DNA of 35,881 nucleotides from Candidatus Thiodiazotropha sp. 'RUGA' (lineage in GTDB: Bacteria > Pseudomonadota > Gammaproteobacteria > Chromatiales > Chromatiaceae). Made by a program: the position numbers and the translations under genes. Positions 1 to 35,881 of this stretch are shown here, in pieces (position 1 is the first letter of the stretch; each line of letters opens with the position of its first letter). Under the pieces are notes generated by a model, which worked only from the letters and a program-made list of their open reading frames with translations, did not search any database and was not told the DNA's origin. The stretch is from assembly GCA_016842065.1 (NCBI GenBank), contig JAEPDS010000004.1:1-35881 (forward strand), given 5' to 3'.

Positions 1-317
1 TATCAGGCCAAGGAGTAACAGAAACGGAAGATTTAAACGACTAGAGTGTTTCACTTAAACAGTTAGATATACAGTTGTTTTCAAGAGTATGAATTGTTGG
101 CCTATGGAGTCAAGTTAACTTTTGAAAACTTAATGTCAAATATTCTTGATGAAGATAGTTTTTAGCATTATTGACCATCAAGATCCAGAAACAGGTTCCT
201 CTACCAGGGAAGCTGCTGCTACAGCATAATCAACAGCCCCGATAGAAAGCGGTCAAGCCAACTATTTCTAACTGCGATATGAGAAATAAAATCTATTTCT
301 TAAGACTTTCTTAATAT
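1..317. other. Intergenic region, no gene recognised
   Basis: I see no convincing coding frame, RNA gene or clear intrinsic terminator between the left edge and the end of the RND permease gene. The stretch is AT-rich. Its only notable structure is the direct repeat that follows it at 318-339. Confidence 0.5.
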
Positions 318-339
318 ATTAGTGTTAACAGGCCCTAGG
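318..339. repeat. 22-bp direct repeat, copy 1 (downstream of RND permease)
   Basis: Read on the minus strand it begins CCTAGGGCCTGTTAACAC and matches 3461-3482 at 21 of 22 positions. Copy 1 lies just after the permease stop codon; copy 2 lies at the end of the adaptor gene and runs into the permease start codon. The two copies therefore bracket the permease gene. Confidence 0.7.
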
Positions 340-342
340 CCA

Positions 343-3300
343 CTATGAAGATTTGGACTCCATCAGCGGATTCCCGGTCAGCTTTCTGAAACCTGCTGAG
401 ATGCTGGCCGAGAGATTCTCTCCCAGCACCAAAAGACAGGGTGTCAGAATCAGTGTCAACAGTGTCGCAAAGGAGAGACCGCCTGCAATGGCACTGGCGA
501 GTTGGGTCCACCATTGTGTGGATGGCGCGCCAAAACTGATCGTGCGGTGAATCAGGTCGATATTCATTGCCAGCACCATCGGCATCAATCCCAATACCGT
601 GGTGAACGCAGTCAGAAACACCGGGCGCAAGCGTCTACGGCCGGTTGTCAGTGCCGCATTGAAACTGTCCAATCCTTCACGACGCAATCGGTTATAGGTA
701 TCGATCAGGACGATATTGTTGTTCACCACAATACCCGCCAACGCGATGATGCCCAAGCCGACCATGACCACACCGAAAGGTTGAGCGGTAATCAACAATC
801 CGAGCAGAACCCCTGCAGTTGAAAACACAATGGCGGAAAGCACCAGAAACGCCTGATAGATGGAATTGAACTGAATTACCAATACCAGCGCCATCAGAAA
901 GATTGCACTGATGAAGGCCCCCATCAGAAAGGTCATGGCTTCCCGCTGGTCCTCATCCTCACCTTTAAAGCTGATCTTCACCATGGCATCCAGATCAGCA
1001 TCCGCAATCAGCTGTTGCAGTCCTTTCAGCTGGGTGTCAGGCAGCAATCCTTCCTCCACATCCGCCTGGATGGTAATCACCCGCTGCGCATCGACCCGGC
1101 GCAGGTTACCGCTTTTCGCAGCAGGTTGCAGAGTGACGAAATTACTGATCGGCACCATACCTTTTACGGTGGACACCTTGAGTTGATCCAGCTGACCCAG
1201 ATTACGCTCACTGTAGGGAAAACGAATTCTGATATCCACTTCATCATCCGTATCGTCGGGCCGGTACTCGGTTACCTTGATTCCGCTGGTGATCATCTGT
1301 ACTGCACTACCCAGCATCGATACACTCGCGCCATAGCGTGCGGCAAGTTCACGATCGACTTCAAGTCGCCAATCGATACCGGGCAGAGGTCGATCATCCT
1401 CAATGTCTACGTAACCACCCTGGTCAGCCATCAATCCCCGCAACTGGGGGACCACCTTGGCGACCCGTTCGAACTCTCGACTGCTGAGCTCGATCTGAAT
1501 CGGTTTGCCTCCGGATGGACCATTCTCCGCTTTACGAAACTCGAGCTGAATACCAGGAATGTCTTGTGTGCGCTGACGCATCTCTTCAAGAATTTCCGCA
1601 GCCGGACGTCGTTGCTCCCAGTCGATGAATTCAAGCTGTATTACGCCAACTACATCTTCTGCCATATTCTGTCCCTGGGCCGAATTGAAAGATCGCGCAT
1701 AGACCGAATCAAGCTCAGGAAAGTCCAACACCCGCTGTTCGACCTGGCGCACAATGGCATCTTTTTCATGCACAGAGAGATCACCCCGGGCATGCACCTG
1801 TATCTGAGCAAATTCAGGTTCCACATCCGGAAAGAATTCCATACCCTTGCCAAACTGCATATAGGAGAGGTAGGCCATAAACATCGCCAACAAGGCGACC
1901 CCCAGGGTCTTTGCCGGATGATGCAGGAGCGTTGCGAGCAGTTTTGTATAGCGTTGAGTGAAGCTTCCTTCTGCAACTGTGTCGGTCGACTGCACACGCC
2001 TGGTGATCGTTCCACCCAGCACAGGCACAAACACCAATGCCATTGCCAGCGATGCACTCAAGGCAATAATCACCGTAATCGGCAGATACTTCATGAACTC
2101 CCCTACCAAACCCGGCCAGAACAGCAAAGGGGCAAATACCGCCAGGGTGGTCAAAGTGGATGCGGTAATCGGCCAGGACATACGTTTTGCCGCTGATGCA
2201 TAGGCGTCCATAGGAGCGTTCCCCTGCTGCATTTTGCGGTCAGCCACTTCAATCACGACGATGGCACCGTCTACCAACATACCCACCACAAGGATCAGAC
2301 TGAAAAGCACCACGATATTGAGCGTGAAGCCCATTGAGTCGAGTACCAGTATTGCCGCAAGGAATGAACCTGGGATTGCCAATCCGACCAGAACGGCAGA
2401 CCTTGGCCCCAATGCCGCAATGATCACGATCATCACCAGAATGATGGCGGAGAGAATGTTATTCTGCAGGTCGCTGAGCATCTCTCTGATCTGGTCCGAC
2501 TTATCCTGCATATAGGAGACATTCAACCCGGCCGGCCAATGCTTGCGCTCAGCCTCGACAACGCTTCTCACCTCAGTGATGGTATCGATGATGTTGGCAC
2601 CAACGCGCTTTTTCACCTCGAGAGTCAATGCGGGTTGGCCATCCACTCGAGCAAAACTCTCTGGATCCTTGAAACTGCGCCGGATGCTCGCCACTTCACC
2701 AAAGGTAATCACCCGATCGCCGTCTACCTTGACCGGCAGTCGCAACACATCATCCAACTCTTCGATGACACCAGGCACCTTAAGCACCAGCCGACCCGCG
2801 CCTGTATCCATCGCCCCGGCGGCAACCAGCCGGTTGTTATTCGTCACCATGGAGATCAATTCATCATATTCGACACCGTAGGTCTCCATGATCGCCGGAT
2901 CGACAACCACCTCGAGTACCGCTTCACGATCACCACCAATCTCTGCTTCCAATACCCCGGGCAGGGCCTCGATTCGATCCTGCAGATCCCTGGCAATACT
3001 GACCAGACTGCGCTCCGGAATAGGGCCGGAGAGGGAGACCGTCAAGACAGGGAACAGAGCGACATTCACCTCTACCACTTCAGGCTCATCTGTCGCATCC
3101 GGCAGCTTCACTTTTGCGATATCGACCTTTTCACGCACATCGGTCAATGCCTGTTTACTGTCAAAGCCTGCACTGAACTCCAGCTGTACCGAAGCATGCC
3201 CTTCCCCTGCCGTACTCTTCATCTCTTTGAGACCGGCGATGGACTGCAGCTCTTTCTCCATCGGTCTGACCAGCAACCTTTCAGCATCCTCAGGCGAAAT

Positions 3301-3462
3301 GCCTTCATGACTCATCGAGACATAGATGATGGGTACCGCAATATCGGGTTCCGACTCTTTTGGTATGCCGTTATAGGCAATCGCGCCGGCAAGCAGAATA
3401 AACAGCAACGAGAGCAGAACAGCGCGACTGCGCGAGAAGGCAAGATCGATCAGGGTATTCAT
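343..3462 (-). CDS. RND efflux transporter permease subunit
   Basis: This is an inner-membrane, proton-driven RND pump of AcrB/MexB-like architecture, 1039 residues, the usual size for the family. It has an N-terminal membrane segment (about 12-30), a large periplasmic domain with porter-type sequence, a block of membrane helices from about 335 to 490, a second periplasmic domain, and a C-terminal helix block from about 850. Helix 4 carries LVDGAIVVIEVADR with Asp398; the second Asp of the classical Asp-Asp proton relay is Gly here, as in several divergent RND branches. The C-terminal half has the typical GIVVNNNIVLID segment. It lies 15 bp downstream of the adaptor gene and is presumably cotranscribed with it. 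The substrate cannot be read from the sequence. No outer-membrane channel gene is present in the window. Its start codon overlaps a 22-bp direct repeat. Confidence 0.95.
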   Translation of the reverse strand: MNTLIDLAFSRSRAVLLSLLFILLAGAIAYNGIPKESEPDIAVPIIYVSMSHEGISPEDAERLLVRPMEKELQSIAGLKEMKSTAGEGHASVQLEFSAGFDSKQALTDVREKVDIAKVKLPDATDEPEVVEVNVALFPVLTVSLSGPIPERSLVSIARDLQDRIEALPGVLEAEIGGDREAVLEVVVDPAIMETYGVEYDELISMVTNNNRLVAAGAMDTGAGRLVLKVPGVIEELDDVLRLPVKVDGDRVITFGEVASIRRSFKDPESFARVDGQPALTLEVKKRVGANIIDTITEVRSVVEAERKHWPAGLNVSYMQDKSDQIREMLSDLQNNILSAIILVMIVIIAALGPRSAVLVGLAIPGSFLAAILVLDSMGFTLNIVVLFSLILVVGMLVDGAIVVIEVADRKMQQGNAPMDAYASAAKRMSWPITASTLTTLAVFAPLLFWPGLVGEFMKYLPITVIIALSASLAMALVFVPVLGGTITRRVQSTDTVAEGSFTQRYTKLLATLLHHPAKTLGVALLAMFMAYLSYMQFGKGMEFFPDVEPEFAQIQVHARGDLSVHEKDAIVRQVEQRVLDFPELDSVYARSFNSAQGQNMAEDVVGVIQLEFIDWEQRRPAAEILEEMRQRTQDIPGIQLEFRKAENGPSGGKPIQIELSSREFERVAKVVPQLRGLMADQGGYVDIEDDRPLPGIDWRLEVDRELAARYGASVSMLGSAVQMITSGIKVTEYRPDDTDDEVDIRIRFPYSERNLGQLDQLKVSTVKGMVPISNFVTLQPAAKSGNLRRVDAQRVITIQADVEEGLLPDTQLKGLQQLIADADLDAMVKISFKGEDEDQREAMTFLMGAFISAIFLMALVLVIQFNSIYQAFLVLSAIVFSTAGVLLGLLITAQPFGVVMVGLGIIALAGIVVNNNIVLIDTYNRLRREGLDSFNAALTTGRRRLRPVFLTAFTTVLGLMPMVLAMNIDLIHRTISFGAPSTQWWTQLASAIAGGLSFATLLTLILTPCLLVLGENLSASISAGFRKLTGNPLMESKSS

Positions 3463-3482
3463 TAGTGTTAACAGACCCTAGG
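3461..3482. repeat. 22-bp direct repeat, copy 2 (adaptor-permease junction)
   Basis: Matches copy 1 (318-339) with a single mismatch. It contains the stop codon of the adaptor gene (3478-3480) and the first two bases of the permease ATG. In copy 1 the base after the corresponding AT is A rather than G, so no start codon is formed there. Confidence 0.7.
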
Positions 3483-4533
3483 ATGCCGGAACCGGTATGA
3501 CGGTTTCACCCGCGTTGACGAAGCCCTGTCCCTGGGAAATGACCCGTACAGATTCAGGTAATCCGGAGACCCAGATTCCATTTGCTTCGGTACGTACGAA
3601 TTCGATCGGATGAAACGCCGTCAAACCGGCCTGATCAACACTCTTGATACCAACGGTGCCACTGTCATTCAACGCAAGCACGGCCGGTGAAATGAAATGT
3701 GCCTGCTCCTTGCCGATGACGATTCGCAACTCCGCACTGACGCCGGCATTGATTCGACCATCCTGGTTGTCGATCTCAGCTTCCACCCGAAAGCTGTGGG
3801 TTTCCGAATCACCGAGCTGGGAGATGTAGGTGATATGGCCTTCAGCCTCCTGCCCGTCCAACAGACGCACTTTGATCAGCTGTCCCATAGCCAGTTTTCC
3901 AGCCGCCTGCTGTGAGACCAGCCCAACCGCTTTGAGTACCGATTCATCGAGAATCAAGGCAACTTTGTCACCCTTTTCCAGATGACTGCCCAATTCCACA
4001 TAGCGCTGCTCGAGAATACCGCTGAAGGGCGCCTTGATCTGGATATAGTCCAACTCCAACCTCGCCCGCTTCAGATCGGCCTCTGCCGCCGCCAGTGAGG
4101 CGAGAGCCGATTTCAATTGATTCTCCGACTGAAGCCCACGCTGCTCAAGCTTACGCGCCCCGGCCACTTCGAGTTCAAAGCGATCCACCGCCGCTTCAGC
4201 CTGCTTCAGCTGCGCATGGCGATCTTCACCATCCAGTTCAACGATCACGTTTTCAGCAACAACCTTTTGGCCTTTTGCGAAAGGTAATTCAGCCACTTTT
4301 GATGCAGTCTGTGCGCGTACTTCAATGCTGCGATTCGGTATCAATTCACCCTGCACCACGATCTCCCGATCGATCATCTCAGCCTTGATATCAAGCACCT
4401 GAACCTGCATCACCGGCTTGGATGTGATCTCCTCTGTGGCAACAGGGTCGTTCACTTTTGCCATCGCACCACTCAACATCCATACCACAACCAGCATCAG
4501 GAGCCCGATTGATAGATAGGTAGAATTCTTCAT
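3478..4533 (-). CDS. RND efflux periplasmic adaptor (membrane fusion protein)
   Basis: A 351-residue HlyD/AcrA-type adaptor that would link the RND permease to an outer-membrane channel. An N-terminal membrane anchor (about 5-26) is followed by a biotinyl-lipoyl-like half motif (IEVRAQTASKVAELPFAKGQ), a short alpha-helical coiled-coil hairpin rich in Glu, Ala and Leu (about 105-155), the second lipoyl half (IKAPFSGILEQRYVELGSH), and beta-barrel and membrane-proximal domains. There is no lipobox cysteine, so the anchor is probably an uncleaved helix. It precedes the permease gene by 15 bp and follows the TetR gene on the same strand. The gap between tetR and this start (4534-4594) carries two TetR-type palindromes, so it probably has its own TetR-repressed promoter. 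Confidence 0.93.
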   Translation of the reverse strand: MKNSTYLSIGLLMLVVVWMLSGAMAKVNDPVATEEITSKPVMQVQVLDIKAEMIDREIVVQGELIPNRSIEVRAQTASKVAELPFAKGQKVVAENVIVELDGEDRHAQLKQAEAAVDRFELEVAGARKLEQRGLQSENQLKSALASLAAAEADLKRARLELDYIQIKAPFSGILEQRYVELGSHLEKGDKVALILDESVLKAVGLVSQQAAGKLAMGQLIKVRLLDGQEAEGHITYISQLGDSETHSFRVEAEIDNQDGRINAGVSAELRIVIGKEQAHFISPAVLALNDSGTVGIKSVDQAGLTAFHPIEFVRTEANGIWVSGLPESVRVISQGQGFVNAGETVIPVPAS

Positions 4534-4547
4534 TACGCCCTCATTAC

Positions 4548-4578
4548 TGACTCATGGTCAGTTTGTGACCAGCGGTCA
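4548..4578. promoter_or_regulatory. Twin palindromic operators upstream of the adaptor gene
   Basis: Two 13-bp inverted repeats of the form TGAC-N5-GTCA, TGACTCATGGTCA (4548-4560) and TGACCAGCGGTCA (4566-4578), start 18 bp apart. The same pair with the same 18-bp offset occurs upstream of tetR. They lie 15 bp before the adaptor ATG, a normal place for repressor binding. Assignment to the neighbouring TetR protein is inference. Confidence 0.8.
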
Positions 4579-4594
4579 CCTAATAGCAAATTTT

Positions 4595-5233
4595 TTACTG
4601 TTGGCCGATTACGCCAGCCATCATAAAAGCCGTTACGGCCTCCAGTATTTCAGTTTCATCGCCATGCAGGCACCAGTCACTGCCAGCCCACAACATCTCA
4701 ATCGCTCCATTGAAACAAGCGTGCATACCCATATGGATAGGGCCTGTAGGACGATTCGCGATCAGGCCCTGCTCCATGGCCGATATCAACATCGGGTCTC
4801 CCCATTCACTGAAAGCCCTGTCGAGATCCAGGAAGGAGGAGCGCCAAGCCTCTTCTGCCCGCTCCCTGAAATCGATTCTTTTACAATATTCAACAACATA
4901 GCGATATTCCCGGTGATCAAGATGGTACTTGAAGGCAAGCCTGAAAATACGCTCAAAACTCGTTAGTACCTGATTGGGGTCAAAAGTTTCTTGCTTCACC
5001 TGAACTAACAGGCCTTCATAAAACCTCAACATCAGACGAAACAGCAGTTCATCTTTGCTGCCAAAGTGGTTGTAAACCGTGCCCTTACCGATTTCCGCCA
5101 TTCTGGCAATCTGGTCAATCGATACGGACTCCCATCCCGGGCCTGAAAACAGTGTCAACGCCGCATCCAGGATATCCTCTTCCCGACGCTCAAACTCTCT
5201 CTGTTTTCTGAGTGATTTCATGATCGCTGCCAT
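4595..5233 (-). CDS. TetR/AcrR family transcriptional regulator
   Basis: A 212-residue one-component repressor. The N-terminal helix-turn-helix spans about residues 15-62, with the family signature SIDQIARMAEIGKGTVYNHF followed by GSKDELL. The C-terminal ligand-binding and dimerisation domain is divergent, as usual. It lies just upstream of the RND adaptor and permease genes on the same strand, so it most likely controls that pump. Its own upstream region carries the same twin TGAC-N5-GTCA palindromes as the adaptor promoter, which suggests autoregulation as well. An alternative start four codons downstream (ATG at 5221) cannot be excluded. The inducer is unknown. Confidence 0.93.
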   Translation of the reverse strand: MAAIMKSLRKQREFERREEDILDAALTLFSGPGWESVSIDQIARMAEIGKGTVYNHFGSKDELLFRLMLRFYEGLLVQVKQETFDPNQVLTSFERIFRLAFKYHLDHREYRYVVEYCKRIDFRERAEEAWRSSFLDLDRAFSEWGDPMLISAMEQGLIANRPTGPIHMGMHACFNGAIEMLWAGSDWCLHGDETEILEAVTAFMMAGVIGQQ

Positions 5234-5242
5234 CGAATACTA

Positions 5243-5273
5243 TGACTAATGGTCATTTTATGACTGACGGTCA
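5243..5273. promoter_or_regulatory. Twin palindromic operators upstream of tetR
   Basis: TGACTAATGGTCA (5243-5255) and TGACTGACGGTCA (5261-5273) are inverted repeats of the form TGAC-N5-GTCA, 18 bp apart start to start. They match the pair upstream of the adaptor gene at 4548-4578 and sit 10 bp before the tetR start. They probably mediate autorepression. Confidence 0.8.
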
Positions 5274-5416
5274 CTTTTTTCAAGAAAAATAGTATCTGAT
5301 AACGCACTGAAGTGTAATTGGGCCTCTGGAAACGGGATCATCCGCCAGCGCCATTCGAAGAATACCGGACGCCCTGATCGGCCTTCCGAAACGGTGCGTT
5401 GAGTCAAGCTGTATGA

Positions 5417-6085
5417 TCATTCATCGAGCAAGTCGCCATCAGGAGAGACCACCGGTAAACCGTATATCCGCCATAGCTGCATGCCTCCCCGATAATAGAG
5501 CAATTTCTGCTTCGGGTATCCAATGCCAATCAAGCCTTTGATTGCGGTCGGCGATTGACCACACCAGGGACCGTTACACCAAATAACCAGCTGCTTTGCC
5601 TGGCTGAAGTCCCATGCCCCGTTGACAATTCGTGCGCCTAAGCGTTGCAGCGACTCCTCAAGGGTGAATTCATCAGCGCCCTGAGCAGGATTGAGGTGGG
5701 TAAATGGAATATTGATTGAGCCGGGTATGGTCCCCCGTTCATGCCAATCTTCGGTCCTGGCATCGATCAGCAAGCCTTGTTGCTCAGCAAGCTGATTTTG
5801 TAAAAAAGCGATCAGTTCAACCTCACCGATGGTTTCTATACCATCCGCAACCTTCATTGGCTGGGCGCAGAAAGGCGGACATGGGCGAGAGGTCCGTGCA
5901 AAATCAAACTCCAACATGGCCTCGGTATCCTGATTCCGACGGATGGTGATCACCTTACCCTGATGCTTGACCTCAAATTCATCGACCTGCGGGGTTATGT
6001 TCACCTCGAGGCCTTGAGCTGTGATTGTAAAAAGCATTCCCAGAAGAATTGAGGCAATCAGTTTAGAGTTCATTCCATAGTCCAT
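5417..6085 (-). CDS. Periplasmic rhodanese-like domain protein
   Basis: A 222-residue exported protein with one rhodanese fold in its C-terminal half. A signal peptide is evident in the first 25 residues (ILLGMLFTITAQG). The rhodanese part contains LLIDARTEDWHERGTIPGSI (substrate-domain style DAR and GTIPGSINIP motifs) and the active-site loop LVIWCNGPWCGQSPTAIKG, where the first Cys is in the catalytic position. A second Cys sits five residues later, giving C-N-G-P-W-C, which might allow disulfide chemistry. A conserved C-terminal GGMQLWRIYGLPVV closes the domain. The middle has a CPPFC pair. The second Met (6073) is an equally good start. The role is probably thiol or sulfane-sulfur handling in the periplasm; the exact substrate is unknown. 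It is not tightly linked to its neighbours. Confidence 0.85.
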   Translation of the reverse strand: MDYGMNSKLIASILLGMLFTITAQGLEVNITPQVDEFEVKHQGKVITIRRNQDTEAMLEFDFARTSRPCPPFCAQPMKVADGIETIGEVELIAFLQNQLAEQQGLLIDARTEDWHERGTIPGSINIPFTHLNPAQGADEFTLEESLQRLGARIVNGAWDFSQAKQLVIWCNGPWCGQSPTAIKGLIGIGYPKQKLLYYRGGMQLWRIYGLPVVSPDGDLLDE

Positions 6086-6213
6086 TAAAAGCCAAATGAG
6101 GCGTTTCGTGCTGATTCGTAATATCGCTGGTCAGCACCAATTTATGTTTTTTTATATCTTATATGGACAAGTGTTACCAACCCTTGAAAGATATGGATAT
6201 TGAAAACCGCCAA

Positions 6214-7362
6214 TCAATTCCGACTCTCCGGCAGCTGCATATAAGCCTGCCATTGGCGATCCAATAAGTCACACAGAACCTCCGCTGAGCGGCAACTCAA
6301 TGGTTCGTTTTGTTGCTCGATCAGTTTGTATTCAACAAGTTTTTTTAGGCCATCCTCGATATCGAAATCGATTGTGCAATCAAACTGTTCCATCAGCCAG
6401 GCTTCACAAGCCGAGTCGAGCTCCATGCTGTTGTTCAACTTCTGCAGATTGATCAGCCCATAGGCAAGCAGGGTCTCTTTGATCTCTTCCTGGCGGGCCT
6501 GATCGACCAGATAGGTGATTGCCCCCATGTTGTTGTCAAGATTATTAAAATAGAGATTCTGAGCCAGCGAGGCCATATATCGGGTTCGCTGCACGAACAC
6601 TTTGTTGATTTGACGCCAGAGTAGTGCCGCGAATCCTGCCACTGCCATAATGATAGCCAGTGGTGAAACGGCGGCGGTTAATTTTCCAATGGTAGCCACC
6701 AAGCCACCAGCCGTACCGCCACCGCCTGTGATCACAAGCTTGATCTTATCAATGGTTTTCATTCTTATTTTACAGTCAGGAAAAAGCATCTCGAGATCAG
6801 GTCGTAAGATATCCTTGAACAACTTGATGTGAATCCCTGACTTATGATGTTCTTCTGCATAGTGAAGCAGCAGACAGATTCTTTGATAGGCGATCAGATT
6901 GACACTGCGTTTTTTGATAAACAAGGTCTTCCAGTCCCGAACCATCACGGTACGCTGACTTTTAGCACGATAAAATAGCGAGACGTCGCTAAATTGTTCG
7001 AAATCGATCTTTACATCCAGACCGTAGGGAGAGGTCTGCTCCAATGCATATTCGATCTGCTGCCGGGTGAGTTCGCTATAATTCGCCTCCTGTAGCAGTT
7101 GCTTTACCTGTTGGATGGTATCTGCAGATTGAATCGTTTCAAGCTCCTCTGCCAACAGCTCCCGGTCAGGATTGAAAGGTTGATAGAGCCGCTTCAACTT
7201 TATCAATCGATCAGAGTATTGAAGAGTAATCAGCCTGCGGATCTTATGCACGACCCTTACCTGTTCGGAGGAGAGGCCCGCTCTGACCAACGCGGTAATC
7301 AATCGGGATGTACTAACCGGTATAAAGTGATCAAATTGAGCAATACTTTTGTGTTCTTCCAT
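6214..7362 (-). CDS. DUF3754 (TMEM143-like) membrane protein
   Basis: A 382-residue protein of unknown function. The central part resembles the DUF3754/TMEM143 family: an FYRAKSQRTVMVRDWKTLFIKK segment, then an LFKDILRPDLEMLFPDCKIRM segment leading into a glycine-rich membrane hairpin (VITGGGGTAGGLVATIGKLTAAVSPLAIIMAVAGFAALLW, roughly residues 212-250), followed by YMASLAQNLYFNNLDNNMGAITYLVDQARQEE. The N-terminal 150 residues are soluble and helical. The family is found in bacteria, plastids and mitochondria without a settled biochemical role. The gene stands alone on the minus strand. Family assignment is from pattern recognition of these segments. Confidence 0.75.
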   Translation of the reverse strand: MEEHKSIAQFDHFIPVSTSRLITALVRAGLSSEQVRVVHKIRRLITLQYSDRLIKLKRLYQPFNPDRELLAEELETIQSADTIQQVKQLLQEANYSELTRQQIEYALEQTSPYGLDVKIDFEQFSDVSLFYRAKSQRTVMVRDWKTLFIKKRSVNLIAYQRICLLLHYAEEHHKSGIHIKLFKDILRPDLEMLFPDCKIRMKTIDKIKLVITGGGGTAGGLVATIGKLTAAVSPLAIIMAVAGFAALLWRQINKVFVQRTRYMASLAQNLYFNNLDNNMGAITYLVDQARQEEIKETLLAYGLINLQKLNNSMELDSACEAWLMEQFDCTIDFDIEDGLKKLVEYKLIEQQNEPLSCRSAEVLCDLLDRQWQAYMQLPESRN

Positions 7363-7481
7363 CAGGTCAGTAACCGTTTTTTTGCTATTGACGGATCAGG
7401 GCATGCTTGCCCTGTTATTGAGACGCATTAGGCCTGCGACTGTTTCGATTCATGTGAGCAACCGGCTCCAGTCAGATTCAA

Positions 7482-8360
7482 TCAGGCGGATTTCAACTGA
7501 GCAGTCCGATTGTCTTTTTCTGCCGACTCGATGACTGCCTGGGCCAGCGTCTCCAACGCTTTCATCGGCACCCCCTGTTTATGCCGGATCATAACGGTTG
7601 GCACCATGGCCAGGTGTGGTGGAATCTGCTCGATCGCCAGCTCATCAGCATAACGACTTTGCGCAACTACCCATGCAGGCATCAAGGTACAACCCAGGCC
7701 GACCGAGACACATCCGAGTATGCCGTCCAGGGTTCCCAGCTCCATCACCTCACTGACCTGCTGACCACACTCTCTGTGCCAGGCCAGCGCTCGGGCCCGA
7801 TAGGCGCAACCTTCGCGAAACAGGATAAGCTGGGATTGGCAGTCACTTCCTTTGGCCCGAACCAGGACCAGTTCTTCACGACCGATATCACAGACCAACA
7901 GCTCCTCCTGACCCACCCTGCCGGCTACAAAAGCACAGTCCAGTTTATGATTCAATACCCGCTCAACCAGCGCTGAGGAAGTATCGGTCACGACTTTCAG
8001 CTCCACCCCTTTGTGGGAGGCTTTCAATCTTTTCAACGCAGGCGCCAAACGCAGGGAAGCGAAAGTCTCCATAGCACCGATGCGTAATTCTCCGGACTGC
8101 TCACCAACCTGCCGAACCGCCATACCTGCCTGAGACTCCAGTTGCAGAATCTGGCACGCATACTCATACAAAACATGACCGGCAGGCGCCAGGGCCAGAC
8201 CTCGCCCCTTGCGATAGAAGAGCTCTGAATTCAGCTCCTGTTCAAGCCTTTTGATCCTGCTGGTCACATTGGATTGCACCGTATTCAGCTTTCTGGAAGC
8301 CGAGAGAATTCCCCCCTCCTCCACTACCGCCTTGAATGTTAAGAGTGAATTCAACTCCAT
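7482..8360 (-). CDS. LysR family transcriptional regulator
   Basis: A LysR-type regulator of about 292 residues. The N-terminal winged helix-turn-helix is typical (LLTFKAVVEEGGILSASRKL, then NTVQSNVTSRIKRLEQELNS and LFYRKGRGLALAPAG), followed by the periplasmic-binding-like effector domain (ELRIGAMETFASLRLAPALK). I prefer the ATG at 8360 because GGAGA lies about 8 bp upstream; the ATG at 8366 sits directly on that site. It is divergent from the MFS transporter gene, the classic arrangement for a LysR regulator and its target, and a 21-bp palindrome lies in the shared region. The effector is unknown. Confidence 0.92.
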   Translation of the reverse strand: MELNSLLTFKAVVEEGGILSASRKLNTVQSNVTSRIKRLEQELNSELFYRKGRGLALAPAGHVLYEYACQILQLESQAGMAVRQVGEQSGELRIGAMETFASLRLAPALKRLKASHKGVELKVVTDTSSALVERVLNHKLDCAFVAGRVGQEELLVCDIGREELVLVRAKGSDCQSQLILFREGCAYRARALAWHRECGQQVSEVMELGTLDGILGCVSVGLGCTLMPAWVVAQSRYADELAIEQIPPHLAMVPTVMIRHKQGVPMKALETLAQAVIESAEKDNRTAQLKSA

Positions 8361-8373
8361 AACCATTCTCCAA

Positions 8374-8394
8374 TACAGAATGAATTCTTCTGTA
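8374..8394. promoter_or_regulatory. 21-bp palindrome in the LysR/MFS divergent promoter
   Basis: TACAGAA-N7-TTCTGTA is a perfect 7-bp inverted repeat 14 bp before the LysR start and 63 bp before the MFS start. The centre is itself near-palindromic (GAATTC). The position suits a LysR recognition site controlling both genes; that is inference. Confidence 0.6.
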
Positions 8395-8457
8395 ATATTC
8401 GCTTTATTTGATAGGTAGAAGTATGTAAGTTTTAACCATCAAACTCAAGGGCGAGCG

Positions 8458-9627
8458 ATGAATCCAAAAACAGAGCGATTGAAGATACTGGTAGCCGGCA
8501 TTCTCAGCCTGATCCTCACCCTGGGTATCGCCCGGTTTGCCTACACGCCCCTGCTGCCGATCATGCAGCAGCAAGCCGGACTTGGAATCTCGGAAGCGGG
8601 CTGGCTGGCCTCGATCAACTACATCGGCTACCTGAGCGGCGCGATTATCGCAGCCCTGATCAGCGACCTCATGCTGAAAGACCGCTTATACCGGATTGGA
8701 TTGATCGTCGCGGTAGTGACCACAATCGGCATGGGTATGACGGAAAACTTCTGGATCTGGTCCATGCTCAGGTTTTTTGCCGGCTTGAGTAGTGCCGCGG
8801 GGCTTTTGTTGGGCTCCGGGCTGATTCTCAATTGGCTGATTCGACACGACCATCGAAGTGAACTGGGTATCCATTTCAGCGGTTTAGGAGCAGGCATCGC
8901 AATCTGTGCTGCGCTGGTGGAAGTCATGAAGTCACATCTGGACTGGAGCCAGCAGTGGCTATTACTCTCCCTGCTCGGATTGATCCTGATCTTTCCCGCC
9001 TGGCATTGGCTGCCACGCCCAGAAACCCAAAGCGTGACCCAGAGCGGGCAGTCGATGACTGACAATCCACCGAGCTCACTGTTTCTAAGACTTTTTATGG
9101 TGGTCTACTTCTGTGCCGGCGTGGGATATGTGGTCAGTGCCACATTCATTGTGGCCATTGTGGACCGATTGCCCGGACTTGATGGTCAGGGAGCCTGGAC
9201 ATTTCTGCTACTCGGCCTGGCGGCAACACCGGCCTGTATCTTGTGGGATCTGATTGCACGAAAAACCGGCTACCTGAATGCTTTGATCATCGCTTCAATC
9301 CTGCAAATCATCGGTATTCTGCTACCGGTTGTTAAGGCTGACCTGATCCTGGCCATGCTTGGCGCCCTGTTATTCGGAGCCACTTTCATCGGCATTGTCA
9401 GCCTGGTACTCACTATGGCAGGCCGTTACTACCCAACCCGGCCCGCAAAAATGATGGGCAAAATGACGGTGGCATATGGCATTGCCCAAATCCTGGCGCC
9501 TGCGGTGACTGGCGCCGTTGCAGCTTATAGCGGCAACTACCACCTCGGGCTCTATTTGGCTGCCGGGATGATGGTCATTGGCACAACCATATTGTGGTAT
9601 TTGAAACGCATTGAACAAGCCAATTGA
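8458..9627 (+). CDS. YbfB/YjiJ family MFS transporter
   Basis: A 389-residue major facilitator with about 12 membrane helices. The N-terminal segment LGIARFAYTPLLPIMQQQAG and the following GISEAGWLASINYIGYLSGA are characteristic of the YbfB/YjiJ (DUF1228) group. A short cytoplasmic loop near residues 185-205 (RPETQSVTQSGQS) separates the two six-helix bundles. It starts 97 bp from the divergent LysR gene and is probably controlled by it. The substrate is not known for most members; export of a small metabolite is a reasonable guess only. No partner gene follows; the next gene is 280 bp away. Confidence 0.9.
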   Translation: MNPKTERLKILVAGILSLILTLGIARFAYTPLLPIMQQQAGLGISEAGWLASINYIGYLSGAIIAALISDLMLKDRLYRIGLIVAVVTTIGMGMTENFWIWSMLRFFAGLSSAAGLLLGSGLILNWLIRHDHRSELGIHFSGLGAGIAICAALVEVMKSHLDWSQQWLLLSLLGLILIFPAWHWLPRPETQSVTQSGQSMTDNPPSSLFLRLFMVVYFCAGVGYVVSATFIVAIVDRLPGLDGQGAWTFLLLGLAATPACILWDLIARKTGYLNALIIASILQIIGILLPVVKADLILAMLGALLFGATFIGIVSLVLTMAGRYYPTRPAKMMGKMTVAYGIAQILAPAVTGAVAAYSGNYHLGLYLAAGMMVIGTTILWYLKRIEQAN

Positions 9628-9908
9628 AGTTAGAGCATTAAGTCATAAACTTAGCCTGAGACATATATAAAAATATCCAATCCCAACAGCATCCACCTCA
9701 CTCCTGATTGCAATAGATCAATTAAATCCCATTGTCTTTTATCGCTTTTGTTCTTTTTGAATTACAATAGTTGTAACAAGTAAAGAGTCTTAATTCAATT
9801 TTTAAGCTGCCCTGAAATTGATGACCTTTTATCACTCAATTTATTGCATCCACCTGTCTTGCTTTGGAATGAACCAGCGTTGTTGGACTAAAAAAGCACC
9901 GTTAAATA

Positions 9909-11984
9909 ATGTTCCGTAAAAACATCTACACGCTCTCTCTTCTGCTCCTGTTCGGGCCACAGGTTCACGCCCTACACGACGAGAAACTTGACCATTTCCT
10001 CTCCCTCAGTCTGCAAGAGTTGATGGACCTGGAAGTGACCATCTCCACAGACACAAGGCAGACGGTAGCCAAAGCCCCCTCAGCGGTAACCGTGATTACT
10101 GAAGAGGATATCAAGGCAACCGGAGCGACAAATCTTGTTGACGTTCTTGGGAGTGTTCCGGGTATACACATCAGAGCCAATCAGTTTGGTTTCCGCCCGC
10201 TGATACAGATAAGAGGCGCCACAGCCACCCAGACCCTGCTAATGGTTAATGGCGTCTCAATGCGTGATCTGTTGTGGGGCTTTGGTTTCTTCTGGAAAGG
10301 CATGCCCGTCAGCAGCATCGAGCGGATTGAGATAATTCGTGGCCCCGGCTCTGCTCTGTTTGGTGCTGACGCCTCAGCCGGTGTCATCAATGTCATTACC
10401 AAAGCAGCCAGCAAGATCAGCCACAACGAAGTTGGTGTTCGCAGTGGCAGTTTTGATACGGATAACGGCTGGGTTCAATACGCTGATAGCCTGAATGGTA
10501 TCGATGTCGGACTGACTATGGATTTTTACAATACCGACGGTCACGATCCGCAGATCAATACGGATGCCCAATCGATCTCAGACAGGCGATCCAACACCAA
10601 TGCCTCACTCGCACCGGATAGTGCCCAATACGGTTGGAAGAGTGAAGAGATCCGCTTTTCAGCCGCCTACTCAAACTGGCGCCTGAATCTTGACTATGCC
10701 AAACATGACGATATTGAAATCGGCTTGACTGGACTGGGGGCACTGGACCCTATCACCAAAGCCAATGATAAAAGGATCAATGCAGACGTTTTTTACAAAG
10801 ACAGTCAATTCCATCCAGACTGGATTGTCGATGCAGAATTACGTTTTCAGGATTACAGCTACTCTTCCGGCGACGGCTTTCAGGAGCGACCCCCTGGCGC
10901 TCTGTCAGACGCAAACAGATCCGGACTAATCAATCAGATGCGTTCGGCTGAACGCAGAGTTTCCGCTGAAGCCAGTGGTCTGTACAGTGGTTTTCAGGGA
11001 CAGTCCATTCGCCTCGGGACCGGTTACATCTGGCAGGATCTCTATCGGGTAGAGCAGTACGTGAACTTCGGAAGCGGACCCGATGGCGAAGAGATCCCAT
11101 TGGGTAGTGAATTGGTTGACCTCAGCGATACCCCTTATGCCTTTTCTCCGGAAAAGAGACGTAAGATTTACTATGTTTTCGCCCAGGACATCTGGCAGCT
11201 GGCGAGTGATTGGGAACTGACTGCTGGTGCAAGATTTGATCACTACTCAGACTTCGGCAGCACATTCAATCCACGTCTTGGCCTGGTCTGGCTAAGCACT
11301 GATCAGCTGACAACCAAACTCTTCTATGGACGGGCTTTCCGCCCGCCATCGTTTCAAGAGCTCTATGCCAGCACCTCTAACGCCCTACCCAACCCAGAGC
11401 TGAAGCCTGAACGCTCTGAGACCTGGGAACTGGCCTTCTCTTACAGACTCAATTCGAATCTGAATTTAGGTATGAATCTGTTTCACTACCAGCAGACCGA
11501 TCTGATTGACGATGTAAAAGCACCGGAAGACACAGTCGGCACCTTTACCAATATCGGAGAGCACACCATTCAAGGTATTGAGCTGGAGGCTAAATGGCAA
11601 CTGGCAAATAATCTGAGAATTTCCGGAAACTACACCATACGGGATCAGGACGACAGTGGATTTCGCGCGTTTGATCAACCGGAGCAGGATGCCTATCTAC
11701 GAGGCGATTGGTATTTTCTTCACCATTGGAACTGGAATCTTCAGTTCAACTGGATCGGCGAACGCGAACGGAGAGCAAACGACAGCCGAACCACTCTCGA
11801 TGACTACCTGATTGTCGACACAACATTCAGATACTTTCCGGATCAAAACTGGGAGTTTGCCACTTCAATTCGTAATCTTTTCGATGAAGATGCAAGAGAG
11901 TACACCAGCCAGAACATACCTGAAGGACTGCCTCTACCGGAAAGGAGTTTTTACGCAGAGATCAGATATAAATTTCACAACTGA
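9909..11984 (+). CDS. TonB-dependent outer-membrane receptor
   Basis: A 691-residue receptor with a signal peptide (about 1-21, ending VHA). The mature N-terminus has LSLQELMDLEVTISTDTRQT, a lead typical of the receptor branch found next to YfiR-type signalling genes. The plug domain runs from about 50 to 160 (APSAVTVITEEDIKATGATN, IQIRGATATQTLLMVNGV, IERIEIIRGPGSALFGADA), then a 22-strand-type barrel region with FYGRAFRPPSFQELYA and NPELKPERSETWELAF. It ends in an aromatic terminus (YAEIRYKFHN) as expected for outer-membrane assembly. It lies upstream of a YfiR-like gene (222-bp gap) and a hybrid kinase on the same strand. The ligand cannot be predicted confidently. Confidence 0.94.
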   Translation: MFRKNIYTLSLLLLFGPQVHALHDEKLDHFLSLSLQELMDLEVTISTDTRQTVAKAPSAVTVITEEDIKATGATNLVDVLGSVPGIHIRANQFGFRPLIQIRGATATQTLLMVNGVSMRDLLWGFGFFWKGMPVSSIERIEIIRGPGSALFGADASAGVINVITKAASKISHNEVGVRSGSFDTDNGWVQYADSLNGIDVGLTMDFYNTDGHDPQINTDAQSISDRRSNTNASLAPDSAQYGWKSEEIRFSAAYSNWRLNLDYAKHDDIEIGLTGLGALDPITKANDKRINADVFYKDSQFHPDWIVDAELRFQDYSYSSGDGFQERPPGALSDANRSGLINQMRSAERRVSAEASGLYSGFQGQSIRLGTGYIWQDLYRVEQYVNFGSGPDGEEIPLGSELVDLSDTPYAFSPEKRRKIYYVFAQDIWQLASDWELTAGARFDHYSDFGSTFNPRLGLVWLSTDQLTTKLFYGRAFRPPSFQELYASTSNALPNPELKPERSETWELAFSYRLNSNLNLGMNLFHYQQTDLIDDVKAPEDTVGTFTNIGEHTIQGIELEAKWQLANNLRISGNYTIRDQDDSGFRAFDQPEQDAYLRGDWYFLHHWNWNLQFNWIGERERRANDSRTTLDDYLIVDTTFRYFPDQNWEFATSIRNLFDEDAREYTSQNIPEGLPLPERSFYAEIRYKFHN

Positions 11985-12206
11985 TCCTACAGGCAACATT
12001 TAACCGTAGCCAAATAAAAGAGTTAAACGACACCATGAAAATAATTCCACAATCCAAGGCAACAGCCAGAGTAAGCAATTCATCTTTGTTCCACACCCAA
12101 ATTGGTGGTCAGCAAATTTCGAATCAGTGGCAACCGGCAATATAGAGATAACGAATAGAGATCCGTATTGAAATAACAGAATAACGCATCCTAGTGGATT
12201 GAAATC

Positions 12207-12761
12207 GTGGCAACAAGGCTGTTGACCTACATATCAATAGTGGTGCTTTCATTGTCCGCAATGACAGCCTCTGCCGCCCAGGATTCTGAGCTGGAGGCAG
12301 CTCTATTGAAAACTGTTTTTATCTACAATTTCGCGAAATTCACTCGCTGGCCTGAGAATCAATCCAAGACAACACAGGACTCCTTAGCACTATGCTCGAT
12401 CGGCGACGACAATATAACCGACAACCTGCCTAAACTGGCAGGCCGGGTGCTAAGAGGAAAGCCAATCAAGAGTGTCAAAATCAGCAAAGAATCAGAGCTG
12501 GGTGAGTGCCATGTACTCTATATTGCAGAATCAACACAAAATCGTATTCAGGAAATCCTACAGCCGATCAAGATGAGACCAATTTTAACAATCAGTGAAA
12601 TGCAGCAGTTCAGTCAAAATGGCGGAATGATCGAACTGACACAGGATCAGGAAAAACTTCGTTTCATCATCAATCTCAACACCACACGATCATCCGGCTT
12701 AAGACTCAGTTCACAGCTACTTGACCTGGCCATCATTATCGATGATGAGGCTCAGCAATGA
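12207..12761 (+). CDS. YfiR family periplasmic protein (DUF4154)
   Basis: A 184-residue exported protein with a GTG start and a signal peptide (about 1-23, ending ASA-AQ). The mature part follows the YfiR/DUF4154 pattern: [15 protein letters not shown] near the N-terminus, [83 protein letters not shown]. Two cysteines are kept (in LCSIG and ECHVL), the pair known to matter for redox control in Pseudomonas YfiR. Its stop overlaps the next start (ATGA), so it is translationally coupled to the hybrid kinase. It probably acts as a periplasmic modulator of that kinase, by analogy with YfiR on the YfiN cyclase; this is inference. Confidence 0.88.
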
Positions 12762-15085
12762 ACCTACTGCGCAACGCTTCAATCAAGCAAAAAATTGAGG
12801 CGATCATTCTGGCCACTGCAGCCTCAGTGCTATTGCTCAGTCTGTTTCTGTTTATGATTCTGGAGATCACCTCGACTCACGACGAAACCGTCTCAAGGTT
12901 ACAGACACTGGCAAGGGTGTTAGGCGCCAACAGCAGCGCAGCGATCACTTTTCGTGACGATCAGGCGGCTGAGGAAATTCTCTTAACCCTGGCGACACAA
13001 AGCGATGTTGTCAGTGCGAAAATACTTAATTTGAATCGAACCCCTTTTGCGGAGTATCAAAGCGCAGCAATTACCCCGGAGAAACAACATACCGACACTT
13101 CGAATGGCTCTTTTGTGCTGTTTGGGTTGATTGAAGTCGAAGAGCCGATTGTTCTCGATGATGAGCTGATCGGCTATTTCGTTATCGTTGGTGATATGAG
13201 TAATGCCCGTGCAGTATTGATTCAACAGGCACTCCTGATACTTGGTGTGTTCATTGTCTCCATGCTTTTTGCTTTGCTGCTCTCCAATCGCTTTCAAAAA
13301 ATCGTCTCCGCCCCAGCCAAACAGCTGTTAACCACCATAGAAGCCATTACGGCTGACCAGGATTTCAGCCGTCGTGCGATACGGGTCAGTAATGATGAAC
13401 TGGGTACACTGGTTGATGAATTCAACGTCATGCTGAATAAAATCGAGCAATATGACCGGGACTTGAATGCATACCAACAGGACCTGGAACAACTGGTTGC
13501 AGAGCGCACACAGGAGCTGGAATGGGCAAAGGAAGGTGCCGAGACTGCAAGCCAGGCAAAAAGTGATTTTCTGGCGACCATGAGCCACGAAATTCGCACT
13601 CCGATGAGCGGTGTCATCGGCTTTGCTCACTTGCTTGAGAAAACCAAACTGGATGATCAACAAACGGACTATCTGCGCATCATAACCAGCTCCGCAAACT
13701 CTCTGCTCGATATCATCGACGACATTCTTGACTTCTCAAAAATGGAAGCCGGCAAGGTAAAGCTGGAAAACAGTAATTTCGTACTGGAATCGATGATCAA
13801 GAGCGTGCAGGTTCTGTTTACCCCCAAAGCACTGGAAAAGGGTTTAAAACTGATCACCTATGTGGCCCATGACATACCCCCTGTCCTGTACGGCGATTCA
13901 ACACGTTTGAGACAGATCTTAATCAACCTGGTGGGTAACGCCATCAAATTCACCGACCAGGGTCAGGTCACCATCAATATTGAGAAACAGCGACAGAAAA
14001 ACGAGCGAATTGCCCTCACCATCAGAATCCGTGATACCGGAATCGGTATAGCGCAGGAACAGCAGGAACAACTCTTTCAGCCGTTTCAGCAAGCCGACGG
14101 ATCCTTGACCCGGCACTATGGAGGAACCGGTTTGGGTCTGGTCATCGCCAAACGCCTGGTCCACCTGATGGGCGGCAGCATTGCTCTGAAGAGTGCTCCC
14201 GACAAAGGATCAGAGTTCACCATCACCATCTACCTGTCGCTTCCTCAGAAAGAGAAGATGGAGAATATGTCCGTCATCGATCACTCAGATGAAGTGAACG
14301 CTGCATCATTGGAGCCACATGGTTCACTTCTCAAAAATATGAAGATCCTGGTGGTAGACGATAGTAACGTCAATCTGATGCTGGCCAAGACACTGCTACT
14401 CAACGAAGGGGCTGAAGTGGTGGCTGTATACAGTGCCATCGAGGCAATGGAAAGAATCTCTGAAACTAATTTCGATCTGATTCTGATGGATCTCGAGATG
14501 CCCGTTATGAGCGGTATCGATGCAGCCATACAGTTGAGGCAACCCAACTCAGCCACGGAAAACATACCGATCATTGCTGTGACAGCCCATGTGTTGCCAG
14601 AAAAACGTAAGGAGGTGGCCGATGCCGGAATGAATGACCTGCTGCCAAAACCCTACCTGCCTGAGCAGTTGTACGGCATCATTGCAAAATGGTGCAAAAA
14701 CATTAACTATCAGAACTCAACCGGCCAACGAAAACATAATCTGCAAACGGGCAACCCAGTCTATAACCGTGATACAGCCCTGGCCAGTGTAGCGGGAAAC
14801 GAACAGGCCGCTCGCACGATCCTGAAAGAGTTTTTAGCCATGCTGCCGGAAATATCCAATGTCATCCAACAGGCTTCACTGAAAAAGGATAAGGCTGCTC
14901 TCTATCAGGCGGTACACAAACTGGCTGGATCCGCGAGCAACAGTGGAGCCACATCGATCCATGCCAAAGCCATGTACCTGAAGTCGATCATGAAACGTGA
15001 AAATCAACCGGAAACACTGATTGACGAGGAGCTCTCGCAGCTATTGGCTCACATCGACACTTTTTCAAACCATTTTAAAGCCTGA
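12758..15085 (+). CDS. CHASE8-HAMP hybrid sensor histidine kinase with receiver and HPt
   Basis: A 775-residue multidomain kinase. Order: membrane helix (about 13-36), a periplasmic domain of CHASE8 type ([40 protein letters not shown]), second helix (about 155-176), HAMP and coiled coil (to about 265), HisKA with the H box [10 protein letters not shown] (His277), HATPase with N box ([15 protein letters not shown]) and G boxes ([21 protein letters not shown]), a receiver ([15 protein letters not shown], phospho-acceptor Asp578 in [15 protein letters not shown]), and a C-terminal HPt with [14 protein letters not shown] (His720). All phosphorelay residues look intact. There is no response-regulator output gene adjacent. 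It overlaps the yfiR-like gene by 4 bp. Confidence 0.95.
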
Positions 15086-15219
15086 GCGATAGCCGGCTCA
15101 AACCCGTCCCATGCTGCCTACCCTTCTGCTGCAAGAGAGTGCTATAAAACTAGGCTGCTGATGTTCGTTAGTCGACTTTGAGCACAAGAGAACGACCGTT
15201 TTTAGCGGATTCAGGCCTT

Positions 15220-15244
15220 TAGGGTGGGGCAAGGACCCACCCTA
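15220..15244. repeat. GC-rich palindrome (GGTGGG/CCCACC family)
   Basis: TAGGGTGGG and CCCACCCTA form a perfect 9-bp inverted repeat with a 7-bp loop. The core GGTGGGGCAAGGACCCACC matches the core of the palindrome at 25162-25186 at 17 of 19 positions, which suggests a dispersed REP-like family. Confidence 0.65.
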
Positions 15245-15258
15245 CGACTAACCAAGCC

Positions 15259-15370
15259 TAAGAGATTAGCCGCCAATCACCGCATTTCTTCGCTAATAGA
15301 CTCTGCTGTGTGAGAGTTTTTTGCGGCATTTTGGGGTGATTGGCGCTCATTGGCGGTTTGTTCTCTTAAG
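15259..15370. repeat. Imperfect long inverted repeat with CGCCAAT motifs
   Basis: The left arm (15259-15284) carries TAAGAGATTAGCCGCCAATC. The reverse complement of the right end (15321-15370) starts with CTTAAGAGAACAAACCGCC and repeats CGCCAAT twice. The arms share AAGAGA and CCGCCAAT, giving an element of about 112 bp. It could be a MITE-like or REP-like intergenic element, or a structured terminator region. Confidence 0.5.
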
Positions 15371-15457
15371 TAAGTACCATGCGGCCTAAACTCGTCTCAC
15401 ACCTGACTCCTTTTCCCACAAGGAGAAGACGATAATGTTTAACTGCCTGTTTATCGA

Positions 15458-15856
15458 TTACCAATCCTTATTCTGATGTGCATATCGATCGTGATAGATC
15501 ACATAGCGCTCCAGGTCGTTATGCTTATACTCCCAGATTCTATCACTCAGTCTGTCGAGTTTTCGGGTCAACCGCTTGAACTCTTTTCGGGAGAGATATC
15601 CATCCTCTTGATACTCTCGAGACAATCTTCTAATTTTTCTGTGTTTTTTCTTTAATTGCTTACTCTCCTTGTAGCTAAGGCTATGTTGATCAACACCCCG
15701 CTGTATGCGTCGATACTGTCGATCCAAGCGCTGATCGATTCTTTCCACCCATTGATGATCACAAATTCTTTGTCGATCCGTATGGCCAGCCAAGGCTGGA
15801 CCGGTAACGATCAGACTCAATGTCGTGGCAACAACCAGTTTGTGGATTGCGTTCAT
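15458..15856 (-). CDS. Small basic periplasmic protein, function unknown
   Basis: A 132-residue protein with a clear signal peptide (about 1-23, LVVATTLSLIVTGPALA). The mature part is short, very rich in Arg, Lys, Asp and Tyr, and predicted helical. It carries repeated heptad-like patterns (RIDQRLDRQYRRIQRG, LKKKHRKIRRLSREYQEDG, LTRKLDRLSDRIWEYKHND). I do not recognise a named family. The pattern recalls small stress-related or metal-response periplasmic helical proteins, but no metal motif is evident beyond scattered His. It is convergent with the hybrid kinase gene. Confidence 0.7.
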   Translation of the reverse strand: MNAIHKLVVATTLSLIVTGPALAGHTDRQRICDHQWVERIDQRLDRQYRRIQRGVDQHSLSYKESKQLKKKHRKIRRLSREYQEDGYLSRKEFKRLTRKLDRLSDRIWEYKHNDLERYVIYHDRYAHQNKDW

Positions 15857-16076
15857 CAGATGTCTCCTGTGATCTTTTGCGTTGTTTCGAGTTCAGCATA
15901 ATCGGGGCTTACTGAACGGAAACTGAACAGACCGGGGAGACTGGGATTTCAGTGAACCATGCCTCACTGACAAGATTGGGACTAGTATGCGGGTCACCTA
16001 TTCGATATGCTTTTTTCTCACTGATTGTTTGATTTTAAGCGGATTTCCCGCGAGATAGGTTAGGCCTTTAACGCTA

Positions 16077-16700
16077 ATGAAGTTCTATATCGTTTCACTG
16101 CTCTGTAGCTGTCTGCTCTGTGTCGGTTTGTCTGCCCATGCCGAGACCCGTTATGTCACAGATGAACTGAATCTATCTCTCTACGAACTGATCAACTCCA
16201 AAGGCAAGCTTTTAAAACGCCTTAAAAGCGGAACCGAGCTGGAATTACTCAGTGAAGAGGGTTTTTTCGCCGAAGTACGAACAAAAGACGGTACGGTTGG
16301 TTGGACCAAAGCCGGTTTTTTGATCAAATCCAAACCTGCCCGTACCCTTGTGATCGAACTGACCGATGAAAACAGCGAACTGAAGGAGCGTTTGCAGGCT
16401 AAGGAACAACAGCTCAGTGAGACAGAAAAGCTGCTCAACAGTCTGAAAAGTCAGGAACAGCAAGCCAATACTGAACTACAGGATCAGTTGGAAAATACCG
16501 AGGGAATCGTTGCGGCTCTGGATCGTATTCAGCAGGAGAACGAGAGCCTCAGAGCGCAGCAGGGGGAGTTTGGAACCATGCTCCCGCTGAAATGGGGGCT
16601 GATTGCATCTGCGATCACTTTCATTGTGGGCATAGTCGCCGGGATTGCCCTATTCGACTATCGCAGCCGTAGACGCCATGGCGGTTTCAGAATCTACTGA
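16077..16700 (+). CDS. SH3 domain membrane protein (TIGR04211 / YgiM-like)
   Basis: A 207-residue protein with a signal peptide (about 1-22, ending AHA). A bacterial SH3 domain spans about 25-85 (ETRYVTDELNLSLYELINSKGKLLKRLKSG, VGWTKAGFL). A coiled coil of about 70 residues follows (ENSELKERLQAKEQQLSETE), then a C-terminal membrane helix (about 172-194, GLIASAITFIVGIVAGIALF) and a short basic tail (YRSRRRHGGFRIY). This matches the TIGR04211 SH3-and-anchor layout common in gammaproteobacteria. It is presumably anchored in the inner membrane with the SH3 and coiled coil in the periplasm. It is convergent with the sigma-54 activator gene. Confidence 0.9.
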   Translation: MKFYIVSLLCSCLLCVGLSAHAETRYVTDELNLSLYELINSKGKLLKRLKSGTELELLSEEGFFAEVRTKDGTVGWTKAGFLIKSKPARTLVIELTDENSELKERLQAKEQQLSETEKLLNSLKSQEQQANTELQDQLENTEGIVAALDRIQQENESLRAQQGEFGTMLPLKWGLIASAITFIVGIVAGIALFDYRSRRRHGGFRIY

Positions 16701-16724
16701 GACCGAGTGGGCCACCGGACCCCG

Positions 16725-17672
16725 TTAACAATCGATCGCGTATTTCTTCATCCTGTAGAGTAACGTATCCCGGGTAAGGCCAAGCAGGCGAGCTGCCTTG
16801 CTGCGGTTACCCAGTGTTTTCGAGAGCGCCTGCTCAATCAGGTCTGCTTCGAGCTGATCCATGCTCAACCCCTGTTCCGGCAGGACAAAACCGCCTTCCT
16901 TGACCGCACTCCGCTTTACCTGACTGCGGAACTCATTCGGCAGATTTTCGACTTCGACTTTTCTGCCTGAGAAGAGAATCAGCATACGTTCAGCAAAATT
17001 CTTCAATTCGCGAACATTTCCAGGCCAAGCATAGGCGTTCAAAGTCTTCAACACCTGCCTGCTATAGATGGGCGCACGCAGATTGTAACTTTTGGAGAGT
17101 TCAAAGGTCAGCCCGTTGAGCAACAACTCCATATCGCCGGCACGCTCACGCAGGGGTGGCAGCTCCAATGGAACCACATTCAAGCGATAGTAGAGATCAC
17201 TTCGGAATGTTCCCTCATCAAGGGATTTGGAGAGGTCACGATTGGTTGCGGCAATGATTCGCACATCGACCCGTTGGTTGTTGGCCCGACCAACCATCTG
17301 ACATTCGCCGGTCTCGAGAAAGCGCAGCAGCTTTGACTGTACGCTGAGTGGCAATTCGCCGATCTCATCCAGAAACAGGGTGCCGCCCTGTGCCGCCTGA
17401 ACCTTACCCATACTGTCAGAGGTTGCTCCGGTATAAGCACCTTTACGATGGCCAAACAGCTCGCTCTCTGCCAACTGGGTGGGCAGTGCTGCACAATTCA
17501 CCGTGACAAAAGGCTTATTGCAACGACGACTGTTATCGTGCAGTGCCTGAGCAAGCAACTCCTTGCCAGTACCACTTTCACCCGTCACCAGCACAGTTGC
17601 ATCTGTGGCAGACACAATTCGCATGGCGCGAAGCAGGGTTTGAAATTCCGGGGCCTTTCCGATCATATCCAT
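16725..17672 (-). CDS. Sigma-54-dependent transcriptional activator (no receiver domain)
   Basis: A 315-residue enhancer-binding protein of the minimal PspF-like type: AAA+ domain first, DNA-binding domain last, no N-terminal sensory domain. Walker A is GESGTGKE (about 30-37). The sigma-54 contact loop reads GAYTGA (F to Y, a common variant). Walker B is GGTLFLDEIGELP, and the sensor region is RVDVRIIAATNRDL. AWPGNVRELKNFAERM follows. The C-terminal Fis-type helix-turn-helix is NRSKAARLLGLTRDTLLYRM. Without a receiver its activity would have to be set by a partner protein or by its level. I found no clear -24/-12 promoter near it. Target genes are unknown. Confidence 0.93.
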   Translation of the reverse strand: MDMIGKAPEFQTLLRAMRIVSATDATVLVTGESGTGKELLAQALHDNSRRCNKPFVTVNCAALPTQLAESELFGHRKGAYTGATSDSMGKVQAAQGGTLFLDEIGELPLSVQSKLLRFLETGECQMVGRANNQRVDVRIIAATNRDLSKSLDEGTFRSDLYYRLNVVPLELPPLRERAGDMELLLNGLTFELSKSYNLRAPIYSRQVLKTLNAYAWPGNVRELKNFAERMLILFSGRKVEVENLPNEFRSQVKRSAVKEGGFVLPEQGLSMDQLEADLIEQALSKTLGNRSKAARLLGLTRDTLLYRMKKYAIDC

Positions 17673-17815
17673 CTCCTCTACAAGCCGGACTATTCTAAAA
17701 CACTTTTTTGCGTGAGGAAAATAACAATGACCAAACAGACAGGAATATTTCTAATCGCCTGAATATATTGATATTTTTGCTTATCAACAATAGGAAAAAG
17801 AGTTGTTTTCAGCGG

Positions 17816-18727
17816 TTAGTTATAGAGTTCGCGGACAATCTCCAGAAATCGCTTCGCCTGGGGCGATAGAAACTTGCCCCGCCTGAGCACGATGCCGTAG
17901 CTCCGATCAGGGAAATAGTCACCCAACGGGATGGTTGCCACTTGCTCCTCCCCGGTCAGACAGACATCGGTGACAATCGAGATACCAAGACCGATCTCCA
18001 CATATTTTTTGATCACTTCCCAACCCCCCGCTTCCAGGGTCACGTTATAGCTGGCGTTGTGCTGCTTGAATACCAGATCAACCATCCTCCAGGTGCTCAG
18101 GTGGTGAGGTGGCAGGATCAAACCATATGGGCTGATATCATGCAGCCGAATCTGCTCTTTCTTGGCTAAGGGATGATCCTTGGGAGTAATCAGTACCGGT
18201 GCATAGTTGACCACCGGTTGATAGGTCACATCATCCGGAATCTCGATCATCGAGCCAATCGCGAGATCGGTCTCATCCGCCCTGAGCATGGCCATACCGT
18301 CTCGCCCGGTCACATTGTGCAGCTTCACCCGTATGCCCGGATATCGCTCAGCAAATCGGCGAATCGGCTCGGGCAGGATGTAGAGAATGGTGGACTCACC
18401 AGCGGCTATATTCAGTTCACCACTCTCCAGTTTTCCGCAGGAGGCGGAGAAGGTCTCCTGCAGTTTGTCCATACCTTCGACCAGGGGCTGAGAGAGCTTG
18501 TAGAGCGTCTCACCTTCCGGGGTGAGCTTGATCTTCGGTCCCCGCCGCTCAAACAGGACGGTCTCCAGCTCCCTCTCCAGGGCTTGTATCTGCAGTGACA
18601 CAGTGGGTTGACTCAGATAGAGTCGCTCTGCAGCTTCGCTGATGGATCCCGTTTGTGCCGCATGGCAAAAGGCCCTCAACTGCTTTAGTCGGTTTTGTTT
18701 ATAATGAATTTGTGGGGTGCCAGCCAT
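17816..18727 (-). CDS. LysR family transcriptional regulator (CysB-like)
   Basis: A LysR-type regulator of about 303 residues. The helix-turn-helix region is RLKQLRAFCHAAQTGSISEA, then AERLYLSQPTVSLQIQALER and FERRGPKIKLTPEG. The effector domain starts at ELNIAAGESTILYILPEPIR and continues with NVTGRDGMAMLRADETDLAIG, close in style to CysB/Cbl-type proteins. I place the start at the ATG of MAGTPQIHYK (18727); an ATG six codons upstream (18745) with GGAAA before it is also possible. It is divergent from the pentapeptide-repeat gene with a short AT-rich gap that includes AACGATCGTT (18796-18805). The effector is unknown; a link to sulfur metabolism is only a guess. Confidence 0.9.
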   Translation of the reverse strand: MAGTPQIHYKQNRLKQLRAFCHAAQTGSISEAAERLYLSQPTVSLQIQALERELETVLFERRGPKIKLTPEGETLYKLSQPLVEGMDKLQETFSASCGKLESGELNIAAGESTILYILPEPIRRFAERYPGIRVKLHNVTGRDGMAMLRADETDLAIGSMIEIPDDVTYQPVVNYAPVLITPKDHPLAKKEQIRLHDISPYGLILPPHHLSTWRMVDLVFKQHNASYNVTLEAGGWEVIKKYVEIGLGISIVTDVCLTGEEQVATIPLGDYFPDRSYGIVLRRGKFLSPQAKRFLEIVRELYN

Positions 18728-18889
18728 TTTCGTCACTCGAAGCATTAATATTTCCAATACTAGATGGAGAGTGCGTTAAGATCAACAATAAATACAACGA
18801 TCGTTAATATCTGCTCCTCGTATCTATGAACTAAATTATCACTTTAAGAATTCCAAAAACCCGAAACGATTTGATTGAAAGAGGTCGCC

Positions 18890-19231
18890 ATGGCACACCG
18901 AGAGCTTAGTCAGGATCCCATGTATCAGCTGTTGAAGCATGGACAGGTCGAGGAGTTCAATGAGCGGCGGGCAGCAGGCGAGGAGTGCAGCCTGGAGGGC
19001 GCCGACCTGCGCGGCGTGGATTTGAGAACCCTGGATGCCAGAGGCCTGAACTTGGCCGACGCCTATCTGCGTCATGCTGATCTGCGAGGGGTAGACTTGA
19101 GACAGACGATACTTGAGGGCGCCAGCATCAATAGCGCAAAAATCTCAGGAACCTACTTCCCGGCATCCATCTCGGCTGAAGAGATTACCCTGTCACTGGT
19201 TCACGGTACCCGACTCCGAATAAGCGGATGA
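18890..19231 (+). CDS. Small pentapeptide-repeat protein
   Basis: 113 residues from the ATG at 18890, preceded by GAAAGAGG five bases upstream, which favours it over the in-frame TTG at 18875. Residues about 35-85 form pentapeptide repeats of A(D/N)LXX type (LEGADLRGVDLRTLDARGLN, LADAYLRHADLRGVDLRQTI). These should fold as a short right-handed quadrilateral beta-helix. The N-terminal 30 residues are helical (ELSQDPMYQLLKHGQVEEFN). No signal peptide is seen, so it is likely cytoplasmic. Many such proteins lack a known role. It is divergent from the LysR gene and ends one base before the tatC stop codon on the opposite strand. Confidence 0.9.
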   Translation: MAHRELSQDPMYQLLKHGQVEEFNERRAAGEECSLEGADLRGVDLRTLDARGLNLADAYLRHADLRGVDLRQTILEGASINSAKISGTYFPASISAEEITLSLVHGTRLRISG

Positions 19232-19232
19232 T

Positions 19233-20354
19233 TCAATCCTCGGAATCGAGCTGAGCCAGGATGTTTCTGGCCACCATGCGCTGATCTGAACTGCCATCCT
19301 GAAGGATCTCATAGAGCAGCTCCCTGGCCTGTTCCACCTCTCCAGACGCCCGATACTGCTGCACCTGCTGGAGCTTGGTCTCAACCGGATCCTGACTCGG
19401 CGCCGGTTCAGCTGGTGTGTTCTCATCATCGGCTTCGATGGCATCCAGCTCCTCTTCCATCTCTTCATCAGTCATGGGAACGAAGCGATCGGGATCGACA
19501 TAGTCCTGGGCCGGATCGATATCACTCCCCACCGGTGCTTCAGCCGGCTCCAGTTGCGCCTCATCCACAGCCTCTGGTGTGGTTTCGACGGCCTCTGTTT
19601 CGGACTCCTCATCCGGCTTCCTCACAAATCCTTTGGAGAAGATCACGCCCAGCTCGAACAGCACCCACATCGGCAGTGCCAGCAGGGTTTGGGAGATCAC
19701 GTCGGGGGGTGTAAGGAACATTCCCACAACAAACGCGCCAACAATCACATAGGGACGCTTATGACGCAGTTTTTCCGGTGTGGTGATGCCAAGCCAGACC
19801 AGAATGATGGTGGCAATAGGGACTTCAAAGGCCACACCAAAGGCAAAAAACAGGGTCATCACAAAATCGAGATAACTGCCCATGTCGGTGGCCACCTCAA
19901 CCCCTTCCGGGGCGGTTCCGGCCAGAAAGGTGAACACCAGAGGAAAGACTGCAAAATAGGCAAACGCCATTCCCAGATAGAACAGCAGCGTACTTGAGAC
20001 CAGCAGCGGTACCACCATACGTTTTTCATGGCGGTAGAGTCCCGGCGCCACAAACGCCCAGAACTGAGAGAGGATAAAAGGTATGGCGATGAAAATGGCC
20101 AGCTGAAGGCTCAGCTTAAAAGGAATCAGAAACGGATCGATGGGCTTGGTGGAGATCATGGTGCTGCCTTCCGGCAGGGCAGCGCGCATCGGCCCGGCAA
20201 TCGCACTATAGAGGTCGTTGGCGAAGGGAAACAGCACGGCGAAAACCACCAGCACGGCCAGCACCATGCGCAGTACCCGATCGCGGAGTTCGATCAGATG
20301 CGAGACCAGCGGTTGCTCTGGATTGGTAGTTTCTGGTGTATTGGGTGCCGACAT
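19233..20354 (-). CDS. tatC: Twin-arginine translocase subunit TatC with long C-terminal extension
   Basis: The multi-helix receptor subunit of the Tat system that binds twin-arginine signal peptides. Residues about 12-255 are typical Tat[15 protein letters not shown], a conserved [13 protein letters not shown] loop, [20 protein letters not shown], the [11 protein letters not shown] helix, and [20 protein letters not shown]. Family members are commonly about 250 residues, so this 373-residue protein has an extra 110 or so. The extension is strongly acidic ([20 protein letters not shown]) and ends in a helical segment ([20 protein letters not shown], then [18 protein letters not shown]) that resembles the FimV C-terminal/TPR pattern. 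The gene abuts tatB directly. It is convergent, with no terminator space, with the pentapeptide-repeat gene. Confidence 0.96.
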
Positions 20355-20708
20355 CTATTCTGCTTGATTCGGTTTTTTATTTTCTGCCGGCTGTGTGGCG
20401 TCCATTTCATCCCGGGCCGCTTCGATCTGGCTCTCCGTACGCTGCTTGAACTGGTTCAGATCCTGTTTCGTCTCTTCCAGTATCTCATGTACGGGATTGG
20501 CCATTTTCGTCTGCTTATCGAGGATCTCCTTCAGCTCTTCCGCTTTGATCTCCTGATCGATATCAGCCTTCACATTGGAGATGAAACGCCGGCCACGGCC
20601 CAGCCAATGTCCGGCAGTACGGGCCACTTTGGGTAAACGTTCGGGACCGATGACGATCAAGGCAACCAGTGCAATAATCGACAGCTCCCAAAAACCGACA
20701 TCAAACAT
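20355..20708 (-). CDS. tatB: Twin-arginine translocase subunit TatB
   Basis: A 117-residue single-span inner-membrane protein that partners TatC in signal-peptide recognition. The start MFDVGFWELSIIALVALIVI, followed by GPERLPKVARTAGHWLGRGR, is diagnostic of TatB (FDVGFxEL rather than the TatA start). An amphipathic helix follows, then a charged cytoplasmic tail (about 60-117) with coiled-coil character. Its stop codon is immediately followed by the tatC start, so the two are cotranscribed. The order tatA-tatB-tatC downstream of hisE is a known gammaproteobacterial arrangement. Confidence 0.96.
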   Translation of the reverse strand: MFDVGFWELSIIALVALIVIGPERLPKVARTAGHWLGRGRRFISNVKADIDQEIKAEELKEILDKQTKMANPVHEILEETKQDLNQFKQRTESQIEAARDEMDATQPAENKKPNQAE

Positions 20709-20746
20709 GTTGTACTCTGTTCAGCTGTGGGTATGGAAACGACGCG

Positions 20747-20989
20747 TTACTGCTTATCACGCTCTTTCGAGGTGACTTCGCCATCCACAACCGTTCCGGA
20801 CTCGGACTGCTCGATCTGCTCTTTAGCCTTTGCCGACTCTTTCTCACCATCTTTCATGGCGCCCTTGAAGCCTTTGATGGCACCACCCAGGTCAGAGCCG
20901 ATGTTTTTCAGCCGTTTGGTTCCGAACAGCAACAGGACAATCGCCAGGATAATCAACAGCTGCCAGATACTGATACCACCAAAACCCAT
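20747..20989 (-). CDS. tatA: Twin-arginine translocase subunit TatA
   Basis: An 80-residue pore-forming subunit. I start it at the ATG at 20989 ([20 protein letters not shown]), preceded by a GGAGGTGGAG purine tract, rather than at the in-frame start 33 bp upstream; the family normally begins within a few residues of the membrane helix. After the helix come [20 protein letters not shown] (hinge and amphipathic helix) and a charged tail. It is separated from hisE by about 155 bp and from tatB by 38 bp, so the tat genes may have their own promoter as well as read-through from his. Confidence 0.95.
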
Positions 20990-21144
20990 AATTTTCTCCA
21001 CCTCCGGACTAGCCGGTTTCATTTGAATGTAGCGCGTTTTATCAAACCTGATCAGTCTCTACGCGCCTATCTCTGTTCAGGAACAGCCCCGGAATGATAC
21101 CTAAGAGTGCTCTCTCATACTATTGAGACAACAAACGCCGCCTC

Positions 21145-21471
21145 TTATGAGGCCGATTTGCCCCGTTGGGCCTTCTCTTCCAGCCCGGAAAGTCCAAAAC
21201 GCCGCTGCAACTCCTGCAGCACCAGATCGGGCCCCAGCCCCTGATGCGCCAGCAGTACCAGGGTATGAAACCACAGATCCGCGGTTTCATAGACAATTTT
21301 ATCGGCATCTCCATCCTTCGCCGCCATCACGGTCTCGGTGGCCTCTTCACCGATCTTCTTCAGGATCCCGTCGAGCCCTTTGTCGTAGAGCTTGGCCACG
21401 TAGGAGCTGTCCGGCGCCGCCTGCTTTCGCTCTTCGAGCACCTGTGCCAGTTGTTGCAGTAGATCACTCAT
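21145..21471 (-). CDS. hisE: Phosphoribosyl-ATP pyrophosphatase
   Basis: A 108-residue enzyme for the second step of histidine synthesis, hydrolysing phosphoribosyl-ATP to phosphoribosyl-AMP and pyrophosphate. The MazG-like helical fold is indicated by [20 protein letters not shown], then [13 protein letters not shown] and [20 protein letters not shown], with the acidic metal-binding residues (EEATE, ETAD) in place. It stands as a separate gene from hisI, eight bases downstream of it, as in pseudomonads, rather than as the fused HisIE of enterobacteria. Confidence 0.96.
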
Positions 21472-21479
21472 GCCTCAGC

Positions 21480-21860
21480 TCACTTATAAATCTGCTTGGG
21501 GTCTTTCAGTACCGGCAGTATCTCCTGCCACTGATCTCCCTGCAATTCCCGGAAGAAGCAGTTGTGTCTTCCAGTATGACAGGCAATTCCACCTTTTTGC
21601 TCAACCTCCAGCAATACCACATCCCCGTCACAATCGAGGCGTATTGCATGCACAACCTGCTGATTTCCCGACTCTTCCCCTTTATGCCAGAGTTTTTTTC
21701 GCGATCTTGACCAATACACGGCATGCCCGGTCTGCTTGGTCAGTTCCAGTGCTTCTGCATTCATCCAGGCCATCATCAGAATCTTGCCGCTGCCCGACTC
21801 CTGGGCAATCGCCGGCACCAGGCCATCCCGATCCCACTTGATCTGTTCGAGCCAACTCAT
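21480..21860 (-). CDS. hisI: Phosphoribosyl-AMP cyclohydrolase
   Basis: A 126-residue enzyme opening the adenine ring of phosphoribosyl-AMP (step three of histidine synthesis). Diagnostic segments are [40 protein letters not shown], the metal-binding DCDGD, and [13 protein letters not shown], which gives the zinc-ligand cysteines and histidine. The start overlaps the hisF stop by four bases, so translation is coupled. It is unfused to hisE. Confidence 0.97.
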
Positions 21861-22627
21861 TGTCTTACCTCGACACCCTGTTGATCCATAAACTGTTTTG
21901 CCTCACCGATGGAGTACTCGGCAAAATGGAAGATACTTGCGGCCAATACCGCATCCGCACCACCCTTTTTGACCCCATCCACCAGATGTTGCAACTCTCC
22001 GACACCGCCAGAGGCAATCACCGGGATCGGTACCGCCTCAACGATCGCCCGGGTCAACTCATTATCGAAACCGATTTTGGTACCGTCACGGTCCATACTG
22101 GTGAGCAGGATCTCCCCGGCACCGTAGTCACTCATCCGTTGCGCCCATTCGATGGCATCCAGGCCGGTGGGCTTGCGTCCGCCATGGGTGAATATCTCCC
22201 ACTTCAAGGGTTCACCTTCGGCACTGACCTTTTTCGCGTCGATCGCCACCACGATGCACTGGGAGCCGAATCGATCGGTGGCCTGCTTAACGAACTCCGG
22301 ATTGAATACCGCTGCGGTGTTGATGGCGACCTTATCCGCGCCTGCGTTGAGCATCCTGCGGATGTCGTCCTCGGTGCGTATCCCGCCGCCAACGGTCAGC
22401 GGGATGAAGACCTCACTGGCCACCTGTTCAACCACATGAACGATGGTCTCCCGGTTGTCGGAACTGGCGGTGATGTCGAGGAAGGTGATCTCATCCGCCC
22501 CCTCTTCGTTATAGCGCCGTGCCACCTCTACCGGATCCCCGGCATCCCGTATATCGACAAACTTTACCCCTTTCACCACACGCCCTGCATCGACGTCGAG
22601 ACATGGAATAATTCGTTTCGCTAGCAT
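21857..22627 (-). CDS. hisF: Imidazole glycerol phosphate synthase, cyclase subunit
   Basis: A 256-residue (beta/alpha)8 barrel that, with HisH, converts PRFAR and ammonia to imidazole glycerol phosphate and AICAR. Conserved parts: [20 protein letters not shown] with the first catalytic Asp, [39 protein letters not shown] with the second catalytic Asp, [15 protein letters not shown] and [10 protein letters not shown]. The length is standard. It follows hisA by 15 bp and overlaps hisI. Confidence 0.98.
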
Positions 22628-22642
22628 TCCGGTAGACCCTTT

Positions 22643-23383
22643 TTATGAACCCGTCAGTTGATCAGCCAGGCGCTGCCCTTCCGCCAGATCCAGTGTACCT
22701 TCATAGATCGCCCGGCCGGTGATGGCGCCCATGATGTTGTCGGTTTGCGCCTGACACAGGGCCTCGATGTCACCAATATCGGTGATGCCGCCGGAGGCGA
22801 TGACCGGAATGGTGATCGCGTTGGCCAGATCCCTTGTCGCCTCCACATTCGGTCCGCTGAGCATGCCATCCCGCCCGATATCGGTGTAGACGATGGCTGA
22901 GACCCCGTCATCCTGAAAACGCCTGGAGAGTTCGGTGACTTCCTGATCGGTCACTTCCGCCCAACCATTGATTGCCACCATACCCTCTTTGGCATCCAGT
23001 CCGACAATCACATGACCGGGAAATTCACGACAGGCCCGGGCAACGAACTCAGGCTCCTTGACCGCCTGGGTTCCGATGATGCAATAGTCCACCCCAGCCT
23101 TCAGATAGGCTTCGATGGTCGCTTCGTCACGTATCCCGCCACCCACCTGGATCGGCAGGTCCGGATAGGCATTGCCAATTTCACGAATCGCACTGCCATT
23201 CACCGGCTCGCCGGCAAAGGCGCCATTCAGATCCACCAGATGGAGTCTTCGCCCACCTGCCTCAACCCATTGGGTTGCCATCTGCAAGGGGTTGTCGGAA
23301 AACACGGTATCGTCTTCCATGCGGCCCTGGCGTAAGCGCACACATTGGCCATCTTTAAGGTCTATTGCAGGTATTAACAGCAC
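22643..23383 (-). CDS. hisA: ProFAR isomerase
   Basis: A 246-residue (beta/alpha)8 barrel enzyme that isomerises ProFAR to PRFAR, the substrate of HisFH. It starts [20 protein letters not shown], with the catalytic Asp of AIDLKDG, and carries the two phosphate-binding loops ([20 protein letters not shown] and [18 protein letters not shown]) and [20 protein letters not shown], followed by [14 protein letters not shown] with the second catalytic Asp. The length is normal for the family. It lies between hisH and hisF in the operon. Confidence 0.98.
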
Positions 23384-23449
23384 AAGCGATATCCTGATTG
23401 TTTGGTTACTTGATTCAGCCTAATCCAACTCAGCCGGGTGAGTTGGGTC

Positions 23450-24091
23450 TCAATGCGTCCAGTTGACGAAATTTTTCAGCAGGCGCAAGCCGTCATCCGC
23501 ACTCTTTTCCGGATGAAACTGCACGGCAAACAGATTCTCCCGGGCGATGGCGCTGGCAAAACTGACCCCGTAATCGGTGGTCGCTGCAATCAGATCCTGC
23601 TGTTCCGGATCGACATAATAGCTGTGCACAAAATAGAAACGGCTATCCTGATCGATACCCTGCCAGAGTGGGTGGTCGCTCTGTCGGTTAACTTTGTTCC
23701 AACCCATGTGCGGGATCTTCAACGCCTCGCCATCCGGGGCCACTCCACCGGGAAAGTGCCTTACCTGGCCGGCAAACAGCCCCAGCAGTTCGGTACCGCC
23801 ATTCTCTTCACTCTTTTCGAGCAGCACCTGCTGCCCCATACAGATTCCAAGAAACGGTTTACTGTTGGCTGCCTGCAGAACCGCCCGGTTGAGATGGTGA
23901 TCGGAGATTGCCGCCATACAGTCCCTGGCAGCACCCTGGCCGGGGAATACCACCCGATCCGAATTCAGAATCAGATCAGGATCATCGGTAACCAATACCT
24001 CATCCTGGGCAGAAGCAACATGCTCAACCGCTTTGGCGACTGAGCGCAGATTTCCCATACCGTAATCGATAACGGTGATACGCTGTGACAT
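23450..24091 (-). CDS. hisH: Imidazole glycerol phosphate synthase, glutaminase subunit
   Basis: A 213-residue class I glutamine amidotransferase that supplies ammonia to HisF. The start is ITVIDYGMGNLRSVAKAVEH. The nucleophile elbow FLGICMGQQVLLEKSEENGG contains the catalytic Cys, and the His-Glu pair lies in FAVQFHPEKSADDG near the C-terminus. HMGWNKV is also typical of HisH. It follows hisB by 23 bp and precedes hisA by 66 bp. Confidence 0.98.
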   Translation of the reverse strand: MSQRITVIDYGMGNLRSVAKAVEHVASAQDEVLVTDDPDLILNSDRVVFPGQGAARDCMAAISDHHLNRAVLQAANSKPFLGICMGQQVLLEKSEENGGTELLGLFAGQVRHFPGGVAPDGEALKIPHMGWNKVNRQSDHPLWQGIDQDSRFYFVHSYYVDPEQQDLIAATTDYGVSFASAIARENLFAVQFHPEKSADDGLRLLKNFVNWTH

Positions 24092-24114
24092 CTTGATACC
24101 TGTGAAGCGTTTCT

Positions 24115-24705
24115 TTACAGAGAGCCCTTGGTCGAGGGTATTTGCTCAGCCATGCGCGGATCCGGCTCCAGCGCAAAGCGCAACGCCCGACCTAACGCCT
24201 TGAAGATCGTCTCAGCCTGGTGGTGTGCATTGGTACCACGCAGGTTGTCGATGTGCAGGGTGATGCCCGCATGGTTGACCAGCGCCTGAAAAAACTCCTG
24301 AAACAGGTCAACATCGAACTCGCCGATACGGCCACGGGTGAACGCCACTTCATAGACCAGCCCCGGTCGTCCGGAAAAATCCACGACCACCCGTGACAGC
24401 GCCTCATCAAGCGGCACATAGGCATGGCCATAGCGGCGAATGCCCTTTTTATCCCCGACGGCTTTGCTCAGTGCCTGCCCCAGGGTGATCCCGATATCCT
24501 CCACCGTGTGGTGGGCATCGATGTGCAGATCACCCTTGGCAACCACCTTCAGATCGATCAGTCCGTGGCGCGCTATCTGATCCAGCATGTGATCGAGAAA
24601 GGGCACACCGGTAGCAAAATCCGATTCCCCACGACCATCCAGATCCAGCGTGATGCTGATCTGGGTTTCCAGGGTATTGCGCTCAACCTGCGCGGTACGC
24701 TGCAT
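24115..24705 (-). CDS. hisB: Imidazoleglycerol-phosphate dehydratase
   Basis: A 196-residue monofunctional dehydratase (step six of histidine synthesis), without the phosphatase domain found in enterobacterial HisB. Metal-binding motifs are visible: [41 protein letters not shown], and [20 protein letters not shown]. It is the first gene of the his-tat run in the direction of transcription. The leader upstream (24706-24830) shows no clear attenuator or His-rich leader peptide. Confidence 0.97.
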
Positions 24706-24829
24706 AGCTAAAGACTCCGATCAATGAATGCCATGGTCAACAGGGCGATATTCAGATCCCCCCGGTCAAACCGCTTATTCTAGAGAAAATCGGAGAAAAT
24801 GACAGTATGGAAACTGATTCAGCCACCCA

Positions 24830-25087
24830 TCAGCTCACCAAGCGTGGCCGGTTGGCGATCTGACCCAGCACCACTTCACCGATCTGAACGCTGGATCCCG
24901 GATTAATCACCAGAAAACCCTGCTTGGTAATATGATCTGCTGCATAGAGCGGTATGGTGGCACCCAACTCGGCGAACGCGGCAAGAGAGTGTCCCAAAAA
25001 ACCAGCAACAGGTCGTTGCCGTGGGAAATTTATCAGTATGTCTGTGTTTATTCGATGATCATGGCAATGCTTCACCTTAGTACGCAT
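24830..25087 (-). pseudogene. Short hypothetical frame, possible gene remnant
   Basis: An 85-codon frame. Its second half (AAFAELGATIPLYAADHITK, then QGFLVINPGSSVQIGEVVLG) reads like a genuine folded protein segment, while the first 30 codons do not. I cannot name a family. It ends 124 bp before the hisB start, on the same strand. It could be the C-terminal remnant of a degraded gene, a short real gene, or chance. Confidence 0.3.
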
Positions 25088-25161
25088 CTGATCATCAATA
25101 TTAAAAACCGATGGTGGCTCTGTAAGCGTCAGGGCGTTTCATTGTGTTTAATCGAAACGTT

Positions 25162-25186
25162 TTTGGTGGGGCATGGCCCCACCAAA
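25162..25186. repeat. Perfect GC-rich palindrome
   Basis: TTTGGTGGGGC and GCCCCACCAAA form an 11-bp perfect stem around a 3-base loop. On the minus strand it follows the small frame ending at 25213 and precedes an AAACG run, so it could act as a terminator there. Its core is nearly the same as the palindrome at 15220-15244, which suggests a dispersed repeat. Confidence 0.7.
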
Positions 25187-25212
25187 CAGGGTTTGAGTGA
25201 GCTCCTTAGCCT

Positions 25213-25323
25213 TTATGTGTAATCAACGTGCCAGTAATGAAGAGTTGGTGGGTTTTTTGTCTTGATACCGGGAAGATCGAAAGTTAGTGGATCAGCATTG
25301 GCATCAGACCCTTCGATATCCAT
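25213..25323 (-). pseudogene. Short frame, possible C-terminal remnant of a lost gene
   Basis: A 36-codon ATG frame (MDIEGSDANADPLTFDLPGI, then KTKNPPTLHYWHVDYT), open for 13 further codons upstream to a stop at 25363-25365. The composition is protein-like and it is followed by the palindrome at 25162-25186. I recognise no family. It may be a decayed gene tail or a tiny real gene. Confidence 0.25.
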
Positions 25324-25381
25324 TGGTTCTTGATACTGACCCGCCCTGAAATCCAATAAAGATTAGGACCCAGTAGAGTGC

Positions 25382-25819
25382 TTAGCTATTCAACCAGAAG
25401 GTCACCGGGCCATCGTTGATCAGCTCCACCTGCATGTCCGCACCGAACACCCCGCAGGCAACCGGATTGTGTTGATCTGCCGCCTGTTCTGACAGATAAC
25501 CGAACAATTCCTTACCAAGCTGTGGCTCGGCAGCAGTGGAAAAACCAGGGCGCATCCCTTTGCGGGTATCGGCCGCGAGTGTGAACTGGGGAACCAACAG
25601 TAAACCGCCGGCAATCTCACTCAGGCTCAGATTCATCCGACCCTGTTGATCAGGAAACACCCGGTAGCCGAGTAGCCGTTGCAACAAGCGGTCCGCCTTG
25701 CTTCGGTCATCCCCTTTCTCGACACCAACCAGCACCACCAATCCGGTGCCAATCTCGGCGACCGACTCTCCATCGATCAACACCCGTGCCTGTTTGGCCC
25801 GCTGCAGCAGTCCGATCAC
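25382..25819 (-). CDS. dtd: D-aminoacyl-tRNA deacylase
   Basis: A 145-residue dimeric editing enzyme that removes D-amino acids (and glycine) from mischarged tRNA. It starts MIGLLQRAKQARVLIDGESV. The two active-site motifs are seen as VPQFTLAADTRKGMRPGF (usual form SQFTL; Ser is Pro here) and, near the C-terminus, NDGPVTFWLNS, the cross-subunit Gly-cisPro motif. The length is normal. The start overlaps the pip stop by four bases, so the two genes are coupled. Confidence 0.95.
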   Translation of the reverse strand: MIGLLQRAKQARVLIDGESVAEIGTGLVVLVGVEKGDDRSKADRLLQRLLGYRVFPDQQGRMNLSLSEIAGGLLLVPQFTLAADTRKGMRPGFSTAAEPQLGKELFGYLSEQAADQHNPVACGVFGADMQVELINDGPVTFWLNS

Positions 25820-26766
25820 CCCAGCAATCTCGCGTAGTGTTGTGTGGCTTCCACCAGTGCACTGCGAATTCCGGTTTCTGTCGCTGAGTGACCCGCATCC
25901 GCAACAACTTTCAGTTCACTGTCGGGCCAGGCCTGGTGTAACTCCCAGGCAGACTTCATTGGACAGATCAGATCATAGCGCCCCTGCACAATCGTACCGG
26001 GGATGCCGGCCAGTTGTGTCGCCTCCTTGAGTAGCTGATCAGGTCGAAGAAAGGCATGGTTGACAAAATAGTGCGCTTCGATGCGTGCCAGGCTGAGGGC
26101 AGTATGGGGGTCTGAAAAGAAACCGACCACCGACGGATTGGTCAGCAGGCTGGAGGTTCTGCCCTCCCAGACCGACCAGGCTTTGGCGGCTGCCATACGG
26201 GAGATCTCATCGTCACCGGTCAATCGCCGGTAATAGGCGTGCAGCAGATTCTCTCTCTCATGTTGCGCTATCGGAGCAACAAAATCCTGCCAATAATCGG
26301 GAAAAACCCAACTCGCACCTTGCTGATAAAACCACTCGATCTCCTGATCCCGACAGAGAAAGATGCCTCTCAAGATCAGCGCCGTCACCCGCTCAGGATG
26401 GGCCTGGGCATAGGCTAACGCAAGGGTTGAGCCCCAGGATCCGCCAAACAGCAACCATCTATCGATCTTCAGTGCCTGACGGATACGTTCAATATCTTCG
26501 ACCAGGTCCCAGGTCGTATTGTCCTGCAATGAAGCATGAGGCGTAGAACGTCCGCTACCCCGTTGATCAAACAGTACGATCCGGTAGAGCTCAGGGTCAA
26601 AGAACTGTCGATGGTAAGGTTCGCAACCGGCACCTGGTCCGCCGTGCAGAAACAGCGCCGGAATCCCACCAGGATTGCCCACCTCCTCAATGTAGAGATG
26701 GTGTTGATGATCAACAGCAAGCCGCTGTGTCTTATAGGGTTCTATGGCTGGATAGAGGTCATTCAT
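25816..26766 (-). CDS. pip: Proline iminopeptidase
   Basis: About 316 residues from the ATG at 26766 (MNDLYPAIEPYKTQRLAVDH), which matches the usual N-terminus of the S33 family; the longer frame from 26808 adds 14 unlikely residues. It is an alpha/beta hydrolase that removes N-terminal proline from peptides. The oxyanion region is LFLHGGPGAGCEPYHRQFFD, followed by LFDQRGSGRSTPHA. The nucleophile elbow is LFGGSWGSTLALAYAQAHPE (Ser in GGSWGS), the acid is in GRYDLICP, and the catalytic His is in DAGHSATE. It overlaps dtd by four bases and is divergent from the small-RNA array; the first GacA-type box begins 15 bp from its start. Confidence 0.95.
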   Translation of the reverse strand: MNDLYPAIEPYKTQRLAVDHQHHLYIEEVGNPGGIPALFLHGGPGAGCEPYHRQFFDPELYRIVLFDQRGSGRSTPHASLQDNTTWDLVEDIERIRQALKIDRWLLFGGSWGSTLALAYAQAHPERVTALILRGIFLCRDQEIEWFYQQGASWVFPDYWQDFVAPIAQHERENLLHAYYRRLTGDDEISRMAAAKAWSVWEGRTSSLLTNPSVVGFFSDPHTALSLARIEAHYFVNHAFLRPDQLLKEATQLAGIPGTIVQGRYDLICPMKSAWELHQAWPDSELKVVADAGHSATETGIRSALVEATQHYARLLG

Positions 26767-26781
26767 AATCGATCTGTTAAG

Positions 26782-26821
26782 TGTAAGAATCACCCTATGC
26801 TCTGACAAGACAATTCTTACG
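26782..26821 (+). promoter_or_regulatory. Tandem GacA/UvrY-type boxes of sRNA copy A
   Basis: Box 1 is 26782-26799 (TGTAAG-AATCAC-CCTATG) with a perfect left half only. Box 2 is 26804-26821 (GACAAG-ACAATT-CTTACG) with a good right half. The centres are 22 bp apart, as in copies B, C and D, and box 1 is centred 87.5 bp before the RNA stem. These are the weakest boxes of the four. Confidence 0.6.
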
Positions 26822-26876
26822 CGTTGCCGGTTAATTTTCCCACATCAATAGGCAGGGCTTTATGCCAAGATAATCC

Positions 26877-26990
26877 CGTCATCATCAAGGAAGAACTGGC
26901 TTGTAGCGCACAAGGTAAACCATGGACAGGTTGCTTAGCAAAACAAGCTGATGACAGAAAGCCCAACGCAGGGATTGCAGTTGGGCTTTC
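26877..26990 (+). ncRNA. RsmX/Y/Z-like (CsrB-type) small RNA, copy A
   Basis: The first of four similar sRNA genes. The RNA would be about 114 nt. An outer stem pairs GTCATC (26878-26883) with GATGAC (26950-26955), enclosing GGA motifs at 26889 (AAGGA) and 26924 (ATGGA). A third (AGGGA) is in the terminator loop. It has only three GGA, fewer than the other copies, and its internal conserved block (GCTTAGCAAAACAAGC) is altered. An extended -10 (TG-C-CAAGAT, 26863-26871) ends six bases before the stem, as in all copies. The role would be to sequester CsrA/RsmA; this copy may be partly decayed. Confidence 0.75.
26958..26990 (+). terminator. Intrinsic terminator of sRNA copy A
   Basis: AAAGCCCAAC pairs with GTTGGGCTTT, extended by GCA/TGC with one bulged A, around a GGGAT loop. 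The T tract is interrupted (CTTTCACTTTT), so it is the weakest terminator of the four. Confidence 0.8.
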
Positions 26991-27063
26991 ACTTTTAAGG
27001 CGACGGAAAACAGCGATCCTGATTGCTTGCGGCAGCCAATCTCGAACCCGTGGATCGAGCGCG

Positions 27064-27103
27064 TGTAGGAAAATTCTGACACACCAACAGGATGATTCCT
27101 ACA
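27064..27103 (+). promoter_or_regulatory. Tandem GacA/UvrY-type boxes of sRNA copy B
   Basis: Box 1 is TGTAGG-AAAATT-CTGACA (27064-27081). Box 2 is AACAGG-ATGATT-CCTACA (27086-27103). The centres are 22 bp apart; box 1 is centred 87.5 bp before the RNA stem. The outer halves GTGTAGGAA and TTCCTACAC also form a 9-bp inverted repeat. Confidence 0.75.
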
Positions 27104-27158
27104 CCACAAAGGTAACTTTTCCCAATTTTTTTTGTGGGATTCCGTGTCATCATTAACT

Positions 27159-27278
27159 TGTCGTCAATCAAGGACGTGTTACAGGACAAGCCACAACGGA
27201 TGGTAGATGGACGAGGAGCTTTGCCAACCAAGCCGATGACAACCAAGCCCAACTGCATGGATTGCGGTTGGGCTTTTT
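27159..27278 (+). ncRNA. RsmX/Y/Z-like (CsrB-type) small RNA, copy B
   Basis: About 120 nt. The outer stem pairs GTCGTC (27160-27165) with GATGAC (27235-27240), including one G-U pair where copies C and D have G-C and copy A has A-U. GGA motifs occur at 27172, 27184, 27198, 27209, 27215 and, in the terminator loop, 27259; most are ANGGA. The conserved block GCTTTGCCAACCAAGC precedes the closing stem. The extended -10 is TG-T-CATCAT (27145-27153). It probably sequesters CsrA/RsmA, based on size, GGA density, stem architecture and GacA-type upstream boxes. Confidence 0.85.
27245..27278 (+). terminator. Intrinsic terminator of sRNA copy B
   Basis: AAGCCCAACTGCA pairs with TGCGGTTGGGCTT (one T-G pair) around a TGGAT loop, followed by a run of five T. 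The loop presents ATGGAT, a good CsrA-type site. Confidence 0.92.
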
Positions 27279-27364
27279 CATTTCCCCTACCCCATCCCCA
27301 GAAAAACGAGCCGGATCACTGCAACAGACAGCAGCATCTGGCTGCCCCGACCTGCCCTTTTTGA

Positions 27365-27404
27365 TGTAAGAATTTTCTTACAGCCATTAGAGAAAAATCT
27401 CACA
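27365..27404 (+). promoter_or_regulatory. Tandem GacA/UvrY-type boxes of sRNA copy C
   Basis: Box 1, TGTAAGAATTTTCTTACA (27365-27382), is a perfect match to the Pseudomonas GacA upstream activating sequence TGTAAG-N6-CTTACA. Box 2 is TTAGAG-AAAAAT-CTCACA (27387-27404). The centres are 22 bp apart; box 1 is centred 86.5 bp before the RNA stem. Confidence 0.9.
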
Positions 27405-27458
27405 CATAAAATGTGAATATTGCCAAGTTTGCTGTAAAAAACTGTGTCAAAATTCAGT

Positions 27459-27578
27459 TGTCGTCATCAAGGACGTCTCTAAAGGGAAAACTTCGTAAAG
27501 GATTTTGCAGGGAAGGGAAGCTTAGCCAACCAAGCCGACGACTATAAGCCCAACTGCATGGATCGCAGTTGGGCTTTT
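27459..27578 (+). ncRNA. RsmX/Y/Z-like (CsrB-type) small RNA, copy C
   Basis: About 120 nt. The outer stem GTCGTC (27460-27465) pairs perfectly with GACGAC (27537-27542). Six GGA motifs occur, at 27471, 27485, 27500, 27511, 27516 and, in the terminator loop, 27560; all are ANGGA, the CsrA core. The conserved block GCTTAGCCAACCAAGC (27520-27535) can form a small GCTT/AAGC hairpin. The extended -10 is TG-T-CAAAAT (27445-27453). This copy has the perfect GacA box and the most binding motifs, so it is a strong candidate for an active CsrA/RsmA sponge. It has no open reading frame of note. Confidence 0.9.
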
Positions 27579-27585
27579 ATCTTTT
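27546..27585 (+). terminator. Intrinsic terminator of sRNA copy C
   Basis: A perfect 12-bp stem (AAGCCCAACTGC with GCAGTTGGGCTT) closes an ATGGATC loop, followed by TT-ATC-TTTTT. The loop holds an ANGGA motif. Confidence 0.93.
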
Positions 27586-27589
27586 TAGA

Positions 27590-27810
27590 CCTAAGAAGTC
27601 CTCTCTGCAACGATGGATCGCCATGTTCAGACACGCCATCCATGGTCTGTGCAGAAATTCGCAAACCAAAAAAACTCTCTCAGCAGGCATTTGGAAACCT
27701 TCAGCAACCGCTGAGAAATTCTGAAATCTGCCTACTCTTCGCAATAATGTCTGAAATTGGTCAATTTCCTCAAATTTGACACAATTATTAACCTTAAAAT
27801 TCAATAAGTT
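27590..27810. other. Spacer between sRNA copies C and D, nothing recognised
   Basis: About 220 bp with no supported coding frame, repeat or RNA. It is longer than the A-B and B-C spacers. Confidence 0.5.
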
Positions 27811-27814
27811 AGAA

Positions 27815-27854
27815 TGTAGGAAAAATCTTACAACTAATTACGAAAATTCTCACA
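27815..27854 (+). promoter_or_regulatory. Tandem GacA/UvrY-type boxes of sRNA copy D
   Basis: Box 1 is TGTAGG-AAAAAT-CTTACA (27815-27832). Box 2 is ATTACG-AAAATT-CTCACA (27837-27854). The centres are 22 bp apart; box 1 is centred 86.5 bp before the RNA stem. A third, weak half site (CCCACA, 27872-27877) continues at a similar phase. Confidence 0.85.
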
Positions 27855-27908
27855 TGAACATGGTGCGAATTCCCACAGTAAATGTGAACTTTTATGTCAC
27901 AATTTAAT

Positions 27909-28028
27909 TGTCGTCATCAAGGACGTTACTTCAGGGATATGTAGCAAAGGATTGCACAGGGAAGAAATGCTTAGCCAACCAAGCCGACGACTGTAAGCCC
28001 AACCGCAAGGATTGCGGTTGGGCTTTTT
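27909..28028 (+). ncRNA. RsmX/Y/Z-like (CsrB-type) small RNA, copy D
   Basis: About 120 nt. The outer stem GTCGTC (27910-27915) pairs with GACGAC (27986-27991). Five GGA motifs occur, at 27921, 27935, 27949, 27960 and, in the terminator loop, 28009; all are ANGGA. One AGGGA (27958-27962) would sit in the loop of a small GCA/TGC hairpin. The conserved GCTTAGCCAACCAAGC block is the same as in copy C. The extended -10 is TG-T-CACAAT (27895-27903). The array ends here, 73 bp before the convergent typA stop. The function is inferred as CsrA/RsmA sequestration. Confidence 0.9.
27995..28028 (+). terminator. Intrinsic terminator of sRNA copy D
   Basis: AAGCCCAACCGC pairs with GCGGTTGGGCTT over 12 bp (13 with the A-T closing pair) around AGGAT, followed by five T. 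It is directional: the opposite strand lacks a T tract. Confidence 0.93.
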
Positions 28029-28101
28029 CTTTTCAGCTCGGACAGGAGCTCCATGAGAGGGTGACCTCGCACAGTGGAGCTGCGATGAGAAATCCTCAGG
28101 A

Positions 28102-29913
28102 CTACTCCCTGGAGGCCCGTTTCCGCTCATGCTCCTTGAGGTATTTCTTACGAATACGAACCTCCTGGGGCGTGACTTCCACCAGTTCATCCTCCTCGAT
28201 AAATTCCAGCGCCTGCTCCAGGCTGTAATTCAGTGGCGGAGTCAGAATGATGGCGTCATCCTTGCCGGCTGCACGAATGTTGGTCAGCTGCTTACCTTTC
28301 AGAGGATTGACCACCAGATCATTATCTCTGGCGTGAATCCCCACAATCTGCCCCTCATAGACTTCATCACCCGGTGAGGTAAAGAGTCTGCCCCGCTCCT
28401 GCAGATTATAGAGGGCAAAACCGAGGGATTTACCCTGACTGTTGGAGATCAGCACACCGTTTTTACGTGGCGCAATACCCCCATGCTGGGCAGGACCGTA
28501 GTGGTCGAAGACATGGTAGATCAGGCCGGTGCCTGAGGTGCTGGTCATGAACTCTGTTTGAAACCCGATCAGACCGCGCGAGGGTATGATGTAGTCGAGG
28601 CGCACTCTTCCCTTACCGTCCGGTACCATATCCTTGAGTTCACCTTTGCGGTTACCCAGGGCCTCCATGATCGTTCCCTGGTCGTTCTCCTCCACATCCA
28701 CGGTCAACTGCTCATAAGGTTCGCAGATCTCACCGTCGACCTCGCGGAATATTACCTCGGGACGGGAGACGGCCAATTCGAATCCCTCCCGTCGCATACT
28801 TTCAATCAGTACCGAGAGATGCAGTTCGCCCCGTCCGGAGACTTTGAATTTCTCAGGATCGGTTCCCTCCTCGACGCGCAGTGCAACGTTGTGGATCAAC
28901 TCCCGTTCAAGTCGCTCCTTGAGCTGTCTCGAGGTCAGATACTTGCCCTCCTTACCGGCAAAGGGCGAGGTATTGACCTGAAATGTCATGGAGACGGTCG
29001 GTTCATCCACCGTCAGCGGCGGCATGCTCTCCACATGTTCAGGATCACACAGGGTATCCGAGACGTTCGGTGCCTCCATGCCACTGATCGCGATGATATC
29101 GCCGGCTGTCGCCTCATTGACTTCAAATCGCTCAAGCCCCAGATAGCCATAGACCACGCCGATCTTGGCGCGATGCTGCTCACCGTCGTACTTCACCACC
29201 ATCACCTGCTGATTGGGCTTGATACTTCCCCGGGTCACCCGACCGACCGCGATGGCTCCGACGTAACTGTTGTAATCCAGATTCGAGATCTGCATCTGGA
29301 ACGGCGCTTCGGGATCCACCTCAGGCGCAGGACAGTGGCTGACAATGGCTTCGAACAGGGTTGTCATGTCACCTTCGGTTATATCGCTTTCCAGACCGGC
29401 ATAGCCACCGACCGCGGAGGTGTAGACAATCGGAAAATCGAGCTGATCATCACTTGCGCCGAGCCGGTCGAAGAGCTCAAACACCTGATCGATTACCCAG
29501 TCCGGACGGGATCCGGGCTTATCGATCTTGTTCACCACCACAATCGGCCGAAGACCATGTTGAAAAGCTTTCTGCGTTACAAACCGGGTTTGCGGCATCG
29601 GGCCTTCCTGGGCATCCACCAGTAGCAGCACCGAATCCACCATCGAGAGCACCCGCTCCACCTCACCACCGAAATCCGCATGCCCGGGGGTGTCGACGAT
29701 ATTGATACGGTAGTCGTTCCAACGGATCGCGGTATTCTTGGAGAGGATGGTGATACCCCGCTCCCGCTCCTGGTCATTGGAATCCATCACCCGTTCGACC
29801 TTGCCGAATCGTTCGCCGAGGGTACCGGACTGTTTCAGCAACTCATCCACAAGGGTGGTCTTGCCATGATCAACGTGAGCGATTATGGCGATATTTCTAA
29901 GATTCTCGATCAT
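28102..29913 (-). CDS. typA: Ribosome-associated translational GTPase TypA/BipA
   Basis: A 603-residue GTPase of the EF-G-like family that acts on the ribosome and in ribosome assembly under stress. The G domain shows [20 protein letters not shown] (P loop), [14 protein letters not shown] (switch I), [20 protein letters not shown] (G3) and [14 protein letters not shown] (G4). Domain II follows at about 200-300, and the TypA-specific C-terminal half contains [20 protein letters not shown], then [20 protein letters not shown] and [20 protein letters not shown]. The length is typical. It is convergent with the sRNA array and divergent from the MoxR operon. No terminator of its own is obvious between its stop and sRNA copy D. 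Confidence 0.98.
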
Positions 29914-30620
29914 CAGGGTGGTCCAGCAAACAAAAATGAGGGCGGATTATACCCATGATTATGGGATCGGTTCTCTTTATTTAATTTATTCTTAAAATAC
30001 AGAAAGTTACCTAAACATTTAAAAACAATAGAGAGAAACTATCGTCAACTTCTTTTGATTACGAAACTTTCAGATTTACCCACAGCTCCTGTGGATAACA
30101 TTGTTGATAAACGCTGAAAATTGCTGCCCAGGCCAGTAAATCCGGGACCGGACATTAAATCGTAAAAAAAATGAACAACTGCTTAACCTTCTTATAAATC
30201 AAATAATTAGATATTACACAGTGTACAAAAAAATAAATTTACAGGAGCTGCCGGTGAGCGGCTCAGACTCAACAGAGCGATTGTGAACAGATTCGATTTC
30301 AGCGCGTCAAGTTATTGACTTGGATTTCAATACCCATAATTAAATTATTGTTTTTGAATTGGTCACTCAGTGACTCAACAGGCATGAGTTAAGCCATCAA
30401 GCCCGAGCTACTCCAATCAGGCGGGATGGAAATGTGAATTAAGAGATGAGAATAATCTAATAGATTTGACTGCTTCTAGAGCTTGCACTTCAACAAAATA
30501 ATAGCCAGGATAGTCAGACACACAACAGCACAGGCAGAGATAAAGCCTGGATCGATGACTGAGTCCTCTGATACCAAAGTGCTGAATAACAACCAACACA
30601 GCCTAAAGTAGTAGAAGTTA
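29914..30620. other. AT-rich divergent intergenic region typA / moxR
   Basis: About 707 bp without a gene I can support. The typA promoter should lie at the left end and the MoxR-operon promoter at the right. It contains a small cluster of DnaA-box-like sequences (30076-30110). A short minus-strand frame overlapping the MoxR start contains a hydrophobic stretch but lacks other support. Confidence 0.5.
30076..30110. promoter_or_regulatory. Cluster of DnaA-box-like 9-mers
   Basis: Within 35 bp there is one perfect box TGTGGATAA (30090-30098) and two one-mismatch boxes, TTACCCACA (30076-30084, opposite orientation) and TGTTGATAA (30102-30110). The first two also form a CCACAG/CTGTGG inverted repeat. 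This may be a DnaA-binding regulatory site or a titration site, or it may be chance in AT-rich DNA. Confidence 0.4.
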
Positions 30621-31577
30621 ATGAACTCATCCGTCCTTGCTCCATTACGCGAGCACTTGGCTACGCGCGTCATCGGCCAGACCAGCTTTATCGATAGCAT
30701 GCTGATCTGTCTGTTGAGCGATGGTCATCTGCTTATCGAAGGCCTCCCCGGACTGGCTAAAACCACTGCGGTGAAAGCCCTGGCAGAAGCCATCGAAGGC
30801 GACTTTCACCGTATCCAGTTTACCCCTGACCTGTTGCCTGCCGACCTGATCGGTACCGATATCTATCGCCACGAAAAGGGGGAGTTCGAGTTTCGTCAGG
30901 GTCCCCTGTTCCATAACATTCTGCTTGCTGACGAGGTGAATCGGGCCCCTGCCAAGGTTCAATCCGCCCTGCTGGAAGCGATGGGTGAACATCAGATCAC
31001 CGTCGGACAGACCACCTACCAGCTGCCGCAGTTCTTCATGGTGCTGGCGACCCAGAACCCGGTCGAACAGGAGGGTACCTACCATCTGCCGGAGGCCCAA
31101 CTCGACCGTTTCCTGATGCAGGCGAATGTGGAGTACCCGGATCGCGATGAAGAGCTGCAGATTCTGGAGCTGGACAATGCCCAGCAACAGCAGAAACCGA
31201 CACCGCCTAGCAACCCACTCAGCCAAAAGGAGCTTTTCGCCATCCGTCAGGAGGTGAACAAACTCTATCTGGATCCAAAGCTGAACAGTTACATCGTCGA
31301 CCTGGTGCAGGCGAGCAGAAACCCGCAAGCCTACGACAAGGATCTGACCCGCTGGTGTCGCTTCGGCGCCTCGCCCCGCGCCAGTATCGCACTGGCCCGT
31401 TGCGCCCGTGCACGTGCCTGGCTGGACGATGAGGAGTTCGTGGCACCGCACCATATTCAGGCAGTTGCGCCGGCGATTCTCAGGCATCGTATCCTGCTCA
31501 CCTTCGAGGCCGAGGCGGAAGGTATCACCACCGATGATTTCCTATCCCGTCTGCTGGATATGGTCGCCATCCCTTAA
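30621..31577 (+). CDS. MoxR family AAA+ ATPase
   Basis: A 318-residue MoxR-type ATPase, the usual length. Walker A is LIEGLPGLAKTTAVKALAEA, Walker B is HNILLADEVNRAPAKVQSAL, followed by LLEAMGEHQITVGQTTYQLP. VLATQNPVEQEGTYHLPEAQ is the sensor region, and the C-terminal lid contains GASPRASIALARCARARAWL. MoxR ATPases work as chaperone-like partners of VWA-domain proteins, here encoded downstream. It is the first gene of a six-gene plus-strand operon; the next start is 20 bp away. Confidence 0.96.
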   Translation: MNSSVLAPLREHLATRVIGQTSFIDSMLICLLSDGHLLIEGLPGLAKTTAVKALAEAIEGDFHRIQFTPDLLPADLIGTDIYRHEKGEFEFRQGPLFHNILLADEVNRAPAKVQSALLEAMGEHQITVGQTTYQLPQFFMVLATQNPVEQEGTYHLPEAQLDRFLMQANVEYPDRDEELQILELDNAQQQQKPTPPSNPLSQKELFAIRQEVNKLYLDPKLNSYIVDLVQASRNPQAYDKDLTRWCRFGASPRASIALARCARARAWLDDEEFVAPHHIQAVAPAILRHRILLTFEAEAEGITTDDFLSRLLDMVAIP

Positions 31578-31597
31578 CGGCTGTCTCTGCAACCTCT

Positions 31598-32509
31598 ATG
31601 AGTCTTCATCCGCATATTGATGACCTGCTCGAACTGCGCCACCAGGCCCATACCCTGGGCCTGGCTTCGCACCATTTGGTGAACACCAGTTTCAGCGGAC
31701 TCTATGCCTCTGTGTTTCGCGGCACCGGCCTCGATTTCGAAGAGGTGCGGGAGTATCGGGAGGGGGATGACATCCGCAACATGGAGTGGAATGTCACCGC
31801 CCGTACCAACGTGCCGCATATGAAGATCTTCCGCGAAGAGCGGGAGCGCAGTGTGGTGCTGTGTATCGACCGGGGTCCACACATGAGTTTTGGCACCCGC
31901 GGCACCTTCAAATCGGTACAGGCGGCGAAAGCGGCGGCCCTGTTGGGCTGGGCCGCATCACGGCTGCACGATCGGGTCGGCGGCATGCTGTTCGGAGACC
32001 AGCAACAGGGCATGCAGTATTTTCAACCGACCAAGGACCGGCGCGCCTTATGGCGACTGTTGCACGCCCTCACTCACGAAGGCACCCCCAATCAACCCAA
32101 CCAGGATTGTCTGTCGGAAGCCCTGCAGCGGGCCGATAAAGGCACTTCGACCGGCTCTCTGATCTTTGTCATCGCCGACCTGAACCGGGAGGTGATGGGA
32201 TTGCAGCAGACTCTGGGACGCTTGTGTCAACACCATACCGTGGTACTGATCCCGGTGGATGACCCCGCCGACCGGGAACTGCCAGAGATGGGCCGGGTTA
32301 CCTTCGTTGGCCCGGATGGACATGCCATCGAGATCGACACCCGTGACCGGGGGGCCAGATTGCGCTATGCAGAGACCTGGCAAAAACATCGCAATGAATT
32401 AAATGCCATGGCCAACGGTCTGGGTATCACCCTGATGCCGATCACTACCAATGAAGAGATACACCTCACATTGACCCGTGGGCTGGCGAAACACTTCGGT
32501 CGGCATTGA
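31598..32509 (+). CDS. DUF58 domain protein
   Basis: A 303-residue cytoplasmic protein with the DUF58 signature FRGTGLDFEEVREYREGDDI, then RNMEWNVTARTNVPHMKIFR, followed by EERERSVVLCIDRGPHMSFG, a degenerate VWA-like strand with D-x-G in place of the metal site. The C-terminal part is a VWA-like Rossmann region (LIFVIADLNREVMGL). DUF58 proteins regularly sit between MoxR and VWA genes. Its stop overlaps the next ATG by one base. Confidence 0.93.
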   Translation: MSLHPHIDDLLELRHQAHTLGLASHHLVNTSFSGLYASVFRGTGLDFEEVREYREGDDIRNMEWNVTARTNVPHMKIFREERERSVVLCIDRGPHMSFGTRGTFKSVQAAKAAALLGWAASRLHDRVGGMLFGDQQQGMQYFQPTKDRRALWRLLHALTHEGTPNQPNQDCLSEALQRADKGTSTGSLIFVIADLNREVMGLQQTLGRLCQHHTVVLIPVDDPADRELPEMGRVTFVGPDGHAIEIDTRDRGARLRYAETWQKHRNELNAMANGLGITLMPITTNEEIHLTLTRGLAKHFGRH

Positions 32510-32988
32510 TGGATCCATTACGCGATATTCGAGGCATCGATACAGTCTCCTGGTGGCCCCTCGCCCCAGGCTGGTGGCTGCTGCTGATCGGTATTGTCCT
32601 GCTGGTGCTATTGGTCTGGTGGATCATCCGACGCCGCAGACTCTACCCGCTGGGCCGCTGGCAGCAGGATGCCCGACGCCACCTGCTCGCCCTGAAACGC
32701 CGTATCAAACGGGAACCGGCAAAACCGGTTGCCAGCGATCTCTCCGAACTGCTCAGGCGTATTGCGATCGCCCGCTGCGGTCGAAGCATGACTGCTTCAC
32801 TCACTGACGACGCCTGGCTGGCGTGGCTGCAGCGCAATGACTCAAGTGGATTCCCCTGGCAGGAGAAGGGACGGCTGCTGCTCGATCTGCCCTATGCGCC
32901 ACCCGACCACTCAGCCGACAAAGAGACGCTCGGGCAGCTGGTCGACGCGGCCATCCACTGGGTCAGTGAGGACGCCTGCCATGTTTGA
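32509..32988 (+). CDS. DUF4381 domain membrane protein
   Basis: 159 residues starting at the ATG at 32509, which overlaps the upstream stop (TGATG); the in-frame TTG before it is unlikely. It begins MDPLRDIRGIDTVSWWPLAP, then a single membrane helix (about 24-44, WWLLLIGIVLLVLLVWWIIR) and a basic cytoplasmic domain with SDLSELLRRIAIARCGRSMT. This matches the DUF4381 proteins of MoxR/VWA operons. The role is unknown, probably structural in the membrane complex. Its end overlaps the next gene by 8 bp. Confidence 0.9.
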   Translation: MDPLRDIRGIDTVSWWPLAPGWWLLLIGIVLLVLLVWWIIRRRRLYPLGRWQQDARRHLLALKRRIKREPAKPVASDLSELLRRIAIARCGRSMTASLTDDAWLAWLQRNDSSGFPWQEKGRLLLDLPYAPPDHSADKETLGQLVDAAIHWVSEDACHV

Positions 32989-34021
32989 GTTTCACTGGCC
33001 CTGGATGGCGCTGCTGCTGATATTGCCACTGCTGGTGAGGCTCTTCTGGCCGCGACCTGCCGCAGATCAGTTTGAAACGGTGGAGGGTCTGCAGGCCACC
33101 CTGCTGCACCCAAGCCTGCCCCATCTGGAAGCCGCCTTTCAGACCAAACGCCCAAAGGTGCCGCTCAGCAAACGGCTCTATCTCGGTCTGCTCTCCCTGA
33201 TCTGGTTATCTCTGGTGTTGGCCATGATGCGCCCGCAATGGCTTGAACCCTATACCGAGAACCGCACAGCAGGTTACGACCTGATGCTGCTGGTGGACGC
33301 CTCTCACTCGATGAACGCCCTGGATTTCACCCTCGACAAGAAACAGGTCAGCCGCATGCAGGTGGTCAAAGGCGTGGTCACCAAATTTATCGAAGGACGC
33401 CAGGGCGACCGGGTCGGTCTGCTGATTTTCGGCAGCCGCGCCTATGTCCTCTCCCCCCTCACCTATGACCGGAAAGCGGTCAACAGCCTGCTGCAAAATG
33501 TGGTGCCACGGATTGCCGGGGATGGCACCGCCATTGGAGACGCCCTGGGACTCGGGGTGAAAAAACTGCGCGAGCGACCGGCCGGCTCAAGGGTTCTGGT
33601 GCTGATCGCGGACGGGGAGAACACAGCCGGCACCATCCCCCCTTTACGCGCCGCTGAACTGGCCGGTCAGGAACAGATCCGTATCTACAGTATTGGTGTA
33701 GGCAGTAACAAGAAACGCATCCCCATCAAGGAGAATGGCCGCATCGTCACCCGCACCGACCTGAACTTCAACGAACAGGCGATGCGGGATATTGCGGAAG
33801 CCGGGGGTGGCGCCTACTTCCGGGCCACCGACACGGAGGCCCTGGAGAAGATCTATCAGAAGATCGATGAGCTTGAGAAGACCGAGGCGGAGTCCCGCAC
33901 CGTCTATGTCCCCCAGCCGCTCTATCACTGGCCGCTGATGGCAGCCCTGCTGCTGTTGCTGATCCTGGGAATCTACCCGGAGGGCAGACAACGCCAGCTC
34001 AAGGGAGGCGGTTATGTCTGA
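32981..34021 (+). CDS. VWA domain membrane protein (BatA-like)
   Basis: 346 residues from the ATG at 32981 (MFEFHWPWMALLLILPLLVR); the frame is open upstream but that part only shadows the preceding gene. Two N-terminal membrane helices (about 6-22 and 67-85) flank a cytoplasmic loop. A VWA domain follows at about 95-295 with an intact MIDAS: DASHS (DxSxS) in DLMLLVDASHSMNALDF, the Thr in GDGTAIGDALGLG, and the Asp in VLIADGENTAG. A C-terminal helix (about 312-330) closes it. By analogy with Bat proteins it would hold a metal-dependent adhesion domain on the periplasmic side. It overlaps the next gene by eight bases. Confidence 0.93.
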   Translation: MFEFHWPWMALLLILPLLVRLFWPRPAADQFETVEGLQATLLHPSLPHLEAAFQTKRPKVPLSKRLYLGLLSLIWLSLVLAMMRPQWLEPYTENRTAGYDLMLLVDASHSMNALDFTLDKKQVSRMQVVKGVVTKFIEGRQGDRVGLLIFGSRAYVLSPLTYDRKAVNSLLQNVVPRIAGDGTAIGDALGLGVKKLRERPAGSRVLVLIADGENTAGTIPPLRAAELAGQEQIRIYSIGVGSNKKRIPIKENGRIVTRTDLNFNEQAMRDIAEAGGGAYFRATDTEALEKIYQKIDELEKTEAESRTVYVPQPLYHWPLMAALLLLLILGIYPEGRQRQLKGGGYV

Positions 34022-35042
34022 GGGCGTATTCCATTTTGCCCGACCTGAATGGCTGTTCGCCCTGCTTGGCGTTATCCCGATTCTGGCGTGGTTGATTTTC
34101 AGTGTGGTTCGCCCCCGTCGAGGCCTGTTTCACCGCTATGCCGATGAGCATCTGCTGCCACATCTGGTGGGTATCCGTGAACTGAGTGTCAACGAACGCT
34201 GGAGCCGCTTCATCCGTTGGGCGCTGCTGTGGCTGTTTCTGATTGTGGCACTGGCAGGCCCCCGTTGGGATTTCAAAGACATCCAGGCATTCTCACCGAC
34301 CAATGATCTGGTTGTGCTGATGGATATCTCCCGCTCGATGAATGTCGCTGACACCCCACCTTCACGACTCGCCAGAGCACGCCAGGAAGTTCAGGACCTG
34401 GTGATGCTGAATGATCAGTTGCGCATCGGCATGATCGCCTTTGCCACAGTCCCCCATGTGATCTCGCCGATCACGGAAGATAGCCAGAGTATTCTGGTGG
34501 CGCTGCCTGCCGTGACCTCAGAACTGGCCAACCTGCAGGGCAGTCGCCTGGTTGCGGCCATGCAGCGGGCCGAACAGCTGTTCAGCAGCGACACCCTGCA
34601 GAACAGCCGCACCGTTCTACTCATCAGTGACGGGGATTTCGTCGAACCGGGACTGATTGAACAAGTGGAAGCCATGAAGAATCAGGGAATCACCCTGCAT
34701 ACCCTGGGTATCGGCACCGCCGGTGGTGGACCGGTCCCGGCCCGCATCGGACAGAGTGACCTGATGCGGGACAACAAAGGAAAAGTGATCGAATCGAAGC
34801 TCAATCAAGCCCTGCTGCAGCGACTTGCAGAAGCCGGTGGCGGGCAATACCTGGAGGCTGATTTTCGCGACCAGGACAGCCGTCGGATACTCGACCTCTC
34901 CGCCATTGGTGCAGGCACGCCGACCCAGACCCAGGAGAAGACAAGAATTTGGAATGAACGTTTCTACTGGTTGCTGGTGCCTCTGCTACTCCTGCTGCTG
35001 CCCTACTTTCGCGTTGTAGCAGCAGGGAAACCATCACCATGA
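34014..35042 (+). CDS. VWA domain membrane protein (BatB-like)
   Basis: 342 residues, with a strong GGGAGGCG site before the ATG. Two N-terminal membrane helices (about 13-29 and 64-82) precede a VWA domain with DISRS (DxSxS) in LVVLMDISRSMNVADT and an LLISDGDFVEPG strand. The Thr expected in the third metal loop looks replaced by Ser (LANLQGSRLVAAMQRA). A C-terminal helix is present (FYWLLVPLLLLLLPYFRVVA). It is the second VWA protein of the operon and overlaps the TPR gene through ATGA. Confidence 0.92.
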   Translation: MSEGVFHFARPEWLFALLGVIPILAWLIFSVVRPRRGLFHRYADEHLLPHLVGIRELSVNERWSRFIRWALLWLFLIVALAGPRWDFKDIQAFSPTNDLVVLMDISRSMNVADTPPSRLARARQEVQDLVMLNDQLRIGMIAFATVPHVISPITEDSQSILVALPAVTSELANLQGSRLVAAMQRAEQLFSSDTLQNSRTVLLISDGDFVEPGLIEQVEAMKNQGITLHTLGIGTAGGGPVPARIGQSDLMRDNKGKVIESKLNQALLQRLAEAGGGQYLEADFRDQDSRRILDLSAIGAGTPTQTQEKTRIWNERFYWLLVPLLLLLLPYFRVVAAGKPSP

Positions 35043-35881
35043 TCAGGCGCTACTCGGTTTTGCTGCTGCTCTGCTATACCACCCTGGTGGACGCAGACTG
35101 GTTCCTGAACAAAGAGCAACAGGCCGCAGAAAACTATCAGCAGGGCCTCTACGAAGAGGCGGCTGAGGGCTTTCAGGATCCCTATCGTCGCGGCGTGGCC
35201 AACTTCCGGACCGGTGACTACGAAAGCGCGATCGAAGAATTCAAACAGGTTGAACGGGAAGCGGTAAAGCTCGACGCCCAATACAACCTGGGCAACAGCC
35301 ACTACCGGATGGAGGCGTTTGAGCAGGCCGTGAAAGCCTATGAATCCGTTCTCCAGGAAGATCCGGATCATCAAGATGCCAGACACAATCTAGCGCTTGC
35401 CAGGGATAAGCTGGAACAAGAGCAGGAAGAAGAGCAAGAGGAACAGGAACAACAGGAACAGGAACAACAGGAGCAGGAACAACAGGAGCAGGAACAACAG
35501 GAGCAGGAACAACAGGAGCAGGAACAACAGGAGCAGGAACAACAGGAGCAGGAGCAACAGGAGCAGGAGCAACAGGAGCAGGAGCAACAGGAGCAGGAGC
35601 AACAGGAGCAGGAGCAACAGGAGCAGGAGCAACAGGAGCAGGAACAACAGGAGCAGGAACAACAGGAGCAGGAGCAACAGGAGCAGGAGCAACAGGAGCA
35701 GGAACAAAAGGAGCAGGATCAGCAGTCTTCAGGTGAATCGGAAGAGCAGGATGAAGAGCAGTCTTCCTCTGGAGAACAAGAGCAGGAAGAGCAACAGAGC
35801 GGCGACCAGGATGAGCAGAGTGATTCCCAGTCGGGTGAGGAAGAGGAGCAACATGAACAGCAAAGCGAGTCATCGGACGAG
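35039..35881 (+). CDS. TPR protein with long Glu/Gln tract (Bat operon), partial at right edge
   Basis: 281 codons are visible with no stop before the edge. The start ATGA overlaps the preceding stop. A signal peptide or membrane start (MIRRYSVLLLLCYTTLVDAD) is followed by TPR motifs (about 30-115: YQQGLYEEAAEGFQDPYRRG, NFRTGDYESAIEEFKQVERE, YNLGNSHYRMEAFEQAVKAY, DHQDARHNLALARDKLEQ). From about residue 120 the protein becomes an almost pure Glu/Gln tract of roughly 100 residues encoded by a 15-bp minisatellite, then an acidic Ser/Glu/Gln region. TPR proteins with acidic tails are normal in this operon position, but the length of the pure tract is unusual. A BatD-like gene is expected just beyond the window. 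Confidence 0.93.
   Translation, partial: MIRRYSVLLLLCYTTLVDADWFLNKEQQAAENYQQGLYEEAAEGFQDPYRRGVANFRTGDYESAIEEFKQVEREAVKLDAQYNLGNSHYRMEAFEQAVKAYESVLQEDPDHQDARHNLALARDKLEQEQEEEQEEQEQQEQEQQEQEQQEQEQQEQEQQEQEQQEQEQQEQEQQEQEQQEQEQQEQEQQEQEQQEQEQQEQEQQEQEQQEQEQQEQEQQEQEQKEQDQQSSGESEEQDEEQSSSGEQEQEEQQSGDQDEQSDSQSGEEEEQHEQQSESSDE
35447..35708 (+). repeat. 15-bp tandem minisatellite encoding QEQEQ
   Basis: About 17 units of CAGGAGCAGGARCAA follow one another without a frame break. The last Glu codon of the unit varies (GAA or GAG) in blocks, which suggests duplication by slippage or recombination rather than independent point change. Confidence 0.92.

Follow-up and report, generated by a model that had tools for sequence, protein, structure and literature searches.

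Four tandem small RNA (sRNA) genes, located on the + strand between pip and typA in a member of the clam-symbiont genus Candidatus Thiodiazotropha, very probably encode RNAs that sequester CsrA. The array lies in a window of 35,881 nt (the whole stretch of DNA that was analyzed), and its units, their boxes, their conservation and covariation, the orthology of the units between species and the CsrA and UvrY-type genes were computed here. In the congener Candidatus Thiodiazotropha endolucinida, csrA is reported at 78,450-85,249 median TPM across three clam hosts and occupies the first row in the table of shared highly transcribed genes, from which hypothetical proteins were excluded; rbcS reaches up to 97,218 in one host (PMC13137333). 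Another study of lucinid symbionts places csrA among the shared top-100 transcripts (PMC12172469), and the terms 'sRNA' and 'small RNA' are absent from the main texts of both articles. Likely antagonists of this highly transcribed symbiont CsrA are now named and located, and control of a dominant symbiont regulator thereby becomes testable in existing RNA data. Moreover, the array would constitute a case of sRNA gene amplification retained by selection across several species.

A first-pass annotation had placed four tandem units between pip and typA, and this was confirmed, with the lengths listed below. Positions are those of the window, except for the fifth copy, which is located on another contig of the source genome (G000).

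25816-26766, - strand: pip, prolyl aminopeptidase, divergent from the array (TIGR01249, 433 bits)
26782-26844, + strand: promoter region of unit 1, with box I at 26782-26799 (degenerate, GacA-type), box II at 26804-26821 and a CCCACA element ending at 26844
26878-26990, + strand: sRNA unit A1, divergent copy, 113 nt, terminator stem at about 26958-26989 with GGGA in the loop
27064-27103, + strand: GacA-type boxes of unit 2, box I at 27064-27081 and box II at 27086-27103
27160-27277, + strand: sRNA unit A2, 118 nt, terminator at 27245-27275
27365-27404, + strand: GacA-type boxes of unit 3, box I at 27365-27382 (perfect TGTAAG-N6-CTTACA) and box II at 27387-27404
27460-27578, + strand: sRNA unit A3, 119 nt, terminator at 27546-27576
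27815-27877, + strand: GacA-type boxes of unit 4, box I at 27815-27832, box II at 27837-27854 and a third box-like element ending at 27877
27910-28027, + strand: sRNA unit A4, 118 nt, terminator at 27995-28025
28102-29913, - strand: typA/bipA, translational GTPase, converging on the array (TIGR01394, 943 bits)
G000 C7:45916-46037, - strand: fifth copy (locus B), between folK and the DUF1015 gene

The 3' end of each unit folds into a hairpin with up to 12 base pairs and a GGA-bearing loop. This terminator of fixed design, as the first-pass annotation had called it, is present in all four units: a simple scan caught those of units 2-4 and missed that of unit 1, which rests on the conserved stem. 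Units 2-4 are therefore intergenic genes with an intrinsic terminator by the scan, and unit 1 likewise by its conserved stem. The common outer stem of six base pairs that had also been proposed was found in every unit, where the 5' GTC[AG]TC pairs with GA[CT]GAC, and it covaries, its fourth pair being A-U, G-U, G-C and G-C in units A1, A2, A3 and A4. The minimum free energies of units 1-4 lie below those of shuffled sequences, with folding z-scores of -4.35, -3.30, -2.46 and -3.95. The analysis of structure was carried out on an alignment (model R2) of 46 RNAs; the collection comprised 65, of which 57 are distinct, and identical and some near-identical sequences were left out. In these 46 sequences the outer stem and the terminator are paired in 98.2% of cells, with two-sided changes in 12 of their 18 pairs; the covariation score was 0.502 against 0.227 in shuffles, none of 500 reaching 0.502, and it was at most 0.107 when slid. 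RNAalifold predicted the same 18 pairs unaided from the 46 sequences; no consensus inner hairpin emerged there, and thus none for the GGA motifs outside the terminator.

The longest near-invariant segment of the RNAs is UUNGCCAACCAA. Within the collection, 52 of the 57 distinct RNAs contain GCCAACCAA, which is lacking in the A1 units and in one further genus (G026); the core of unit 1 is TTAGCAAAACAA, replaced by TTAGCCAAGCAA in the array genome G012. The GCTT-N8-AAGC block described in the first-pass annotation stands for the units of the array, but neither the locus-B paralogue nor other genera keep it as a stem. A GCTT/AAGC hairpin was accordingly rejected as a conserved stem outside locus A (the typA site) of the genus, the core region being conserved as sequence and not as stem in the paralogue and in other genera. 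Unit 1, with its degenerate box, its altered core and a terminator outside the simple scan, is a divergent copy.

Several motifs per unit, mostly ANGGA, had been claimed, and the counts bear this out. Units A1 to A4 carry 3, 4, 6 and 5 ANGGA and the fifth copy 5, a total of 23 against a mean of 4.2 and a maximum of 12 in 2000 dinucleotide-preserving shuffles. Plain GGA carries less weight than ANGGA: the same five RNAs total 26, against a shuffle mean of 14.1 and a maximum of 23. Taken singly and compared with dinucleotide shuffles, units 2-4 lie above expectation for plain GGA (p 0.024, 0.011 and 0.034), and no significant excess was found for unit 1 (p 0.33) or for the locus-B copy (0.091). 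Unit 1 contains 3 GGA, the chance level, and 3 ANGGA, with p 0.016 in dinucleotide and 0.053 in mononucleotide shuffles. ANGGA and GGA thus exceed chance for the five RNAs together, while unit 1 alone is marginal. A GGA within the last 35 nt, the segment containing the terminator hairpin, is found in all 57 distinct RNAs despite the changing sequence of the terminator stem, and the terminator GGA sits between covarying arms.

The promoters were scored by the number of matches, out of 12, to the Pseudomonas GacA site TGTAAG-N6-CTTACA as given in PMC4950607, with R and Y permitted at one position each. Box I of units 1-4 scores 10, 11, 12 and 12 and is located at -96, -96, -95 and -95, being perfect in A3, near perfect in A4 and A2 and degenerate in A1. 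The proposal that a GacA/UvrY box precedes each unit is hence upheld in position for all four (-95/-96) but only in degenerate form for unit 1, and the single perfect Pseudomonas-type box that had been reported is that of unit 3 (27365-27382). The alignment places a second box-like element 22 bp past box I in all four units and a third one, of CCCACA type, 23 bp further on in A1 and A4. A simple scan found no sigma-70-like promoter directly at any unit. Across the genus, 32 of the 36 locus-A promoters have their best box match at -95/-96 and four have it at -74, and in the alignment these two locus-A classes differ by a 22-column gap; at locus B (folK/DUF1015) it lies at -73/-74 in 22 of 22. 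A best match at one of these distances, with scores from 9 to 12 of 12, was found in all 58 genus promoters scored; the scoring covered 64 of 65 promoters, unit 4 of G009 being without flank in the assembly. Among the six promoters from other genera, three have a box at -73 (10/12 to 12/12) and three have no convincing box. As a control, the Stutzerimonas RsmY gene, recognized by the Rfam model with 95.5 bits, has TGTAGGAAATGGCTTACA at -75. The locus-B box of the species studied here is weak, with 9/12, a score equalled or exceeded by 14.5% of shuffles. The 4.77 Mb genome contains the exact TGTARG-N6-CTTACA three times, twice within the array. The third, on contig C18, was rejected as a sixth RNA, since it is located inside a 516-aa ORF that by its look we take to be phage-like. 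With up to one mismatch, the genome holds 19 strand-wise matches against 32 for a reversed control, so that the box by itself is weak evidence.

The source genome, in which the search for the regulator was carried out, encodes a UvrY/GacA homologue of 279.8 bits against a curated cut-off of 280. The score lies 0.2 bits under the cut-off, which is no formal proof of orthology. Near it, with one gene between, lies a gene that we take to be uvrC. Canonical csrA was found at 90.6 bits in 18 of the 22 genus genomes, and in the one locus seen in full the order is lysC-csrA-tRNA-Ser. In the source assembly the matches to the flanks of canonical csrA run up to the very ends of contigs C33 and C78; hence csrA is missing from the assembly and not shown to be lost, and its apparent loss was rejected and read as an assembly gap. 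An element near tRNA-Ser recurs on contigs C78, C38, C30 and C110 of G000, in matches of about 80-280 bases, and this repetition may have caused the gap. A divergent second CsrA, 83 aa long and with a basic tail, is encoded at G000 C13:19810-19962 (- strand; 62 bits), under the CsrA cut-offs of NCBI and over that of Pfam. It is present in five of the six array genomes and in none of the other 16 genus genomes; all of the former belong to one clade, so the coincidence of array and second CsrA counts as one event. Additional CsrA-like matches occur outside the array clade: G007 and G017 have a long form (78 bits), and G001 and G020 gave partial matches. No CsrA of any kind was found in the drafts of G012, an array genome, and G006, a non-array genome.

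The first-pass annotation had read the RNAs as CsrA antagonists, and among the points that it named as speaking against this were the lack of a CsrA or GacA homologue in the genome and the lack of conserved stems and GGA motifs in relatives. The source genome has the divergent CsrA and the UvrY/GacA homologue, and stems and GGA are conserved in relatives with covariation; the reading is supported. We infer transcription of the units, binding of UvrY, binding of CsrA and an effect of dosage, in the following way. Phosphorylated UvrY/GacA would bind the TGTARG-N6-CYTACA box and switch each unit on, perhaps with the help of one or two additional box-like elements at a spacing of 22-23 bp. The predicted transcript of about 113-119 nt, closed by the outer stem and ended by the terminator, would present 3-6 ANGGA sites, including one in the loop of the terminator. 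CsrA would bind these sites and be taken off its mRNA targets, and the four copies at typA plus the fifth at folK may raise the amount of sponge produced per UvrY signal.

The source genome was placed in the same genus as Candidatus Thiodiazotropha endoloripes, which comprises lucinid-clam symbionts, in the Sedimenticolaceae. A search of relatives with a covariance model of the four copies, suggested in the first-pass annotation, was carried out with a first model, R1, built from the four array units; it detected the RNA in all 22 genus genomes, in 6 of 13 family members outside the genus and in none of 21 others of the class. By tblastn, typA adjoins the RNA in 22/22 genus genomes and in the 6/6 R1-positive genomes of other genera, and pip lies on the other side in 20/22 and 3/6, respectively; the genus exceptions are G009, whose contig ends there so that only the typA side is present, and G017, which has no pip match in the flank. 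R1 gave a second, weaker match next to DUF1015 in eleven genus genomes, and the same RNA was found in the remaining eleven, the source genome included, when DUF1015 was used as anchor. The paralogue thus lies beside DUF1015 in 22/22 genus genomes, with folK on its other side in 21/22, the contig of G017 ending before folK. With R2, the source genome yields five RNAs, four at typA and one at folK (E 7e-17), and no sixth, nothing more being found below E 0.95. An R1 match on contig C61 (E 0.87) was rejected as a copy of the RNA because it falls at the end of an ORF that we take to be rplL, and opposite-strand matches of R1 and R2 over the array were rejected as genes, the terminators being palindromic. 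In a sample of the class, R2 matched 4 of 274 genomes, the source genome among them, in a scan whose size imposes stricter filters, so that weak matches are lost. From the distribution in the genus, in other genera and in the class sample, the RNA looks family-level.

Two further RNAs were noted with R2. In G028, from another genus of the family, a relative detected by R2 only is located at 1501-1620 with a TGTAAG-type box upstream, and neither typA nor pip is adjacent in the 3 kb examined. In an uncultured gammaproteobacterium a GGA-rich, terminator-ended candidate RNA near pip (2486-2629, - strand; R2 E 0.0047) is possibly a distant counterpart of the array RNA.

The full four-unit array is present in five genomes (G000, G002, G008, G012 and G016); a sixth, G009, is cut short at unit 4, and the remaining sixteen genus genomes have a single RNA at locus A. 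The array genomes include Ca. Thiodiazotropha endoloripes (LVKA01000008), the Stewartia floridana symbiont (NAUB01000024) and MAG.232 (JAKSBX010000074). The six array genomes group in a single clade (support 1.0), in a species tree to which the upstream flank of G017 adds noise, as it is probably not pip, given the lack of a pip-like match there. In the copy tree each unit clusters with its counterparts across the five full-array species, with support from 0.92 to 1.0, and A4 is placed beside the single copies found in other species, at a node whose support is not printed. The units being orthologous across species, the amplification predates the divergence of the species and the copies were not homogenised. 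The simplest reading of the trees is one old amplification event after which all copies were kept. Pairwise identity among the five species is 94-97% in the units (95% in A1), 82-91% in the promoters, 54-64% in the spacers and 88% in the neighbouring coding ends. The units are far more conserved than the spacers, and all four, A1 included, are thus under purifying selection.

Checks against the Rfam models RsmY, PrrB_RsmZ, CsrB and CsrC, likewise proposed beforehand, gave no match at the gathering score, and none of these models matched the array even at E 10. The best RsmY score in the source genome, elsewhere than the array, was 18.0 bits, as compared with 95.5 for the RsmY of Stutzerimonas. 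The lack of any Rfam Csr/Rsm match points to a separate sequence family that would work like RsmX/Y/Z. Like RsmX/Y/Z of Pseudomonas, the array RNAs are about 110-120 nt long, with several GGA, a terminator, a GacA box, tandem copies and a variable copy number. They differ in forming four tandem copies instead of two, in belonging to a different sequence family, in the extra box elements spaced 22-23 bp and in the pip/typA neighbourhood; moreover, they carry the UUNGCCAACCAA core, absent from the one RsmY examined, that of Stutzerimonas. They resemble CsrB/CsrC of enterics, CsrB/C/D of Vibrio and Pf1-3 of Pseudoalteromonas in presumed UvrY-type activation and CsrA sequestration. The Csr RNAs of enterics and Vibrio are longer and are found at separate loci. 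CsrB/CsrC and CsrB/C/D were set against the array through Rfam, with no match. Several copies of CsrA-sequestering RNAs per genome are common, according to the report on Pf1-3 of Pseudoalteromonas (PMC11882849). Tandem pairs are described in Pseudomonas, namely rsmX-1/rsmX-2 in P. brassicacearum and rsmX-3/rsmX-4 in P. syringae, in an article that also cites as many as five rsmX copies for P. syringae and relates the number of sRNAs to that of CsrA (PMC7911923). The suggestion that the array is unusual and may be undescribed therefore holds as far as four copies are concerned, of which no report was found in titles and abstract openings among the matches listed, from mostly non-subscription literature, but not for tandem arrangement as such, given those pairs. 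The same mostly non-subscription literature gave no report of an sRNA or GacA in Thiodiazotropha or of an sRNA in Sedimenticola.

Sequestration of CsrA leaves one feature aside: UUNGCCAACCAA is not a CsrA site, has no role within the sponge model and is unexplained by sponging. A second function of the core in CsrA sponges, by base pairing or as the site of another RNA-binding protein or a nuclease, is therefore considered, as a tentative refinement which overlaps with the sponge reading and does not exclude it. The core is kept at both loci and in other genera, the supposed stem is not, and unit 1, in which the exact core is gone, retains 95% identity among the species, as would suit specialization of the copies; against this, exact complements revealed no pairing target for the core, which could equally serve the folding or stability of a pure sponge. 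In a more extended form, held with similar reserve, the RNAs would be a new Sedimenticolaceae family with two jobs, ANGGA sponging and a second interaction via UUNGCCAACCAA, amplified to four in one clade that has a second CsrA-like protein, and with the copies specializing, unit 1 having lost the exact core and box while still under selection. A Qrr-like family of trans-acting RNAs, pairing with target mRNAs through UUNGCCAACCAA and with GGA secondary, is improbable. The presence of GCCAACCAA in most of the distinct RNAs would fit it, as would multicopy organization, Vibrio harveyi having five Qrr RNAs (PMC7911923), and a weak Rfam Qrr (RF00378) match to unit 4 that includes a GCCAAC block (E 2.1); but that match scores 18.5 bits against a gathering score of 50, far below the family threshold. 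Unlike Qrr, the array RNAs are GGA-rich, with ANGGA strongly enriched, and have UvrY-type boxes. Moreover, the genome has 8 occurrences of the exact complement TTGGTTGGCNAA, against 6 for a reversed control; the RNAs themselves account for 4, and the other 4 all fall inside open frames of at least 90 codons.

The remaining two readings dispense with a regulatory RNA and hardly deserve credence. The tandem arrangement and common origin of the copies would suit a dispersed repeat or a recently amplified, non-functional tandem duplication, but this is at odds with the R2 search, which ends at the four copies and that at folK, with the grouping of each unit with its counterparts in the five full-array species and with the conservation of units over spacers. 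Translation of the units as parts of ORFs 26824-27156 and 27908-28228, open frames of 110 and 106 aa that do exist, is just as far-fetched, since the frames cross indel-bearing spacers that are 54-60% identical, and covariation of RNA type is seen in the units.

At the end of the window (35241-35873) a - frame contains low-complexity repeats of the APVVPAPV type.
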